Shown here piece by piece: positions 1-64,000 of a stretch of DNA of 64,000 nt. The stretch comes from Streptomyces sp. SKN60 (lineage in GTDB: Bacteria > Actinomycetota > Actinomycetes > Streptomycetales > Streptomycetaceae), in the NCBI RefSeq assembly GCF_026236535.1, contig NZ_JAHTMW010000015.1:1-64000 (forward strand). The letters run 5' to 3'. The translations under genes and the position numbers were made by a program. Positions within the stretch are counted from its first letter, which is position 1; each line of letters starts with the position of its first letter. A model generated the notes under the pieces. That model made no database searches and was not told the DNA's origin. It was given only the letters and a program-made list of their open reading frames with translations.

Positions 1-29
1 TCGGCCTCGGTCACGTTCTCACTGGTCAT
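1..29 (-). CDS. 5' end of an unidentified minus-strand gene (partial)
   Basis: Only nine or so codons are inside the window. Reading the minus strand from an ATG at 29-27 gives MTSENVTEA. A strong GGAGG sits about 8 bases upstream of that ATG (around 37-42), which is the reason for calling it a real start. Too little sequence is visible to name the product. Such N-termini occur on Streptomyces transposases, which would fit the neighbourhood, but that is a guess. Confidence 0.35.
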
Positions 30-124
30 CGGTGCATCCTCCATGATCGGGAGTTACACCGAACGATTTACAGTCCCCGACAGTGGAGCTGCTGAGCTTG
101 CCGTCTCCAGTCCCACCGACAGGC

Positions 125-1235
125 AGCGCTAGTTGTATGAGGTCAGGACGTGGGTGACGCTGGTGCCGAGTCGGATGGCTGGCGGTTGGTTTCCGATGGC
201 GGTGTGGGGTCGGTGGTAGTTGTAGTGGATGTTCCAGACGCCGAGGGTGTCCGCGCGCTGCTGCTCTGACGTCCAGGTCCTGGCGTAGAGAAACTCCTCG
301 GCCAGGATACGGTTGTACCTCTCGACCTTGCCGTTATGTCGGGGTGTGCACGGCGTAATCCGCTGATGCCGGGACGCCAGCATGGCGCGAGCGAAAGCGT
401 CGGCGCGGTAGCAGGCGCCATTGTCGGTCACTACGCGCTCGATCCGAGTGATCCCGTGGGCTGCGAACCATGTTCTTGCTCGGTGGAGGAACCCGATCGC
501 GGTGCTGGCCGTTTCGTCGGCGAGGGCTTCGGTGTACGCGAGCCGGGAGTAGCCGTCGACTGCTGAGTGCAGATACACGTACCCGCTGCGGGCGCCTTGC
601 GTCTTGGCCTTGTCGACAGCCTTGGCTTGTTCGCTGCCGCGGCCGTGTACACGCCAGCCCCCGCCGTCTTGGATCCGGCCGACTTTCTTCACATCGACGT
701 GCACCATGTGCTCGGGGCGTCTCGCGACGATTGGTTGGGGTGCCCGATTCGATTCGCCATTGGGGTCGATGAAGCGCCGTCGGTTCAGCCCCATCAAGGC
801 CAGGTGCCGACTCACAGTACGTCGGCTGATCGGGGTCCCCTCAATGGTGAGCTCAAAGGCTATTCGGGCTGCCGAGTACTTGCGGTTGCGGCGTAGGTCT
901 TCGATCTGCGCGATCACCCAGGCCGACGTGGCGGTCGGCTGGCGGTGTGGTGTCGAGGAGCGGTCGAGGAGACCGAGCTCGCCGTGGCGTCGATAACGGT
1001 TGGCCCACTTCGACGCGCACACCCGGGAGATTCCCATCTCGGCGGCGACGTGGGCGATTGGTCGGGTCTGGCATCGCTCGACCAGGCGTCGGCGGCCCTC
1101 GGCCGAGAGCGGAGCATTGCGGTGAGACGTGGTGGGCTTTCCGGACGGCGTGGAGAGAGCGCCGGGGCGCGGGTCACGGCCCTCTCCAGGGGTCTGCCGG
1201 CTCAGTGGTTGTCGTGGATGCTGCACTGATCAGCG
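125..1235 (-). mobile_element. IS481-type insertion sequence (approximate limits)
   Basis: Single-gene element built around the transposase. The limits are inferred: on the right, homology of the oxidoreductase appears to stop near 1,230; on the left nothing belonging to the oxidoreductase resumes after 129. A weak resemblance exists between the right end (CATCCACGACAACC on the minus strand) and AGTCCCCGACAG at 81-92, which could be a degenerate terminal repeat and would put the left end nearer 80. No target duplication was identified. Confidence 0.5.
129..1226 (-). CDS. IS481-family transposase
   Basis: 365-aa DDE transposase. Residues about 36-110 hold a helix-turn-helix region (SAEGRRRLVERC, then ISRVCASKWANRYRRHGE) followed by a second HTH; the C-terminal half is an rve integrase core. 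Catalytic acidic residues are visible as HVDVKKVG (D), VVTDNGACY (D) and GKVERYNRILAEEF (E), with the typical IS481 end YNYHRPHTAIG. The GTG start at 1226 lies within the reading frame of the upstream oxidoreductase, so the IS boundary must be near 1,215-1,235. The gene is full length with no frameshift and may be active. Terminal inverted repeats could not be delimited with confidence. Confidence 0.88.
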   Translation of the reverse strand: MQHPRQPLSRQTPGEGRDPRPGALSTPSGKPTTSHRNAPLSAEGRRRLVERCQTRPIAHVAAEMGISRVCASKWANRYRRHGELGLLDRSSTPHRQPTATSAWVIAQIEDLRRNRKYSAARIAFELTIEGTPISRRTVSRHLALMGLNRRRFIDPNGESNRAPQPIVARRPEHMVHVDVKKVGRIQDGGGWRVHGRGSEQAKAVDKAKTQGARSGYVYLHSAVDGYSRLAYTEALADETASTAIGFLHRARTWFAAHGITRIERVVTDNGACYRADAFARAMLASRHQRITPCTPRHNGKVERYNRILAEEFLYARTWTSEQQRADTLGVWNIHYNYHRPHTAIGNQPPAIRLGTSVTHVLTSYN

Positions 1236-1851
1236 CCGGGTCGACATCGGGCGCGGCGAGCCTCGGATTGTGGCCGGACGCGACGACCCTCATGACGAAT
1301 CCCGCGGTCTCTTCCAGCTGCCGGGTGCTGTCGAGCCCTCCGATCACCGCCGCCCGCCCGCCGAGGTCACCGATCAGTGCCGTGGCGAGATCCAGAGCAC
1401 TGCGCTCGCTGCCGCAGATCGCCACGACCGGCGCCGTCTCCTGCGAGCTCGCGTATGGCCACGAGGCCCCCGCGAACAGGTGCAGCGCCTTGACGACGTG
1501 GGCACCAGGAGCGGAGCGAGCCACAGGCTGCGCTGCGGAGCCGGATGCCGGCTTGAGTTCACCGGTCGCGTAGTCGACCGGGTTGGTGCAGTCGATCACG
1601 GTCTTGCCAGCCAGCGTCCCGTCGGAACCGCCGACGAGATGCAGAGCGGCCTCCAGCCCTTCCCAGGAGACCGCAACCACGACCGCATCGGCCCTCCCCG
1701 CGAAGTCGGCGGGGGCAACTGCTTCCGCTGAGGGGCCGATGTGGTTTGCGGCCTCACTGACGTGCAGCGGATTGCGCCCTGCCACCAAGAGCGAATGACC
1801 GGATGCGGCCCAGGCTCGACCGAGCGTCACGGCCAGGTTTCCAGTGCCCAA
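1174..1851 (-). pseudogene. NAD(P)/F420-type oxidoreductase, 3' end replaced by IS481, start codon lost
   Basis: The product has an N-terminal Rossmann fold (GTGNLAVTLGRAWAASGH), the NPVD loop (IDCTNPVDYATG) and a helical C-terminal half (STRQLEETAGFVMRVV), as in NADPH-dependent F420 reductase-like proteins of about 220 aa. The natural N-terminus should read VGILGTGN, but in that frame the codon after the excellent ribosome site GGAGGAGACA (1,873-1,882) is GTT, and the first conventional start is a TTG inside the Rossmann motif at 1851. At the 3' side the frame runs into IS481 sequence and ends in foreign residues. It is divergent from the HxlR regulator, a common pairing in which the regulator senses stress and controls the reductase. 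Probably non-functional. Confidence 0.6.
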
Positions 1852-1919
1852 GATGCCTACGTTCGCAACTGTCTCCTCCGTTTGGAAGCGGTGTCCTCCA
1901 GAACCCTACGAACGCGCCT

Positions 1920-1935
1920 CCTACCATTCGGTAGG
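1920..1935. promoter_or_regulatory. HxlR operator palindrome
   Basis: Perfect inverted repeat CCTACC-ATTC-GGTAGG in the 107-bp gap between the divergent oxidoreductase and HxlR genes. Its position, 23 bp upstream of the regulator's ATG, and its symmetry fit a winged-helix dimer operator controlling both genes. Inferred, not tested. Confidence 0.6.
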
Positions 1936-1958
1936 AAGCTGATGGGACACTGAACTTC

Positions 1959-2324
1959 ATGATTGAGGAGTCTTGTCAGACGTTCGTCTCCGACTGTCAT
2001 GTGCGCGTGGCAGCGGAGCTCATCCGCCACACGTGGGACCCCGTCGTGCTCTCAACCCTGCGCCTGGGGCCAACGCGACGCAACGAACTACTCCTGCGCA
2101 TCACGGGAGTCAGCGACAAAGTGCTCACTCAGGCGCTCCAACGCCTGCAGGCTCGTGGCCTCGTCATCAAAGTGCGCAGCACCGAGCGATCGTCGGAGCA
2201 TCCTGGCGCGGTTTACCAACTCTCACCGCTTGGCGAATCGTTCGCGAACGGGCCCCTGGCGCAGCTCGCGCATTGGGCGGTAGACAACCAAGCTGAACTC
2301 ACCGGCCCGCCAACAACCTCATGA
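1959..2324 (+). CDS. HxlR-family transcriptional regulator
   Basis: 121-aa winged-helix protein with the HxlR hallmark order: a Cys near the N-terminus (SDCHVRVAAELIRHTW), WDPVVLSTLRLGPTRRNELLLRI, then the recognition helix VSDKVLTQALQRLQARGLVI and the wing ending at GAVYQLSPLGESF. HxlR proteins respond to electrophiles or redox stress and usually control an adjacent oxidoreductase, here the divergent damaged gene at 1174-1851. The palindrome at 1920-1935 is the likely operator. Start ATG at 1959 was kept because it matches the family length. Confidence 0.88.
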   Translation: MIEESCQTFVSDCHVRVAAELIRHTWDPVVLSTLRLGPTRRNELLLRITGVSDKVLTQALQRLQARGLVIKVRSTERSSEHPGAVYQLSPLGESFANGPLAQLAHWAVDNQAELTGPPTTS

Positions 2325-2382
2325 CCCGCAACACCTAGTGAACAGAAACCAGCACCACCTCCCCATGACTGCAGGAGGAACA

Positions 2383-3501
2383 ATGCCCGCTACCGGACCA
2401 GCCACCTTTCTCGTCCCATTCTCCCGGGCGAGCCACGAGCACCTTGAGCCAATGCAGGACGTCACGCAGGCGCTCACGCCCACGTCCACCGTCCTCGGGC
2501 CATACGACGTCCCGGCGTACGGGTACCTCCGGAACATCATCCTGGATGTCCATGCATTCAGCGGCTCCGGCAACGGCGTTACCGCCGTGGAAGACGCGCC
2601 GTGGAGTGTGATCTCCGAGATCGCCCTCGTCGACACGAACGGAACCCCCGTCGTCGGCCCCTTCTCCGGGTATGACCTGTACCTCGTCAACAAGTACGGA
2701 GGATACGCCTACGCTTCAGACCCGAAGTTGTCCCCGATGTATTCGGGTGTCGCAGCGTCCGACGGCGGTTTCCGGTTCTGCTTGCGAGTTCCCGTGGAGT
2801 TCTCCACGCAAGATGGGCTGGGAAGCCTCCCGAATACGAACGCGGCATCCTCCTGGAAGGTCCGAATCACGCTTGCCCCTGCGAACCACGTCTACGGCAC
2901 CGCACCATCCCCCCTGCCGTCGGTGCGTGTCCGGATACACCTGGACGCATGGTCCCAGCCGTCACGGACAGATCTCCAGGGCAACACGACGCCCCAGACA
3001 CCACCGGCCGTCGGTACGACGTCTTACTGGTCCAAGACCATCCTTCCGGTATCGTACGGCTTCAACACACTCCGGTTGCTGCGCGTGGGGGCGCTCATCC
3101 GCAATCTGTTGTTCGTCTGTCGCGACGCGGCCGATTCGCGGTCGGAGGGCGACGCGATATTCCCCGATACGACGTCATTGTTCTGCGACGCCCACCTCCT
3201 GAAGGCCTACCAGAAAGATTTATGGAAGCACGAGATGTTCCGGAAGACGGGGCTCTCCGCGCCGATCGAGGCGGCAAACGGACTCGACTCTGGAGTGTAT
3301 GTCGAGAATTACTGCCCCCACCTCGACGGGAGGGGCGACGAAGAACTCCACCACCGCTACCTGGCAACCACGCAGAGTACAAGATGCGAGCTGACGGGAT
3401 CGTTCTCCGCGGCCGGAACCCTCACGGTGCTCACGAACGACGTGGTCCCCGCTCCCAAGTTCTGCACGGACGAGGTCGGGCTGGAGGGGCGTCGGCGGTG
3501 A
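2383..3501 (+). CDS. Putative double jelly-roll (tectivirus-like) major capsid protein, orphan
   Basis: 372 aa from the ATG at 2383, chosen over the upstream ATG at 2338 because AGGAGGAA lies at 2373-2380. The sequence is rich in beta strands and lacks any membrane segment or signal peptide. Its layout resembles PRD1/Bam35-type double jelly-roll capsid proteins: a first barrel with APWSVISEIALVDTNGTPV followed by GYDLYLVNKYGGY, then RVPVEFSTQDGLGSLPN and WKVRITLAPANHVYG, then a second barrel starting near YWSKTILPVSYGFNTLRL with DLWKHEMF. The length (350-400 aa) fits. No packaging ATPase, protease or terminal protein gene is nearby; downstream sequence is cut by an IS5 element. The family call is from remembered motif patterns, so a structure prediction is the decisive test. 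It could instead be another virus-derived beta-sandwich protein. Confidence 0.55.
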   Translation: MPATGPATFLVPFSRASHEHLEPMQDVTQALTPTSTVLGPYDVPAYGYLRNIILDVHAFSGSGNGVTAVEDAPWSVISEIALVDTNGTPVVGPFSGYDLYLVNKYGGYAYASDPKLSPMYSGVAASDGGFRFCLRVPVEFSTQDGLGSLPNTNAASSWKVRITLAPANHVYGTAPSPLPSVRVRIHLDAWSQPSRTDLQGNTTPQTPPAVGTTSYWSKTILPVSYGFNTLRLLRVGALIRNLLFVCRDAADSRSEGDAIFPDTTSLFCDAHLLKAYQKDLWKHEMFRKTGLSAPIEAANGLDSGVYVENYCPHLDGRGDEELHHRYLATTQSTRCELTGSFSAAGTLTVLTNDVVPAPKFCTDEVGLEGRRR

Positions 3502-3677
3502 CGTCACCCATCTCAGCGAGGTGGTCCCTGGGAATGACCTCCCGTGCCATGTCGTCGCCCCGTTCCGGCGTGACCACTATCTGAATTCCCGTCCTTGACC
3601 TCGATTCATCAGTGAGCTCTTCAGGCCGCGTTTGAGATCTGCCGCGCCGTGGGGCTGGCAGGGTCGTTGAGCTCTGT

Positions 3678-4526
3678 GTGAGTGGCTCTGGGGGCGGGTA
3701 TCCGTCGGACCTGGCGGACGAGCAGTGGGCCCTGATGGAGCCGTTGCTGCCGCCGGCGCGGGTGGGTCCGAAGGGCGGTCGGCGGGAGAAACACCCGCGG
3801 CGGCGGATCGCGGACGCGATCTTCTACGTGGTGCGGACCGACTGTGCCTGGCGGCAGCTGCCGAAAGACTTCCCGCCGTGGCCAACGGTGCACTGGTACT
3901 TCACCTGGTGGCACGACGACGGCAGTGTCGAGCGTATCCACGACGCACTGCGCGGCCGGATCCGGGAGGCGCGACGTGGAGCCGAGCGCGGGCCTGATCG
4001 ACTCGCAGTCCGTCCGCACCGCCGACACCGTCCCTGCTGCTACCAGGGGTTTCGACGCGGGCAAGAAGGTGAAAGGCCGCAAGCGGTTCATCGTCACCGA
4101 TACCCTCGGCCTGCTCATGGCCGTCCACGTCGTCGCGGCGAGCATCCAGGACCGTGACGGCGCAAAGCGACCGTTGCTGTGGACCAGGCTCGACCATCCC
4201 GGCGTCCGGAAGGTCTGGGCCTACCAGGGCTTCGCCGGCCGCCTGGTCGAGTGGACTGCCCAGATCCCCGGCCGTGACCTGGAGATCGTCCGCAAGGATC
4301 CCGACCAGCGCGGCTTCCAGGTTCAGCCCAAGCAGCGGGCGGTGGAACGCACCTTCTCGTGGGTCACCGCCCACCGCCGCCTTGCCCGCGACTACGAGAC
4401 CAGCCCCCGCTCATTCGGAGACGGTGATCCGCTGGGCGATGATCGGCATCATGGTCCGCCGCCTTGCCCGACGCCGACCGGCACCCCGGCAAGACCCGCG
4501 ATCCCTCTCACGCGTCACCGGCTGAC
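3678..4526 (+). pseudogene. IS5-family (IS427 group) transposase, inactivated
   Basis: The N-terminal DUF4096 part (SDLADEQWALMEPLLPPA, then DCAWRQLPKDFPPW) is in one frame to about 3,970; the DDE part (GLIDSQSVRTADTV, KGRKRFIVTDTLG) continues in another frame. That shift resembles the programmed frameshift of this group. A second shift near 4,405 moves the end (AHSETVIRWAMIGIMVRRL) to a third frame, which is not normal. In addition the second catalytic Asp, expected in the motif WADQGF, is Tyr here (WAYQGFAGRLV, about 4,219). The Glu is present in AVERTFSWVTAHRRL. Dead by two independent lesions. Confidence 0.75.
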
Positions 4527-4541
4527 GCATCGCACATCTCC

Positions 4542-5018
4542 TCATGTGTCATACGAGCCGTCCCACGGTGCGCTGAATCCAAGCCGGTTCGGGTAGAACT
4601 CAGCCCAGTCATCCTGTTCCACCCCATCGGGATACTCCCCGTGGCACTCAGGGACCAGACCAAACAGTGTGCCGTCGACCTCTACGGCGAACGGGGCGAC
4701 TGCGATGTCGGCGAACCGCCGACCGGGCAGCGAGTCCAACCACTCACCCATAACCCGCTGCGCGGCTTCCACCACCGGCACCTTCCCCGGTCCGTCGGCG
4801 ACCGTTCCTGCCGACCTGATGCGCGAGTCCAGGTGCTGGCCGTCGGTGTCGAACTCGTGCAGCACGGAGTACCACCGCCGCACTACCCGCCCATTACCTT
4901 CCCGGCCTGTGACAACACCGCTGACGTGAGCGAAGAACTGGCCTCCGTCCCACTGTCCGATGGTGGACGTTCTGTAGTCCGGCTCATGCCGAATGGGAAC
5001 GAGATCAGGCAAAGTCAT
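4542..5018 (-). CDS. Conserved Streptomyces protein of the type annotated 'HycA', IS passenger
   Basis: 158 aa, soluble, no signal peptide. Ends DDWAEFYPNRLGF then APWDGSYDT, and contains QWDGGQFFAHVSGVV and YSVLHEFDTDGQHLDS, a pattern common in Streptomyces proteins labelled formate hydrogenlyase regulatory protein HycA in databases. The label is probably a historical misannotation: no hydrogenase genes are present here. Lies wholly between the inverted repeats of the IS5-family element, antisense to the transposase and almost touching its 3' end, so it has been carried as cargo. Open frame with no lesion. No clear ribosome site precedes the ATG. Function unknown. Confidence 0.7.
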   Translation of the reverse strand: MTLPDLVPIRHEPDYRTSTIGQWDGGQFFAHVSGVVTGREGNGRVVRRWYSVLHEFDTDGQHLDSRIRSAGTVADGPGKVPVVEAAQRVMGEWLDSLPGRRFADIAVAPFAVEVDGTLFGLVPECHGEYPDGVEQDDWAEFYPNRLGFSAPWDGSYDT

Positions 5019-5111
5019 GGCCGCACCCTACGTGCCGACCACGACAGTACGGATGCCTGCCCAGCCTCACTCGTCGCAGATCTCAAACGCGGTCTCAGAG
5101 TGGCCACTGAT

Positions 5112-5363
5112 CGAGTGCCCCAGGCCGAGTCACCCGATCCATACCGTTCGTCGTGGGCCGTTCCGGTCATTCGTAGGATCGGAGCACCCAGGGGTGCTGG
5201 GTATGGCTGTCACCCGATAGCCGATGATGTGGCTTCCACTGATTGGCCGCCCGGCACCCCGCGACGACTCGGCCGCTCATTGGGATACGCGAACTGAATC
5301 GCTCGTGTGGATGCGTCGGCGAGGTCGTCTGCTGGGACACAACACCACGTCGGAGGAGGATCG
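5112..5363 (+). ncRNA. IS110 left-end non-coding region, candidate bridge RNA
   Basis: About 250 bp of non-coding DNA directly upstream of the IS110 transposase start. IS110-group elements are known to transcribe a guide (bridge/seek) RNA from this position. A perfect stem-loop AGCACCC-AG-GGGTGCT at 5183-5198 is visible inside it. The rest of the RNA fold was not computed, and the exact IS end is not known. Confidence 0.35.
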
Positions 5364-6578
5364 GTGCCGGAATTGTGGGCCGGGACGGACGCGGGGAAGG
5401 CCGAGCACCACTGCACGGTCATCGATGCCAACGGGACGACGTTGCTGTCGCGGCGTGTGCCGAACAGCGAGGCTGAACTGCTCGAACTCCTTGGTGACGT
5501 ATTGGGGATAGCCGACGGTGGTCCGGTCACCTGGGCCGTCGACCTGAACGCCGGCGGGGCCTCCTTGTGGATCGCGCTGCTGGTCAACCACGGCCAGAAG
5601 CTGTTCTATATCCCCGGCCGGACCGTGCACCACGCCTCAGCGGCCTATCGGGGCAGTGGGAAGACGGACGCGAAGGACGCGTTCATCATCGCCGACACCG
5701 CCCGCATGCGCCGTGACCTGCAGCCTCTGCAGGAGCTCGGTGAGATCGCAGTAGACCTGCGGATTCTGACCGCGCGCCGGATCGACCTCGCGGCCGACCG
5801 CACTCGCGCGATCAACCGCCTCCGCGCGCAGCTGCTGGAGTACTTCCCCGCCCTGGAGCGTGCCTTCGATCTGAGCACCTCCAAGAGCGCGCTGATTCTG
5901 CTGGCCGGCTACCAAACCCCGGCAGCCCTGCGAAGGATCGGCCGGTCGCGGCTCACGACCTGGTTGAAGAACCACGGCGTGCGTACCAGCACCGCTGCCA
6001 GGAGCACGGCCGAGGCCGCGGTGACCGCCGGAGAAGCCCAGTTCACCGTCGTTCCCGGGGAAAGGACCTGCGCGCGGATGGTCCACACGCTGGCCGCGGC
6101 GGTGACGGCCCTCGACGAGGAAATCTCGGAGCTCGAAGCCCAGATCGAGGCCCGGTTCCGGGAGCATCCCGACGCAGACGTGATCACCAGCATGCCCGGC
6201 ATCGACATGACGCTGGGCGCCGAGTTCATCGCCGCTACCGGTGGAGACATGTCTGTGTTCGGTAGCTCCGACCGGCTCGCCGGTGTGGCCGGCCTGGCCC
6301 CGGTCCCCCGTGACTCGGGCAAGGTCAGCGGTAACCTCCGCAGGCCCCGGCGCTACAGCAGGCGACTGCTGCGAATGTTCTACCTCTCTGCCCAGGTCGC
6401 CACCGTGTGCTGCCCTGAATCGAAGCGGTACTACCAGCGCAAACGCGCGGAGGGAAAGTCCCACAAGCAAGCCGTCCTGGCCCTCGCCCGGCGCCGCCTG
6501 AACGTGCTCTGGGCCCTCCTGCGCGACCACAAGCTCTTCGAGACCGCTGCGGCCCGCGCAGGCGCGACAGCGATATGA
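5364..6578 (+). CDS. IS110-family transposase (DEDD/serine recombinase)
   Basis: 404 aa from GTG 5364, chosen because GGAGGAGGA occupies 5352-5360 and the protein then starts VPELWAGTDAGKAEHHC, the family's RuvC-like beginning. The first Asp is in GTDAGK; the DAKDAFIIADTARM segment carries the next acidic pair; a coiled helical spacer follows (about 5,750-6,120); the C-terminal Tnp20 domain starts at ITSMPGIDMTLGAEFIAATG and carries the conserved Ser in APVPRDSGKVSG, then RRYSRRLLRMFY. Full length with no lesions. A 17-bp inverted repeat flanks the element (5095-5111 and 6625-6641). Confidence 0.9.
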   Translation: MPELWAGTDAGKAEHHCTVIDANGTTLLSRRVPNSEAELLELLGDVLGIADGGPVTWAVDLNAGGASLWIALLVNHGQKLFYIPGRTVHHASAAYRGSGKTDAKDAFIIADTARMRRDLQPLQELGEIAVDLRILTARRIDLAADRTRAINRLRAQLLEYFPALERAFDLSTSKSALILLAGYQTPAALRRIGRSRLTTWLKNHGVRTSTAARSTAEAAVTAGEAQFTVVPGERTCARMVHTLAAAVTALDEEISELEAQIEARFREHPDADVITSMPGIDMTLGAEFIAATGGDMSVFGSSDRLAGVAGLAPVPRDSGKVSGNLRRPRRYSRRLLRMFYLSAQVATVCCPESKRYYQRKRAEGKSHKQAVLALARRRLNVLWALLRDHKLFETAAARAGATAI

Positions 6579-6606
6579 CCCAACCACAGTGGGTCACTAC
6601 CGCCCC

Positions 6607-6747
6607 TTGACAACACCATTGGGAATCAGTGGCCACTCTGAAAAAGCTCAGTGCACCACGTGCGACGGAACCGAATACCGCGGCGTGTGGAAGTGCGCCA
6701 GCTGCCGCGGCAGTGACGACTGCAAGGCATGTGACGGCCGTGGCTGA
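6607..6747 (+). pseudogene. Zinc-ribbon-like remnant (CxxC repeats)
   Basis: An open frame beginning at a possible TTG (6607) ends at 6747. The last 36 residues contain three Cys pairs: QCTTCDGTE, KCASCRGSD and CKACDGRG, a DnaJ-type or zinc-ribbon pattern. No convincing ribosome site or start is seen and the 5' part adjoins the IS110 end, so this is probably the 3' remnant of a gene whose beginning was removed when the element inserted. Confidence 0.4.
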
Positions 6748-6836
6748 CCACACGATCCTGCCAGTTCGGCCTGGTCCTCCGGTGAGGACTTGTGCCGCGC
6801 GGCACGAACTCCCACCGCCTCGAACGGGGAGCTGAA

Positions 6837-6997
6837 ATGTGGAAGCGCGTTCTTTATGGGGCCTTGGTGTGCCTGTCAGCGCTGGTTGCCCTGGGGCTCG
6901 CCTCCTGGCACTTCTGGGAGACCTGGACCAGGCTGATCAGGTGGCGAGTGTCTGCGGAGCAATCGCGGGCGTCATCGCGGCTGTCGTGCCGCGGTGA
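6837..6997 (+). pseudogene. Small membrane protein gene with a frameshift
   Basis: From ATG 6837 (GGGGAGCTGAA upstream) the product is MWKRVLYGALVCLSALVALG followed by LASWHFW, a membrane helix. The rest of the protein, DLDQADQVASVCGAIAG then VIAAVVPR and a stop at 6995-6997, lies in the neighbouring frame, so one base has been lost or gained near 6,925. Streptomyces has many small two-helix proteins with an ADQ...ASV...G motif between the helices. Sits immediately upstream of the GRDNRG-type gene and may once have been its partner. Confidence 0.45.
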
Positions 6998-7116
6998 TCC
7001 TCTTGAGGACTCCGAGCACGCCATCCGCAGTGGTCACCATGCGCGCCGGACGAAGCTCGCTCCTAGCCCAGGGGACCATCGAGCGGTCACACGCCCGTGT
7101 GCCTCGTGACGGCTCG

Positions 7117-7220
7117 TCACAGGTCGACGCTGGTGAGGATGTGCACATCGCTGCGGGAGACGGTTCCGTCCTCTCCGGTGCCGGCCTTGGAGACGTAGCA
7201 GCAAGAGAGGACGCCATCTC
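7117..7220 (-). pseudogene. 3' fragment of an unidentified minus-strand gene
   Basis: On the minus strand a protein-like C-terminus is readable: GVLSCCYVSKAGTGEDGTVS then RSDVHILTSVDL and a stop at 7119-7117. Nothing upstream continues it sensibly. A small hairpin CACACG-CC-CGTGTG (7088-7101) follows the stop. Not assigned to a family. Confidence 0.3.
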
Positions 7221-7230
7221 CTCATGACAG

Positions 7231-7937
7231 GTGCCCGAGACGCCAACTCCCCTCGACGGGGCACGGCAGTCCGTACCGCCGCCTCCCACTCATCCCCCCG
7301 GTTCACCGCGGGTGACGGAGCACTGCTGGCAGGCCACAGCATCACGAACCCGAACCGGCCCGTCCATCGGTCGGGACAACCGGGGCACCATCGTCGGCCG
7401 GGACATCAACAACACGACCAAGAAGGGAGGACGCTGGTGGATCCCGCTCGTGGTCCCTCTCCTGGCCGGAACGGGTGGGGCGTGTACTGGGCCACGCAGG
7501 GAACCGGAAACTCCGTCCGTGATGTCGGAGCTCAGCCTGGCGAAGCCGGTGTGCGCGACACGTGGACCACAACCTCCGAAGCGGTACGGAGGGGAAATGG
7601 GGAGACCGTGTGCGCCCCGGACAAGTGCGCCAAGGCTGTGGGGGAACTCTTCGCCAGCTCGGAGTCCTCGACGCTGGACGAGGCGGCATCCGGCAGCCTG
7701 CGAGAGGTGGCGGTGCAGGGAGAATGGGCCGAGGTCGTTCAGGCGCGGCCAGGCGATCCGGAGCCGTCGTACAGCTACATGGAGCGCTTCGGCGACAGAT
7801 GGTGCTGGTCACATCGGGTCCTCTTCGTCAAGTTCCACCCCGAAAAATGTCCACAGGCCACCTGGAACGATTCCGGATCGCAGGATCCCAGGTGCCGCCT
7901 GGAATCACTGTTTCCGCCTGACACGTCAAGGCAGTAA
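7231..7937 (+). pseudogene. Membrane protein with GRDNRG/GRDIN motif, frame-disrupted
   Basis: A GTG at 7231 starts MPETPTP. The core motif GPSIGRDNRGTIVGRDINNT and the membrane segment RWWIPLVVPLLAGTGG are in frame 1 (about 7,345-7,475), while the preceding AGDGALLAGHSITNPN and the following VYWATQGTGNSVRDVGAQPG through the end (SRQ, stop at 7935-7937) are in frame 3. Two compensating indels, near 7,345 and at the G-rich GGGTGGGG near 7,470, therefore garble the middle. The C-terminal 150 residues are a soluble domain with several Cys and Trp (FGDRWCWSHRVLFVKFHPEK). GRD-x-x-G repeats of this kind precede membrane anchors in many Streptomyces proteins of unknown role. Lies just upstream of AIPR. 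Confidence 0.5.
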
Positions 7938-8244
7938 CTGCTTGGACGAAGAAGTCCCCATGGCCGCCGGCACGCCCCTCCAAACCAGCGGGAAGGCGGT
8001 TCGGAGGAGGCTGCTGGGACCTCGGCCGCCTGCAGCAGGTGTCGCCACCACCGAGGGAGCCGACCTCGCCAGTCCGGCGCACCCCGACGCCGCCGGGCTC
8101 AGGGAGGGCATCCGGCACCGCACACGCAGCTGGGTCACGCCGAGCGCACGCTACGACCTGATCTACACCACTTCGAGGGGTTTCCTCTTGCTGGGTGAGC
8201 CTGCGACCATCTTGTCTCGTTCGCCTGCGCACCGGAGGTGTTGG
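7938..8244. other. 307-bp gap before AIPR, no gene seen
   Basis: An open frame continues through this stretch into AIPR, but its residues look like out-of-frame translation and AIPR has its own ribosome site, so I do not call it coding. GGAGGTG at 8234-8240 is the AIPR ribosome site. No clear promoter or terminator was recognised. Confidence 0.4.
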
Positions 8245-9999
8245 ATGACGTCTGCTCAAAACAACGATCAGCGACTTCTGGACCGGATTCTGGATGACCA
8301 GCACCGGCGGCTGGCGCCACAGAAGGGACGGGACGACTTCTTCACATTCTTCGCAGCCGACAAGGCGCTGCAGGATTGGGATCTGGACAACGACGAAATC
8401 ACCGACGGCATAGTTGACGGCGCACACGACTGTGGCATCGACGGCATCTGGTCATTCGTAGACGGCCGCTACGTCACTTCTGACGCCCACCAGTACCTCA
8501 CTCAACGTGCCGGCACCATCGAACTGGTCGTGCTTCAGGCGAAGACCTCACCCGGCTATCAGGAAACGGTCTTCGAGAAGCTCCACTTCCATCTGCCCAC
8601 GCTTCTCGACATGAGCCGCGACGAAGACGAGCTGGGCTCTCACACCAACGCCAAACTCCTCGAGCGCACACGACGATTCCTCCGCGTTCTCGAAGACCTG
8701 GCCTCCTCGTTCCCACAGGTACGGGTCAAGGTGATCTACGCCAGTAAGGCGGCAGAGGGCCCTCACCCCAACGTGAAGGCAAAGGGAGATCGTCTCCGTC
8801 GAGAAATCTCCAAGATCACATCGGACACACAGGCGACGATCGAGTATCTCAATGCGGCGGACCTTCGCGAACGAACCGCCCGTGGCGCGAAGGCGGTGGC
8901 GCAGCTCGTCTTCACCGAAACTCCCATGAGCACGTCTCTCGGGGAGGGCTACGTGTGCCTGGCACGGCTCGATGAGTACTACCGCTTCATCACCTCGGAC
9001 AACCAGGCCCTCCGACTGGAGCTGTTCGAATCGAACGTGCGGGACTACGCCGGTTCCACAGCGGTGAACAATGCCATCGGTGAGACCTTGAAGTCCGGCA
9101 CGGGCGAAGACTTCTGGTGGTTCAACAACGGTGTCACGGTCGTCGCCGACGCAGCACAGATCGCGGGCAAGAAGATCGTCATCAAGGATCCACAGATCGT
9201 CAACGGACTTCAGACGAGCCACGAGGTCTACAGCTTCTTCCAAGCCGGTGGTCATCACCGCGATCGCTCTCTGCTCGTCAAAATCGTGGTCGCACCGGAG
9301 AACGGGACAGCTCGCGACAGGATCATCCGGGCCACCAACAGTCAGACCCAGCTTCCGGCCGGTGCGCTGAGGGCCACCGAACCGATTCAGAAGGACATCG
9401 AAGAGAGTCTCACGCATGGCGGCGGCTACTACTACGAGCGGCGCGCCAGCTATTACCGCAACCTCGGGTTCCCGCTTGATCAGGTCGTCTCCATGGCGCG
9501 GTTGGCACGCGAGTTCACGGCCTTCGCGCTCCGCGAGCCGCACGTGGCACTCAGGCACTCAGAGGCCTTGCTCCTCGAGGACAAGCACTACCACCAGATC
9601 TTCTCCTCGAAAGTGGATCTCGACCTCTACCGTCTGTCCCTCGACGTCCACACCCGGATCCGGCAGCATCTGAATGCGTACACCGAGGATCGCCCCCTTC
9701 TCGGAGAGACCATCGAGAACTGGCTCTACCCCCTTGCCTCAGTGTCCGCCTACGCGCTCACGCGGCTGCGCCAGCCCACCCCGCGCGATCTGCTGAACAT
9801 CGACCTCGACCACCTCAACACCGAGCTCATGGACCGTCTGACAGGCGTGCTCGACCAGTGCTTCAAAACAGCCCTACGCAACAACAAGGCCGGCGGCGTC
9901 GACCGGATTGCCCGAAGCCCCGAATTCACCAACCGCATCCGCCAGACGGTGGTGTCCCAAGGTCGCTTCCACATCGAAAATGCATCGAAGGACGTCTGA
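8245..9999 (+). CDS. AIPR-family abortive infection protein, predicted nuclease
   Basis: 584 aa from ATG 8245, preceded by GGAGGTG; this start is preferred to the longer open frame reaching back to 7231. N-terminal region has a PD-(D/E)xK-like arrangement: GIDGIW at residues 64-69 (Asp66) and ELVVLQAK at 93-100, with a helix after it. The AIPR core includes WWFNNGVTVVADAA near residue 292 and KDPQIVNGLQTSHEVY near 315, then RDRIIRATNSQTQLPAGALR and GGGYYYERRASYYR. AIPR proteins (PF10592) are linked to phage abortive infection and often sit near DNA methylases; none is present here. It is intact while its upstream neighbours are broken. Acts presumably in the cytoplasm on nucleic acid; the substrate is unknown. 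Confidence 0.85.
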   Translation: MTSAQNNDQRLLDRILDDQHRRLAPQKGRDDFFTFFAADKALQDWDLDNDEITDGIVDGAHDCGIDGIWSFVDGRYVTSDAHQYLTQRAGTIELVVLQAKTSPGYQETVFEKLHFHLPTLLDMSRDEDELGSHTNAKLLERTRRFLRVLEDLASSFPQVRVKVIYASKAAEGPHPNVKAKGDRLRREISKITSDTQATIEYLNAADLRERTARGAKAVAQLVFTETPMSTSLGEGYVCLARLDEYYRFITSDNQALRLELFESNVRDYAGSTAVNNAIGETLKSGTGEDFWWFNNGVTVVADAAQIAGKKIVIKDPQIVNGLQTSHEVYSFFQAGGHHRDRSLLVKIVVAPENGTARDRIIRATNSQTQLPAGALRATEPIQKDIEESLTHGGGYYYERRASYYRNLGFPLDQVVSMARLAREFTAFALREPHVALRHSEALLLEDKHYHQIFSSKVDLDLYRLSLDVHTRIRQHLNAYTEDRPLLGETIENWLYPLASVSAYALTRLRQPTPRDLLNIDLDHLNTELMDRLTGVLDQCFKTALRNNKAGGVDRIARSPEFTNRIRQTVVSQGRFHIENASKDV

Positions 10000-10167
10000 A
10001 TCACTCAGAGACAGACGCGGTCCTCGGCGAAGCAAGCCGCTCCCTCGCCGCATCACAGCACCGGGCCGACGCTCCGAACCGGAGGGGCGGATGCCCGGCG
10101 GGGCACGCTCCGGACCATCACTTGGAGCGGCCGCGGATGCCACTTACAGTCATGCGGCAGCGAGCCG

Positions 10168-10584
10168 CTACCCCAGGAACGACAACCGGACCTGCCGCCG
10201 CGGGTTGTCCTTGTTGGTGTCCACCAGGCAGATCGACTGCCAGGTGCCCAGTTCCATACGGCCCGCCAGGACAGGGACCGTCGCGTGGGGCGGGATGAGG
10301 GCCGGGAGGACGTGGTCGCGGCCGTGGCCCGGGGAGCCGTGGCGGTGTTGCCAGCGGTTGTCGGCGGGGAGGAGGTGGTGGAGGGCGGTCAGGAGGTCGG
10401 TGTCGCTGCCGGAGCCGGTTTCGAGGAGGGCCAGGCCCGCGGTGGCGTGGGGGACGAAGAGGTGGAGGAGGCCGTCGCGGCCGGAGGCGGTGTCGGCGAG
10501 GAACTGTTCGCAGTCACGGGTGAGGTCGGTGACCGTCTCCGTCGAACCGGTGGTCACGGTGAGGACGGTGCTGGTGAAGGACAT
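10168..10584 (-). CDS. YjbQ / UPF0047 family protein
   Basis: 138 aa, complete. Family features are present: VPHATAGLALLE, the metal-ligand histidines in GSPGHGRDHVLPALI, and the end GTWQSICLVDTNKDNPRR. YjbQ proteins are small trimeric metal-binding enzymes, credited with weak thiamine-phosphate synthase activity; the true role is unsettled. Stands alone between AIPR and the ssu operon. ATG at 10584. Confidence 0.88.
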   Translation of the reverse strand: MSFTSTVLTVTTGSTETVTDLTRDCEQFLADTASGRDGLLHLFVPHATAGLALLETGSGSDTDLLTALHHLLPADNRWQHRHGSPGHGRDHVLPALIPPHATVPVLAGRMELGTWQSICLVDTNKDNPRRQVRLSFLG

Positions 10585-10675
10585 GGGGTCATCTTGCCGT
10601 TCACGGGGCGGGATTACGCGTCCACGCTCCGAGACGGCGTTGACCGGCCGCCGAACGGGTCGCTAGGTTCGCGCC

Positions 10676-10762
10676 ATGTTGCGTACAGCACTGCTCACCA
10701 CGCGCGGTCACATCGACCTGCTGCGGGTAGCCTCCGCCGCGTGTTCCCGCCGCGGCTGCTGA
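10676..10762 (+). CDS. Cysteine-responsive leader peptide of the ssu operon
   Basis: 28-codon ORF from ATG 10676: MLRTALLTTRGHIDLLRVAS followed by AACSRRGC, stop at 10760-10762. The pattern of an [HY][IV]DL-[LM]RV-xSA core followed by Cys codons and basic residues is that of actinobacterial leader peptides found before sulfur-assimilation operons, where stalling at Cys codons when cysteine is scarce permits expression downstream. Here Cys codons 23 and 28 (the last before the stop) fit. The ssuCBAD operon begins 155 bp downstream. Too short for most gene finders. Confidence 0.75.
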   Translation: MLRTALLTTRGHIDLLRVASAACSRRGC

Positions 10763-10770
10763 CGCCCTTC

Positions 10771-10842
10771 TGCGTTTTCCTCGGCGTCCTCTTCGGCGTT
10801 CTCTTCAGCGCTTTCTTCGGCGCTTTCTTCTGTCTTTTCTCC
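10771..10842 (+). repeat. Six tandem 12-nt pyrimidine-rich repeats in the ssu leader
   Basis: Units at 10771, 10783, 10795, 10807, 10819 and 10831, consensus GGCGYTYTCTTC with one to five changes per unit. It lies between the leader peptide stop and ssuC. The translated plus strand would be a Phe-rich repeat with no start or ribosome site, so I treat it as an untranslated structure. A GC-rich inverted repeat follows (CGCGGCG at about 10,842 with CGCCGCG at about 10,865). Possible unwound Rho-type loading site or attenuator region. Confidence 0.6.
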
Positions 10843-10917
10843 GCGGCGTTCTGACGGACTGGCCGCCGCGCCCTCGCGCCTTCGCGCGCCCCCTCCACCT
10901 TCCCCGGAGCCTTCTTC

Positions 10918-11778
10918 ATGACCCTCGGGCATGCACCGGCGCATTCTCCGCCGGATATTTCCGCTATTTCAGAGCTTGAGTCGCTCGTCTCCGGCCGGCG
11001 CGCCCGTCGGCTGCCGCGCCCGCCGCGCTGGCTGCGGCGCGCCGTCGGGCCCGTGCTTCTCCTCGTCCTCTGGCAGGTGCTGAGCGCCACCGGCGTGCTG
11101 AGTGGTGACGTGCTCGCCTCGCCCGGGACCGTCGCGCGGGCCGGCGGTGAGCTGGTGCGGGACGGGACGCTGCCGCACGCGATGCTGGTCTCCCTGCAGC
11201 GGGTCGCCGTGGGGCTGCTGATCGGCGGGGCGGTCGGGGTGTCCCTCGCGCTGGTGTCCGGGCTCTCGCGGCTCGGCGAGGACCTGGTGGACGCGAGCGT
11301 GCAGATGCTGCGCACCGTGCCGTGGGTGGGGCTGATCCCGCTGTTCATCATCTGGCTCGGGATCGGCGAGGCCCCCAAGGTCGCGCTGATCGCGCTCGGC
11401 GTCGCCTTCCATCTCTACCTCAACGTGTACGCGGGGATCCGCGGCGTCGACGCCCAACTCGTCGAGGCGGGCGAGTCCTTGGGACTGGGGCGCTGGGGGC
11501 TGATCCGGCACGTGGTGCTGCCCGGGGCGCTGCCGGGGGCCATGACCGGGCTGCGCTACTCGCTCGCCACCGCCTGGCTGGCCCTGGTCTTCGGCGAGTC
11601 CGTGAACGCCGACGCCGGCATCGGCTTCCTGATGAACCAGGCCCGCGAGTTCTTCCGCACCGACGTCATCGTCGTCTGCCTCGTCGTCTACGCCCTCCTC
11701 GGCCTCCTCGCCGACACCCTCGTCCGCTCGCTCGAAAGGCTGCTGCTGCAATGGCGACCGACCTTCACCGGACAGTGA
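10918..11778 (+). CDS. ssuC: Alkanesulfonate ABC transporter permease
   Basis: 286-aa inner-membrane permease with about six membrane helices and the EAA-type loop [20 protein letters not shown] near residue 180, which contacts the ATPase. Belongs to the SsuC/TauC branch of BPD permeases. First gene of ssuCBAD; the next gene starts inside its last 28 bases. ATG at 10918 is used. Substrate is inferred from the SsuD gene in the operon. Confidence 0.9.
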
Positions 11779-12527
11779 CCGTCCGCGGTCTGACCCGCTC
11801 CTTCGACGGCCGGGCCGTCGTCGACGGACTCGATCTCACCCTGCGCGCCGGCCAGTTCACCGCTCTCCTCGGCCACAGCGGCTGCGGCAAGTCGACCCTG
11901 CTGCGCGTCCTCGCCGGCCTCGACCGGGAGATCAGCGGCACCGTGCTCGTGGCGAAGCGGCGCGCCGTCGCCTTCCAGGCGCCGCGGCTGATGCCGTGGA
12001 AGCGGGTCTGGCGCAATGTGCTCCTCGGGCTGCCCGGCCGCCCGGACCGCGAGCGCGCCGAACGGGCCCTCGCCGAGGTCGGCCTCGGACACCGGTCCGG
12101 TGCCTGGCCGAAGACACTGTCCGGCGGCGAGGCCCAACGCGCCTCGCTCGCCCGCGCGTTGGTACGGGAGCCCGATCTGCTGCTGCTCGACGAGCCGTTC
12201 GGCGCGCTCGACGCGCTGACCAGGATCAAGGCCCAGCGTCTGGTGGACGAGTTGTGGCGGCGGCGCGGCTGCACGGTGCTGCTCGTGACCCACGACGTCG
12301 ACGAGGCGCTGCTGCTCGCCGACCGGGCGCTGGTGATGCGGGACGGCGTCATCGCGTACGACACCCCGGTCGCCCTCGACCGGCCCCGCGACCCCGCCGA
12401 CCCCGGCTTCGGCGCCCTCCGGGCCCGGCTGCTTTCCGAACTCGGCGTCCACGACACCCCGGGCGCCCTCCGGGACGCCTCCACGACCGCGGAGACCCCC
12501 GCCCCGCCCGTACCCCAGACCGTCTGA
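11751..12527 (+). CDS. ssuB: Alkanesulfonate ABC transporter ATP-binding protein
   Basis: 258 aa from ATG 11751, overlapping ssuC by 28 bp, which implies translational coupling. Walker [10 protein letters not shown] at residues 41-49, signature LSGGEAQR from residue 123, Walker B LLLLDEP around 143 and the H-loop [13 protein letters not shown]. The motif [14 protein letters not shown] after the Q-loop is typical of the nitrate/sulfonate/taurine subfamily. Energises SsuC. Confidence 0.92.
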
Positions 12528-12555
12528 TCCGCCCCACTTCCCGAAGGTCGCCGTC

Positions 12556-13587
12556 ATGACACGCCTCCGCTTCCTCCGCCCCGCCGCCGCCCTCCTGCTC
12601 CCGCTCGCCCTCCTCTCCTCCGCCTGCTCCCCCACGCCCTCCGCCGCCGCGGGCGACTCGTCCTCGGTCGTGCTGCGCGTGGGCGACCAGAAGGGCGGCT
12701 CCGAGGCCGTGCTGCGCGCCGCCGGGGAGCTCGACCACCTGCCGTACCGCGTGACCTGGTCGACCTTCACCTCGGGACCGCCACTCCTCGAAGCGATCAA
12801 CGCGAAAGCCGTCGACATCGGCGGCGTCGGCAACACGCCACCCGTCTTCGCGGCCGGCGCGGGCTCGAAGATCACCGTGGTGGCGGCCACCCACGGCGAT
12901 CCGGCCGGCGAGGCCATCCTGGTGCCGCGCGACTCGACGCTGCGCTCCGCGGCCGACCTCAAGGGCCGTTCGATCGCCGTCGCGCAGGGCAGCTCCGCGC
13001 ACTTCCAGCTGATCGCCTCGCTGGCGAAGGCCGGGCTCCGGCTCTCCGACGTCCAGGTGAAGCTTCTCCAACCGGCCGACGCGCTCGCCGCGTTCACCAG
13101 CGGCAAGGTCGACGCGTGGGCGGTCTGGGACCCGTACACCTCACAGGTCCTGCAGAGCGGCAAGGGCCGGGTGCTCACCGACGGGCGCGGGGTGGTCAAC
13201 GGGCTCGGCTTCCAGGTCGCCGCGCCCGCCGCGCTGGCCGACGCGAAGAAGGCGGCGGCGATCGGCGACTTCGTCGAGCGGCTGCGGCGCGCGCAGGACT
13301 GGGTGTACCGGCACCCGGAGGCGTGGGCGAGGGTCTGGTCGAAGGAGACCGGTCTGCCGTACGAGGTGGCGCTCGCCTCGGTGAAGCGCAGCAACGGCAC
13401 CCGGATAGCCGTCGCGCTCGACCCGGCGGCCGTCGCCTCCGAGCAGAAGATCGCCGACACCTTCGCCGAACTCCGGCTGATTCCACGGACGTTCCGCTTC
13501 GCGGACTTCGTCGACAACCGCTTCGACAAGAACCTGCCGCCGTCCACCACCCCGGCGCGCTCCTACGGAAAGGACTCCTCCCGATGA
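12556..13587 (+). CDS. ssuA: Aliphatic sulfonate substrate-binding lipoprotein
   Basis: 343 aa. N-terminal signal with lipobox LLSSAC (Cys about residue 24), so an exported, membrane-anchored binding protein. Periplasmic-binding fold of the NMT1/SsuA type: AINAKAVDIGGVGNTPPVFA, then DLKGRSIAVAQGSSAHF and FTSGKVDAWAVWDPY. Captures sulfonates for SsuBC. Stop codon overlaps the ATG of ssuD (ATGA at 13584-13587). Confidence 0.92.
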   Translation: MTRLRFLRPAAALLLPLALLSSACSPTPSAAAGDSSSVVLRVGDQKGGSEAVLRAAGELDHLPYRVTWSTFTSGPPLLEAINAKAVDIGGVGNTPPVFAAGAGSKITVVAATHGDPAGEAILVPRDSTLRSAADLKGRSIAVAQGSSAHFQLIASLAKAGLRLSDVQVKLLQPADALAAFTSGKVDAWAVWDPYTSQVLQSGKGRVLTDGRGVVNGLGFQVAAPAALADAKKAAAIGDFVERLRRAQDWVYRHPEAWARVWSKETGLPYEVALASVKRSNGTRIAVALDPAAVASEQKIADTFAELRLIPRTFRFADFVDNRFDKNLPPSTTPARSYGKDSSR

Positions 13588-14804
13588 CCGTGCATCTCCA
13601 CTGGTTCCTGCCGACCGGCGGCGACGGCCGCACCCTGGTCGACCGGCACGTCTACGCCGACGGCGGCATCGGCCGCGCCTCGCGCACCGCGAGCGGGGTG
13701 CGCCCGCCGGACATCGAGTATCTGGCGCAGATCGCCAAGGCGGCCGAGCAGTTGGGCTTCGAAGCCGTCCTGACGCCGACCGGTACGTGGTGCGAGGACG
13801 CCTGGCTGACCACGGCGGCGCTGGCCCAGCACACCGAACGCCTGAAGTTCCTGGTGGCGTTCCGTCCGGGGGTGCTTTCGCCGGTGCTCGCCGCGCAGAT
13901 GGCGGCCACGTATCAGCGGATCACCCGGGGCCGGCTGCTGCTCAATGTGGTGACCGGCGGAGACTCGGCCGAGCAGCGGCGCTTCGGGGACTTCCTGGAC
14001 CACGACCGGCGCTATGCGCGGACCTCCGAGTTCCTGGAGATCGTGCGCGGGGTGTGGAGCGGCCGGCCGTACGACTTCCAGGGCGAGCACTACGAGGTCG
14101 AGGGCGGGCTGACCGCACTCCCGCCGGATCCGGTGCCGGAGATCTTCTTCGGCGGCTCGTCGGTGGCGGCCGGGCCGGTCGCCGCGGCGCACGCGGATGT
14201 GTATCTGACGTGGGGCGAGCCGCCCTGGCAGGTGAAGGAGAAGATCGACTGGATCCGACGCCTTGCCGAGGAGCGGGGCCGCACAGTGCGCTTCGGCATC
14301 CGGCTGCACACCATCTCGCGGGACTCGGCGCGCGAGGCGTGGGCGACGGCGGACCGGCTGCTCGCGGATCTCGACCCGGAGACGGTGGCGACGGCGCAGT
14401 CGGCGCTCGGGCGCAGCGAGTCGGTGGGCCAGCAGCGGATGCTGGCGCTGCACGGCGGCGGCGCGCTCGACCGGGACCGCCTGGAGATCGCGCCGAACCT
14501 GTGGGCGGGCATCGGTCTGGTACGGGGCGGGGCGGGCACCGCGCTGGTGGGCAGCCACGCGGACGTGGCCGACCGGATCGAGGAGTACCACGACCTGGGC
14601 GTGGAGCACTTCGTGCTCTCCGGCTATCCGCATCTGGAGGAGGCGTACTGGTTCGGTGAGGGCGTGACGCCGGAGCTCGCCGGGCGCGGCCTGCTGCCGA
14701 CCCTGCCCGCCTCGCCGCTGCTCGGCGGCGGCCCGGCCGCGAACGGGCGCCCGGCCTCGGCCCCGGGCGGAGCGCCGCTGCTTGTCGCGGGCGGCGGACG
14801 CTAG
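13584..14804 (+). CDS. ssuD: FMNH2-dependent alkanesulfonate monooxygenase
   Basis: 406 aa luciferase-like TIM barrel, a little longer than typical SsuD (about 380) because of a Gly/Pro/Ala-rich tail. Visible family segments: HWFLPTGGDGR at the start, GFEAVLTPTGTWCEDAWLT, NVVTGGDSAEQRRFGDFLDH, FFGGSSVAAG and NLWAGIGLVRGGAGTALVGS. Cleaves sulfite from alkanesulfonates using reduced flavin, giving the cell sulfur. No SsuE flavin reductase is next to it, so reduced flavin must come from elsewhere. Four-base overlap with ssuA. Confidence 0.92.
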   Translation: MTVHLHWFLPTGGDGRTLVDRHVYADGGIGRASRTASGVRPPDIEYLAQIAKAAEQLGFEAVLTPTGTWCEDAWLTTAALAQHTERLKFLVAFRPGVLSPVLAAQMAATYQRITRGRLLLNVVTGGDSAEQRRFGDFLDHDRRYARTSEFLEIVRGVWSGRPYDFQGEHYEVEGGLTALPPDPVPEIFFGGSSVAAGPVAAAHADVYLTWGEPPWQVKEKIDWIRRLAEERGRTVRFGIRLHTISRDSAREAWATADRLLADLDPETVATAQSALGRSESVGQQRMLALHGGGALDRDRLEIAPNLWAGIGLVRGGAGTALVGSHADVADRIEEYHDLGVEHFVLSGYPHLEEAYWFGEGVTPELAGRGLLPTLPASPLLGGGPAANGRPASAPGGAPLLVAGGGR

Positions 14805-14814
14805 CCCGTATCCG

Positions 14815-14847
14815 CGCACGGACACCGCACGGACGCCGCACGGACAC
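14815..14847 (+). repeat. Three tandem 11-bp repeats
   Basis: CGCACGGACAC repeated at 14815, 14826 (one change) and 14837 in the 93-bp gap after ssuD. No function seen. Confidence 0.5.
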
Positions 14848-14897
14848 CGTGGGCGGGGCGCGGGAAGATCCCGGCCCCACCCACGGTTGGTGGAATC

Positions 14898-16052
14898 GTG
14901 AACGATTTCGAGGTGCACGAGCTGGACGAGCTGAACGGCGCGGACAGGGCTGACCGGACGACGCCGGGCGGCGCGGTGCGCGCTGTCGACGTGGTGGTCA
15001 TCGGGGCCGGGCAGGCCGGCCTGTCCGCGGCCTACCACCTGCGGCGCACCGGCTTCGAGCCCGACCGGGACTTCGTGGTCCTCGACCACGCCCCGCGGCC
15101 GGGCGGCGCCTGGCAGTTCCGCTGGCCCTCGCTCACGTACGGCAAGGTGCACGGCATGCACGCGCTGCCCGGCATGGAGCTGACCGGCGCGGACCCGGCG
15201 CGGCCGTCCTCCGAGGTGATCGGCGGGTACTTCACCACGTACGAGGAGACCTTCGACCTGCGGGTGCACCGCCCGGTGGACGTCACCGCGGTCCGGGAAG
15301 GGGAGCACGGGCGGCTGCTCGTGGAGACCTCGGAGGGCACGTACGCCACCCGGGCGCTGATCAACGCAACCGGCACCTGGGACCGGCCGTTCTGGCCGCG
15401 CTATCCCGGGCAGGAGACCTTCCGGGGGCGCCAGCTGCACACCGCCCAGTACCCGGGACCGCAGGCCTTCGCCGGGCAGCGGGTGATCGTGGTCGGCGGC
15501 GGCGCCTCCGGCACCCAGCACCTGATGGAGATCGCCGACGTCGCCGCCGCGACGACCTGGGTCACCCGGCGCGAGCCGGTCTTCCGCGAGGGCCCGTTCG
15601 GCGAGGTCGAGGGGCGGGCCGCGGTCGCCCTCGTGGAGGAGCGGGTACGGCAGGGGCTGCCGCCGCGCAGCGTCGTGTCGGTCACCGGCCTTCCGCTCAA
15701 CGACGCCATCCGGGACGCCCGCGCCCGCGGCATCCTCGACCGGCTGCCCATGTTCGACCGGATCACCCCGACCGGGGTGGCCTGGGACGACGGGCGGACG
15801 GTGGACGCCGACGTGATCCTGTGGGCCACCGGTTTCCGCGCCGTGATCGACCATCTCGCACCGCTGCGACTGCGCGAGCCGGGCGGCGGCATCCGGGTCG
15901 AGGGGACACGGGCGGTCCGCGACCCGCGGATCCATCTCGTCGGTTACGGTCCCTCCGCGTCCACCATCGGCGCCAACCGGGCCGGCCGGGCCGCGGTCGC
16001 CGACATCCGGCGGCTGCTCAGGAACGCCCCGCGGCCCGTCGCTGCTCGTTGA
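14898..16052 (+). CDS. FAD/NAD(P)-binding flavin monooxygenase-like protein
   Basis: 384 aa from GTG 14898. N-terminal FAD Rossmann motif VVVIGAGQAGLSAAYHLRRT near residue 32, second NADPH Rossmann VIVVGGGASGTQHL near residue 198, and ILWATGFRAVIDHLAPL near the C-terminus, the ATG motif of YUCCA/flavin-monooxygenase and putative oxidoreductase CzcO-like proteins. Follows ssuD by 93 bp on the same strand and could take part in sulfur or flavin metabolism, but that is inferred from position only. Its last 35 bases overlap the convergent mltG-like gene. Confidence 0.85.
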   Translation: MNDFEVHELDELNGADRADRTTPGGAVRAVDVVVIGAGQAGLSAAYHLRRTGFEPDRDFVVLDHAPRPGGAWQFRWPSLTYGKVHGMHALPGMELTGADPARPSSEVIGGYFTTYEETFDLRVHRPVDVTAVREGEHGRLLVETSEGTYATRALINATGTWDRPFWPRYPGQETFRGRQLHTAQYPGPQAFAGQRVIVVGGGASGTQHLMEIADVAAATTWVTRREPVFREGPFGEVEGRAAVALVEERVRQGLPPRSVVSVTGLPLNDAIRDARARGILDRLPMFDRITPTGVAWDDGRTVDADVILWATGFRAVIDHLAPLRLREPGGGIRVEGTRAVRDPRIHLVGYGPSASTIGANRAGRAAVADIRRLLRNAPRPVAAR

Positions 16053-16893
16053 AGTCGGCGACGTTCGCCTGGTGTTCGGCGTAGCTGCCGGTGAAGCGGG
16101 TGTCGCCGTGCCGCACGGTCACGAAGTACAGCCAGTCGCCGTCCGCCGGGGCGACGGCCGCGCCCATGGCCTGGTCACCGGGGTTGCCGATGGGTGACGG
16201 GGGCAGGCCGCGCCGCTCGTAGGTGTTGTAGGGGCTGTCGACGCGGGTGTCCTGGTGGCTGGTGTCGACGGTGTCCCGGCCCAGGGCGTAGTTGATGGTG
16301 GAGTCCATCTGCAGCGGCATGCCCTGGGCGAGCCGGTTGTAGACGACCCGGGCCACCTTGCCCATGTCCTCGGGGGTGTCGGCCTCCGCCTGGACGATGC
16401 TGGCGACGATGACCATCTGGTGCACGCTCAGCCCGTGGCGGCGGGCGCCGTCGGCGATGCGCGGGTCGCCGAAGCGCTTGGCGGCGGTGGCGACCATGTA
16501 GCGCAGCAGGCCGTCGACGGTGGTGGCCTTGTCGACCGGGTAGGTGGCGGGGAAGAGATAGCCCTCGGGGTTGCCCTCGGCGGCGGCCGGCAGGGCGAGC
16601 TTGGTGGCCGGGGCCTGGGCGGTCTTGCGCGCGGCGCCCTGGGGGAGCTTGAGGGAGCGGTCGACGGCCGCGTACACCTCGCCGTCCCGCCAGCCCTCCG
16701 GGATGAGGAGGGTGCGCTGCTTCTCGGGGACGGGGCGGGGCGCGGGGGCGTCGCCGCCGGTGAACAGCAGCAGCAGCACGGTGATGGCCGTGGCGGTGGC
16801 GAGCAGACCGCCGAGCAGCAACGCGAGCTTCCCGCGCCGGGTGAGCCGGGTGCGGCGGCGACGGGGGTCGGGCTGCCAGGTCCGGTACGTCAT
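16018..16893 (-). CDS. MltG-like endolytic transglycosylase (YceG family)
   Basis: 291 aa with one N-terminal membrane helix (LALLLGGLLATATAITVLLL) and an extracytoplasmic YceG domain. The catalytic segment is MVIVASIVQAEADTPEDMG, followed by VVYNRLAQGMPLQMDSTINY, SPYNTYERRGLPPSPIGNPG and the end DFNEQR. The family cuts nascent glycan strands. The LysM-like first half is short, so this is a small second paralogue rather than the main mltG found beside ruvX. Convergent with, and overlapping, the flavoprotein gene. Confidence 0.88.
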   Translation of the reverse strand: MTYRTWQPDPRRRRTRLTRRGKLALLLGGLLATATAITVLLLLFTGGDAPAPRPVPEKQRTLLIPEGWRDGEVYAAVDRSLKLPQGAARKTAQAPATKLALPAAAEGNPEGYLFPATYPVDKATTVDGLLRYMVATAAKRFGDPRIADGARRHGLSVHQMVIVASIVQAEADTPEDMGKVARVVYNRLAQGMPLQMDSTINYALGRDTVDTSHQDTRVDSPYNTYERRGLPPSPIGNPGDQAMGAAVAPADGDWLYFVTVRHGDTRFTGSYAEHQANVADFNEQRRAAGRS

Positions 16894-16945
16894 GGGCGCA
16901 CGCTAACCCGCTCCGTACCCGATTCCGCGGAACCCGCGCACGCGG

Positions 16946-16984
16946 CAGCGCCGCCGGTCCCTGGGACGGGGGCCGACGGCGCTG
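16946..16984 (-). terminator. Hairpin downstream of the 19-aa peptide gene
   Basis: CAGCGCCG (16946-16953) pairs with CGGCGCTG (16977-16984) around a GC-rich loop, 17 bp past the stop of the small peptide. No U-run; a plausible GC-type terminator. Confidence 0.4.
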
Positions 16985-17000
16985 GCCTTCCTGCTACGGG

Positions 17001-17060
17001 TCAGACGAGCCAGCCCAGGAAGTGGAGGACGCCGGCGAGCAGGTTGGTGATGACGTTCAT
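17001..17060 (-). CDS. 19-aa hydrophobic peptide
   Basis: ATG at 17060, preceded by GAGGAG about 10 bases upstream; product MNVITNLLAGVLHFLGWLV, stop at 17003-17001. It is a single amphipathic/hydrophobic segment and would sit in the membrane. Strong ribosome site plus a hairpin right after the stop suggest a real transcription unit between the exporter and MltG-like genes. I know of no assigned function. Missed by length cut-offs. Confidence 0.5.
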   Translation of the reverse strand: MNVITNLLAGVLHFLGWLV

Positions 17061-17182
17061 GGTGGTGCTTCTCCTCGTACAGAGCTTTCTGTGGGACTGC
17101 GCAGTCGCGGTCTGCAGCCCGTCGCTTGCGCACCGTAATCATCCGACGCCGTACGGGAGTTGGGCAACGAAATCCGGAACGA

Positions 17183-19018
17183 TCACGCGTTCTGGGGAAC
17201 AACCGCTCCCACGTTCGTGTGTTCGTCGCGGCGCACCAGGGCCGCGTACCGCCCGTCGAGGGCGAGCAGTTCCTCGTGGGTGCCGCGCTCGACGATGCGG
17301 CCGGCGTCCAGGACGACGATCTGGTCGGCGTCGCGGACGGTGGAGAGGCGGTGGGCGATGGTGATGGTGGTGCGGCCGGCCGAGAGCGCGTCGATGGCCT
17401 GCTGGACGGCGTGTTCCGTACGGGTGTCGAGGGCGCTGGTCGCCTCGTCGAGGATCAGCACCGGCGGGTCGCGCAGGATGGTGCGGGCGATGGCCAGGCG
17501 CTGCTTCTCGCCGCCCGAGAAGCGGTGGCCGCGCTCGCCGACCAGCGTGTCGTAGCCGTCGGGCAGCGAGGCGATGTGGTCGTGGATCTGGGCGGCGCGG
17601 GCGGCGGCTTGTATCTCCTCGTCGGTGGCGTCGGGCTTGGCGAAGCGCAGGTTGTCCGCGACGGAGGCGTGGAAGAGATAGGTCTCCTGGGAGACCACGC
17701 CGACCGCGCGGGCGAGGGTGTCGAAGTCGAGGTCGCGCACGTCGACGCCGTCGAGGGTGACCCGGCCGTCGGTCACGTCGTAGAGCCGGGGGACGAGGTA
17801 GCTGAGGGTGGACTTGCCGGAGCCGGTGGGGCCGACCACGGCGAGGCTGCCGCCGGCCGGGACGGTGAGGTCGATCGCGTCGAGGGTGGGGCGGCCCTCG
17901 CCCTCGGGCTCGTAACGGAAGGTGGCCTTGTCGAAGGAGACCTCGCCGGCGACCTTGGAGAGGCGCACGGGCTCGTCGGGTTCGGTGATCTCGACGGGCA
18001 GGTCGAGGTACTCGAAGATGCGCTGGAAGAGGGCGAGCGAGGTCTGCATCTGCACGCCGGTGGACAGCAGGCTCACGGTGGGCCGGAAGAGGCCCTGCTG
18101 GAGCGAGACGAAGGCGACCAGGGTGCCGAGCGAGATCGCGGGGCCGCCGACCTGGAGGGCGAGGCCGGCCGCCCAGTAGAGCAGGGCGGGCATGGCGGCC
18201 ATGACGATGCCTATGGTCGACATCCGCCAGCGGCCGGCCATGGAGGAGCGCACTTCGAGGTCGACCAGGCGCTCGGACTCGTCGGCGAAGGACTTCGTCA
18301 GGGAGTCGGCGCGGCCCATGGTGCGGCCGAGCAGGATGCCGCTGACGGACAGCGACTCGGTGACGGTGGCGGCCATGGCGGCCATCTGCTTCTGGCGCCG
18401 GGTGGTGATCCGCTTGCGCTCGCGGCCGACCCGGCGGCTGATCCAGACGAAGACGGGGAGCAGCAGCAGCGAGACCAGGGTGAGCCGCCAGTCGAGGGCG
18501 AGCATGGCGACGACGCTGGCGACGACGGCGGTGAGGTTGGAGACGAGCGAGGTGGCGGTCGAGGTGACCGTGGCCTGCATGCCGCCGATGTCGTTGGCGA
18601 TGCGGGACTGGACCTCGCCGGTGCGGGTGCGGGTGAAGAAGGCCAGCGGCATGCGCTGCAGCTGGGCGTAGACCGCGGTGCGCAGGTCGTGCATGACACG
18701 CTGGCCGACGGTGGTGGAGATGAGGGTCTGGAGCACGCCGAAGACGCCGGAGGTCACGGCGGTGAGGATCATGCCGAGGGCGAGCAGGCTGAGCAGCCCG
18801 GTGCGGCCCTGCGGGATGGCGGTGTCCAGGATCTCGCGGAGCAGGAAGGGCGAGGCGACGGACACCAGCGACGAGGCGGCCACGAGCAGGCCGACCACGG
18901 CGAGGCGGCCGCGATAGGGGTGGAAGAGCCGGAGGATGCGCCGCAGCTGGGCGGGTTCCTTGGGCTCCTTGGGATCACGGGCGGGGGGCGTCCAGGCGGA
19001 CTCGTCGTGCGGATGCAT
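17183..19018 (-). CDS. ABC exporter, fused membrane and ATPase domains
   Basis: 611-aa half-transporter: six-helix exporter domain (residues about 40-340) then NBD with Walker A VVGPTGSGKST, Q-loop VVSQETYLFHASVADNLRF, signature FSGGEKQRLAIAR, Walker B VLILDEATSALD and H-loop ITIAHRLSTV. All ATP-site motifs are intact so it could work as a homodimer, a lipid or drug exporter. Divergent from a MarR regulator 92 bp away with a shared operator, so induction by its own substrate is likely. Confidence 0.92.
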   Translation of the reverse strand: MHPHDESAWTPPARDPKEPKEPAQLRRILRLFHPYRGRLAVVGLLVAASSLVSVASPFLLREILDTAIPQGRTGLLSLLALGMILTAVTSGVFGVLQTLISTTVGQRVMHDLRTAVYAQLQRMPLAFFTRTRTGEVQSRIANDIGGMQATVTSTATSLVSNLTAVVASVVAMLALDWRLTLVSLLLLPVFVWISRRVGRERKRITTRRQKQMAAMAATVTESLSVSGILLGRTMGRADSLTKSFADESERLVDLEVRSSMAGRWRMSTIGIVMAAMPALLYWAAGLALQVGGPAISLGTLVAFVSLQQGLFRPTVSLLSTGVQMQTSLALFQRIFEYLDLPVEITEPDEPVRLSKVAGEVSFDKATFRYEPEGEGRPTLDAIDLTVPAGGSLAVVGPTGSGKSTLSYLVPRLYDVTDGRVTLDGVDVRDLDFDTLARAVGVVSQETYLFHASVADNLRFAKPDATDEEIQAAARAAQIHDHIASLPDGYDTLVGERGHRFSGGEKQRLAIARTILRDPPVLILDEATSALDTRTEHAVQQAIDALSAGRTTITIAHRLSTVRDADQIVVLDAGRIVERGTHEELLALDGRYAALVRRDEHTNVGAVVPQNA

Positions 19019-19062
19019 GGGCTCCTACGAGGGTTCGAGAGTGGGGCGATGAGAGCATAGCT

Positions 19063-19085
19063 CATTGTTACCTATACTCACAATG
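19063..19085. promoter_or_regulatory. MarR operator overlapping a -10 box
   Basis: Inverted repeat CATTGT-N11-ACAATG in the 92-bp divergent gap. The spacer contains TATACT (19073-19078), a good -10 element for the plus-strand marR promoter. Placement fits MarR dimer repression of both genes. Confidence 0.6.
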
Positions 19086-19110
19086 CACGTGGTCCTGATA
19101 TTGTTCCGTC

Positions 19111-19572
19111 ATGAGTACCCCGGCCCTCCCCGACTCCCCCGACCCCGACGGTGTCCTCGCCGAGCAGCTGCTGCGGCTCACCCGCCGGCTGCACCGCCAT
19201 CACAAGCGGTATCTGGAGCCGGTCGGGATCACCCCTGCGCAGTTCCGGCTGCTCCGGACGGTCGCGCACTACGAGGAGCCGCCGCGGATGGCCGATCTCG
19301 CGGCCCGGCTCGAGGTGGTCCCCCGCGCGGTGACGAGTCTGGTGGACGGCCTGGAGGCCGCCGGCCGGGTGCGCCGGGTGCCCGATCCGACCAATCGCCG
19401 GGTGGTCCGGATCGAGCTCACCGACGCCGGCCGCGACACGCTGAGGGAGTTGCGCAGCGCGCGCCGTGCCGCCGCAGAGGACATCCTTGCCCCACTGACC
19501 GTCGAACAGCGCGAAGTGCTCGGAGGTCTGCTGTCCGCCCTGGTCGACGGCGGTCCTGAGCGGGCCTGCTGA
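19111..19572 (+). CDS. MarR-family transcriptional regulator
   Basis: 153 aa winged-helix protein: ITPAQFRLLRTVAHYEEPPR (helix 2), recognition part MADLAARLEVVPRAVTSLVD, wing RRVPDPTNRRVVRIELTDAG, and long dimer helices at both ends. Divergent from the ABC exporter at 17183-19018 which it presumably represses. Confidence 0.9.
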   Translation: MSTPALPDSPDPDGVLAEQLLRLTRRLHRHHKRYLEPVGITPAQFRLLRTVAHYEEPPRMADLAARLEVVPRAVTSLVDGLEAAGRVRRVPDPTNRRVVRIELTDAGRDTLRELRSARRAAAEDILAPLTVEQREVLGGLLSALVDGGPERAC

Positions 19573-19612
19573 GATCCCCGGGCACGCCGCGCGCCGGAGG
19601 GGAGCGCTGGCC

Positions 19613-22537
19613 ATGCCCGTACGGGAGCCGAACCCGCAGTCGCTGCGAGCCGGTACGAAGCGACGGGCGGCGCCCGACCGTGTGCCGGACCTCCAGGCCC
19701 GGGGCACCCCGAAGCATCTGCGCGAGGAGCTGGTCGCCGTCCTCGGCCCCGGGAAGGTGCTCTCGAAAGTCTCCGACCTGGTGCGTTACGCCTCCGACGC
19801 GAGCCCCTACCGCTTCCTGCCGCAGGTCGTGGTGGTGGCCGAGGACCTCGACGACATCTCGGCCGTCCTGTCGTACGCGCACGGCAAGGGCCGCGAGGTG
19901 GTGTTCCGGGCCGCCGGGACCAGCCTCAACGGGCAGGCGCAGGGCGAGGACATCCTGGTCGACGTGCGCCGGCACTGGGCGGGCGTGGAGGTCCTGGACG
20001 GCGGCGCCCGGGCCCGGATCCGGCCCGGCACGACCGTGGTCCGGGCGAACGCGGCGCTCGCGCCGTACGGCCGGGTGCTCGGTCCCGATCCGGCGAGCGC
20101 CCTCGCCTGCACGATCGGCGGGGTGGTCGCCAACAACGCCTCCGGCATGACGGCCGGCACCACCCGGAACTCCTACCGGACGCTCGCCTCGCTCACCTTC
20201 GTGCTGCCGAGCGGCACCGTGGTCGACACCGCCGACCCGGCTGCCGACGAGGAGCTGGCCCGGGCCGAGCCGCGGCTGTGCGCCGGGCTCATGGCCCTGA
20301 AGGCGGAGATCGAGGCGGACCCGGAGCTGACGGCGCGGATCCGCGCCAAGTACGCGATCAAGAACACCAACGGCTACCGGCTCGACGCCTTCCTCGACGG
20401 CGCCACCCCGGTGGAGATCCTGCGCGGTCTGATGGTGGGCTCCGAGGGCACCTTCGGCTTCATCGCCGAGACCGTCTTCGACACCGTCCCCCTGGACCGG
20501 ATGGTGTCCACGGCACTGCTCTTCTTCCCCTCGCTGCCGGCCGCCGCGGCCGCCGTGCCCGGCTTCAACGAGGCCGGGGCGCTGGCCGTGGAGCTGATGG
20601 ACGGCAACACCCTGCGCGCCTCGGTGAGCGTACCCGGGGTGCCGGGCGACTGGGCGGAGCTGCCGAAGGAGACCGCCGCGCTGCTCGTGGAGTTCCGGGC
20701 GCCGGACGAGGCCGGGCTGCGGGCGTACGAGGAGGCGGCGGCCGCCGTCCTGGCGGACCTTGAGCCGGTCGCGCCGGTGGCCTCCGTGGACAACGCCTTC
20801 ACCCGCGACCCGGGGACGATCGGCGGGTACTGGAAGGCCCGCAGGGCCTTCGTGACGGCGGTCGGCGGCTCCCGCCCCTCGGGGACGACCCTGATCGCCG
20901 AGGACTTCGCGGTGCCGCCCGAGCGGCTCGCCGAAGCCTGCGCGGAGCTGCTCGACCTGCAGGCCCGGCACGGCTTCGACGCCGCCGTGGCCGGGCACGC
21001 CGCACACGGCAATCTGCACTTCCTGCTCGCCTTCGACGCGGGCGACCCGGCCGACGTCGAGCGCTACGCGTCCTTCATGGACGAGTTCTGCAAGCTCACC
21101 GTGGAGCGCTTCGACGGCTCGCTGAAGGCCGAGCACGCCACCGGCCGCAACATCGCGCCGTTCCTGGAGCTGGAGTGGGGGCCGAGGGCGACCGAGCTGA
21201 TGTGGCGGACCAAGGAGGTCATCGACCCGGACGGGGTGCTCGCCCCGCGGATCGTCCTGGACCGCGACCCGCAGGCCCATCTGCGCGGTCTGAAGACCAT
21301 CCCCACCGTGGAGGCGGTCGCCGACCCGTGCATCGAGTGCGGCTTCTGCGAACCCACCTGCCCCAGCCACGATCTGACGACCACACCACGCCAACGCATC
21401 GTGCTGCGCCGGGAGATGATGCGACAGGCCGACGGATCACCGGTCGAGACGGCCCTGTTGGAGTCGTACGGCTATGACGCCGTCGACACCTGCGCCGGCG
21501 ACTCCACCTGCGCCCTCGCCTGCCCGGTCGGCATCGACACGGGAGCGATGATGAAGGCGTTCCGGCACGAGCGGCACTCGCCGGCCGAGGAGCGGGTCGC
21601 GGCGCTCGCGGCGAGCCGGTTCAAGGCCGTGGAGGCCTCGGCGCGGCTCGCGGTGGCGGCGGCCGCCCGGATGGGCGACGGATTCCTGGCGTCGGTGACG
21701 GGCCTGGCGCGCAGGGCGGCGCGGCCGGACCTGGTGCCCGAGTGGCTGCCCGAGATCCCCGGCGCGGCCGGCCGCCGGCTGCCGCGCACCCACCGGCCGG
21801 CCGCCGTCGCCGTCTACTACCCGGCCTGTGTGAACCGGATCTTCGGCAATCCGGAGGGACTTGACGGACCGTCACTGCCGGAGGCGGTGGTGGCGCTCTC
21901 GGCCCGCGCCGGGCGGCCGGTGTGGATCCCGGACGACGTGGCGGGCACCTGCTGCGCCACCATCTGGCACTCCAAGGGCTACGAGCGCGGCGACGAGGTG
22001 ATGGCCAACCGGATCGTGGCGGCCGCCTGGGGCTGGACCGCCGGGGGCCGGCTGCCGCTGGTGGTCGACGCCTCCTCCTGCACGCTGGGCATCGCGCGCG
22101 AGGTCGTGCCGTACCTCACCGACGAGAACCGGGAGCTGCACGCCGAACTCACCGTCGTGGACTCGCTGGTGTGGGCGGCCGACGAGCTGCTGCCCCGCCT
22201 CGACGTGCGCCGCCGGGCCGGCTCGGCCGTGGTCCACCCGACCTGTTCCATGCGGCACCTGGGCGACGAGGAGAAGCTGACGGAGCTCGCCGGGGCCTGC
22301 GCCGAGGAGGTCGTCGTCCCGGTCGACGCGGGCTGCTGCGCCTTCGCCGGCGACCGGGGCATGCTCCATCCGGAGCTGACCGCCTCGGCCACCGCGCGGG
22401 AGGCCGCCGAGGTGACCGCCCACCCCTTCGACCTGCACCTCTCGGCCAACCGGATGTGCGAGGTCGGCATGGACCGCGCGACGGGCCGCACGTACTACTC
22501 GGCGCTCATCGCCCTGGAGCACGCGACCCGCCCCTGA
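19613..22537 (+). CDS. FAD-linked oxidase fused to Fe-S (D-lactate dehydrogenase type)
   Basis: 974 aa. Residues about 40-270 form the PCMH FAD-binding domain (VVFRAAGTSLNGQAQGEDIL, then CTIGGVVANNASGM), followed by FAD-oxidase C (AAHGNLHFLLAF, HATGRNIAPFLE), then two 4Fe-4S motifs CIECGFCEPTCP and CAGDSTCALACP, and a CCG-type domain (YYPACVNRIFG, DDVAGTCCATIW, VDAGCCAFAGD). This is the architecture of quinone-linked D-lactate/glycolate dehydrogenases of the Dld-II/YdiJ type, working at the membrane face. ATG 19613 follows GGAGGGGAGC. Confidence 0.9.
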   Translation: MPVREPNPQSLRAGTKRRAAPDRVPDLQARGTPKHLREELVAVLGPGKVLSKVSDLVRYASDASPYRFLPQVVVVAEDLDDISAVLSYAHGKGREVVFRAAGTSLNGQAQGEDILVDVRRHWAGVEVLDGGARARIRPGTTVVRANAALAPYGRVLGPDPASALACTIGGVVANNASGMTAGTTRNSYRTLASLTFVLPSGTVVDTADPAADEELARAEPRLCAGLMALKAEIEADPELTARIRAKYAIKNTNGYRLDAFLDGATPVEILRGLMVGSEGTFGFIAETVFDTVPLDRMVSTALLFFPSLPAAAAAVPGFNEAGALAVELMDGNTLRASVSVPGVPGDWAELPKETAALLVEFRAPDEAGLRAYEEAAAAVLADLEPVAPVASVDNAFTRDPGTIGGYWKARRAFVTAVGGSRPSGTTLIAEDFAVPPERLAEACAELLDLQARHGFDAAVAGHAAHGNLHFLLAFDAGDPADVERYASFMDEFCKLTVERFDGSLKAEHATGRNIAPFLELEWGPRATELMWRTKEVIDPDGVLAPRIVLDRDPQAHLRGLKTIPTVEAVADPCIECGFCEPTCPSHDLTTTPRQRIVLRREMMRQADGSPVETALLESYGYDAVDTCAGDSTCALACPVGIDTGAMMKAFRHERHSPAEERVAALAASRFKAVEASARLAVAAAARMGDGFLASVTGLARRAARPDLVPEWLPEIPGAAGRRLPRTHRPAAVAVYYPACVNRIFGNPEGLDGPSLPEAVVALSARAGRPVWIPDDVAGTCCATIWHSKGYERGDEVMANRIVAAAWGWTAGGRLPLVVDASSCTLGIAREVVPYLTDENRELHAELTVVDSLVWAADELLPRLDVRRRAGSAVVHPTCSMRHLGDEEKLTELAGACAEEVVVPVDAGCCAFAGDRGMLHPELTASATAREAAEVTAHPFDLHLSANRMCEVGMDRATGRTYYSALIALEHATRP

Positions 22538-22677
22538 CGCTCCGTCCCCTGACGGCCCTCCCCCTGCCCCGGCGGCCCCCTGACCCGTCACCTGCCGATT
22601 CGTTGGTACAGTTCCGGATCTCTCCCCGGCGCACGGCTGTTCGACGCCCAGGGGACCACCAAGAGGAGAGACCGACC

Positions 22678-23244
22678 GTGGGGACTGACGTCGACGACGC
22701 CGCCTCCGTGGAGTTCCATGCCTTCTTCGAGCGCCACTACGCCGAGCTGGCCCGCCTCGCCCATCTGCTGACCGGCGAGGCGGACGCCGCCGACGACCTG
22801 GCGGCGGACGCCCTGCTCGCGCTGTGGCACCGCTGGGACCGGGTGCGCGCCGCGGAGCATCCGGTGGCGTACGCGCGCGGGGTCGTCGCGAATCTCGCCC
22901 GCACCCGGATCCGCGGCGCGGTGCGGGAGCGGCGCCGGATCGCCCTGTTCTGGTCGCAGCGCGAGGAGCGGGCCGAGAACCCGGATGTCGCCGGGGTCGT
23001 CGACGTCCAGGCCGCGCTGCGCCGGCTGCCGTTCCGCAAGCGGGCCTGCGTGGTGCTCCGGCACGCCTTCGACCTCTCGGAGAAGGACACCGCGCTGGCC
23101 CTGGGCGTGTCGGTGGGTACGGTGAAGAGCCAGACCTCGAAGGGGATGGCCGAGCTGCAGCGGCTGCTCGGGACGCGCGGAGCGCCGCAGCGCTTGCAGG
23201 CGGCGATGGCGCGCGGCGGCGAGGCCGGAGGAAGGGACCGATGA
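22678..23244 (+). CDS. SigE-family ECF RNA polymerase sigma factor
   Basis: 188 aa from GTG 22678, with AGAGGAGAG at 22662-22670; the longer frame upstream is not used because it would overlap the oxidase gene out of frame. Sigma region 2: FHAFFERHYAELARLAHLLT, then ADDLAADALLALWHRWDRV; region 4: LRRLPFRKRACVVLRHAF, DLSEKDTALALGVSVGTVKS. Four-base overlap with the next gene, a membrane protein in the anti-sigma position. Confidence 0.9.
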   Translation: MGTDVDDAASVEFHAFFERHYAELARLAHLLTGEADAADDLAADALLALWHRWDRVRAAEHPVAYARGVVANLARTRIRGAVRERRRIALFWSQREERAENPDVAGVVDVQAALRRLPFRKRACVVLRHAFDLSEKDTALALGVSVGTVKSQTSKGMAELQRLLGTRGAPQRLQAAMARGGEAGGRDR

Positions 23245-24119
23245 CGCGGGACGTGGACGACGAGCTGCGGGCCCGGCTGCGCGAGGCGGCGGGGGCGCAT
23301 CGGCCGGACCGCGCCCGGATCCTGGCCAGGGTCGAGCGCGGCATGGCCGGGCCGGCCGGCGCGGAGCGTGGCGCGCGCCGGCGGCCGGCGGCCGGCCGGC
23401 TGCGGCTCGCGGGCGTCACGGCCGCGGTCGCGGGTGTGCTCGCGGTCGGCGGCTTCGCCGTCGCCGCCGCGGTGAAGGAGGAGGTCCCCACGCCGCCGCA
23501 GGGCACGGTCTCCATGCCGCCCGCGCCGTCGTCGCCGAAGGAGACGGACCGCCCGCCCGTCGTCCCGACGGGTCCGACGCCGGGGGCGACGGACGGCCGT
23601 ACGGACGCCCCGAAACAGCCCGACCGGACCACCGCCGCACCCCCGACCACCACCCCGCTCCCGGGCGGCGACTCCTCCGCGTCCGCCCCGCCCCCGGGCG
23701 GGACCTCCGGCGTCGCGGACGGGCCGCTGTGGTCGGACGGCTCGGTGGACCCGCACAGCAACGCGTACTGGGCGCAGAGCAACATCACCCTGAAGACGAC
23801 CGCGGAGCTCTCCGCGCTCACGGTCCGGCTCCGGGTCGCGCAGACCGGCGGGGTGGCCTCGACGGGCGCCTGGCGCTCGCTGCCGGAGCAGGACTTCGCC
23901 CTCACCGTCGAGGAGCGGGACGGCTTCCTCGTCTACACCTGGGTGCTCAAGCGCGGCCGTACGGTCCCGGCGGGCGAGTGGGTGTTCGCCGGGCAGTACG
24001 ACCACCGGAGCGGCGGCCGGGACGCCACGGACGACCGGTACACAGTCACGGCTACGACCTCCGCGGGTGCCGAACGCCCGTCCGTCTCGGGGGACTTCGG
24101 ACCGCACGGCGACAACTGA
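23241..24119 (+). CDS. Membrane protein in anti-sigma position
   Basis: 292 aa from ATG 23241 overlapping the sigma stop codon. Short cytoplasmic part (residues 1-55, Arg-rich), one membrane helix LRLAGVTAAVAGVLAVGGFA, a long Pro/Thr/Ser-rich extracellular linker (about 85-160) and a globular C-terminal domain (LWSDGSVDPHSNAYWAQSN, QYDHRSGGRDATDDRYTV). The layout suits a partner that tethers or senses for the ECF factor; no zinc-binding anti-sigma HxxxCxxC motif is present, so direct inhibition is inferred from context only. Confidence 0.75.
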   Translation: MTRDVDDELRARLREAAGAHRPDRARILARVERGMAGPAGAERGARRRPAAGRLRLAGVTAAVAGVLAVGGFAVAAAVKEEVPTPPQGTVSMPPAPSSPKETDRPPVVPTGPTPGATDGRTDAPKQPDRTTAAPPTTTPLPGGDSSASAPPPGGTSGVADGPLWSDGSVDPHSNAYWAQSNITLKTTAELSALTVRLRVAQTGGVASTGAWRSLPEQDFALTVEERDGFLVYTWVLKRGRTVPAGEWVFAGQYDHRSGGRDATDDRYTVTATTSAGAERPSVSGDFGPHGDN

Positions 24120-24227
24120 ACGAACCCCGGCGGGTCTTCGTCAAGGGATCTTCCTCGGCTCGGCAACCCTTTCCGCACCGGTGGCGACCACGGGGCGCAA
24201 CCATCCCCCACCATTCAAGGATTGGGT

Positions 24228-24946
24228 ATGACAGTCCAGCCCGAACGGCCCGTACGCCGGCACCGTCGCCGCCTCACCAGGCGGCGCGCGGTCATCGGCG
24301 GTGCCGCCGCGTTCGGCCTCCTCGGGACGGCGATCGTCACCACGACGATGCTGTCCTCGGCCGGTGCCGCGTCCACCTCCGCGTCCACCTCCGCCTCCGC
24401 CTCCGCTTGGCCGAAGGCCACCGGCACGAAGCCCGTCAGCGGCACCATCAAGGTGACGGGCACGTACGACGGCAAGTACCGGCGCTTCCAGGGCAGCGGC
24501 CCGCTCGGCGGCAGCGGCCAGGACGAGGGCCAGGACCCGGTGTTCCGGCTCGCGGACGGCGCGGTCCTGAAGAACGTCATCCTCGGCACCCCCGCCGCCG
24601 ACGGCATCCACTGCCTGGGCAGCTGCACGCTGCAGAACGTCTGGTGGGAGGACGTCGGCGAGGACGCCGCCACCTTCAAGGGGAAGTCGGCGTCGTCCGT
24701 AACCGCCAGGTGATCGTCAACGACGTGGACGTGACCGCGCCGGGCAACTCGATCGTCGGCATCAACGCCAACTACGGCGACACCGTGGCCCTGCGCAATG
24801 TGCGCATCAGCGGCGACGGCGGCCGGAAGATCAAGCCGTGCACGCGCTTCCGGGGCAACACCACGGGCGCCGAGCCCAAGGTCCTGGGCACCGGCCCCAA
24901 CAGCACGCACTGCCGGTACACGGCGGCGGACCTCACCTACAAGTAG
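24228..24946 (+). pseudogene. Family PL3 pectate lyase with internal deletion
   Basis: Secreted beta-helix lyase. Tat-like signal RRHRRRLTRRRAVIGGAAAF, a Ser/Ala linker, then SGTIKVTGTYDGKYRRFQG, ADGAVLKNVILGTPAADGIH and LQNVWWEDVGEDAATFKG in one frame up to a stop at 24713. The rest, NRQVIVNDVDVTAPGNSIVG, NANYGDTVALRNVRISGD and the end CRYTAADLTYK, is in another frame from about 24,705 to 24,946. In PL3 enzymes some 45-50 residues (the turn with the SCGNC-type segment and part of the catalytic groove) separate KGKSA from this point, so a deletion of a length not divisible by three occurred at about 24,700. Non-functional. Confidence 0.7.
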
Positions 24947-25026
24947 GCCCTACGAGTAGGCGCCCGCAGAGCGGTGTCCGGGCCCTCGGCGGACGGCCCG
25001 GACACCACACCGCGGTCCCATGGCGC

Positions 25027-26628
25027 TCAGCAGCGCCGCAGATCCTCGACCAGGGTCCCCTGGACGGTCTTCAGGGACCGGTCGTAGCAGCCGCCGGACC
25101 CGTAAGTGCGGTAGCGCTCGGCGCTGGTGCCGACCGCGTGCCGCTGCTCGCGCGGGACGCCGAGGGTGAAGGCGGCGTCGCCGGTGTAGGTGTCGTCGAG
25201 CCGCGACCAGGACAGCCGCTCGCCGCCGCGGACGACGTCGACGGAGGCGCGGTCGCCGATGGTGAGCACCGTCCGCAGCCGGTTGCCGGCGTCGATGGTG
25301 ATCTCGCCGTCCATCGTGTACTCGCGGTGGGTGCGGGTCGCGGTCCGGCCGACCGTCACCGTCTCGTCGTCGCGCCAGGCGGCGGTGAGCGCGTCCGGGT
25401 TCTCGTCGGCGCCCCAGCGGTGCGTCGAGGTGTTCTCGACGGTGCGGGTGACCGTGGTCGAGACCCGGCCGTGCGAGGTGTTCAGATGGCCTGCGACGGT
25501 GAGCGTGTGCCCGCCGGCGGCCTCCAGCACGTCCGGCGAACCGGCCTTGTACACCACCGAGTCGCGCGGGACTCCCGCCTCGTGCCGGTCGAGGGCGCCG
25601 GTGACGACCTTGCTGCCCTCGTCCTGCCAGAGCAGCACGTTCGCGGGCACGCTCCAGCCGCTCTGCCCGGCGGGCACGCCGGCCACGGACACCTCGACGC
25701 GATGGGCGCGCCCGTCGTTGAGCACGGCGGCGAAGGGGGTGAGGTCGTAGACGACCGGCTGCACGTCGAAGGCGCGCGGGGCGGGCGTCACGTACCAGAG
25801 GAAGGGGTTGGACCAGCCGCCGGTCCACACGTGCGGGAAGGGCGCGGCGATGCCGGCGAGCTGCCCGTCGACGGAGATCTGCACCTCGCGGTACGGGCCG
25901 TCGGCGGCCTTGCAGGAGTAGGGCGCCGCGTCGGGGACGGTGAGGTACCAGAACTCCTCGCAGCCGCCGCCCGAGCCGGTGGCGTACACCTCGGCGAGGA
26001 CGCGTTCGGTGTTGCGCGGGGTGGTGAGGGTGCCGTCGGTGAGCGGCAGCACGCGGTCGGGGGTGCCGGCGGCGGGCTTCACCGGGCCCTGGGCGGTGTG
26101 GAAGGCGAGGGTGACGCGGACGTCGATGACGCCGGTGTAGGTCTCGTTGACGACGTTGCCGATGAGCATCTCGACGGGCTGGGGGCGGCTGAGGACGTCG
26201 CGGTAGCGGGTGACGTCCTTCTCGACCGTCCAGGCGATGCCGTCGGGCGAGGGTTCGGGGGTGGAGGTGCGGAGGATCTCGACGCCGCCGACGCTGAGGT
26301 GGCCGAGGCGGTCGTACTGACGCCCCTTCACCTTGCCCTCCAGGCGCAGCACGACCTTGTTCCAGCGGGTGCCGCACTCCTTGGGCGGCGCGTAACTCCC
26401 TCGGTACGGCGTGAAGTCGCGGAACTGGGCCTCGGCGAGGGTGACTTCGCAGCTGCGGGTGCCGGGGACGGCGACCGGCGGGGCGGCGGTGACCGGGTCG
26501 TGCCAGTCGGTGGTGAACTCGGCGGGCGGGGTGGGCGCCTGGTCCGCGTGCGCCGCCGGGGCGGCGAGCAGCAGTCCGGCGGCCAGGGTGAGGCCGCCGA
26601 TCATGCTCATGATCTTCCGTTGTCTCAT
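25027..26628 (-). CDS. Secreted PNGase A-like (peptide N-glycanase) protein
   Basis: 533 aa with a clear Sec signal (GGLTLAAGLLLAAPAAHA). Two beta-jelly-roll halves as in plant-type peptide-N4-(N-acetylglucosaminyl)asparagine amidase A (PF12222): CEVTLAEAQFRDFTPYRGSY, WNKVVLRLEGKVKGRQYDRL with GGVEILRTSTPEPSPDGIAW, then EVYATGSGGGCEEFWY and SNPFLWYVTPAPRAFDV. Several Cys suggest disulfides. Likely releases N-glycans from proteins in the environment. An internal ATG (MSMIGG) is an alternative start. Confidence 0.8.
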   Translation of the reverse strand: MRQRKIMSMIGGLTLAAGLLLAAPAAHADQAPTPPAEFTTDWHDPVTAAPPVAVPGTRSCEVTLAEAQFRDFTPYRGSYAPPKECGTRWNKVVLRLEGKVKGRQYDRLGHLSVGGVEILRTSTPEPSPDGIAWTVEKDVTRYRDVLSRPQPVEMLIGNVVNETYTGVIDVRVTLAFHTAQGPVKPAAGTPDRVLPLTDGTLTTPRNTERVLAEVYATGSGGGCEEFWYLTVPDAAPYSCKAADGPYREVQISVDGQLAGIAAPFPHVWTGGWSNPFLWYVTPAPRAFDVQPVVYDLTPFAAVLNDGRAHRVEVSVAGVPAGQSGWSVPANVLLWQDEGSKVVTGALDRHEAGVPRDSVVYKAGSPDVLEAAGGHTLTVAGHLNTSHGRVSTTVTRTVENTSTHRWGADENPDALTAAWRDDETVTVGRTATRTHREYTMDGEITIDAGNRLRTVLTIGDRASVDVVRGGERLSWSRLDDTYTGDAAFTLGVPREQRHAVGTSAERYRTYGSGGCYDRSLKTVQGTLVEDLRRC

Positions 26629-26794
26629 GGGTCGGCAGTGAAGCGCGGGCCCGGTGGGGCGCGCCAGAGGGCGTGGGCCCGGCTTGGCGGGATCTGTTCT
26701 GAGTTGCCGGAAAATCGTTTGCCGGGGTGTGGCGCGTGGCGCAAACCTTGAGGGTCCGGGGTTCCGAAGGCCCCGTCACGACCGTTGGGGCGTC

Positions 26795-28627
26795 ATGCAG
26801 ATCAAAGACCTACCGTACGCCGACCCAGGGGTTCCGGACGTCCGCTCGGGCTTCCGCTTCCTCCTCTGGCTCGGCCGGCGCCAGCTGGGCGCACAGCTGG
26901 CGTGCCTGTTCTGGGGCCTGCTGCTGCAGCTGGGCATCGCCGGGCTTCCGCTCGGCGTCGGACTGTCCGTGCAGGCGGTGGTGGACCGCGACGGCGGCCG
27001 GTTCGCCCTCGGCCTCGGGCTGCTGGCCGGCTGCGGCCTGGCCATCGCGGTGGGCGACACGATGGTCCACCGGGTGGCCGTGACCAACTGGATCACCGCC
27101 GCCGCCCGGGTCCAGCAGCTGCTCGCCCGCAAGACCGCGGAGCTCGGCTCCGTCCTGACCCGCCGGGTCGCGGCGGGCGAGGTCGTGGCGGTCTCCACGG
27201 CCGACGTGGAGAAGATCGGCTGGTTCGTCGAGGCGGTGTCCCGCTTCGCGTCCGCCGCCGTCGCCCTGGTCGCGGTCTGCGTCGGCCTCGTGCTGTACCA
27301 GCCGGAGCTCGGCCCGCTGGTCGCGCTCGCCGTGCCCGTGCTCGCCCTCGCCGCGCTGCCGCTCCTCCCCCGGGCCACCCGGCGGGCCGACGTGCAGCGC
27401 GAGAAGGCCGGGCGGGCCACCGAGCTGGCCTCGGACACGGTCGCCGGGCTCCGGGTGCTGCGCGGCATCGGCGGCGAGGAGCTGTTCCTGCGCCGCTACC
27501 GGACCGCCTCCCAGGAGGTGCGCCGGGCCGCCGTGCGCAGCGCCCGGATGTGGGCGCTGATCGCGGCGCTCCAGGTGCTGCTGCCGGGCCTGCTGCTCGT
27601 CGGAGTCGTGGTGTACGGGGCGCGGCTCGCGCTCGACGGGCGGATCTCGGTGGGCGCCCTGGTCACGGTGTACGGCGCGGTGGCCCTGACCCATCATCCG
27701 CTGCGCGTGTTCGAGGAGATCGCCATGGCGTACTCCTTCTCGCGCCCGTCGGCCCGGCGCGCCGCCCGGGTGCTCGCCCTGTCCCGTACGACGACCGTGC
27801 GGGCCGGGACGAACGGGACGGACGTCGCGGTGGTCGCGGTGCCGGACGGGGACCTGTACGACCCGGTGACGGGGGTACGGGCGCCCGCGGGCGCGTTCAC
27901 GGCGGTGGTGTGCGGCGACCCGGACGCGGCCGGCCGGCTCGCGGACCGGCTCGGCGGGCATCCGGCGGAGCCGGAAGAAGGGCACGCCTCGGCGCTGCTC
28001 GGCGGGGTCGCGCTCGACGAGCTGCCCCTGGACACCGCGCGGACCGCCGTCCTGGTGCAGGACAAGGACCCGGTGCTGCTCTCGGGCAGCCTCGCGGAGC
28101 TGCTCGACGTGCCGTCCTCCGGCAAGGTGCCGGCGGCCGACGCGCTGGACGCGGCCCGCTGCGCCGACGTCCTCGACGCGCTCGCGCAGGCCTCCGTGGA
28201 CACCGGCGGCGACCCGATGCGGACCCGGATCACCGAGCGCGGCCGGTCGCTGTCCGGCGGGCAGCGGCAGCGCCTCGCCCTGGCCCGTTCGCTGGTCACC
28301 GACCCGGACGTGCTGGTGCTCGACGAGCCGACCTCGGCGGTCGACGCGCACACCGAGGCGCGGGTGGCGGCCGGGATCAAGCGGCTGCGGGCCGGCCGGA
28401 CCACCGTGGTCCTGGCCTCCTCGCCACTGCTGCTCGACCTCGCGGACCGGGTGGTCCTGGTCGACGACGGCACGGCCGTCGCCGTCGGCACCCACCGTGA
28501 GCTGCTGGCCCGCGAACCCCGCTACCGGGCGGTCGTGACCCGCGAGACCGAACCGGAGGCCGCCCTCGACGGGGACCCCGACGGCGGCCTCGTCCCCCTC
28601 GACGCACTGGAAGGAGAGAGCGCGTGA
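26795..28627 (+). CDS. ABC exporter subunit 1, degenerate Walker A
   Basis: 610 aa from ATG 26795 (MQIKDLPYADPG). Six-helix exporter domain to about residue 330, then an NBD. The Walker A site is broken: the position reads VCGDPDAAGRLADRL near residue 372 and lacks the GxGKS/T lysine. The signature LSGGQRQR (about 485) and Walker B VLVLDEPTSAVD are normal. The next gene has the opposite pattern, so the two should form a heterodimer with a single complete ATP site made from the partner's Walker A and this subunit's signature. Confidence 0.88.
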   Translation: MQIKDLPYADPGVPDVRSGFRFLLWLGRRQLGAQLACLFWGLLLQLGIAGLPLGVGLSVQAVVDRDGGRFALGLGLLAGCGLAIAVGDTMVHRVAVTNWITAAARVQQLLARKTAELGSVLTRRVAAGEVVAVSTADVEKIGWFVEAVSRFASAAVALVAVCVGLVLYQPELGPLVALAVPVLALAALPLLPRATRRADVQREKAGRATELASDTVAGLRVLRGIGGEELFLRRYRTASQEVRRAAVRSARMWALIAALQVLLPGLLLVGVVVYGARLALDGRISVGALVTVYGAVALTHHPLRVFEEIAMAYSFSRPSARRAARVLALSRTTTVRAGTNGTDVAVVAVPDGDLYDPVTGVRAPAGAFTAVVCGDPDAAGRLADRLGGHPAEPEEGHASALLGGVALDELPLDTARTAVLVQDKDPVLLSGSLAELLDVPSSGKVPAADALDAARCADVLDALAQASVDTGGDPMRTRITERGRSLSGGQRQRLALARSLVTDPDVLVLDEPTSAVDAHTEARVAAGIKRLRAGRTTVVLASSPLLLDLADRVVLVDDGTAVAVGTHRELLAREPRYRAVVTRETEPEAALDGDPDGGLVPLDALEGESA

Positions 28628-30405
28628 TCCGCGTGGCACCGCCCGCCCACGACCCGGCCGCGCCCCGGTCGGCCACCACCCTGCCGGTCGCCGGCGCGGT
28701 CACCGTCCGTGGCTACGTACGGGAGCTGCTGCGCCGCCACCGGCGCGCGTTCGCCGTGCTCGTCGCGGTCAACGCGATCGCCGTGACGGCGTCGATGGCC
28801 GGCCCGTATCTGCTCGGCTCGGTGGTGGACGCGCTCACCGCCGGGGCCCGGGAGCTCCATCTGGAGCGCACCGCCGCCCTGTTCGCGGTCGCGCTGCTCG
28901 CCCAGACGGTGTTCACGCGCCTGGTCCGGCTGCGCGGCGCGATGCTCGGCGAGGAGATGCTCGCCGATCTGCGCGAGGACTTCCTGGTGCGGTCGGTGGC
29001 GCTGCCGCCGGGCGTTCTGGAGCGGGCGGGCACCGGCGATCTGCTGTCCCGGATCACCACCGACATCGACCGGCTCGCCAACGCGATGCGCGAGGCGGTG
29101 CCGCAGCTCGTCATCGGCGTGGTGTGGGCGGGGCTGCTCGTCGCCGGCATCGCGGTCACGGCGCCGCCGCTCGCGCTCGCACTGCTGCTCGCCGCGCCGC
29201 TGCTGATCACCGGCTGCCGCTGGTACTTCCGGCGCGCGCCCGCCGCCTACCGTTCCGAAGCCGCCGGTTACGCGGCCGTGGCCGCCGCCCTCGCGGAGAC
29301 CGTGGACGCGGGCCGCACGGTCGAGGCGCACCGGCTCGGCCGGCGCCGGGTCGAGCTGTCGGACCGGCGGGTCCGGGAGTGGACCCGGTGGGAGCGCTAC
29401 ACCCTGTATCTGCGCGCGGTGCTGTTCCCGGTCGTCAACCTCACCCACACCGTGGTGCTCATCGGGACCCTGACGATCGGCGGCCTCCTCGTCTTCTGGG
29501 GCCGGATGGACGTGGGGCAGCTGACCACGGGCGCACTGCTCGCGCAGATGCTGGTCGACCCGATCGGAATCGTGCTCCGCTGGTACGACGAGCTCCAGGT
29601 CGCCCAGGTGTCGCTGGCCCGGCTCGTGGGCGTGCGGGAGATCGAGCCCGCGGCGGGCGAGGAGTCCGTACGGCCCGAGGGACGCGCGGTGCGCGCGGAC
29701 GAGGTGCGCTTCGGCTACCGCGAGGGCGTGGACGTGCTGCACCGGGTGTCGATGGACGTCGCCCCGGGCACCCGGCTCGCCCTGGTCGGCCCGTCCGGCG
29801 CCGGGAAGTCGACGCTCGGCCGGCTGCTCGCCGGGGTGTACGCTCCGCGCGCTGGCACGGTCACCCTGGGCGCGGCGGAGCTGGCCCGGATGCCGGCCGA
29901 GCGGGTCCGCGAGCACGTCGCCCTGGTCAACCAGGAGCACCATGTCTTCGTGGGCTCGCTCCGGGACAATCTGCTGCTCGCGCGGGCGGGCGCCGGGGAC
30001 GCCGAGCTGTGGGCGGCGCTCGCGGCGGTCGACGCCGAGGAGTGGGCGCGGGCGCTCGACGCGGGCCTGGACACCGAGGTCGGCTCGGGCGGGCAGGCGC
30101 TCACCCCGGCCCAGGCCCAGCAGGTGGCGCTCGCCCGGCTCGTCCTGGCCGACCCGCACACCCTGGTCCTCGACGAGGCGACCTCGCTGCTCGACCCGCG
30201 CGCGGCCCGGCATCTGGAGCGCTCGCTGGCCCGGGTCCTGGACGGCCGCACGGTCGTGGCGATCGCGCACCGGCTGCACACGGCGCACGACGCCGATCTG
30301 ATCGCGGTGGTCGAGGACGGCCGGATCAGCGAACTGGGCAGCCACGACGAGCTGGTGGCGGCGGACGGCGCGTACGCAGCGCTGTGGCGCTCCTGGCACG
30401 GCTGA
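28624..30405 (+). CDS. ABC exporter subunit 2, degenerate signature motif
   Basis: 593 aa from GTG 28624, overlapping subunit 1 by four bases. Exporter membrane domain then NBD with intact Walker A GPSGAGKST (residues 389-397), Q-loop ALVNQEHHVFVGSLRDNLLL, Walker B TLVLDEATSLLD and H-loop VAIAHRLHTAHD, but the signature is LTPAQAQQ (about 493) instead of LSGGQ. Complements subunit 1. Cargo unknown; upstream gene is a secreted glycan enzyme on the other strand, without evident link. Confidence 0.9.
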   Translation: MIRVAPPAHDPAAPRSATTLPVAGAVTVRGYVRELLRRHRRAFAVLVAVNAIAVTASMAGPYLLGSVVDALTAGARELHLERTAALFAVALLAQTVFTRLVRLRGAMLGEEMLADLREDFLVRSVALPPGVLERAGTGDLLSRITTDIDRLANAMREAVPQLVIGVVWAGLLVAGIAVTAPPLALALLLAAPLLITGCRWYFRRAPAAYRSEAAGYAAVAAALAETVDAGRTVEAHRLGRRRVELSDRRVREWTRWERYTLYLRAVLFPVVNLTHTVVLIGTLTIGGLLVFWGRMDVGQLTTGALLAQMLVDPIGIVLRWYDELQVAQVSLARLVGVREIEPAAGEESVRPEGRAVRADEVRFGYREGVDVLHRVSMDVAPGTRLALVGPSGAGKSTLGRLLAGVYAPRAGTVTLGAAELARMPAERVREHVALVNQEHHVFVGSLRDNLLLARAGAGDAELWAALAAVDAEEWARALDAGLDTEVGSGGQALTPAQAQQVALARLVLADPHTLVLDEATSLLDPRAARHLERSLARVLDGRTVVAIAHRLHTAHDADLIAVVEDGRISELGSHDELVAADGAYAALWRSWHG

Positions 30406-30444
30406 GCCCGAAGGGCGCGCCGCCGCGCCCGTGCCCGTACACAG

Positions 30445-30480
30445 AAGGGGCCGCACCGGACGATCCGGTGCGGCCCCTTT
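30445..30480. terminator. Bidirectional intrinsic terminator
   Basis: Perfect 16-bp stem AAGGGGCCGCACCGGA (30445-30460) with its complement at 30464-30479 and a CGA loop; A-run and T-run on either side. Serves the ABC operon and the convergent hydrolase gene. Confidence 0.85.
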
Positions 30481-30507
30481 CCCGTACGGCTGTAAGACCC
30501 GGTACGG

Positions 30508-31299
30508 CTAGAAGACCCCGAGCGCCGAGGCCCCGCCGACGCCGCCGAGGAGCATGAAGACCGGCATGAGGACCTTCAGCTCGACCCAGCTGCCGGCCCG
30601 GAAGCGCATGCCCTTCGGCGGGCCGATCGGGTACCAGCGCTTGCGGCCGACGGGGATCGGCCACAGGATCGGGCAGCCGGAGACGGTCAGGGCGTCGCCG
30701 ATGTCGTGGACGAGGGCGCCGAGGACGATCGGCAGGCCCAGCCACAGATACTCCTGGCCGGGCTGGGTGAACAGCCAGTCCGAGCCGTTGCCGGGCTGGT
30801 CCAGGACACCGGCGAGGATCCAGGCGCTGGTGGCGCCGAGCAGCCACACCAGGACGTCGCTGGACATCCGCGCGGCCCGCCACAGCAGGCCTTCCACGGC
30901 GAGGACCAGGTGCACGAAGAGGATCGCGAGGACCGCCCAGCGGCCGCCGGTGACGGCCGCGACGGAGCAGCCGCCGCCGATCAGGACCGCCCACACCCAG
31001 GTGTGGGTGAGGGTGCGGTGCCCGCCGGAGCGGCGCGGGTCGGCGGTGGAGCGGGTGCCCTTGTAGACGGCGTACGACAGCTTGTCGACGATCTCGCACA
31101 GCCACCGGGAGACCGGCCCGAAGGCCCGCGAGATGGTGGCCGCCTTGTGGTCGAGGTCGGGTGCGAGGGCCGCGCCCGCGCAGATGAGCGCGCCGACGAC
31201 GAGAACCGGCCACGGCATCGGGTGGTCGAAGGCCGCGGCGGCCGCTCCGATCCCCAGCCAGGCCGCCGCTCCGGACAGCGAGTGCGCCGGTCCCATCAT
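30508..31299 (-). CDS. Membrane-bound metal-dependent hydrolase (YdjM/DUF457)
   Basis: 263 aa, several membrane helices. Metal-ligand motifs of the family: MGPAHSLSGAAAW at the start, APDLDHKAATISRAFG, GGHRTLTHTWVWA and ALVHDIGDALTVSGCPILWP. LexA-type YdjM proteins of this group are thought to act on membrane phospholipids; no substrate is known. Convergent with the ABC exporter, separated by the terminator. Confidence 0.85.
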   Translation of the reverse strand: MMGPAHSLSGAAAWLGIGAAAAAFDHPMPWPVLVVGALICAGAALAPDLDHKAATISRAFGPVSRWLCEIVDKLSYAVYKGTRSTADPRRSGGHRTLTHTWVWAVLIGGGCSVAAVTGGRWAVLAILFVHLVLAVEGLLWRAARMSSDVLVWLLGATSAWILAGVLDQPGNGSDWLFTQPGQEYLWLGLPIVLGALVHDIGDALTVSGCPILWPIPVGRKRWYPIGPPKGMRFRAGSWVELKVLMPVFMLLGGVGGASALGVF

Positions 31300-31475
31300 G
31301 GTCGTTTCCCGCCCCGTCTCTCGCCGTGTCGCGCCGTTTCCCGTGCCCCGGCGCCCAGTTGACGTCCGGTCGGCAGTCCGGCCGCACGGCCGGCCGACGG
31401 GTCAGCCTATCGTCCGTGATCTTCGATCCGGTGGCCGGTTCCCTCATCCGAGCGGAATCCAGGCAAGATGGGGTC

Positions 31476-33989
31476 GTGACCCTTATCGATCAGCTGCCGC
31501 CGACCGCCGACCCCGATGCCCTCTTCGAGGCCTTCTCCTCATGGGCGGAGGGCCGGGGCATCACGCTCTACCCGGCCCAGGAGGAGGCGCTGATCGAGGT
31601 GGTCTCCGGGGCCAACGTGATCCTTTCCACCCCCACCGGCTCGGGAAAGTCGCTGGTCGCGGCGGGTGCGCACTTCACGGCCCTGGCCAATGACCAGGTC
31701 ACCTTCTACACCGCGCCGATCAAGGCGCTGGTGTCGGAGAAGTTCTTCGAGCTGTGCAAGATCTTCGGCACCGAGAACGTCGGCATGCTCACCGGCGACG
31801 CGTCGGTGAACGCGGACGCGCCGGTCATCTGCTGCACCGCCGAGGTGCTCGCCTCGATCGCGCTGCGTGACGGCAAGGACGCCGACATCGGCCAGGTCGT
31901 CATGGACGAGTTCCACTTCTACGCGGAGCAGGACCGCGGCTGGGCCTGGCAGATCCCGATCCTGGAGCTCCCGCAGGCGCAGTTCGTCCTGATGTCGGCG
32001 ACGCTCGGCGACGTGTCGATGTTCGAGAAGGACCTGACCCGGCGCACCGGCCGGCCCACCTCGGTGGTCCGCTCGGCGACCCGGCCGGTCCCGCTCTCGT
32101 ACGAGTACCGGCTCACGCCGATCACCGACACCCTCACCGAGCTCCTGCAGACCAAGCAGGCGCCGGTGTACATCGTCCACTTCACGCAGGCGCAGGCGGT
32201 GGAGCGCGCCCAGTCGCTGATGAGCATCAACATGTGCTCGCGCGAGGAGAAGGACGCCATCGCCGAGATGATCGGCAACTTCCGCTTCACCACCAAGTTC
32301 GGCAAGAACCTGTCCCGTTACGTCCGGCACGGCATCGGCGTGCACCACGCGGGCATGCTGCCGAAGTACCGGCGTCTGGTGGAGAAGCTGGCGCAGGCGG
32401 GCCTGTTGAAGGTCATCTGCGGTACGGACACCCTGGGCGTCGGCGTCAACGTGCCGATCCGCACGGTGCTGTTCACCGCCCTGACCAAGTACGACGGCAA
32501 CCGGGTGCGCACGCTGCGGGCCCGGGAGTTCCACCAGATCGCGGGCCGGGCCGGCCGGGCCGGCTTCGACACCGCCGGTTTCGTGGTGGCGCAGGCGCCC
32601 GAGCACGTCATCGAGAACGAGAAGGCGCTGGCGAAGGCCGGCGACGACCCGAAGAAGCGCCGCAAGGTGGTCCGCAAGAAGGCCCCGGAGGGCTTCGTCG
32701 GCTGGACCGAGAGCAGCTTCGAGAAGCTGATCGCCGCCGAGCCGGAGCCGCTGACCTCTCGCTTCCGGGTCACCCACACCATGCTGCTCTCGGTGATCGC
32801 GCGCCCCGGCAACGCCTTCGAGGCGATGCGCAAGCTCCTGGAGGACAACCACGAGCCGCGCCGCAACCAGCTCAAGCACATCCGCCGGGCCATCGCGATC
32901 TACCGCTCGCTGCTGGACGGCGGCGTCGTGGAGCAGCTCGACACCCCGGATGCCGAGGGCCGCACGATCCGGCTGACCGTCGACCTCCAGCAGGACTTCG
33001 CGCTCAACCAGCCGCTGTCGACCTTCGCGCTCGCCGCGTTCGACCTGCTCGACCCGGAATCCCCCTCGTACGCCCTCGACATGGTGTCGGTGGTCGAGTC
33101 GACCCTGGACGACCCGCGGCAGATCCTGCACGCCCAGCAGAACAAGGCGCGCGGCGAGGCGGTCGGCGCGATGAAGGCCGACGGCGTCGAGTACGAGGAG
33201 CGGATGGAGCGGCTCCAGGAGGTCACGTACCCGAAGCCGCTCGAAGAGCTGCTCTGGCACGCGTACAACGTCTACCGGAAGTCGCACCCGTGGGTCGGCG
33301 ACCACCCGGTGTCGCCGAAGTCGGTCATCCGTGACATGTACGAACGGGCGCTCTCCTTCACGGAGTTCACCTCTTTCTACGAGCTGGCGCGCACCGAGGG
33401 CATCGTCCTGCGCTATCTGGCGAGCGCGTTCAAGGCGCTCGACCACACGATCCCGGACGACCTGAAGACGGAGGACCTGCAGGACCTGATCGCCTGGCTG
33501 GGCGAGATGGTGCGCCAGGTGGACTCCTCGCTGCTCGACGAGTGGGAGCAGCTGGCCAACCCGGAGCTGGAGTCCGCGGAGGAGGCGCAGGAGAAGGCCG
33601 ACCAGGTCAAGCCGGTCACCGCGAACGCGCGCGCCTTCCGGGTGCTCGTGCGCAACGCGATGTTCCGGCGGGTGGAGCTGGCGGCCCTCGACAACGTGGC
33701 CGAGCTCGGCGAGCTGGACGGCGAGGCCGGCTGGGACGCGGACGCGTGGGGCGAGGCGATGGACGGGTACTGGGACGAGTACGACGACCTCGGTACGGGT
33801 CCGGACGCGCGCGGTCCGAAGCTGCTCGCCATCGAGGAGGACCCGGCGCACGGCGTCTGGCGCGTCCGGCAGACCTTCGCCGACCCGAACGGCGACCATG
33901 ACTGGGGCATCAGCGCGGAGGTGGACCTGGCGGCCTCGGACGAGGAGGGCCGGGCGGTCGTGCGGGTGACGTCGGTCGGCCAGCTGTAG
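31476..33989 (+). CDS. Ski2/Mtr4-like DEAD/DEAH RNA helicase
   Basis: 837 aa from GTG 31476; an upstream extension of the frame is rejected as it overlaps the promoter region and GTG gives the usual N-terminus. Motifs: ANVILSTPTGSGKSLVAAG (I), APIKALVSEKFFELC (Ia), VVMDEFHFYAEQDRGW (II, DEFH), LMSATLGDVSMF (III), VHHAGMLPKYRRLVEKLA, CGTDTLGVGVNVPIRTVLF (V) and REFHQIAGRAGRAGFD (VI). The C-terminal half is the DUF3516 region characteristic of actinobacterial members. Probably acts in RNA turnover. Confidence 0.9.
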   Translation: MTLIDQLPPTADPDALFEAFSSWAEGRGITLYPAQEEALIEVVSGANVILSTPTGSGKSLVAAGAHFTALANDQVTFYTAPIKALVSEKFFELCKIFGTENVGMLTGDASVNADAPVICCTAEVLASIALRDGKDADIGQVVMDEFHFYAEQDRGWAWQIPILELPQAQFVLMSATLGDVSMFEKDLTRRTGRPTSVVRSATRPVPLSYEYRLTPITDTLTELLQTKQAPVYIVHFTQAQAVERAQSLMSINMCSREEKDAIAEMIGNFRFTTKFGKNLSRYVRHGIGVHHAGMLPKYRRLVEKLAQAGLLKVICGTDTLGVGVNVPIRTVLFTALTKYDGNRVRTLRAREFHQIAGRAGRAGFDTAGFVVAQAPEHVIENEKALAKAGDDPKKRRKVVRKKAPEGFVGWTESSFEKLIAAEPEPLTSRFRVTHTMLLSVIARPGNAFEAMRKLLEDNHEPRRNQLKHIRRAIAIYRSLLDGGVVEQLDTPDAEGRTIRLTVDLQQDFALNQPLSTFALAAFDLLDPESPSYALDMVSVVESTLDDPRQILHAQQNKARGEAVGAMKADGVEYEERMERLQEVTYPKPLEELLWHAYNVYRKSHPWVGDHPVSPKSVIRDMYERALSFTEFTSFYELARTEGIVLRYLASAFKALDHTIPDDLKTEDLQDLIAWLGEMVRQVDSSLLDEWEQLANPELESAEEAQEKADQVKPVTANARAFRVLVRNAMFRRVELAALDNVAELGELDGEAGWDADAWGEAMDGYWDEYDDLGTGPDARGPKLLAIEEDPAHGVWRVRQTFADPNGDHDWGISAEVDLAASDEEGRAVVRVTSVGQL

Positions 33990-34020
33990 TCCCGTAGCGG
34001 CGCCTGAAGGAGGACCAGAG

Positions 34021-34884
34021 GTGACCAACCCCGCCGAGAGGCTCGTGGATCTGCTCGACCTGGAGCGGATCGAGGTGAACATCTTCCGTGGCCGCAGCCC
34101 GCAGGAGTCGCTCCAGCGGGTCTTCGGCGGGCAGGTCGCCGGGCAGGCCCTGGTGGCGGCCGGGCGCACCGTGGACGACGAGCGCCCGGTGCACTCGCTG
34201 CACGCCTACTTCCTGCGGCCGGGCCGCCCGGGCGTGCCGATCGTCTACCAGGTGGAGCGGGTGCGCGACGGGCGGTCCTTCACCACCCGCCGGGTGACGG
34301 CGGTCCAGGAGGGCCGGACGATCTTCAATCTGACGGCCTCCTTCCACCTCCCGGAGGAGGGCGCCTTCGAGCACCAGCTCCCGCCGCGCCACCTCACCGA
34401 CCCGGAGAGCCTGCCGAAGCTCCCGGACGAGATCCGCGACCACCTGGGCGCCCTGCCGGAGGCCCTGGAGCGGATGGCCCGCCGCCAGCCCTTCGACATC
34501 CGCTACGTGGACCGGCTGCGCTGGACGAAGGACGAGGTCACCGGCGCGGACCCGCGCAGCGCAGTGTGGATGCGCGCGGTGGGCCCGCTGGGCGACGACC
34601 CGCTGGTGCACACCTGCGCACTCACGTACGCCTCGGACATGACCCTGCTCGACGCGGTCCGGATCCCGATCGAGCCGCTGTGGGGCCCTCGGGGCTTCGA
34701 CATGGCGTCCCTGGACCACGCGATGTGGTTCCACCGCCCCTTCCGCGCCGACGAGTGGTTCCTGTACGACCAGGAGTCGCCGATCGCGACCGGCGGGCGC
34801 GGCCTTGCCCGGGGCCGGATCTACGACCGCGAGGGGCAGCTGCTGGTGTCGGTGGTGCAGGAGGGCCTGTTCCGGAAGCTCTGA
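34021..34884 (+). CDS. tesB: Acyl-CoA thioesterase II
   Basis: 287 aa double hot-dog protein. GTG 34021 follows GAAGGAGGA. Family segments: FGGQVAGQALVAAGRTV, HSLHAYFLRPGRPGVPIVYQ, GRSFTTRRVTAVQEG, ALTYASDMTLLD (catalytic Asp), SLDHAMWFHRPFRADEW and the end GRIYDREGQLLVSVVQEG with Gln. Hydrolyses medium and long acyl-CoAs. Follows the helicase by 31 bp. Confidence 0.93.
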   Translation: MTNPAERLVDLLDLERIEVNIFRGRSPQESLQRVFGGQVAGQALVAAGRTVDDERPVHSLHAYFLRPGRPGVPIVYQVERVRDGRSFTTRRVTAVQEGRTIFNLTASFHLPEEGAFEHQLPPRHLTDPESLPKLPDEIRDHLGALPEALERMARRQPFDIRYVDRLRWTKDEVTGADPRSAVWMRAVGPLGDDPLVHTCALTYASDMTLLDAVRIPIEPLWGPRGFDMASLDHAMWFHRPFRADEWFLYDQESPIATGGRGLARGRIYDREGQLLVSVVQEGLFRKL

Positions 34885-35050
34885 AAGCTGGAGCTGGTCA
34901 GAGCCTCGGTCCCCGCCCTGCCGTACGTGGCGGCGAGGCGTTCGGTCAGGGCGTCCGGCGAGAGGGTGCAGCCCTGGGCGCCCCGCCCTTCGAGGGCGAA
35001 CGACGCGACGGCGCACTCCAGCCGGGCCACGGACTCGGCGTCCGCGCCCC
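34885..35050 (-). pseudogene. Unidentified minus-strand fragment
   Basis: Minus-strand reading from about 35,030 gives ARLECAVASFALEGRGAQGC then TLSPDALTERLAATYGRAGT and runs into tesB antisense, so the natural end is missing. Protein-like composition, but no family recognised. Part of a scrambled stretch of partial genes. Confidence 0.3.
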
Positions 35051-35504
35051 GGCAGCATCGTCGGCTCGACCCTGGGCGGCCGGCTCGGCGACAGGGCCCG
35101 GGCCCAGGGCCGCACGGACCAGCCGATGCTGGCCGTGTGGGGCCTGCTGCTCGCCGTGGGCATCGCGCTGACGGTGTGGGGTCCCGGCCTGGTCGTGGCG
35201 CTGGCCGGCGTGGTCGTCCGGTTCGTCGCCAGCGGCGGCTTCGTCACCGACCGGCAGACCCTCGCCGGCACGGCCGCGCCCGAACTGCGGGCGACGTCCA
35301 GCGCGTGGCTGACCTCCACCATGTACGCCGGTACGGGTATCGGCGCCTGGGCGGTGGGGGCTCTTCGGCGACCTGTCGCTGAGCACGGCGCTGATCGGTG
35401 TGGCGTTCGCGGTGGTCACGGCGCACGGTGGCCTGCCGGTCAGCGCGCAGCTGCGCCGTGGCACGGCGGGCGCCGGTGTGGTGGGCGCGCCGGAGAGCGC
35501 CTGA
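35051..35504 (+). pseudogene. MFS transporter remnant
   Basis: C-terminal membrane half only: GSIVGSTLGGRLGDRARAQG (a loop motif of MFS proteins), LAVWGLLLAVGIALTVWGPG, RQTLAGTAAPELRATSSAWL. A frameshift near 35,355 moves the last helix (LFGDLSLSTALIGVAFAVV) into the next frame, and the gene ends with GAPESA at 35504. The N-terminal half is absent. No promoter or start. Confidence 0.7.
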
Positions 35505-35597
35505 GCCGGAGCGGGTCCGCGCGGTGGGTGACCACCGGCGTCCCGCACCCCCTGTGACCGGCTGAGGGCGCGGCGGCCCTCCCCCGCCGTCGCGCCC

Positions 35598-35957
35598 TCA
35601 GACCGCTTTCCGTGCGGAGCCGACAGGATGCGGCGGACGGTTGACGAGATCGGCGACCGCCGCGCCGTCCTGCCGGCTCTTCGGCGTGCAGAGCAGGATC
35701 AGGGAGGCGGGGGCGTCGACCGGGCGCAGCGAAGACAGCGACATCCGGATCGGGTCGCCGCCGGCGGGGGTGGCGGTGACGACCCGGGTGGTGAGCCCGC
35801 CCACCGAGTGGCAGCCCCACCAGTGGCTCAGCTCGGGCACGTCGGCGGCGAGCCGGCGGTACAGCTCGTGTACCCGCTCGTCGGCGGGTCCGGCTCCGGC
35901 CTGGGCCCGGAAGTGCTGGAAGACGCTCATGGCGAGGGGCTCCCAGTCGCTGTCCCG
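35598..35957 (-). pseudogene. C-terminal part of a split MmyB-type regulator
   Basis: Minus strand from about 35,957 to a stop at 35598: DWEPLAMSVFQHFRAQAGAG, ERVHELYRRLAADVPELSHW, GLTTRVVTATPAGGDPIRMS and LILLCTPKS. This is the end of the ligand-binding domain of MmyB-type HTH regulators. The N-terminal HTH half is at 38202-38381 on the same strand. About 130 central residues are missing from both pieces. The junction at 35,949-35,958 (GCTGTCCCGC) matches the terminal bases of the nearby IS5-family element. Confidence 0.65.
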
Positions 35958-35960
35958 CGA

Positions 35961-36180
35961 AGTGGTCAGCCACCGTCGCCGGCTTCGTGCACAGCACGCA
36001 CCACGGATGGGCGTAGAGGTAGCGGCGCCGGATATTCGGCCACCGTCGCCCGTACGCACTCGTCCCCGATGTCACCCGTAGTGCGGTCGCCTCACGCTCG
36101 TGAGCGACACAGCGGCCACCACGGGCTGTTAGCTCGGGGCACCCGGGTACCGAGCAAGGGGGGCGGGGTCTGCGGGGCAT
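35961..36180 (-). pseudogene. Phage-type HNH endonuclease, N-terminal part only
   Basis: ATG at 36180: MPRRPRPPCSVPGCPELTAR, then GRCVAHEREATALR, YGRRWPNIRRRYLYAHPWCV and LCTKPATVADH. This is the Cys-rich first half of the small HNH nuclease usually encoded next to terminase genes in actinophages. The frame then passes into the MmyB fragment just after the first His of the HNH motif, so the catalytic part is lost. Evidence of past phage or plasmid DNA here. Confidence 0.65.
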
Positions 36181-36201
36181 GAGGGTCCCCCTCCAAACGG
36201 G

Positions 36202-36360
36202 TTTGAAGTGGCGAAGAAGTGGCGAATGTGGGTATTGCAGTGGCGTTACCCGCTGTGGTATTTGCAGCCACCGAAGTGGGGTGAAGTGGGTGACGAGCGG
36301 GGTCGCTTCCCCACTTTGGCCGTGGTAATCGGTACCCCATTTGAAGTGGCGAAGAAGTGG
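36202..36360. repeat. Iteron-like GAAGTGG direct repeats
   Basis: A 21-bp sequence (TTTGAAGTGGCGAAGAAGTGG) occurs exactly at 36202-36222 and again at 36340-36360. Between them is CCGAAGTGGGGTGAAGTGGG (about 36,270-36,290), and the inverted form CCCCACTTTGGC at about 36,309. The motif GAAGTGG thus appears at least six times in 160 bp. This non-coding block precedes two small-peptide genes. Could be a replication or partition iteron set, or a regulator array; no Rep gene is visible. Confidence 0.6.
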
Positions 36361-36401
36361 GGAACCAACGGCGTAGCTATGACCCCCCGCCGTACGGCTG
36401 A

Positions 36402-36554
36402 ATGGAAGTCATGGCTCCCAAGACCGAAACTCGGCCCGTGTTCGAACTGCGCATCTATGGCTTCCACGTCGTCGCGCAGCGCATCTCCGGATGGCTCGTC
36501 ACCCTGGCGTCCCTCGCTGGCGGGGCGGCACTCACGTGGTGGACGCAGCGCTAG
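36402..36554 (+). CDS. Small membrane peptide A (50 aa)
   Basis: From ATG 36402 (or the in-frame ATG 36411): after a polar start, RPVFELRIYGFHVVAQRISG then WLVTLASLAGGAALTWWTQR. A short beta-like basic N-terminal part, one membrane helix and a WWxQR end. Paralogous to the ORF at 36737-36895. No homologue is known to me; likely a type of small peptide carried by Streptomyces plasmids or phages. The two copies sharing residues at the same positions argue that both are genuinely translated. Confidence 0.55.
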   Translation: MEVMAPKTETRPVFELRIYGFHVVAQRISGWLVTLASLAGGAALTWWTQR

Positions 36555-36736
36555 GCATCCGGCGCCGCTCTACGCGCACAAGCGCGATGAGCAAGTGCAC
36601 GTGGACAAGACCCACCACTGCGAGGCACGGCTCCGCGACCGGCTGACCGCCCGACTCCCGTAATTTCGCCTTTCGTCACCTCGCCGGACCTACTGTTCAG
36701 GCAGTCGACCCACCCGTCCGGAAAGAGGGCACAACC

Positions 36737-36895
36737 ATGTCCAAGCGCGCAGCGATGCCCGATCGCCACACTCGCCCCGCTCTTGAACTCCGCGTCGGTG
36801 GGCTGCACTTGACCGTGCAGCGCATCCCGGGATGGCTCGTAGCCCTGATCACCACGGCCGGCGGGGCAGCGGGGACGTGGTGGGCACAGCGGTAG
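36737..36895 (+). CDS. Small membrane peptide B (52 aa), paralogue of A
   Basis: ATG 36737 with GAAAGAGGG upstream. After a basic start it reads RPALELRVGGLHLTVQRIPG then WLVALITTAGGAAGTWWAQR. The pattern [RP]xxELRxxGxHxxxQRIxGWLVxLxxxAGGAAxTWWxQR is shared with peptide A, identical at over half of the positions, so the pair arose by tandem duplication and has been kept under selection. The stop at 36893-36895 lies 23 bp before the IS5-family element. Function unknown. Confidence 0.6.
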   Translation: MSKRAAMPDRHTRPALELRVGGLHLTVQRIPGWLVALITTAGGAAGTWWAQR

Positions 36896-37011
36896 GCCGA
36901 CGGGACTCAGTTCGGCTAAGAGCTGTCCCGCAAATGCTGGCCGGGTTGCACCCAGGTGAGAGCCGGGATATCCGCGAGCCTCCGGCACGGCGGCTGTGGC
37001 AGCCTGCTGAC

Positions 37012-37356
37012 ATGCCATGGGAGTTGCGAGAACATGCAGGCCGTCACTACGCCGTTCTCTTTCACTACTCCTTGCCCGACGATGCCTGGGCCGTGGAGCT
37101 GAGCGAGGCTGTGCCGGCGTCGGCCGAGGGGGACGAGACCCCCGACGCCGCAGTGACCCACGTGCCCGGTGCTGCCTTCTTGGTAGCGCTTGTCCCGGAC
37201 GAGGACTCGAATCTGCAGCCGACCGTCCGCGTCTGGAGCCCTGTCGAGCGCGTTGTCCCCTACGAGGTCATGCGCTGGTTCATGGAGCAGGTAGCCGACC
37301 AGGTAGAACGCTGCCGCATCGCGTTCGAGCAGGGGGAACCTGAAGCAGTGGAATGA
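37012..37356 (+). CDS. Hypothetical IS passenger protein
   Basis: 114 aa from ATG 37012: MPWELREHAGRHYAVLFHYS, then acidic soluble sequence (VTHVPGAAFLVALVPDEDSN, VPYEVMRWFMEQVADQVERC). No membrane segment, no motif recognised. It lies within the inverted repeats and ends 7 bp before the transposase start, so both are probably on one transcript. Either a fixed cargo gene of this IS lineage or an accessory/regulatory factor for it. Confidence 0.55.
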   Translation: MPWELREHAGRHYAVLFHYSLPDDAWAVELSEAVPASAEGDETPDAAVTHVPGAAFLVALVPDEDSNLQPTVRVWSPVERVVPYEVMRWFMEQVADQVERCRIAFEQGEPEAVE

Positions 37357-37363
37357 TCACGCG

Positions 37364-38134
37364 GTGACTGGTGTGATCACGGCGTCGGAGCCTTCCTGGA
37401 TAGCCCCGTTCACCGGGCTGAGCCCGCGTGCCTTCGGGAAGCTTGTGACGGTGTTGCGCCGCAAGGGTGCGGACGCGGCCCGCAAGGGCCGGCCGTGGAG
37501 TCTCCCGCTGGAGGAGCGGGCCCTGCTGGTCGCGGCGTACTGGCGTACGAACCTGACCATGCGCCAGCTCGCCCCCCTGTTCGGGGTCTCGAAGTCGGCG
37601 GCGGACCGGATCATCGACCACCTTGGGCCGATGTTCGCGCTTCAGCCCCGCAAGCGGTTCGCCAAGGACACCGTGCTCATCGTGGACGGCACCCTGGTTC
37701 CCACTCGGGACCACACCGTGGCCGAGCGCTCGAAGAACTACCGGTACTCCACCAACCACCAGGTCGTCATCGACGCCGACACCCGCCTGGTCGTCGTGGT
37801 CGGCCGGCCGCTCGCCGGGAACCGCAACGACTGCAAGGCATGGGAGGAATCAGGCGCCGAGGCCGCCATCGGCAAGACCCTCACCATCGCCGACGGTGGC
37901 TACCCGGGCACCGGACTCGTCATCCCGCATCGCCGAGAGCGCGGCCAGACCGAACTGATGGACTGGAAAGAGGAACACAACAAGTCCCACAAGCAGGTCC
38001 GGGCCCGGGTCGAGCACGTCTTCGCCCGCATGAAGACCTGGAAGATCCTCCGCGACTGCCGTCTCAAGGGCGACGGCGTCCACCAGGCCATGCTCGGCAT
38101 CGCCCGGATGCACAACCTCGCCCTCGCCGGATAG
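37364..38134 (+). CDS. IS5-family transposase
   Basis: 256 aa, intact. N-terminal HTH_Tnp_4 domain (WSLPLEERALLVAAYWRTNL, GVSKSAADRIIDHLGPM) followed by DDE_Tnp_4 with Asp in VLIVDGTLVPTRDH, Asp in TIADGGYPGTG and Glu in VRARVEHVFARMKTWKILRD. GTG start at 37364. In contrast to the element at 3608-5111 it needs no frameshift and has a full catalytic triad, so this copy may be mobile. Confidence 0.88.
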   Translation: MTGVITASEPSWIAPFTGLSPRAFGKLVTVLRRKGADAARKGRPWSLPLEERALLVAAYWRTNLTMRQLAPLFGVSKSAADRIIDHLGPMFALQPRKRFAKDTVLIVDGTLVPTRDHTVAERSKNYRYSTNHQVVIDADTRLVVVVGRPLAGNRNDCKAWEESGAEAAIGKTLTIADGGYPGTGLVIPHRRERGQTELMDWKEEHNKSHKQVRARVEHVFARMKTWKILRDCRLKGDGVHQAMLGIARMHNLALAG

Positions 38135-38201
38135 GCGAGCGGCCCACATGGTGACCCGCCTTTCCCGAGACGACTTGGAGATCATTTACGGGACAGCTCT
38201 T

Positions 38202-38381
38202 AGTTGGAGCCAGGTGTACCAGGCGATGCTCACGCCGGAGAGGGAGGCGACCTCCTCGCGGCGCAGCCCGGGGGTGCGGCGGCGGGACGTCGCGGGCAGG
38301 CCCACGTCCTCGGGCTTCAGCAGGGCGCGGTGGGCCCGTAAGAACGCACCGAGCTCCCGGCCCGGCCGCGGGAGTGGACAT
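38202..38381 (-). pseudogene. N-terminal part of a split MmyB-type regulator
   Basis: ATG 38381 starts MSTPAAGPG in one frame; after a one-base shift near 38,360 the HTH domain reads GRELGAFLRAHRALLKPEDV, SRRRTPGLRREEVASLSGVS and AWYTWLQ, where the IS5 right end begins. Normal proteins continue with WYTWLEQGR and a ligand-binding domain; that end is found at 35598-35957. Broken by both insertion and frameshift. Confidence 0.75.
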
Positions 38382-38451
38382 GGAGTGACTCCTTCACGCG
38401 TGCCCGGGCTGGACCCGGACATGTCAGTTCGCACGGGTGCGGCCCGCCGCC

Positions 38452-38661
38452 CTAGACCCCCGGCAGGGTGTCCTGTTCCACCTCGTGGCGGCGGGTGCGG
38501 ATGTCCGGGCCCGCCGGGTGGAGTTTGGCGTCGCAGGCCGGGCCCAGACCCGTGCGGCGGGATTCCGGGCCGGTCAGGGGGCGGCCGCACAGCCGGCAGC
38601 GGACCCGGCGGGTCTCGGCGGGCGCGGAATCGAGGTCGATTGCCAGTGGTTCATCTCCCAT
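38452..38661 (-). CDS. Small zinc-ribbon protein (DUF6011 type)
   Basis: 69 aa if started at the ATG giving MGDEPLAIDLDSAPAE (38661), or 75 aa from 38679. Contains VRCRLCGRPLTGPESRRTGL and GPACDA, a CxxC...GxxC metal-binding pattern of a family common in actinobacteria. Divergent from glutathione peroxidase. Role unknown. Confidence 0.65.
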   Translation of the reverse strand: MGDEPLAIDLDSAPAETRRVRCRLCGRPLTGPESRRTGLGPACDAKLHPAGPDIRTRRHEVEQDTLPGV

Positions 38662-38699
38662 GCTGAGATCAAACCCCATTGGTGTGACAAGGAGCTCCT

Positions 38700-39182
38700 A
38701 TGAGCCTGTATGACATCCCCCTGACGACCCTGGCCGGTGATCCGGTCTCGCTCGGCGACTTCCGCGACAAGGCCGTCCTGGTGGTCAACGTGGCCTCCAA
38801 GTGCGGTCTGACCCCGCAGTACGAGGGCCTGGAGCGGCTGCAGAAGGAGTACGGGGAGCGCGGCTTCACCGTGCTCGGCGTGCCGTGCAACCAGTTCGCG
38901 GGGCAGGAGCCGGGCAGCGCCGAGGAGATCGAGACGTTCTGCTCGACGACGTACGGGGTGAGCTTCCCGCTGCTCGCGAAGACCGAGGTCAACGGGGACG
39001 GGCGGCACCCGCTCTACGCGGAGCTGACCAAGGTCGCGGACGCCGACGGCGAGGCCGGCGACGTGCAGTGGAACTTCGAGAAGTTCCTGATCGGGCGGGA
39101 CGGCGCGGTCACCCGCTTCCGGCCGCGCACCGAGCCCGAGGCCGCGGAGATCGTCAGCGCCATCGAGGCCCAGCTTGTCTGA
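38700..39182 (+). CDS. Glutathione peroxidase-type thiol peroxidase
   Basis: 160 aa thioredoxin-fold enzyme. Catalytic Cys35 in NVASKCGLTPQYEGLE, Gln in PCNQFAGQEPGS, Trp-Asn in VQWNFEKFLIGRDG. As Streptomyces lacks glutathione, it likely uses thioredoxin or mycothiol. ATG 38700 is preceded by AAGGAG. Its stop overlaps the next gene's TTG start. Confidence 0.93.
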   Translation: MSLYDIPLTTLAGDPVSLGDFRDKAVLVVNVASKCGLTPQYEGLERLQKEYGERGFTVLGVPCNQFAGQEPGSAEEIETFCSTTYGVSFPLLAKTEVNGDGRHPLYAELTKVADADGEAGDVQWNFEKFLIGRDGAVTRFRPRTEPEAAEIVSAIEAQLV

Positions 39183-39942
39183 CCTGGGGGTGGTGGAGCG
39201 GCTGCGGGCCGCAGGCTGCGTCTTCGCCGAGGAGGAGGCGGAGCTGCTGCGCGCGGCGGCGGCCGGTCCGGCCGAGCTCGACGCGCTGGTCGAGCGGCGG
39301 GCGGCCGGCCTGCCGCTGGAGCACGTGGTGGGCTGGGCCGCGTTCGGGGGGCTGCGGATCGAGGTCGACGCCGGGGTGTTCGTACCGCGCCGGCGTACGG
39401 AGTTCCTGGTCGACCAGGCGGTGCGGCTCGCCCGGCCGGGCGCCGTCTGCGTGGATCTGTGCTGCGGCTCCGGCGCGGCGGGCGCGGTACTGCTCGCGTC
39501 CGTCGAGGACGCCGAGGTGCACGCCTCCGACATCGAGCCGGCGGCGGTGCGCTGCGCCCGCCGCAATGTGGAACCGCGCGGCGGCCGGGTGTACGAGGGC
39601 GACCTCTTCGACCCGCTGCCGGACGTCCTGCGCGGCCGGATCGAGGTCCTGGTGGCGAACGTCCCCTACGTGCCCAGCGGCGACGTGCCGCTGCTCCCGG
39701 CCGAGGCCCGCGAGCACGAGCCGCTGGTCGCCCTCGACGGCGGCGCGGACGGCCTGGACGTGCTGCGCCGGGTCGCGGCCGGGGCCGTGGAGTGGCTGGC
39801 CCCGGGCGGCCGGCTGCTGTGCGAGACGAGCGAGCGGCAGGCCGCCCGGGCCGTCGCCGCGGTCACCGCCCACGGCCTGACGGCCCGGATCGTCACGGAC
39901 GAGGAGCTATACGCGACGGTCCTGGTGGCGACCCGGCCGTAA
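39175..39942 (+). CDS. HemK-like protein N5-glutamine methyltransferase
   Basis: 255 aa SAM-dependent methyltransferase. Motif I VCVDLCCGSGAAGAVLL, then HASDIEPAAVRCARRNV, and the NPPY-like NVPYVPSG (here Asn-Val-Pro-Tyr), typical of the putative PrmC paralogue of actinobacteria. TTG 39175 overlaps the peroxidase stop; GTG at 39190 is an alternative start. Probably cotranscribed with the peroxidase. Confidence 0.85.
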   Translation: MSDLGVVERLRAAGCVFAEEEAELLRAAAAGPAELDALVERRAAGLPLEHVVGWAAFGGLRIEVDAGVFVPRRRTEFLVDQAVRLARPGAVCVDLCCGSGAAGAVLLASVEDAEVHASDIEPAAVRCARRNVEPRGGRVYEGDLFDPLPDVLRGRIEVLVANVPYVPSGDVPLLPAEAREHEPLVALDGGADGLDVLRRVAAGAVEWLAPGGRLLCETSERQAARAVAAVTAHGLTARIVTDEELYATVLVATRP

Positions 39943-39965
39943 CAGCGCGCCCGTGACGGCGCCGC

Positions 39966-41354
39966 TCAGGCGGTACGGCGCTTCAGCCGGCAGCGGGCCG
40001 GGCCCAGGGCCTGGAGGGTGATCGCGGAGTCGAGCGGCACCTGGGTGTCGATCGCCTCCAGCTCGTGACCCTGAAGGATCATCGCGAGCGCGATCACCGA
40101 CTCCAGCATGGAGAAGTGCTGGCCGATGCAGGCGCGGGGGCCGCCGCCGAAGGGGAAGTACGCGTAGCGCGGGCGGGCGGCCTCGGCCTCCGGGGTGAAC
40201 CGGTCGGGGTCGAAGCGCTCCGGGTCCTCCCAGTAGCGCGGGTGCCGGTGGGTGACCCAGGACGAGACGATCACATCGGCTCCGGCGGGGATGGTGTGGC
40301 CGCCGATCTCGGTGGCCGCCACCGCCCGGCGGCCGATCGCCGGGGCGGCCGGGAAGAGCCGCATGGCCTCCTTGAGCACCTGGGTGAGGTACGGCAGGGC
40401 GTCGAGGTCGGCCGCGCCCGGGGTGCGGCCGGCCAGGACCCGGTCGAGCTCCTCGTGGGCGCGCGCCTGGTGCTCGGGGTGGCGGGCCAGCAGGTGGAGC
40501 GCGAAGCCGAGCGAGGTCGCGGTGGTCTCGTGGCCGGCGAGCAGGAACACCAGGACCTGTTCGCGCAGTTCGGCCGGGTCGAAGGCGCTGCCGTCCTCCT
40601 CGCCGGCGGCGACGAGCAGGGTGAGCAGGTCGCGGCCCCCGCCGGCCGTGCCGGCCGCGCGCCGCTCGGCGATGATCCGGTCGCAGACCGCGTACAGCTC
40701 CTCGTGGGCGACGGCGGCCCGCCGGTTCGACGGCGTCGGCCAGGACCGGGGCGGCTTGCGGGGCGAGTAGCCGCGGCGCGCCACGTAGGCGCCGAGCACC
40801 GGGAAGCAGCGCTCGACGATGCCGACGGCCTCGTCGACGTCGGTGCCGAAGAGGATGCGGGCGACGGCGCGCAGCGCGAGTCCGGTCATCTCGTGGACGA
40901 CGTCGACGGTCTCGGCGCCGCGGGCGTGCCAGCCGTCGGTGAGCCGGGTGACCTCGTCGGCCACGGCGGAGGCGTAGGTGTCGACGCTGCGGCGGGTGAA
41001 CAGCGGCTGGACGAGCCGCCGTTGGCGCAGATAGTCGGCGTCCTGGCTGGTCAGCAGGCCGTTGCCGAAGGACTCCCGGATCTCCTGGTAGAAGGCGTTG
41101 TCCTTGCGGAAGTTGGCGGCCTCGCCGGCCAGCACCTGCTGGGCGCCCTCGGCGGAGAAGACGCAGTGGACGGTGGCCCGCAGCCCGGGCGGTCCGGCGG
41201 TGATCCGGACGACGTCCCCGTGGTCGCGGCGGGCCTTGAGGAAGGTGCCGAGCGAGTCGTTCTTGAGGTCGAGCAGCGAGCCGAGCAGCGGAAGTCCGGT
41301 GAGTTCGGGAATCGGCGGAGTGGTGCCCGTGCCGGTCGTCGTGTTGGTCGCCAT
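39966..41354 (-). CDS. Cytochrome P450
   Basis: 462 aa. I-helix LVFLLAGHETTATSLGFALH, ExxR in VLKEAMRLFP, heme-binding loop FPFGGGPRACIGQHFSML with Cys ligand about residue 406, and the PERF region DPERFDPDRF. Length and the AGHETTA plus GQHF features resemble CYP102-like/class-II bacterial P450s of the CYP1xx group rather than the short Streptomyces biosynthetic forms. Monocistronic; redox partners not nearby. Substrate unknown. Confidence 0.92.
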   Translation of the reverse strand: MATNTTTGTGTTPPIPELTGLPLLGSLLDLKNDSLGTFLKARRDHGDVVRITAGPPGLRATVHCVFSAEGAQQVLAGEAANFRKDNAFYQEIRESFGNGLLTSQDADYLRQRRLVQPLFTRRSVDTYASAVADEVTRLTDGWHARGAETVDVVHEMTGLALRAVARILFGTDVDEAVGIVERCFPVLGAYVARRGYSPRKPPRSWPTPSNRRAAVAHEELYAVCDRIIAERRAAGTAGGGRDLLTLLVAAGEEDGSAFDPAELREQVLVFLLAGHETTATSLGFALHLLARHPEHQARAHEELDRVLAGRTPGAADLDALPYLTQVLKEAMRLFPAAPAIGRRAVAATEIGGHTIPAGADVIVSSWVTHRHPRYWEDPERFDPDRFTPEAEAARPRYAYFPFGGGPRACIGQHFSMLESVIALAMILQGHELEAIDTQVPLDSAITLQALGPARCRLKRRTA

Positions 41355-41455
41355 CGTGCTGTCTCCCCCTCGTGAGCTTCGGTGGCGCGTCGATTCTGCC
41401 CCAGGCGGGCGACGCTGTCCGCCGGGTTGTCAGTGGTGTCTGCGACGCTTCCCCC

Positions 41456-41968
41456 ATGAACGCAGAAGAGACCCACGAGGCGGGAGCGGGCGCGCCGGGG
41501 ACGGACGCGCCGGACCCGGTCCTGCAGCTGACCATCGACTGCGCGGACCCGCGCCGGCTCGTCCCCTTCTGGGCGGCGGCGCTGCGGTATGTGCCGGAGC
41601 CGCCGCCGGAGGGGCATGCGACGTGGACGGCGTACTGGCGGGCGATGGGTGTGCCGGAGGAGGAACTGGAGGACGGCGCGGGCGAGTTGCCGGAGTCGAT
41701 CGTGGACCCGAAGGGCGTCGGCCCGCGGGTCTGGTTCCAGCAGGTCCCCGAGCCGAAGACGGTGAAGAACCGGCTGCATCTCGATCTGAAGGTCGGCGGC
41801 GGCCGGACGGTGCCGATGGCCGTCCGCCGGGCCCGGGTGGACGGGGAGGTGGCCCGGCTGACCGCGCTCGGCGCGTCGGTGCTGCGCACCATGGACGAGC
41901 CGGAGGGGATGGACCACTACGCGGTGGTGCTCCGGGACCCGGAGGGCAACGAGTTCTGCGTCGTGTGA
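41456..41968 (+). CDS. VOC-family (glyoxalase-like) protein
   Basis: 170 aa with two beta-alpha-beta-beta-beta modules. LQLTIDCADPRRLVPFWAAA starts module one; RLHLDLKVGGGRTVPMA and VLRTMDEPEGMDHYAVVL with PEGNEFCVV (metal-ligand Glu) form module two. Divergent from the P450, 101 bp apart. Likely a detoxification or resistance-type protein; substrate unknown. Confidence 0.88.
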   Translation: MNAEETHEAGAGAPGTDAPDPVLQLTIDCADPRRLVPFWAAALRYVPEPPPEGHATWTAYWRAMGVPEEELEDGAGELPESIVDPKGVGPRVWFQQVPEPKTVKNRLHLDLKVGGGRTVPMAVRRARVDGEVARLTALGASVLRTMDEPEGMDHYAVVLRDPEGNEFCVV

Positions 41969-42056
41969 GCCCTCCGGGCCCGGGCGGCCCGGGGCCTGGA
42001 CTCCCCGGGGGCAGGTGCGCGGCGTGCCGCGGTCAGCGGGTCAGCGGATCGGCACG

Positions 42057-43289
42057 TCAGCGGATCGGCATGCCGGAGAGGGTGCGGGCGATGACCAGGC
42101 GCTGGATCTCGCTCGTGCCCTCGAAGATGGTGTAGATGGCGGCGTCGCGGTGCATCCTCTCGACCGGGTACTCGCGGGTGTAGCCGTTGCCGCCGAGGAT
42201 CTGGATGGCCTGGGCGGTGACCTTCTTGGCGACCTCGCTCGCGTACAGCTTGGACATCGAGCCCTCGGCGGAGGTGAAGGGCTTGCCGGCGGTGGCCATC
42301 CAGGAGGCGCGCCAGACCAGGAGGCGGGCGGCGTCGATCTGGGTGCGCATGTCGGCGAGCTGGAAGGCGACGCCCTGGTTGTCGATGATCGGTCGGCCGA
42401 ACTGCTCGCGCGTCTTGGCGTAGTCGAGGGCGACCTCGTACGCGGCGCGGGCGGTGCCGACGGCCATGGCGCCGACGGCGGGGCGGGAGGCCTCGAAGGT
42501 GGCCATCGCCGCGTTCTTCACGCGCTCCCCGTTGCCGGCCTGCTTGGCGCGCTCGCGGGCCCGGGCGAGGCGCTCGTCGAGCTTCTCCTTGCCGCCGAGC
42601 AGGCAGTGGCCGGGGACCCGGACGTTCTCCAGGACGACCTCGGCGGTGTGCGAGGCGCGGATGCCGTGCTTCTGGAACTTCTGGCCCTGGGAGAGGCCGG
42701 GGGTGTTCGGCGGCACGATGAAGGAGGCGTGGCCCTTGGAGCCGAGCTCGGGGTCGACGACGGCGACGACGACATGCACGTTGGCGATGCCGCCGTTGGT
42801 CGCCCAGGTCTTGGTGCCGTTGAGCACCCACTCGTCCTTGGCCTCGTCGTAGACGGCACGGGTGCGCATGGAGGCGACGTCCGAACCGGCGTCGGGCTCG
42901 GAGGAGCAGAAGGCGGCGACCTTGACGTCGTCGGCGTCGCCGTACATCTGCGGGACCCAGGTGCCGATCTGCTCCTCGGTGCCGTTGGCGAGGACGCCGA
43001 CGGCGGCGAGGCCGGTGCCGACGATCGACAGCGCGATGCCGGCGTCGCCCCAGAAGAGCTCTTCCATGGCCATCGGGATGCCGAGACCGGTCGGGTCGAA
43101 GAACTGCTGCGCGTAGAAGTCGAGGGAGTAGATTCCGAGCTTGGCGGCCTCCTGGATGATCGGCCAGGGGGTCTCCTCACGCTCGTCCCACTCGGCGGCC
43201 GCGGGGCGCATCACGTCGGCGGCGAAGCCGTGGAGCCAGTCGCGCACCTGCTTCTGGTCGTCGTTGAGTTCGAGCGTGAACTCGGCCAT
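42057..43289 (-). CDS. Acyl-CoA dehydrogenase
   Basis: 410 aa. FAD and substrate segments [40 protein letters not shown], the second signature [20 protein letters not shown] and the catalytic Glu in [20 protein letters not shown]. Fatty-acid beta-oxidation enzyme or close relative. Divergent from a TetR regulator; palindromic GTTAC sites lie between them, so TetR control by acyl-CoA is likely. Confidence 0.92.
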
Positions 43290-43306
43290 GATCCCTCCCG
43301 GCGGTG

Positions 43307-43344
43307 TGTTACTTGCGGTAACACCATTTTGTTACCGACGGGTA
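43307..43344. promoter_or_regulatory. TetR operators (GTTAC palindromes)
   Basis: Perfect palindrome TGTTAC-TTGCG-GTAACA at 43307-43323, 18 bp upstream of the acyl-CoA dehydrogenase start, and a second weaker site TACC-GACG-GGTA at 43333-43344. Their location just in front of the dehydrogenase gene fits repression by the divergent TetR protein. Confidence 0.7.
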
Positions 43345-43474
43345 CAGGCTGTCAACCAGCAACGGAGCAGTTCCTGACGGGCCCTCTCCGACACCGGCCG
43401 GACGGCACCGGGTGCCGCTCGGGTGTTACGTTGCGACAGCCTCAGGAATTTCGTACGGGCGGGGAGACACGCTG

Positions 43475-44125
43475 ATGACCACCACACACCGGAGCACCAC
43501 CGACCAGCAGAAGCCGGCCGACCAACGGCGACGGGAACTGCTGGAGGCGGCGGACCGCGTGGTGCTCCGCGACGGCCCGCAGGCCTCGATGAACGCGATC
43601 GCCGCCGAGGCGGGGATCACCAAGCCGATCCTCTACCGCCACTTCGGCGACAAGGGCGGCCTCTACCGCGCCCTCGCCACCCGCCACACCGACGCCCTGC
43701 TCTCGGCCCTGCGGGCCGCGCTCGACGCGCCGGCGGACCGGCGGCAGCGGGTCGAGTCGACCCTCGACACGTACCTCGCCTCCATCGAGGCGATGCCGCA
43801 GGTCTACCGCTTCCTCATGCACCCGGCCGAGGAGCCGCACCAGGCCGAGCAGGGCTTCGACGTCGGCCGGCACTCCGCGCCGCTGCTGCGCCGCATGGGC
43901 GAGGAGCTGGGCCAGGTCATCGCCGAGCGCATCGACCTCGGCCCCGGCGGCGAGGCCCAGGCCCGCATCTGGGGCCACGGCATCGTCGGCATGATGCACG
44001 CGGCCGGCGACTGGTGGCTCGGCGAACGCCCCTGCTCCCGCGCCGAACTCGTCCGCAGCCTCGCGGACATCCTCTGGGGCCGCCTGGCCCAGGCCCAGGA
44101 CCGCGCCGACGGGCCGGGTTTCTAA
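43475..44125 (+). CDS. TetR-family transcriptional regulator
   Basis: 216 aa from ATG 43475 with GGGGAGA upstream. HTH: RRRELLEAADRVVLRDGPQA, SMNAIAAEAGITKPILYRHF. C-terminal ligand domain includes GHGIVGMMHAAGDWWLGERP. Divergent from the acyl-CoA dehydrogenase gene and flanked by GTTAC palindromes; the ligand is plausibly a fatty acyl-CoA. Confidence 0.9.
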   Translation: MTTTHRSTTDQQKPADQRRRELLEAADRVVLRDGPQASMNAIAAEAGITKPILYRHFGDKGGLYRALATRHTDALLSALRAALDAPADRRQRVESTLDTYLASIEAMPQVYRFLMHPAEEPHQAEQGFDVGRHSAPLLRRMGEELGQVIAERIDLGPGGEAQARIWGHGIVGMMHAAGDWWLGERPCSRAELVRSLADILWGRLAQAQDRADGPGF

Positions 44126-44694
44126 GGGCTCGGTTCGCCCAGCGCCGCCACGCCCTTCGTGCCCCACGGCTCCTTCCTGATCGCCCGCAGCAGCTTGCGC
44201 CGCGACCAGCCCGTCACCAGGTCCGCGTAGACCCCGCCCGCCAGGTGGTCGCACTCGTGCTGGAGGCAGCGGGCGAAGAAGCCGGTGCCCTCGACGCGGA
44301 CCGGGGTGCCGTCGACGCGGACGCCCTCGACGACCGCGTGGTCGTAGCGCGGGGTCGGGGCCTCCAGGCCCGGGAGGGACAGACAGCCCTCGGGGCCACG
44401 GAACACGTCGCCGTCGGCCTCGACCAGGCGCGGGTTCACCACATGGCCCAGATGCCGGACGTCCTCGTCGTCCGGGCAGTCGTAGACGAAGACCCGCAGC
44501 CCCTCGCCCACCTGGTTGGCGGCGAGGCCGACGCCGTTCGCCGCGTACATCGTCGCGAACATGTCCTCGACGAGCCGGGCGAGTTCCGGGCCGAAGTCGG
44601 TCACGGGCGCGCAGGGGGCGTGCAGCACGGGGGCGCCGAGCAGGGTCATCCCCCGGACGCGGCCGGAACTGCCGGGGATCGGGCGGTTTCGCAT
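44122..44694 (-). CDS. def: Peptide deformylase
   Basis: 190 aa from ATG 44694 (ATG 44724 is possible). All three metal motifs are present: GVGLAANQVG, EGCLSLPG (Cys ligand) and QHECDHLAGG (His ligands and catalytic Glu). Removes N-formyl groups from nascent proteins. The 3' end overlaps the convergent tetR by four bases. Likely a second, non-fmt-linked copy. Confidence 0.92.
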   Translation of the reverse strand: MRNRPIPGSSGRVRGMTLLGAPVLHAPCAPVTDFGPELARLVEDMFATMYAANGVGLAANQVGEGLRVFVYDCPDDEDVRHLGHVVNPRLVEADGDVFRGPEGCLSLPGLEAPTPRYDHAVVEGVRVDGTPVRVEGTGFFARCLQHECDHLAGGVYADLVTGWSRRKLLRAIRKEPWGTKGVAALGEPSP

Positions 44695-44808
44695 GGGCGC
44701 AAGGGTACGTTCAGGGGTCGACATGGCTGGTCGGCGGTGCCGCGGTTCGGGCTGCTGGCCGGATCTCGATAGGCTGAGCCCGGACCGACGCAAGGAGGAA
44801 CAAGGACG

Positions 44809-46056
44809 ATGTCAGGGAACGCCGCTAATCCAGAGCCGCTGTCGGCGCGCGCCAAGCTCGCCGTGACCGCGGGCAAGGCCGCCGCCGCGGTGTCGCGGGC
44901 GGCCGGCCGCGGCAGCGGATCGGTGATCGGCGGCCGGGTGGCGCTGAAGCTCGACCCCGATCTGCTGGGACAGCTCGCGCAGCACCTCGATGTCGTGCTC
45001 GTCTCGGCGACCAACGGCAAGACGACCACGACGCGCCTGATCGCCGAGGCCCTGCGGGCCGCGGGCCCGGTCGTGTCGAACGCGCTCGGCGCCAACATGC
45101 CCGCCGGTATCACCTCCGCCCTGGCCGGCGGCTCGGAGTCGAAGTACGCCGTGATCGAGGTCGACGAGAAGTACCTGGCCGGTGTGGCCCGGGACACCTC
45201 GCCCAAGGCGATCGCGCTGCTCAACCTCTCGCGCGACCAGCTCGACCGCGCCGCCGAGACCCGGATGCTCGCCGAGAAGTGGCGCGAGGGTCTCAACGGC
45301 AGCAAGGCCGTGATCATCGCCAACGCCGACGACCCGCTGATCGTCTGGGCCGCGTCCTCCTCCCCCAACGTGGTGTGGGTGGCCGTCGGGCAGGAGTGGA
45401 AGGACGACGCCTGGTCCTGCCCCGCCTGCGGCGGTGTGCTGCAGCGCCCCGGCGACGACTGGTTCTGCGGCGAGTGCGGCTTCCGCCGCCCCGCCCCCAG
45501 CTGGGCGCTCAACGGCGACCACGTCCTCGACCCGCACGGCTCCGCCTGGCCGATCCGGCTCCAGCTGCCCGGCCGCGCCAACAAGGCCAACGCCGCCACC
45601 TCCGCCGCGGTCGCCGCGGTCTTCGGGGTGCCGCCGCAGGTCGCCCTGGAGCGCATGTACCAGGTGCAGGCCGTCGCCGGCCGCTATGACGTGGTCACCT
45701 TCCAGGGCCGCGAGCTGCGGCTGCTCCTGGCCAAGAACCCGGCCGGCTGGCTCGAAACGTTTTCCCTGATCGACCAGCCGCCGGCCCCGGTGATCCTCTC
45801 CGTCAACGCCCGCGGCGCCGACGGCACCGACACCTCCTGGCTGTGGGACGTGGACTACGGACGCCTGGCCGGCCACCCGATCATGGTGATCGGCGACCGC
45901 AAGCTCGACCTCGCCGTACGCCTGGAGGTCGCCGGCGTGGACTTCCGCGTCTGCGAGACCCTCGACGAGGCCGTCACGGTGGCCCCGCCCGGGCAGATCG
46001 AGCTGATCGCCAACTACACGGCCTTCCAGGACGTCCGCCGCCGCGTCGGCAACTGA
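44809..46056 (+). CDS. murT: Lipid II isoglutaminyl synthase, MurT subunit
   Basis: 415 aa Mur-ligase-like ATPase. P-loop VSATNGKTTTTRLIAEAL, IEVDEKYLAGVA, zinc-ribbon cysteines WSCPACGGV and FCGECGFRR (residues about 205-225), AGRYDVVTFQGRELRLLLAK, and the C-terminal DUF1727. Works with GatD to amidate D-Glu of lipid II. AAGGAGG precedes the ATG. Operon with gatD 37 bp downstream. Confidence 0.93.
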   Translation: MSGNAANPEPLSARAKLAVTAGKAAAAVSRAAGRGSGSVIGGRVALKLDPDLLGQLAQHLDVVLVSATNGKTTTTRLIAEALRAAGPVVSNALGANMPAGITSALAGGSESKYAVIEVDEKYLAGVARDTSPKAIALLNLSRDQLDRAAETRMLAEKWREGLNGSKAVIIANADDPLIVWAASSSPNVVWVAVGQEWKDDAWSCPACGGVLQRPGDDWFCGECGFRRPAPSWALNGDHVLDPHGSAWPIRLQLPGRANKANAATSAAVAAVFGVPPQVALERMYQVQAVAGRYDVVTFQGRELRLLLAKNPAGWLETFSLIDQPPAPVILSVNARGADGTDTSWLWDVDYGRLAGHPIMVIGDRKLDLAVRLEVAGVDFRVCETLDEAVTVAPPGQIELIANYTAFQDVRRRVGN

Positions 46057-46093
46057 CCCCGGCCCCGACACGACTCGCAGAAGGACTTGCAGC

Positions 46094-46822
46094 ATGAGTG
46101 ACAGCAGCCTGCGGGTGGTCTGGGTCTACCCGGACCTCCTCAGCACCTACGGCGACCAGGGCAACGTCCTCGTCGTCGAGCGCCGCGCCCGGCAGCGCGG
46201 GCTCAGCGTCGAGCGCCTCGACGTGCGCAGCGACCAGCCCATCCCGACCTCCGGCGACATCTACCTGGTCGGCGGCGGCGAGGACCGCCCGCAGCGGCTC
46301 GCGGCCGAGCGGCTGCGCCGCGACGGCGGGCTGAACCGGGCGGCGGCCAACGGCGCGATCATCTTCTCGGTGTGCGCCGGCTACCAGATCCTGGGCCACG
46401 AGTTCATCAACGACCTGGGTGAGCGCGAGCCGGGCCTCGGCCTGCTCGACGTCACCACGGTCCGCGGCGAGGGCGCCCGCTGCGTCGGCGACGTGCTCGC
46501 CGACATCGACCCGCGGCTCGGCCTGCCCCAGCTCACCGGGTTCGAGAACCACCAGGGCGTCACCCACCTCGGCCCGACCGCCCGCCCGTTCGCCCGGACC
46601 GTGTTCGGCAACGGCAACGGCACGGGTGACGGCACCGAGGGCGCGTACAACGACACGGTCTTCGGCACGTACATGCACGGCCCGGTCATGGCGCGGAACC
46701 CGCAGATCGCGGACCTGATGCTGAAGCTGGCGCTCGACGTCAACGCGCTGCCGCCGACCGACGACCGGTGGTACGAGGCGCTGCGCGCCGAGCGCATCGC
46801 GGCGGCCTCGCAGCCCGCCTGA
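46094..46822 (+). CDS. gatD: Lipid II isoglutaminyl synthase, GatD glutaminase subunit
   Basis: 242 aa class-I glutamine amidotransferase-like. Nucleophile Cys in IIFSVCAGYQILGHEF (about residue 94), oxyanion YLVGGGEDRPQ, His in FGTYMHGPVMARNP. Supplies ammonia to MurT. Typical two-gene operon of Gram-positive bacteria. Confidence 0.93.
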   Translation: MSDSSLRVVWVYPDLLSTYGDQGNVLVVERRARQRGLSVERLDVRSDQPIPTSGDIYLVGGGEDRPQRLAAERLRRDGGLNRAAANGAIIFSVCAGYQILGHEFINDLGEREPGLGLLDVTTVRGEGARCVGDVLADIDPRLGLPQLTGFENHQGVTHLGPTARPFARTVFGNGNGTGDGTEGAYNDTVFGTYMHGPVMARNPQIADLMLKLALDVNALPPTDDRWYEALRAERIAAASQPA

Positions 46823-46999
46823 CGCCCCGCCAGGCCCGCACGTCTGAGCGGGCTAGCGCACATTGGATTCGTAAGTAAAGACGGTGTCCAATCTGCGGAC
46901 ATCCGGTTCGGCCCCGCCACTTTCCACCGATAGGGTGGCGGGGATCCAGCCGGACGACGTGGTCCGGGAGTCGGCCCACGTTGCAAAGGTTTTTGGGCT

Positions 47000-48028
47000 A
47001 TGCGCATTGGTGTGCTCACCTCCGGCGGAGACTGTCCCGGTCTGAACGCCGTCATCCGGTCCGTCGTGCACCGCGCCGTCGTCGACCACGGTGACGAGGT
47101 CATCGGCTTCCACGACGGCTGGAAGGGCCTCCTGGAGGCGGACTACCGCAAGCTGGACCTGGACGCGGTGGGCGGCATCCTCGCCCGCGGCGGCACCATC
47201 CTCGGCTCGTCCCGGGTCCAGCCGGCCCATCTCGTCGACGGGGTGGAGCGGGCCAAGGGCCATGTCGCCGACCTCGGCATCGACGCGATCATCCCGATCG
47301 GCGGCGAGGGCACCCTGAAGGCGGCGAACCTGCTCTCCGAGGCCGGGCTGCCGATCGTGGGCGTCCCGAAGACCATCGACAACGACATCGCCTCCACCGA
47401 CGTCACCTTCGGCTTCGACACCGCCGTGACCGTCGCCACCGAGGCCCTGGACCGGCTGAAGACCACCGCCGAGTCCCACCAGCGCTGTCTGGTCGTCGAG
47501 GTGATGGGCCGGCACACCGGCTGGATCGCGCTGCAGTCCGGCATGGCGGCCGGCGCGCACGCCATCGTGGTGCCCGAGCGGCCCTTCGACATCGACGAGC
47601 TGACCGCCCGGGTCGGCGCCCGCTTCGAGGACGGCAAGCGCTTCGCGATCGTCGTGGTCGCCGAGGGCGCGAAGCCGCGCGAGGACGGCTCGATGGACTT
47701 CAAGACCGCCGGCACCGACATCTACGGCCACGAGCGCTTCACCGGCGTGGCCAACCAGCTCTCCGTGGAGTTGGAGCGGCGGCTGGGCAAGGAGGCCCGC
47801 CCGGTGATCCTCGGCCACGTCCAGCGCGGCGGCACCCCCACCGCGTACGACCGGGTCCTGGCGACCCGCTTCGGCTGGCACGCGGTCGAGGCGGCGCACC
47901 GCGGCGACTTCGGCAAGCTGACGGCGCTGCGCGGCACGGACATCGAGCTGGTCCCGCTGGCGCAGGCCGTGGAGACCCTGAAGACGGTCCCGGCCGACCG
48001 CTATGCCGAGGCCGAGAACGTGCTCTGA
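47000..48028 (+). CDS. pfkA: 6-phosphofructokinase
   Basis: 342 aa. GVLTSGGDCPGLNAVIRSVV, IIPIGGEGTLKAANLL and VGVPKTIDNDIASTDVTFGF are clear, as is VEVMGRHTGWIAL. The combination GGEGT (Gly at the ATP/PPi-discriminating position) with Lys in PKTIDND is typical of the ATP-dependent group III enzymes of Streptomyces. The 177-bp upstream gap holds an ATTGGA (46862-46867) ... TCCAAT (46887-46892) inverted repeat of unknown meaning. Confidence 0.94.
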   Translation: MRIGVLTSGGDCPGLNAVIRSVVHRAVVDHGDEVIGFHDGWKGLLEADYRKLDLDAVGGILARGGTILGSSRVQPAHLVDGVERAKGHVADLGIDAIIPIGGEGTLKAANLLSEAGLPIVGVPKTIDNDIASTDVTFGFDTAVTVATEALDRLKTTAESHQRCLVVEVMGRHTGWIALQSGMAAGAHAIVVPERPFDIDELTARVGARFEDGKRFAIVVVAEGAKPREDGSMDFKTAGTDIYGHERFTGVANQLSVELERRLGKEARPVILGHVQRGGTPTAYDRVLATRFGWHAVEAAHRGDFGKLTALRGTDIELVPLAQAVETLKTVPADRYAEAENVL

Positions 48029-48059
48029 CGCCCTCCCGGCGCGGGGTCCACTCGCCACG

Positions 48060-48096
48060 AACCGCCCCCGGTCGCGATCGCGGCCGGGGGCGGTTC
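48060..48096 (+). terminator. Terminator after pfkA
   Basis: AACCGCCCCCGG (48060-48071) pairs with CCGGGGGCGGTT (48084-48095), 12-base loop containing TCGCGA, followed by TCTAGT. Confidence 0.75.
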
Positions 48097-48155
48097 TAGT
48101 CTGGTCCGGACATCAAGCGCGACAACAGCGCGAATCGGGCGCCAGGAGTAGATGA

Positions 48156-49106
48156 ATGGATCACAGCGGGCACGGCATGCCCATGGATCTTCCGCCGTTC
48201 ACGCTGGGGCGGGGCCTGGAGTTCTCTCCCGACCTGTTCTTCCTGATCGGCTGCGTCGCCGGTCTCGGGCTCTACGGCTGGGGCGTGGCGCGGCTGCGGA
48301 GGCGCGGGGACGCCTGGCCGGTGAGCCGGACGGTGTTCTTCACGGTGGGCGTGCTGACCATCGCCCTGGTGATGTGCACCAAGCTGAACGACTACGGCAT
48401 GGTCATGTTCAGCGTGCACATGGTGCAGCACATGGTGATCTCCATGCTGTCGCCGATCCTGCTGCTGCTCGGCGCGCCGGTGACGCTGGCGCTGCGGGCG
48501 CTGCCGGTGGCCGGCCGCGGGTCCACGGGCCCGCGCGAGCTGCTGCTGAAGCTGCTGCACAGCCGCTACATGCGGATCGTCACGCACCCGGCGTTCACCA
48601 TCTCGATGTTCATCGCGAGCCTCTACGCGCTGTACTTCTCGCCGCTCTTCGACTTCCTGATGGGCTCGAAGGCGGGTCACGTCGGGATGATGGTCCACTT
48701 CCTCGCCGTGGGCCTGGTCTTCTTCTGGCCGATCATGGGCGTGGACCCGGGTCCGCACCGGCCGGGCTATGTGATGCGGATGCTGGAGCTGTTCGCCGGC
48801 ATGCCGTTCCACGCCTTCTTCGGCATCGCGATGATGATGGCGTCGGAGCCACTGGTGAAGGTGTACACGAACCCGCCCGCCTCGCTCGGCATCGACGCCC
48901 TCGACGACCAGCACGCGGCCGGCGGCATCGCCTGGGCGTTCAGCGAGATCCCCTCGGTCCTGGTGCTGATCGCCCTTGTCTACCAGTGGTACCACTCCGA
49001 GCAGCGGCAGGCGGTCCGCAAGGACCGGGCCGCGGACCGGGACGGCGACAAGGAGCTGGAGGCGTACAACGCGTACCTGGCCTCGCTCCAGGCGCGCGGG
49101 CAGTAG
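48156..49106 (+). CDS. Cytochrome c oxidase assembly protein CtaG-like (caa3 type)
   Basis: 316-aa polytopic membrane protein. His-rich N-terminus MDHSGHGMPMDLP, MVMFSVHMVQHMVISMLSPI, LMGSKAGHVGMMVHFLAVGL and AGMPFHAFFGIAMMMAS carry the conserved His of the CtaG/DUF1404 type, probably binding copper or aiding its insertion into cytochrome oxidase. About seven helices. Convergent features absent; first of two genes on this strand. Confidence 0.9.
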   Translation: MDHSGHGMPMDLPPFTLGRGLEFSPDLFFLIGCVAGLGLYGWGVARLRRRGDAWPVSRTVFFTVGVLTIALVMCTKLNDYGMVMFSVHMVQHMVISMLSPILLLLGAPVTLALRALPVAGRGSTGPRELLLKLLHSRYMRIVTHPAFTISMFIASLYALYFSPLFDFLMGSKAGHVGMMVHFLAVGLVFFWPIMGVDPGPHRPGYVMRMLELFAGMPFHAFFGIAMMMASEPLVKVYTNPPASLGIDALDDQHAAGGIAWAFSEIPSVLVLIALVYQWYHSEQRQAVRKDRAADRDGDKELEAYNAYLASLQARGQ

Positions 49107-49226
49107 CAGCAGCCGGTCGGCGGATTCGTACACAGCGCGCGACGGGCGCACCACAGCGCGTCCGAGGTATGGCGCACGCCCCTCCTCCGGGGTCACGATG
49201 GGCGGGAGGTGGAGGAGGGCGGAGCG

Positions 49227-49436
49227 ATGATGTCCGGTCCCACGAAGACGATGGGTGTGATCACCTTCGCCGCCCTGGTGCTGATCACCACCTACACGGT
49301 GGCGCTCGGCAGCAGCGGCTGGCTCTGGTTCGGCTGGGTGGTGCTCGGCGTGGCCACCATCGGGATGGCCGCCGCGGACGCCGGCGAGCCGCACGCCCGG
49401 CCCGTACCGCCCGGCCGTCCGAAACCGCACGCCTGA
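49227..49436 (+). CDS. Small two-helix membrane protein
   Basis: 69 aa from ATG 49227 (ATG ATG), with GGAGGAGGGCGGAG upstream. MGVITFAALVLITTYTVALG and WLWFGWVVLGVATIGMAAAD form two membrane helices, with a Pro-rich tail. No family recognised. Location after ctaG suggests a membrane or respiratory link, unproven. Confidence 0.7.
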   Translation: MMSGPTKTMGVITFAALVLITTYTVALGSSGWLWFGWVVLGVATIGMAAADAGEPHARPVPPGRPKPHA

Positions 49437-49458
49437 CGCCCCGAAACACTCCTGAGGC

Positions 49459-50454
49459 TCAGCGCGTCCCCGTGAGCAGCACCCACACCTGGCCCGGCGC
49501 GAAGTTCAGCGGCGCGCCCGCCGGGGTGGTGAAGGCCGTGCCCCGGTCCGCGTCCGGCCGGCTCCAGCGGGCCGGGTAGGCCCGCCCGTCGCGCAGCACC
49601 TCCGCCGTACCGGAACCGGTGGTCACGCTGTACGGGGAGACGGCGCCCAGGAAGTCGTGGAAGCGCGAGGACCGCACGGTGATGTGCTGCACCACGACGG
49701 TGGCCGGGGCGAGCGGCCCGTCCGCGCGCCCGTCCATGGCGACGTGCCAGGCCTTCGCGGCGGGCGCCCAGGTGAAGGTGTAGCGGACGGCGGGGAAGCT
49801 CACGGTGCGGCTGTTGACCGGTTCGCCGCCCTGCGGGGCGGCACCGAAGCGGAAGCCGATGTCCTTGGCGTGGGTGGCGTCCGGTGCGGCGGCGAGCGCG
49901 CGGGCGGGCCGCAGATACAGGTTGTGCGGGGCGCTGCGGGCGGGATCGCGCAGGAAGGCGCCGGGGGTGGTGCCCTCGGAGACCAGGTGCAGCGGCGCCG
50001 CCTTGAGCAGCGGGGTGAGCGCGCTCTGGGCGCCCGAGTAGGCGAGGACGGGGCGGCCGAACTGGCGCAGCAGGGCGAGGTCGGACTCGCGGGCGCTGCG
50101 GACCGGGCCGACGAGCTCCGGGGTCCGCGCGGAGTAGACGGCCATGAGGCGGGTCTGGCCGGACTCGACCTGCTCGACGTAGACGAGGTCGGCGGCGGTG
50201 AGCCCGGTGTGCGGGCGGGCCGGCGGCACGTTGTCGATCTTCACGGCGAGCACGGGCCCGGACCGGGCGGGCAGCCCGGTGAGCGGTGAGGTACCGGCGG
50301 GCGGGGTGGTGGGCGCGGGGGTGGGCGTCGGTGTCGGGCGGGGCTCCGACGGGCCCGAGCCGGAGCAGCCGTACAGACCGGCGGCCGTCACGGCGCACAG
50401 TACGGCGGCGGTGGCGGCGGCGCCGGGACGCCTGTGCCCGCGCGCGCCTGTCAT
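49459..50454 (-). CDS. DUF3048 lipoprotein
   Basis: 331 aa from ATG 50454; a longer minus-strand frame to 51672 is rejected because it covers other genes. Signal with lipobox LYGC (Cys about residue 30), Pro/Thr-rich linker, then DUF3048 domain: LAVKIDNVPPARPHTGLTAA, YVEQVESGQTRLMAVYSAR, VGPVRSARESDLALLRQFG, and the second half PYSVTTGSGTAEVLRDGRAY and WVLLTGTR. YerB-like cell-surface protein; role unknown, possibly in spore or envelope biology. Confidence 0.88.
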   Translation of the reverse strand: MTGARGHRRPGAAATAAVLCAVTAAGLYGCSGSGPSEPRPTPTPTPAPTTPPAGTSPLTGLPARSGPVLAVKIDNVPPARPHTGLTAADLVYVEQVESGQTRLMAVYSARTPELVGPVRSARESDLALLRQFGRPVLAYSGAQSALTPLLKAAPLHLVSEGTTPGAFLRDPARSAPHNLYLRPARALAAAPDATHAKDIGFRFGAAPQGGEPVNSRTVSFPAVRYTFTWAPAAKAWHVAMDGRADGPLAPATVVVQHITVRSSRFHDFLGAVSPYSVTTGSGTAEVLRDGRAYPARWSRPDADRGTAFTTPAGAPLNFAPGQVWVLLTGTR

Positions 50455-50526
50455 GGATCCCGCTCCTCCCCACCAGTGGACCACGCGGGCGGCCTTGGTT
50501 ACAAAGGCAGGAAAAGGGGGTCTTGG

Positions 50527-51207
50527 ATGTTCTACTACGTGCTGAAGCACGCGCTGCTCGGGCCGCTGCTCAAGCTGCTCTTCCGGCCGCGGGTGGAGGG
50601 TCTGGAGCACGTCCCGGAGGAGGGTGCGGCGATCGTCGCCGGGAACCATCTGTCCTTCTCGGACCACTTCCTGATGCCGGTGGTGCTGAGCCGCCGGATC
50701 ACCTTCCTGGCGAAGCAGGAGTACTTCACGGGGCCGGGGCTGAAGGGCCGGCTGACGGCCGCGTTCTTCCGCAGCGCGGGCCAGATCCCGGTGGACCGCT
50801 CGGGCAGGGAGGCCGGCCGGGCGGCGATCCGCGAGGGCCTCGGCGTGCTCGCGAAGGACGAGCTGCTCGGCATCTACCCGGAGGGCACCCGCTCGCACGA
50901 CGGGCGCCTGTACAAGGGCAAGGTGGGGGTCGCGGTGATGGCCCTGACGGCCGGGGTGAAGGTGGTGCCGTGCGCGATGGTCGGCACCTTCGAGATCCAG
51001 CCGCCGGGCCGGGTGCTGCCGCGGATCCGCCGGGTCACCATCCGCTTCGGCGAGCCGCTGGACTTCTCCCGCTACGCGGGCCTCGCCGGTGAGAAGGCGG
51101 CGGTCCGCGCGGTCACCGACGAGATCATGTACGCGATCATGCGGCTGTCCGGGCAGGAGTACGTGGACGAGTACGCGGCGAAGGTGAAGGCGGCCGGGGG
51201 TTCCTAG
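50527..51207 (+). CDS. 1-acyl-glycerol-3-phosphate acyltransferase (PlsC-like)
   Basis: 226 aa from ATG 50527. Catalytic HX4D in AGNHLSFSDHFLMPVVLSRR, substrate motif FRSAGQIPVDR, and EGTRSHDGRLYKGK. Transfers acyl chains to lysophosphatidate in membrane lipid synthesis. 72 bp from the divergent DUF3048 gene. Confidence 0.9.
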   Translation: MFYYVLKHALLGPLLKLLFRPRVEGLEHVPEEGAAIVAGNHLSFSDHFLMPVVLSRRITFLAKQEYFTGPGLKGRLTAAFFRSAGQIPVDRSGREAGRAAIREGLGVLAKDELLGIYPEGTRSHDGRLYKGKVGVAVMALTAGVKVVPCAMVGTFEIQPPGRVLPRIRRVTIRFGEPLDFSRYAGLAGEKAAVRAVTDEIMYAIMRLSGQEYVDEYAAKVKAAGGS

Positions 51208-51331
51208 CGGGCCGAGGGGCCCGAACACCCGGCGTGTGCCGGGAAGTTCCCGATCGGTGCACGCTGTCGGCGGATCCGCGCACGGCGAAAGCGGCTGGGC
51301 GGGTCCGCCGGCGCGCCGTAGCGTCCCCTGC

Positions 51332-52369
51332 ATGACCAAGGGAAACGCATTCGTGCTGGGAGCGACGGGACAGATCGGGCGGGCGGCCGTACGGGCGCTC
51401 GTCGCGGACGGATGGGAGGTGACCGCCGCCTCGCGCGGCGGAGCGCGGGACGAGGGGTGGCCGGCGGAGGTCCGGTCGGTGACGGTGGACCGCGACGAGG
51501 ACGGCGCGCTGGCCGGGGCGCTCGGCGCGGGCACGGACGTCCTGGTGGACGTGGTCGCGTTCGACGCGGGGCATGGGCGGCAGTTGGCAGGACTCGCGGA
51601 CCGGATCGGTTCGGCGGTGGTGATCTCAAGCGGCGCGGTGTACGAGGACGACAAGGGCCGCAGCTTCGACACCCAGGACGAGCCGGACGGCTTCCCGCGC
51701 TACCCCCTGCCGATCCCGGAGTCGCAGCCGACGGTCGCACCGGGCGACAGCACGTACGGCACCCGCAAGGTGGCCCTGGAGCGGGAGCTGCTCGCGCTCG
51801 GCGAGCGGCTGCCGACGACGCTGCTGCGCGCGGGCGCGGTGCACGGCCCGTACTGCAAGGCGCCGCGTGAGCTGTGGTTCGTCAAGCGGGCGCTCGACGG
51901 GCGGCCGGTGCGGGTGCTCGCGTACGGCGGCTCCTCGCGCTTCCACCCGGTGCACGTGGACAACCTCGGCGAGCTGGTGCGGCTCGCGGCGGCGCGGCCC
52001 GGCAGCCGGGTGCTCAACGGCGGTGACCCCGAGGTGCCGACGGTGGCGGAGATCGGCGCGGCGATCGATGCCGTGGTCGGCGTGGAGAGCGAGACGGTGA
52101 TCGTCGACGGACCGCCGCCGGTGGGCGATGTCGGCGCGACGCCGTGGGGCGAGGACCGGCCGATCGTCTTCGACATGGGCGCGGCGGAACGGGAGTTGGG
52201 CTACCGGCCGGTGGTGTCGTACGTCGACTCGCTGCCGGGGACGGTGGAGTATCTTGCGCTGCGGCTGGCGGGCCGGCACTGGCTGGAGGCCTTCCCGAAC
52301 CTGGCCATGTACCAGCAGGACTGGTTCGACTACGCGGCGGAGGACGCCTGGCTGGCCTCACGCGGCTGA
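51332..52369 (+). CDS. NAD-dependent epimerase/reductase family protein
   Basis: 345 aa extended SDR/NmrA-like protein. Cofactor motif FVLGATGQIGRAAVRALVAD near the N-terminus, AVVISSGAVYEDDKGRSFDT, YxxxK in YGTRKVALERELL, RFHPVHVDNLGELVRLA and the C-terminal GYRPVVSYVDSLPGTVEYL. Substrate unknown. Followed by a strong terminator. Confidence 0.85.
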   Translation: MTKGNAFVLGATGQIGRAAVRALVADGWEVTAASRGGARDEGWPAEVRSVTVDRDEDGALAGALGAGTDVLVDVVAFDAGHGRQLAGLADRIGSAVVISSGAVYEDDKGRSFDTQDEPDGFPRYPLPIPESQPTVAPGDSTYGTRKVALERELLALGERLPTTLLRAGAVHGPYCKAPRELWFVKRALDGRPVRVLAYGGSSRFHPVHVDNLGELVRLAAARPGSRVLNGGDPEVPTVAEIGAAIDAVVGVESETVIVDGPPPVGDVGATPWGEDRPIVFDMGAAERELGYRPVVSYVDSLPGTVEYLALRLAGRHWLEAFPNLAMYQQDWFDYAAEDAWLASRG

Positions 52370-52382
52370 GTCCGTGAACGGC

Positions 52383-52420
52383 GGAGGGGCGGTCGCCGTG
52401 CGGCGACCGCCCCTCCTTGT
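52383..52420. terminator. Terminator between the reductase and the aminopeptidase gene
   Basis: 16-bp stem GGAGGGGCGGTCGCCG (52383-52398) with CGGCGACCGCCCCTCC (52401-52416), T-rich tail TTGT. The genes on either side converge, so it may work in both directions. Confidence 0.8.
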
Positions 52421-52435
52421 CCTGCGGGGGGGGTG

Positions 52436-54013
52436 TTACGGCTTCGGCGTGGCGTGCGGCTCGCACGTCACGTCGCGGCTGTCGACCTTGCCGGTCAGCA
52501 GGTACGTCTCGACCCGCGGGTTGATGCAGGCGTTCACCAGGTTGGTCACGCCGTGCGAGCCGGCGTTCTTCTCGGTGATGAGGCGCGAGCCCTTGAAGCG
52601 CTTGTGCAGTTCGACGGCGCCGGCGTACGGGGCGGCGGCGTCGCGCTCGGACTGGACGATGAGCACCGGCGGCAGGCCCTTGCCCGTCTTCACCTCGGTC
52701 GGCCGCTGGCGCGGCGCGGACCAGGTGGCGCAGGGCAGGTTCATCCAGGCGTTGGCCCAGGTCACGAACGGGTACTGCTCGTGCAGGCGGGAGTTGTCCC
52801 GGTCCCACTTCTTCCAGCTGGTCGGCCAGGGCGCGTCGGCGCACTCGACGGCCGTGTAGACCGCGGTGCCGTTCTCCGCGGAGATGTTGCCCGCGGTGTC
52901 GGTGGGGTCCGACGCGGCCGAGTCGATCAGCGGCTGCGGGTCGCCCGCGGCGTAGGCGCTCCAGGCCTCCGCGACCGGGACCCACATGGAGTCGTAGTAC
53001 GGGGCGTTCTGGAAGAAGCCGATGAGCTCGGCCGGGCCGACCTTGCCGCCGAGCGGCTCCTTCTTGGCGGCGGCGCGCAGGGTCACCCACTGCTGCTGCA
53101 CCTCGGCGTAGGTCTTTCCGAGGTGGAAGGCGTCGTCGTGCTGGGCGACCCAGGTCATCCAGTCCTTGAGGCGGCCCTCGAAGGCGATGTCCTGGTTCAG
53201 GTTGGCCCCGTACCAGATCGCCTTCTTCGACGGGTCGACCACGCTGTCCACGATCATGCGGCGCACGTGGTCCGGGTACAGGGTGCCGTAGACGGCGCCG
53301 AGGTAGGTGCCGTACGAGACGCCGATGAAGTTGAGCTTCTTCTCGCCGAGCGCGGCCCGGATGACGTCCAGGTCACGGGCGGTGTTCCGGGTCGTCATGT
53401 AGGGCAGCATGTCGCCGCTCTTCTCGGCGCAGCCCTTGGCGTACTCGGCGGCCAGCTTGCGCTGGGCGAGCTTGTCGGCCTCGCTGTCCGGAACCGGGTC
53501 GGCCTTGGGGCCCTTCACGAACTCGGTCGGGTCGACGCAGGAGATGGGCGCCGAGTGGCCGACGCCGCGCGGGTCGAAGCCGACGAAGTCGTAGGCCTTG
53601 GCGGTGTTCACCCAGAGCGGGGCCTTGGTCGTGACCCGGCGCGGGAAGCGCAGTCCGGAGCCGCCGGGGCCGCCCGGGTTGTAGAGCAGGGAGCCCTGCT
53701 TCTCCTGGGGCGTGCCGGTGGCACGGGCGCGGTCGACGGCGAGCTTGATCTGCTTGCCGTCGGGCTTGGTGTAGTCGACCGGGACGGTGACCCAGCCGCA
53801 CTGGATGGGCTTCTCCAGGCCCCAGTCGGCCGGGCAGTCCTGCCAGTCGATGCCGGCCTTCGCCGCGCGGGCGGCGGCCACGGCAGCGCCGCGGGCCTCG
53901 TCGTCGCCGCCGTGGCGGTTCTGCGCGCTCGCCGCCGGAGCGGCGAGCGCGGTCGCCATCAGCGTGCCCGCTATGAGAGTGCCGGCAGAGCCGAGCACTG
54001 CACTACGTCGCAA
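52436..54013 (-). CDS. Secreted tripeptidyl aminopeptidase-type alpha/beta hydrolase
   Basis: 525 aa. TTG 54013 chosen: GGGGGAGGAACCAC precedes it and it gives a clean signal peptide (AGTLIAGTLMATALAAPAASA). The mature part has the oxyanion loop SLLYNPGGPGGSGL, YDFVGFDPRGVGHSAPISC, nucleophile elbow IGVSYGTYLGAVYG, Asp in VLIVQSERDAAAPYAGA, and His in NAGSHGVTNLVNAC; four to six Cys. SlpD/SlpE-like exported peptidase that trims peptides from protein N-termini outside the cell. Confidence 0.92.
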   Translation of the reverse strand: MRRSAVLGSAGTLIAGTLMATALAAPAASAQNRHGGDDEARGAAVAAARAAKAGIDWQDCPADWGLEKPIQCGWVTVPVDYTKPDGKQIKLAVDRARATGTPQEKQGSLLYNPGGPGGSGLRFPRRVTTKAPLWVNTAKAYDFVGFDPRGVGHSAPISCVDPTEFVKGPKADPVPDSEADKLAQRKLAAEYAKGCAEKSGDMLPYMTTRNTARDLDVIRAALGEKKLNFIGVSYGTYLGAVYGTLYPDHVRRMIVDSVVDPSKKAIWYGANLNQDIAFEGRLKDWMTWVAQHDDAFHLGKTYAEVQQQWVTLRAAAKKEPLGGKVGPAELIGFFQNAPYYDSMWVPVAEAWSAYAAGDPQPLIDSAASDPTDTAGNISAENGTAVYTAVECADAPWPTSWKKWDRDNSRLHEQYPFVTWANAWMNLPCATWSAPRQRPTEVKTGKGLPPVLIVQSERDAAAPYAGAVELHKRFKGSRLITEKNAGSHGVTNLVNACINPRVETYLLTGKVDSRDVTCEPHATPKP

Positions 54014-54192
54014 GTGGTTCCTCCCCCTCGGTGGGCGCCGCCCCCTTGACAGCGCCGTGTGGGTCGTCCGGGGGATCCTCGCGTCGACCGGGGCTCGGGT
54101 TAAAGGGCGTACACGTGTTCTTTGCCGAACCGATAAGCGGTGACCGGTGTCCCGCTCAGAGGTGAACCCCCGAACAGGGTTCGCAATCTGGC

Positions 54193-54966
54193 TCAGAACG
54201 GGGCGAGTGCCCGCAGAGCCTCGTCGAGGACCCGGCGCAGGGCCAGCGCGTCCGGGGCGACCGCGGTGACGAGCGCGGCGGGGCCGGCCAGCGGGGCGAG
54301 CACCGCGTGCTCGCCGAGCAGCCGGGTGCCGACCGGCTTGTCGGCGAACTCCGGGTAGACGACGAGGAGTTGTCCGGCGGCGCGGTGTCCGGCGAGGACG
54401 GCGGGGCCGTCCCAGCCGGCCGGTGCACCGGGGCCGCAGCCGAGTTCCTGGTCGAGCAGCGGGCGTCCGGCGCGGCGGACGGTGAGCCGGGCGGCGAGGG
54501 TGCCGGGCTCCTCCCGGTGCCGGCCGAGGATCTGTTCCTCGCGCAGGACGAGCCGGGCGGTGGGGTCGAGGTCGACGGTGGTGCGCATCCGCAGCACGGA
54601 GCCGGTGGCGCACACCAACTGTTCGGGCAGCCAGCGCAGTTCGGCCCCGGCGCCGACGGTGAGCCCGATCTCGTACGAGGCGGGGGTGCCGGTCCGGCCG
54701 GGCAGGGCGACGGTCGCGGCGGCGGAGTCGACGAGCAGCCGCGCCCCGTCCCGTACCTCCGCGTCCAGGCGGAGCCGGTCGCCGCCGAGCGGGGCGCTCA
54801 TCGCGCCGACGACGGTGACCCGGGTGTACGGGCCGTACGGGCCGGTGGCGCGGGTCCGGCGGAGGGCGAGCGGTCCGGCGCTCTCCAGGACGGGCAGGGA
54901 GCCGTCGGCGGCGGCGACGATCCGCGCGCTCGCGGTGAGGGCCGCGCGGTCGTTCACGCGGTCCAC
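54193..54966 (-). CDS. ureD: Urease accessory protein UreD
   Basis: 257 aa from GTG 54966, overlapping ureG by 13 bp. UreD scaffold: [60 protein letters not shown]. Works with UreF and UreG to load nickel into urease. Last gene of ureABCFGD. Confidence 0.9.
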
Positions 54967-55631
54967 TCGGCGAGCCGCTCGCGGACCCAGTCGGCGACGG
55001 GCGCGACGCCCTGCTCGGAGCGGAGCGAGGTGAAGGCGACGGGCAGTTCGCCGCGCTGCTCCTTGGCGTCGCGGGCCATCCGCTCCAGGTCGGAGCCGAC
55101 GTACGGGGCGAGGTCGGTCTTGTTGATGACGAGCAGGTCGGCGGTGGTGACGCCGGGGCCGCCCTTGCGCGGGATGTCGTCGCCGCCGGCCACGTCGATG
55201 ACGAAAATCTGGGCGTCGACGAGGCCCTTGGAGAAGGTGGCGGTGAGGTTGTCGCCGCCGGACTCGACGAGGACGAGGTCGAGCGGGCCGACGCCGTCCT
55301 CAAGGTCCTCGACGGCTTCGAGGTTGGCCGAGATGTCGTCGCGGATGGCGGTGTGCGGGCAGGCGCCGGTCTCGACGGCGGTGATCCGCTCGGGCGGCAG
55401 GACGGCCTCGCGGAGCAGGAACTCGGCGTCCTCTCGGGTGTAGATGTCGTTGGTGACGACGGCGAGGGAGAGGGTGTCGCGCAGGGCACGGCAGAGGGCG
55501 GCGACGGTGGCGGTCTTGCCGGAGCCGACGGGGCCGCCGAGGCCGATGCGCAGGGCGCGGTGGGTGCCGTCGGGCCGGTGGGCGTCGGCGGAGACGGCGG
55601 TGCCGTGGTCGTGGGAGTGGTCGAGGTGCAT
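54954..55631 (-). CDS. ureG: Urease accessory GTPase UreG
   Basis: 225 aa. P-loop [40 protein letters not shown] (the CPH metal-binding motif), [30 protein letters not shown]. His-rich start (MHLDHSHDH) may bind nickel. Provides GTP-driven nickel delivery. Gap of 20 bp to ureF. Confidence 0.94.
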
Positions 55632-55651
55632 GGTGGGGGACTCCAGGGTTC

Positions 55652-56326
55652 TCAGGAGGCGAAGAGGCGGACGGGCCAGGCCGCGTGCTGTTCGGCGGTG
55701 AGGTCGAGCAGCGGTGCGGAGGCGGCGGGCAGCGCGTCCGGGCCTTCGGTGAGTGCGAGGTGGGCGGCCTCGGCGGCGCGGGCCGCCACCCGGTCGAGCT
55801 CCGGGGCGAGCCGGGCGAGCACGGCGGTGGCCTGGAAGGGGTCGAGGCCGAGCAGCCGCACCACCGCGGTCGCGGGGCCGCCGACCGTCTCGTACGCGAC
55901 GCAGTGCGCGGCGTCCTCGGGGCCGAGCCCGGCGGCCCGCGCGGTGGTGCCGAGCACGATCGGCTGGTGGGCGCCGCGCGGGAACGCGGCGGCGAGGCGG
56001 TCGAGTTCGGGTCCCGGCCAGGCGGCGCGGGCGGCCCGCATCAGCTGCCGCCCGAGGCGCCGGCTCGCGGCGCGCAGGGCGGGCGAGGGGGTGCGGGCGT
56101 CGGCGGCCTCGTCGAGGGCGTACGGGTCGGCGCCGAGGGCCGCTGCGGCGGCGAGGGCGGCCGAGGTGAGGCCGGTGGTGTGCAGCCGGCCGCGGCAGAA
56201 GGCCTCGAGCCCGGCGGCATCACGGATGCGCCCGGCCTTGACGGCGGCCTCGGCGCCGCCGGAGTGGGCGTGCCCGCCGGCGGGGAACCGCCCGTCGGCG
56301 AGCACGAGGAGGGCCGAGCGCGTCAT
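55652..56326 (-). CDS. ureF: Urease accessory protein UreF
   Basis: 224 aa helical protein. [20 protein letters not shown] at the start, [20 protein letters not shown], then [17 protein letters not shown]. Checks and activates UreG GTPase in the maturation complex. Begins 10 bp past the ureC stop. Confidence 0.9.
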
Positions 56327-56336
56327 CGAGACCCCA

Positions 56337-58058
56337 TCAGAACAGGAAGTAGCGCTGGGCCATGGGGAGTTCGGCGGCGGGTGCCGGTTCGACCGGTTCG
56401 CCGTCGATGGTCACCGTGAAGGTGTCGGCGTCGACCTCGACCCTGGGCAGGGCGTCGTTCTCGCGCATGTCGGCCTTGGTGGTCCGGCGGGTGGAGCGGA
56501 TCGGGGTGAACTCCTTGTGCAGACCGAGTTTCTGCGGCAGGTCGTCCTCGATCGCCGCCTCGGCGACGAAGTTGACGGAGCCCGCGGCGGCCGCCCTGCC
56601 GAGGGCGCCGAACATCGGCCGGGGCAGCACGGGTTGGGGGGTGGGAATGGAGGCGTTGGCGTCGCCCATCTGCGCGTACGCGATCTGGCCGCCCTTGAGG
56701 ACGACGAGCGGCTTGACACCGAAGAAGGCGGGCTCCCACAGCACCAGGTCGGCGAGCTTGCCGGGTTCGACGGAGCCGATGAGGTGGCCCATGCCCTGGG
56801 CGACGGCCGGGTTGATCGTGTACTTGGCGACATAGCGGCGGGCCCGGTGGTTGTCGGCGGCGCCGTCGCCGGGCAGCGCGCCGCGCCGCTTCTTCATGAC
56901 GTGGGCGGTCTGCCAGGTCCGCATGATCACCTCGCCGATGCGGCCCATGGCCTGGGAGTCGGAGGAGATGATCGAGATCGCGCCCAGGTCGTGGAGGATG
57001 TCCTCGGCGGCGATGGTCGAGGGCCGGATCCGGGACTCGGCGAAGGCGAGGTCCTCGGGGACGGCCGGGTTGAGGTGGTGACAGACCATCAGCATGTCGA
57101 GGTGTTCCTCGATGGTGTTGACGGTGTGCGGCCGGGTGGGGTTGGTCGAGCTGGGCAGCACGTGCGGCTCGGAGACCACGGTGATGATGTCCGGTGCGTG
57201 TCCGCCGCCCGCGCCCTCGGTGTGGTACGCGTGGATGGTGCGGCCGGCGATGGCGGCGAGGGTGTCGCCGACGAAGCCGGCCTCGTTCAGGGTGTCGGTG
57301 TGGATGGCGAGTTGGGCGCCGGTCTCGTCGCAGACGCTCAGGCAGGCGTCGATGACGGCGGGGGTGGCGCCCCAGTCCTCGTGGATCTTGAACCCGAGGG
57401 CGCCGCCGCGCAGTTGGGAGTGCATGGCCTCCCGGGACGTGGTGTTGCCCTTGCCGAGCAGGCCGATGTTGACCGGGAAGGTGTCCAGGGCCTCGAACAT
57501 CCGGGCCGTGTGCCAGGGTCCGGGGGTGACGGTGGTGGCCTTGGTGCCCTCGGCGGGTCCGGTGCCGCCGCCGACGAGGGTGGTCACGCCGGTGGCGAGG
57601 GCCTGGTCGACGACGGTCGGCGAGATGAAGTGGACATGGGTGTCGACGGCTCCGGCGGTGACGATCCGGCCGTTGCCGACGATCACCTCGGTCTCGGGGC
57701 CGATGACGAGCTCCGGGTGGACCCCGTCCATGGTGTCGGGGTTGCCGGCCTTGCCGAGGGCGGTGATGCGGCCGTCGCGGATGCCGATGTCGGCCTTGAC
57801 GATCCCCCAGTGGTCGATGACGACGGCGCCGGTGATCACGGTGTCGGGGGCGCCCTCGGCCCGGGTGGTCCGGGACTGGCCCATGGACTCGCGGATGACC
57901 TTGCCGCCGCCGAAGACGGCCTCGTCGCCGGCCCGGCCGGGACCGCCGGAACGGTCCTCCTCGATCTCGACGAGCAGGTCGGTGTCGGCGAGCCGGATCC
58001 GGTCGCCGGCGGTGGGTCCGAACAGGTCGGCGTACGCGGCGCGGTGCAGCTCAGGCAC
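56337..58058 (-). CDS. ureC: Urease alpha subunit
   Basis: 573 aa from GTG 58058, chosen over an upstream ATG because GGAGGCGACC is just before it and the protein then starts [20 protein letters not shown]. Nickel ligands and catalytic parts all present: [13 protein letters not shown], the carbamylated Lys in [56 protein letters not shown] (flap) and [13 protein letters not shown]. The GTG overlaps the last codons of ureB by 8 bp. Confidence 0.95.
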
Positions 58059-58410
58059 GGTCGCCTCCCTCGGTCTCGGCGTCGTCAAGGGGTCCGGCGG
58101 TCTCGCCCAGCGGTCCCGCGGTCTCCCCGCGCAGTCCGGGCACGATCCGGCGGCCGGCGACCGGCACCAGCTCGACCTCGACGGGGATGCCCGGCTCGAA
58201 GCGGACGGCGGTGCCCGCGGCGATGTTCAGACGCAGTCCGCGGGCGGCGGCGCGGTCGAAGTCGAGGCCGGGGTTGGCCTCGGCGAAGTGGTAGTGGGAG
58301 CCGACCTGGACGGGCCGGTCGGCGGCGTTGAGGACGGTGAGGCGGGTGACGGGGCGGCCCTCGTTGAGGGTCACCGGCCCGTCCCCGTAGAGGATCTCGC
58401 CGGGGATCAC
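58051..58410 (-). CDS. ureB: Urease beta subunit
   Basis: 119 aa, GTG start. [55 protein letters not shown] are the family core; a Gly/Glu-rich tail of about 20 residues is extra. Structural urease subunit. 17 bp from ureA. Confidence 0.94.
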
Positions 58411-58427
58411 GGTGCGCGTCCGCCCCT

Positions 58428-58730
<303 letters not shown>

Positions 58731-58907
58731 GCTTCCACCTCACTGTCGTCACCGGGGGCGGTGTCCCGGACAGCAGCGGACCCTACCGACCTTCAACACT
58801 CTGTTGACCTGCGGAGACGGTTCGCCGCGCCAGAGATTGCACGTTAGGGCGGAAGTTTTTCCGGCGCGTTAACTGAGCCTTTGCGCGGTCATTAAACGAG
58901 CGCTTGT

Positions 58908-59192
58908 TCAGGACCGGGGCGCGCCCGGGTCCTGGTGGTGGGCGGCGATGCCGAACCTGCGCTGTTCGCCCGCGGCGGACGCCGAGCCGCCGATCCGCGA
59001 CACCGAGCTGATCACCGGCTCGTCGGCCGGCTCCCGCAGCGCCTCGAGTTTCTCCAGGTCGGCGGCGGAGACCAGGGCGACGAGCGGCTTGCCGTGGCGG
59101 GTGACGACCACCCGCTCGTCGCCGTACACGACGCGGTTGATCAGGTCCGCGAGCTCGGCGCGCGCTTGCGTCACCGGAATCTCGTAAGTCAT
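58908..59192 (-). CDS. RelB/Phd-type antitoxin, no toxin partner
   Basis: 94 aa from ATG 59192 (GAGGAGC upstream), not the more upstream frame start. [20 protein letters not shown] and [20 protein letters not shown] are the DNA-binding half of the Phd/YefM fold; the C-terminal tail, which would neutralise a toxin, is present. No toxin ORF adjoins it: the next minus-strand gene is ureA. It is divergent from a ClpP homologue 57 bp away, unusual because antitoxins are normally Clp substrates. A CTGTA-N7-TACAG repeat lies between them. Confidence 0.8.
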
Positions 59193-59218
59193 GCTCCTCA
59201 TCTTACGGCCTGTACGTC

Positions 59219-59235
59219 CTGTACATTTTTTACAG
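59219..59235. promoter_or_regulatory. Operator-like inverted repeat between antitoxin and clpP
   Basis: CTGTA-CATTTTT-TACAG, with an extra TGTAC at 59211-59215. Its position in the short divergent gap fits autoregulation by the Phd-type protein, which would then also control the clpP-like gene. Confidence 0.5.
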
Positions 59236-59248
59236 AAGGAGGAGCGCC

Positions 59249-59896
59249 ATGAACGGCATCGGCAGCACGCGGAGCACCATGCGGTACGTCCTTCCGGAGT
59301 TCACCGAGCGCACGAGCTCCGGCACCCGCACCCTCGACCCCTACTCCAAGCTGCTCCAGGAGCGGATCGTCCTCCTGGGCACACCCGTCGACGAGACCTC
59401 GGCGAACGACGTCATCGCGCAGTTCCTGCACCTCGACTACGCCTCGCCCGGGCAGGTGATCAGCCTGTACATCAACTCCCCCGGTGGCTCGGTGAGCGCC
59501 ATGACCTCGGTCTACGACACGATCCGCACGGTCTCCTGCGAGGTGGAGACCATCTGCCTCGGCCAGGCCGTCGGGCCGGCCGCGGTGCTGCTCGCGGCGG
59601 GTTCGCCCGGTCGCCGGCTCGCGCTGCCGGGCGCCCGGATCGTGCTCCAGCAGCCCTCGCTCGACGAGCCGTTGCAGGGACAGCCCAGCGATCTCGACGT
59701 CCAGGCACGGGAATTGCTGCGCCAGCGCGAGCTGATCGCCCGCCTGCTCGCCGACCACACCGGACAGGACCGGGAGCGGATCGACGCCGACCTGGACCGC
59801 GTCACCGTGCTCGACGCACCGGCGGCCCGGGCGTACGGCCTGGTGGACCACGTCGTTCGCAGCCGCCGGGCGTCCGTCGGCGCCGGGGAGGAGTGA
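59249..59896 (+). CDS. ClpP-like protein lacking the catalytic triad
   Basis: 215 aa, full ClpP length, ATG 59249 with AAGGAGGAG upstream. The fold is kept: [20 protein letters not shown] and [12 protein letters not shown] are standard. The catalytic Ser position (GQAASMGA in active ClpP) is GQAVGPAA, Gly109; the His position (IHQP) is LQQP, Gln134; and the Asp position (ERDRFLSAP) is RVTVLDAP, Val185. All three residues are thus missing. May form a mixed barrel with active ClpP or a regulator. Streptomyces carries several clpP paralogues, some atypical. Confidence 0.85.
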
Positions 59897-59903
59897 GGCC
59901 GCC

Positions 59904-60209
59904 GTGGTGCCGGAGCTTCCGCCGCTGCCCGCCCTGACGCGCGCCGAGGGCGAGTTCGTGGACGCGTACCTCGAAGTCGTCGATCTCCTGGGGAGAATCA
60001 ATCCATCCAGGACCTCGCATACCTATGGGGCGCTGCGCGCGGCCCAGGCCCTGGTCGGACGGGCGACGGCACTCCGGGACGCGCTGACGGTCATGCATCT
60101 GCGGGGCGAGAGCGAGGTGCACGCGGACACATTGGCGCGTGCGCTAAGGGTGTTGGACGGCGAGCGGCGCTCCGGCCGGGTCACCCTGCCCGGGGAGAGG
60201 GCGAGTTGA
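59904..60209 (+). CDS. Hypothetical protein following the ClpP-like gene
   Basis: 101 aa from GTG 59904, 7 bp after the clpP stop, so in the same operon. Helical, acidic: LTRAEGEFVDAYLEVVDLLG and GALRAAQALVGRATALRDAL. No family recognised. Its partnership with a catalytically dead ClpP may be functional. Confidence 0.6.
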   Translation: MVPELPPLPALTRAEGEFVDAYLEVVDLLGRINPSRTSHTYGALRAAQALVGRATALRDALTVMHLRGESEVHADTLARALRVLDGERRSGRVTLPGERAS

Positions 60210-60477
60210 CACCGGCGCGTGTCGTGTCGAGGTCCACACGGGGCACGCGGACCGCAGAATCGCTCCCCCGTTCGGCGTAGTCGACGAATCGACATGGAGC
60301 TCAGGTGAGTTGCGCAACAGGTGTACGCATCTGGCGGAATCAGTCGTTCCGGTGCTGGTGAACGACTCATGGGCCAAACCTCCGACGATCGCGAAACCTG
60401 ACTGTCCACCCGAATGGATCAGTCGTGAGGAGCCTCACATATCGCCGTTTCAGCTCGGATTTCGCCCTGGGTGTGGG

Positions 60478-60720
60478 TCAAGATCCCTGTCGACGACAAG
60501 CCCCCGCCACCCACGGCGGGGCGGTCCGGGCGGACGCCGAGTCCTGCCGCCGTCCCGGACGTCTGGTCGACAGGAGTGGACCGGCAGGAGTGGAGGACCC
60601 GAGCAACACGGGCCGCCCGAGCAGTACGGGGCGTCCCTCGGGGTGAAGCCGCAGCCGCGGCCGGGCATCTTCGCCAGCCCGAACCCGACAGGTCATCCTT
60701 CGCAGGCGGCTGACGAAGGG
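60478..60720 (+). ncRNA. c-di-AMP riboswitch (ydaO/yuaA type)
   Basis: Conserved ydaO parts are present in order: GCCGAGTCCTGCCG (60536-60549), GGGGTGAAGCCG (60640-60651), GGCCGGGCATCTTCGCC (60659-60675) and AGCCCGAACCCGACAGGTCA (60676-60695) ending TCGCAGGCG. Streptomyces often has this class upstream of NlpC/P60 or Rpf cell-wall enzymes. The 3' end (CCTTCG, 60697-60702) can pair with CGAAGG (60714-60719), which contains the ribosome site of the gene at 60727. That suggests control of translation start. c-di-AMP normally turns these genes off. Confidence 0.85.
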
Positions 60721-60726
60721 TTGCGC

Positions 60727-61203
60727 ATGACTGCGCAGATGCATGTCCCGTCCCTGCTGTCCCGGGCCGGAGCCGTCTCGGCTCTCACCCTCGCCGCCGT
60801 CGGCGGCACGCTGCTCGCACCGGGAGCGGCGCCCGAGGCCCAGGCGGCGACCTCCTACGCGAGCAAGGCGCTGAACGTCGCCGCCTCCAAGAAGGGGTCC
60901 CCCTACAAGTACGGTGCCAGCGGCCCGACCCGCTTCGACTGCTCGGGCCTCACGCTCTACTCGTACAAGAAGGCGGGCAAGACGCTGCCGCGCACCGCGC
61001 AGCAGCAGTACAACAAGACCCGGCACATCTCCTCGGGCAGCCGACAGGTGGGCGACCTGGTGTTCTTCCACTCCGGCGGAAGCGTGTACCACGTCGGGAT
61101 CTACGCGGGTAACAACAAGATCTGGCACTCCCCCAAGACCGGGTCCTGGGTGAAGCTCGACAGGATCTGGACCTCGAAGGTCTACTACGGCCGGGTGAGG
61201 TGA
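60727..61203 (+). CDS. NlpC/P60 cell-wall hydrolase
   Basis: 158 aa from ATG 60727. Signal peptide (GAVSALTLAAVGGTLLAPGA) then an NlpC/P60 domain: Cys nucleophile in TRFDCSGLTLYSYKKAG (about residue 77), QQQYNKTRHISSGSRQVGDL, His in VYHVGIYAGNNKIW and the third polar residue in WHSPKTG. Cleaves peptidoglycan stem peptides. Controlled by the riboswitch just upstream, which ties wall turnover to c-di-AMP. Confidence 0.93.
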   Translation: MTAQMHVPSLLSRAGAVSALTLAAVGGTLLAPGAAPEAQAATSYASKALNVAASKKGSPYKYGASGPTRFDCSGLTLYSYKKAGKTLPRTAQQQYNKTRHISSGSRQVGDLVFFHSGGSVYHVGIYAGNNKIWHSPKTGSWVKLDRIWTSKVYYGRVR

Positions 61204-61237
61204 CCCGCCCGGACCGGAGGGCGGACCACGGGCCGGT

Positions 61238-61273
61238 CCGCCGGGCGGACCGCCGGGCGGACCGCCGGGCGGT
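61238..61273. repeat. Three tandem 12-bp palindromic repeats
   Basis: CCGCCGGGCGGA at 61238, 61250 and CCGCCGGGCGGT at 61262. Each unit is self-complementary. In the gap between the convergent NlpC and kinase genes; likely a bidirectional terminator. Confidence 0.6.
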
Positions 61274-61707
61274 CAGGCCTGGGTCAGCGCCGCCGTCCAC
61301 GGCAGATTGATCCACACCGTCTTGCCGCCCTCCGCCGTCGGGGTCACCGAGAGCCGGCCGCCCGCCTCCTTCGTCAGGGAGCGGATGATCACCATCCCCC
61401 GCCCGTTGTCCTGCTGCACGGCCGCCGGAAGCCGCTGCGGCCAGCGGGGATGGCTGTCGGTGACCCCGATGTGCAGCTGCTCGTCCCGCTCCAGACGCAC
61501 GTCGACGGTGAAGGTGGGCGACTGGCCGAAGGTGTGCAGGACCGCGTTGGTCGCCAGCTCCGAGACGATCAGCCGGACCGCGTCCGCCGTCTCGGCCGCG
61601 CTGTCGAGCCCCCAGGAGGTGAGCACCTCCGCGACGTACCGCCGCGCGGTGGAGACCGAGGCGGGGTCGCTCGGCAGCGTGACGGTTGCTTCCTGCTGGT
61701 CTGCCAT
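61273..61707 (-). CDS. RsbW-like ATP-binding protein (anti-sigma kinase type)
   Basis: 144 aa HATPase_c_2 domain. N box IVSELATNAVLHTFG, G1 region HIGVTDSHPRWPQRLP, G2 DNGRGMVIIRSLTKEAGGR. Stand-alone regulator of the type paired with anti-sigma antagonists in Streptomyces; its target is not encoded here. Start ATG 61707. Confidence 0.9.
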   Translation of the reverse strand: MADQQEATVTLPSDPASVSTARRYVAEVLTSWGLDSAAETADAVRLIVSELATNAVLHTFGQSPTFTVDVRLERDEQLHIGVTDSHPRWPQRLPAAVQQDNGRGMVIIRSLTKEAGGRLSVTPTAEGGKTVWINLPWTAALTQA

Positions 61708-61865
61708 GCGACGCCGTCCTTCTCCCGCCGGGCCACGCCCGGAATGCTCTGCGCGTCAGCCTGCCATCGAAGTCACCGCGCCGTGCGTCGATCCACCAGA
61801 TATACGGATATCTGTCGCCCGAAGCGGTGAACCGCACAGACGCTTGTACGCGTAGCCGTCCGGGC

Positions 61866-63065
61866 TCAGAGCGCCCCGGGCGGCGCCGTCCGTACGATCG
61901 TCGCCACCGCGCGCTCGATCTCCGCGTCCGTGAGGTCCGCACGCGCGGTCAGCCGCAGCCGGGAGATGCCGTCCGGCACCGACGGGGGCCGGAAGCAGCC
62001 CACGCCGAGGCCGAGTTCACGGCAGTCGGCGGCCCAGCGCAGCGCCTCCGCGGGGCCCGGGGCGCGCACCGAGACGACGGCCGCGTCGGGGTGCGCGGCG
62101 GTGAGGCCGGCGGCGGTGAGCAGCCGGTGCAGGGTGCGGGCGACGGTGCCGGCGCGGGCCGGCAGGGCGGGCTCGGCGCCGATCAGGCGGAGGCTCGCGA
62201 GGGCGCCGCCGACCGCGGCCGGGGCGAGCCCGGTGTCGAAGATGAAGGTACGGGCGGCGTTGACCAGGTGCTCGATCACCCGGGCCGGGCCGAGCACCGC
62301 GCCGCCCTGGCTGCCCAGGGACTTGGACAGGGTGAGGGTCGCGACGACGTCGGGGTCGCCCGCCAGGCCGGCCTCGTGGAGGGTGCCGCGTCCGCCGTCG
62401 CCGAGCACGCCGAAGCCGTGGGCGTCGTCGACGACCAGGCCCGCGCCGTGCTCGCGGCAGGCGGCGGCGAGTCCGGCGAGCGGCGCCCTGTCGCCGTCCA
62501 CCGAGAACACCGCGTCGCTGACCACGAGGGCCGGGCGGCCGGGGTGCGCGGCCAGGGTCTTGGCGACCGCGTCCGGGTCGGCGTGCGGCACGACCGTGGT
62601 CTCGGCCCGGGCGAGCCGGCAGCCGTCGACGATGGAGGCGTGGTTGTCGGCGTCGGAGACGATCAGGCCGTCGCGGACGGACAGCGCGGTGAGCGCCGCC
62701 AGATTGGCCGCGTAGCCGGAGGAGAAGACGAGCGCGGCCTCGAAGCCGCAGAACGCGGCGAGTTCCTGTTCGAGCCGGGCGTGCAGCCGGGTCGTGCCGG
62801 TGACCAGACGGGAGCCGGTGGCGCCGGCGCCCCAGCGGCGGGCGGCCTCGGCGGCGGCCTCGGTGATCTCGGGGCGGCGGGTGAGACCGAGGTAGTCGTT
62901 GCTCGCCAGGTCGAGGAGTTCGGACTCGGCGGTCCGGGGCCGCAGGGTGCGCACCAGGCCGGCCGCCGCGCGCTGCCGTGCCGCCGTCTCGGTCCAGTCG
63001 AAGGCGGCCGGGCGCGGGCCCGCCCCCGCGGCGGGGTCCAGGGGGTCCTCGGCGTACGGCGGCAT
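61866..63065 (-). CDS. bioF: 8-amino-7-oxononanoate synthase
   Basis: 399 aa PLP enzyme. [81 protein letters not shown], and PLP Lys in [18 protein letters not shown]. First step of biotin ring assembly, joining pimeloyl thioester with alanine. Divergent from bioB. Confidence 0.93.
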
Positions 63066-63207
63066 GGCGGGTCCTTTTGTAGGCAGCGCACAGACCCTAA
63101 CCGGAACCGGTCGAGGTCAGGATGTGGCCATGCACACACCTCAATCGGCGTCGTTTGTTCGGATCCTCCTTGGCCAGGGGGCGGGCCGTAGGCCAGGATC
63201 AACGCTT

Positions 63208-64000
63208 ATGGACCTGCTGAACACGCTGGTGGAGAAGGGGCTGCGACGCGAGTCGCCGACCCGTGAAGAAGCGCTCGCCGTGCTGGCGACCTCCGACGAC
63301 GACCTGCTCGATGTGGTGAGCGCGGCCGGCAAGGTGCGCCGGCAGTGGTTCGGGCGACGGGTGAAGCTCAACTATCTCGTCAATCTGAAGTCCGGGCTGT
63401 GCCCCGAGGACTGCTCCTACTGTTCGCAGCGGCTCGGCTCGACGGCCGGGATCCTCAAGTACTCCTGGCTCAAGCCCGACGAGGCCTCGGCCGCGGCGGC
63501 CGCCGGTGTCGCCGGTGGCGCCAAGCGGGTCTGCCTGGTGGCGAGCGGCCGCGGCCCGACGGACCGGGACGTGGAGCGGGTCGGCAGGACCATCGAGGCG
63601 ATCAAGGAGCAGAACGAGGGCATCGAGGTCTGCGCCTGCCTCGGGCTGCTCTCCGACGGCCAGGCCGAGCGCCTGAAGGAAGCCGGCGCCGACGCGTACA
63701 ACCACAACCTCAACACCTCCGAGGGCACGTACGGCGAGATCACCAGCACCCACACCTACGCGGACCGCGTGGACACCGTACAGAAGGCGCACGGCGCGGG
63801 TCTGTCGGCCTGTTCGGGTCTGATCGCGGGCATGGGCGAGACCGACGAGGACCTGGTCGACGTGGTGTTCGCGCTGCGCGAGCTGGACTCGGACTCGGTG
63901 CCGGTCAACTTCCTCATCCCCTTCGAGGGCACCCCGCTCGCCAAGGAGTGGAACCTCACCCCGCAGCGCTGTCTGCGGATCCTCGCGATGGTGCGGTTCG
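63208..64000 (+). CDS. bioB: Biotin synthase (partial, runs off the window)
   Basis: 264 codons are visible from ATG 63208 (GGCCAGGATCAACGCTT upstream). [20 protein letters not shown], radical-SAM motif with three Cys in [62 protein letters not shown], and [15 protein letters not shown]. Inserts sulfur into dethiobiotin. About 140 more residues are expected beyond the window. The 142-bp divergent gap to bioF shows no BioQ-type palindrome I could recognise. Confidence 0.95.

Follow-up and report, generated by a model that had tools for sequence, protein, structure and literature searches.

Yutin et al. (2018) described Toil-like phages and prophages, some of which encode Cas1 (S. noursei). According to the available part of that paper, these elements have the major capsid protein (MCP), the ATPase and lytic genes in common, and most of the prophages are without recombinases and are thought to be extrachromosomal (PMC5894146). 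In the phages WheeHeim, Forthebois, Toil and P19, the MCP gene belongs to a long run of structural genes and is found just after the packaging ATPase gene and a small gene.

The locus described here is in the window, by which we mean the whole 64,000-nucleotide stretch of DNA that was analyzed. It resembles the Toil-like Streptomyces proviruses, as the available part of PMC5894146 presents them, and the plasmid pSCO2 in that a tectivirus MCP is resident in Streptomyces. However, while those proviruses have the MCP together with the ATPase and lytic genes, the window holds a lone MCP gene in an island. In the titles and abstract openings of the open-licence literature, we found no earlier description of a tectivirus MCP that stands alone in a bacterial chromosome.

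Some known defenses target the assembly of virions or tails (PMC10884400; Tai of PMC11364771), and some Streptomyces satellites encode their own encapsidation or coat genes (PMC10690885), according to the available parts of these papers. Our best guess, with a probability of about 0.4, is that the lone MCP is cargo that interferes with tectivirus assembly. The likeness to PMC10884400 and to Tai of PMC11364771 would then be an analogy in the proposed mode only, the spoiling of the assembly of incoming phage. As far as the available parts of these two papers show, their defenses act through other proteins, and a captured coat protein is not described there.

The MCP gene is preceded by a ribosome binding site:

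2373 to 2378, forward strand: ribosome binding site AGGAGG of the MCP gene, seen in the sequence 4 nt before the ATG
2383 to 3501, forward strand: orphan tectivirus MCP gene, 372 amino acids plus stop codon, assigned by homology and predicted fold

The open reading frame, its coordinates, its 372-residue length, the strong ribosome site and the motifs quoted in the preliminary description of this DNA were all found in the sequence. A tblastn search of 50,697 phage records matched 15 of them (Toil, WheeHeim and Forthebois each counted twice, as GenBank and RefSeq entries), 14 with at least 80% coverage and the best with an E value of 4e-79. The window MCP was 41 to 43% identical over 92 to 96% to the MCPs of WheeHeim, Toil and P19. 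By phage, the tblastn identities were 42 to 43% for Rhodococcus P19 and Toil, 41% for Streptomyces WheeHeim, Forthebois and RickRoss, and 31% for six Microbacterium phages; two plasmid matches were 35% and 27% identical. The homology to these phage records indicated that positions 2383 to 3501 are not a chance open reading frame. Pfam and NCBIfam gave no match for the MCP, and a sequence search among solved structures gave only a chance-level match. PHROG 5863, which is labelled minor head protein, matched 9 of 10 members of the tectivirus-type MCP family, and from these matches the label seems wrong for the family.

An AlphaFold model of the MCP, made with an alignment of 13 sequences, had a mean pLDDT of 73 and a pTM of 0.76. 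The top Foldseek match of the model was PRD1 P3 (E about 1e-13), and VIA-align compared the two with Z 26.5 and 3.0 Å over 313 residues. Glycoside hydrolase 172-type cellular enzymes were further down the structure list (Z about 12), with the PRD1, STIV and PM2 capsids well above them. The predicted structure is a double jelly roll like PRD1 P3, the point on which the preliminary description had made its claim of a double jelly-roll capsid depend, and the full-length homology to the Toil and WheeHeim MCPs agrees with that claim. Homology and predicted fold confirm the assignment of 2383 to 3501 to a tectivirus MCP of the Toil/WheeHeim lineage. The protein is like the MCPs of WheeHeim and Forthebois (Deltatectivirus) and of Toil and P19 in its full-length homology (41 to 43%), in the common core motifs and in the fold predicted for it. 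Unlike the WheeHeim/Toil-type MCPs, it stands alone and has a shorter N-terminus and a different C-terminus.

Partners of the MCP were searched for with 81 tectivirus proteins, chosen from 161 annotated in P19, WheeHeim, Badulia, a Micromonospora plasmid and pSCO2. These were compared with the ORFs of at least 45 codons in the window, in the 10 kb on either side of a second MCP copy in Streptomyces sp. CB02009 (genome G287), and in the contig pieces L053 and L022. Beyond the MCP, no other convincing tectivirus match to the 81 phage and plasmid proteins was found in the 64-kb window. The other window matches were an NlpC/P60 peptidase frame (60148 to 61200) and a 36-residue ATPase match with an E value of 0.001. 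The NlpC/P60 frame is 42% identical over 103 residues to a P19 protein and is probably an ordinary cell-wall hydrolase. In the CB02009 flanks, L053 and L022, nothing but the CB02009 MCP matched the 81 proteins. DNA polymerase, lytic and membrane genes were not found in the window or in the CB02009 flanks with these 81 of the 161 proteins from five genomes.

We then used a profile of nine packaging ATPases at E <= 0.001, a search for the packaging ATPase having been proposed in the preliminary description. The profile found none in the genome of the window (G000, 150 of 165 candidates scored) and none in the CB02009 genome (150 of 197 candidates scored). As positive controls, it found one ATPase beside the MCP in G356 and one in G647. 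Three short matches with E values of 7e-4 to 1e-3 were found in G630, a further genome with an MCP, and three similar short ones in G356. The mark of a tectivirus or provirus, a packaging ATPase beside the MCP, is absent from the window locus. The earlier statement that no virus partner was visible was borne out in the window and, for the packaging ATPase, in the scored candidates of the whole genome.

The lone MCP gene, of the Toil/WheeHeim lineage, is chromosomal and lies between the 3' end of yjbQ and a degenerate copy of that end, together with an anti-phage gene. The other features of this part of the window are:

1 to 86, unstranded: end of an IS256/Mutator-type element that runs off the contig start, with GACAGTGG at 79 to 86
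129 to 2338, unstranded: IS481-type transposon that carries passenger genes, its two ends marked by CTAG and by related terminal repeats (precedent in PMC6794481)
129 to 1226, reverse strand: IS481 transposase (Pfam)
1174 to 1851, reverse strand: F420-dependent NADP oxidoreductase-like passenger gene (Pfam PF03807)
1959 to 2324, forward strand: HxlR regulator, a passenger gene of the transposon (Pfam PF01638)
3502 to 3605, forward strand: non-coding tail common to the CB02009 copy, part of the 90% homology
3606 to 5107, limits approximate, unstranded: IS4/IS5-type element, DDE_Tnp_1 transposase with a broken frame
4542 to 5018, reverse strand: 158-residue ORF without family, inside the IS4/IS5-type element
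5307 to 6578, forward strand: IS110-family transposase (Pfam)
8245 to 9999, forward strand: AbiU/AIPR anti-phage gene, 584 amino acids from the ATG at 8245 (PADLOC AbiU, E 5.9e-171; Pfam AIPR, 8e-35)
10168 to 10584, reverse strand: UPF0047 gene, which we take to be yjbQ, its 3' end (about 10172 to 10226) being the right boundary of the island

The AbiU gene sits inside an open frame from 7231 to 9999, and the IS4/IS5-type element has inverted repeats at 3623-3642 and 5076-5095. The degenerate duplicate of the yjbQ 3' end is at C11:174179-174233 of G000; with two transposons set aside, the MCP start is 227 nt from the beginning of this duplicate. The yjbQ-end duplication is found at both borders, in a degenerate form, in the own genome (47/58, 81%) and in CB02009 (50/58, 86%).

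The ORF of the IS256/Mutator-type element has a homologue in L065 that is a Mutator-family transposase. The flank GACAGTGG is also found at C11 174301-174308, abutting a related facing repeat near the end of contig C11, and the transposon ends with this flank occur once each in the stretches checked. The related facing ends and the common 8-bp flank support the joining of C11 to C10, a join that spans an unread, unsequenced gap. The window starts at a contig end, and the rest of a virus could be imagined in this gap, so that the lone gene would be an assembly artifact or part of an incomplete provirus. This is hardly credible: the two contig ends have related transposon ends with the same 8-bp flank, each seen once in the stretches checked, no ATPase was found in the own genome, and in CB02009 the gene is likewise alone and lies deep within a 1.35-Mb scaffold.

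The CB02009 genome carries a 90%-identical MCP unit, also beside yjbQ. The homologous stretch (window 2379-3605, L001 9997-11237, 90% identity) begins 4 nt ahead of the ATG and extends to 104 nt beyond the stop codon; elsewhere the first 20 kb of the window and 21 kb of L001 have in common only yjbQ and the end repeat. In the CB02009 island, the degenerate yjbQ end is 3.6 kb away, and between the two ends are a GmrSD_N/HEC-05 gene and the MCP gene. An in-frame TGA interrupts the CB02009 MCP at L001 10742-10744, where the window copy is open. From its sequence the CB02009 copy looks to be decaying, while the window copy is without clear sign of decay.

Between the window and CB02009, yjbQ is 76% identical and thus more diverged than the MCP units (90%), which suggests that the unit has probably moved between lineages. 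In both copies the N-terminus is about 18 residues shorter than that of G356 and the C-terminus is extended. These common ends, together with the tail, which is not recognizably viral, indicate that the two copies probably come from one captured gene, an argument that would fail given an unsampled virus with the same ends and tail. An integron-like cassette, made of a gene and a conserved 3' tail, was considered; no further copy of the tail (3502 to 3605) was found in G000 or G287.

Of 15 other yjbQ loci examined, two, in the Streptomyces genomes G302 and G297, have a serine recombinase next to the yjbQ 3' end. Their frames are at L065 13434-14990 and L060 13343-14965; in Pfam, the Resolvase domain passed the cut-off, and the Recombinase and zinc-ribbon domains fell short of it. 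These adjoining recombinases mark yjbQ as an attachment site. No yjbQ integration site in Streptomyces was reported in the titles and abstract openings of the open-licence literature. At the left end, the own genome, CB02009 and G302 share the element-side sequence CTCCGTTA...CAAC. A recombinase like that of G302 is absent from both MCP islands, in the window genome with the C11-C10 gap unread. From these sequence comparisons, we infer that both islands are at most derivatives of the G302/G297 element family that have lost the recombinase.

No integrase and no replication or packaging-hijack genes were seen in the gene lists of the two islands, in which a few small ORFs belong to no family. 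The preliminary description had considered that the MCP could belong to a satellite. A phage satellite of this kind would make its own coat protein and be packaged with the help of a resident or infecting tectivirus. The bounded 3.6-kb island of CB02009, with a coat gene and a defense gene, is consistent with this, as is the existence of Streptomyces satellites with encapsidation genes (PMC10690885, available part). However, neither island has a recombinase like that of G302, neither an ATPase nor a polymerase match was found, and no matching tectivirus ATPase was found elsewhere in G000 or G287. We consider a satellite quite improbable.

MCP genes were found in 3 of 293, 7 of 392, 6 of 392, 4 of 375 and 3 of 221 genomes. 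The second tally of 392 genomes (6) largely repeats genomes of the first (7), and the tally of 375 also overlaps; few candidates were scored per genome, and weak copies may be missed. An exact-peptide scan of a species collection found CB02009 alone. In all, ten distinct genomes carry an MCP, seven with an adjoining ATPase and three (G000, G287 and G630) as orphans; the partial matches in G434 (95 residues, E 4.1e-4) and G772 (61 profile positions, E 1.1e-4) were left out of the ten. In the seven (G193, G293, G350, G356, G527, G647 and G925), the MCP is beside the ATPase and further tectivirus genes on contigs of 14.9 to 20.2 kb, and the MCPs of G193 and G350 are identical. In viral contigs, two single-sequence scans found no MCP relative, and a profile scan gave 13 MCP loci, three of which were, by identical lengths and positions of the match, Toil, WheeHeim and Forthebois again. 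The other ten all have further tectivirus genes; nine have the ATPase, and L097 starts just before the MCP. In the genomes and viral contigs examined, tectivirus capsid genes otherwise accompany the rest of the virus.

The third orphan, in G630, comes from another genus of the same family. Its MCP is intact (376 residues, 50% identity to that of the window, GC3 0.90) and has ordinary, virus-like ends. No further tectivirus match was found within 12 kb of it, and the contig stops about 0.5 kb downstream of the gene. The left flank is colinear, with two indels, with that of a relative, G673, up to 60 nt before the MCP start, and then G673 diverges. Of nine neighboring genes scanned with PADLOC, only one, for an ABC-type ATPase at a distance of about 10 kb, gave a match, and this was partial. 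On both sides of the G630 MCP (L081 about 9873 and 11676) there is a hairpin-like repeat of about 35 nt, which has many copies in G630 and several relatives. No MCP was found in 69 other genomes of the genus; since G630 is the sole carrier among 70, the MCP is not stably inherited. The preliminary description had proposed looking for conservation of the gene apart from virus genes. Such occurrence was found, in three orphans among the ten MCP genomes, but not conservation within the genus of G630 (1 of 70).

These results bear on a domesticated capsid that serves the cell in some way unrelated to virus interference, for instance as a self-assembled shell or as a surface or binding protein. In favor of such a role, the frames are intact in two of the three orphans, the window gene has a good ribosome site, and GC3 is 0.90 in G630. 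We nevertheless regard such a role as unlikely. The gene is not conserved within a genus, two of the three copies are in integrative islands, no partner gene common to the three loci was seen, and GC3 is lower in the window copy (0.80) than in yjbQ (0.94).

In the MCP tree, the orphans group with the G356 tectivirus contig (support 89/96). The three orphans also form their own group with a support of only 74/75, so a single origin of the three cannot be claimed. The G356 locus, L016 (contig C135, 16.8 kb), has WheeHeim/P19-like structural genes and pSCO2-like genes (a 645-residue frame, 45% identical). No virus found in this analysis is more closely related to the orphans.

The omega value between the window and CB02009 copies was 0.33 by pairwise maximum likelihood and 0.34 to 0.42 by other methods. 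Both omega = 1 (2dlnL 23.6) and omega 0.16 (10.5) were rejected for this pair. Virus pairs at 91 to 96% nucleotide identity had omega values of 0.01 to 0.05, and more distant virus pairs up to 0.16. There were 45 amino-acid-changing codons in the window-CB02009 pair against 2 to 5 in the virus pairs at 91 to 96% identity. In a neutral simulation, 63.8 such codons were expected against 46 observed (TGA included), and none of 5000 runs was as low; one stop codon was observed against 1.86 expected under neutral drift. Branch-specific omega with outgroups that are too distant, and with a saturated stem, clearly rejected only neutrality of both branches. At the sequence level, the constraint on the protein between the two copies is relaxed relative to the viruses but not absent, and part of the divergence may have arisen inside an unsampled virus.

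The window MCP kept 74 of the 104 columns that do not vary in 12 viruses; the MCP of CB02009 kept 71, that of G630 73 and that of the virus G356 78. For the 31 columns with at least 90% conservation across 18 viruses, the numbers kept were 28, 29, 27 and 27 in the same order. Four viruses, each left out of its own group in turn, kept 73 to 97%. At the 47 sites that differ between the window and CB02009, the departure from the consensus was by CB02009 in 23 cases and by the window in 9, with 15 undecided.

A fading remnant is nearly as likely as interference. The MCP would then be one virus gene that stayed behind in an island or was swept into it, functionless and slowly decaying, and the window copy would not yet be broken. 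The in-frame TGA of CB02009, one stop being the neutral expectation, points to this, as do the omega of 0.33 to 0.42 against 0.01 to 0.05 in virus pairs, the rarity and scatter of the orphans (3 among 10 MCP genomes; G630 alone of 70), and the four insertion elements around the window copy. However, neutrality is rejected for the window-CB02009 pair, and the virus-conserved core is kept almost as well as in the virus G356. The genes are whole, with nothing recognizable of the virus beside them, and the G630 copy is intact with a GC3 of 0.90, near the values of its neighbors. If the gene is a leftover, single structural genes outlive their virus and travel on islands.

Four points tilt the balance slightly toward interference with tectivirus assembly: the core has been retained, neutral evolution is rejected, the changes at the ends would be fitting for a subunit that poisons assembly, and each of the two islands has an anti-phage gene. 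A single capture of the MCP would have preceded the split of the window and CB02009 copies, and the gene would have moved among Streptomyces on an integrative island family targeting yjbQ; the IS256-type, IS481-transposon, IS5-type and IS110 insertions around the window copy would have come later. According to the model, the orphan protein would still fold and would probably still make capsid trimers. A protein with this shorter N-terminal arm and changed C-terminus could join or sequester incoming capsomers and so spoil shell assembly, and the gene may be kept as island cargo that protects against tectiviruses.

Three bacteria of the same family carry lone MCP genes; two of these genes are intact, and two lie in related islands with anti-phage genes. 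This recurrence, with the third orphan intact in G630, was counted for interference, and so was the anti-phage company, AbiU in the own island and GmrSD_N/HEC-05 in that of CB02009. Defense genes cluster in islands anyway, and such company is therefore weak evidence. PADLOC gave no family for P0001 and P0002, and its catalogue could not hold a kind of defense that has not been described. Several observations stand against interference: the TGA and the consensus departures of CB02009, with one stop as the neutral expectation and an omega far above that of similar virus pairs; the virus-like ends in G630, its neighbors near-empty of PADLOC matches, and its being 1 of 70 genomes; and the transposon now 44 nt upstream of the window MCP. 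Of the three readings in the preliminary description, the satellite is the weakest; the constraint between the two closest copies, relaxed but not absent, is compatible both with a remnant and with a domesticated (or antiviral) capsid.

Gag-derived restriction factors exist in animals and yeast. It is rather doubtful, though conceivable, that actinobacteria have a counterpart, in which a tectivirus coat gene is captured, stripped of its virus, altered at its ends and spread as capsid-derived immunity on defense-bearing islands. Whether bacteria have turned viral coat proteins against viruses is a question directly testable with existing phage-host pairs.

The preliminary description had also placed the capsid gene beside an HxlR switch. 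HxlR is indeed just upstream but is not a partner, being cargo of the separate transposon at 129 to 2338, which is inserted 44 nt before the MCP start codon. The CTAG sites of this transposon (129-132 and 2335-2338) have related inverted ends. Read inward, 19 of 20 bases of the right end and 14 of 20 of the left end agree with the TnRErm46 repeat. In the available part of its description, TnRErm46 of Rhodococcus equi is an IS481-type cargo transposon with a CTAG target, which supplies the stop codon of the transposase (PMC6794481). The window transposon is like it in the CTAG target, the end repeats, the CTAG-supplied stop and a regulator in the cargo. It differs in its other cargo and accounts for the HxlR neighbor, not for the capsid gene.

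In four further Streptomyces genomes, at five loci (G085, G375 twice, G344 and G370), unrelated regulators or enzymes are closed by the same right-end motif, among them SDR, XRE-cupin and Lrp-type genes. The CTAG ends, the TnRErm46-like repeats and the motif at unrelated loci indicate that HxlR arrived with the transposon. An HxlR-MCP operon or switch was rejected on this cargo origin, on the end motif elsewhere and on the oxidoreductase-HxlR pair, which occurs without an MCP in G012. A recombinase attachment site at the end motif was rejected on the terminal repeats and the TnRErm46 precedent (PMC6794481, available part).

A transposase 75% identical to that of the window was found near the end motif in L138 and L141, and a fragment in L140. 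The window transposon and L138, L139, L140, L141 and L142 form a Streptomyces IS481-type family with one shared end motif. Members of this family seem to carry a regulator with an enzyme or transporter (HxlR, XRE-cupin with MFS, Lrp, TetR with SDR), and the family may be a common vehicle for regulator cassettes.
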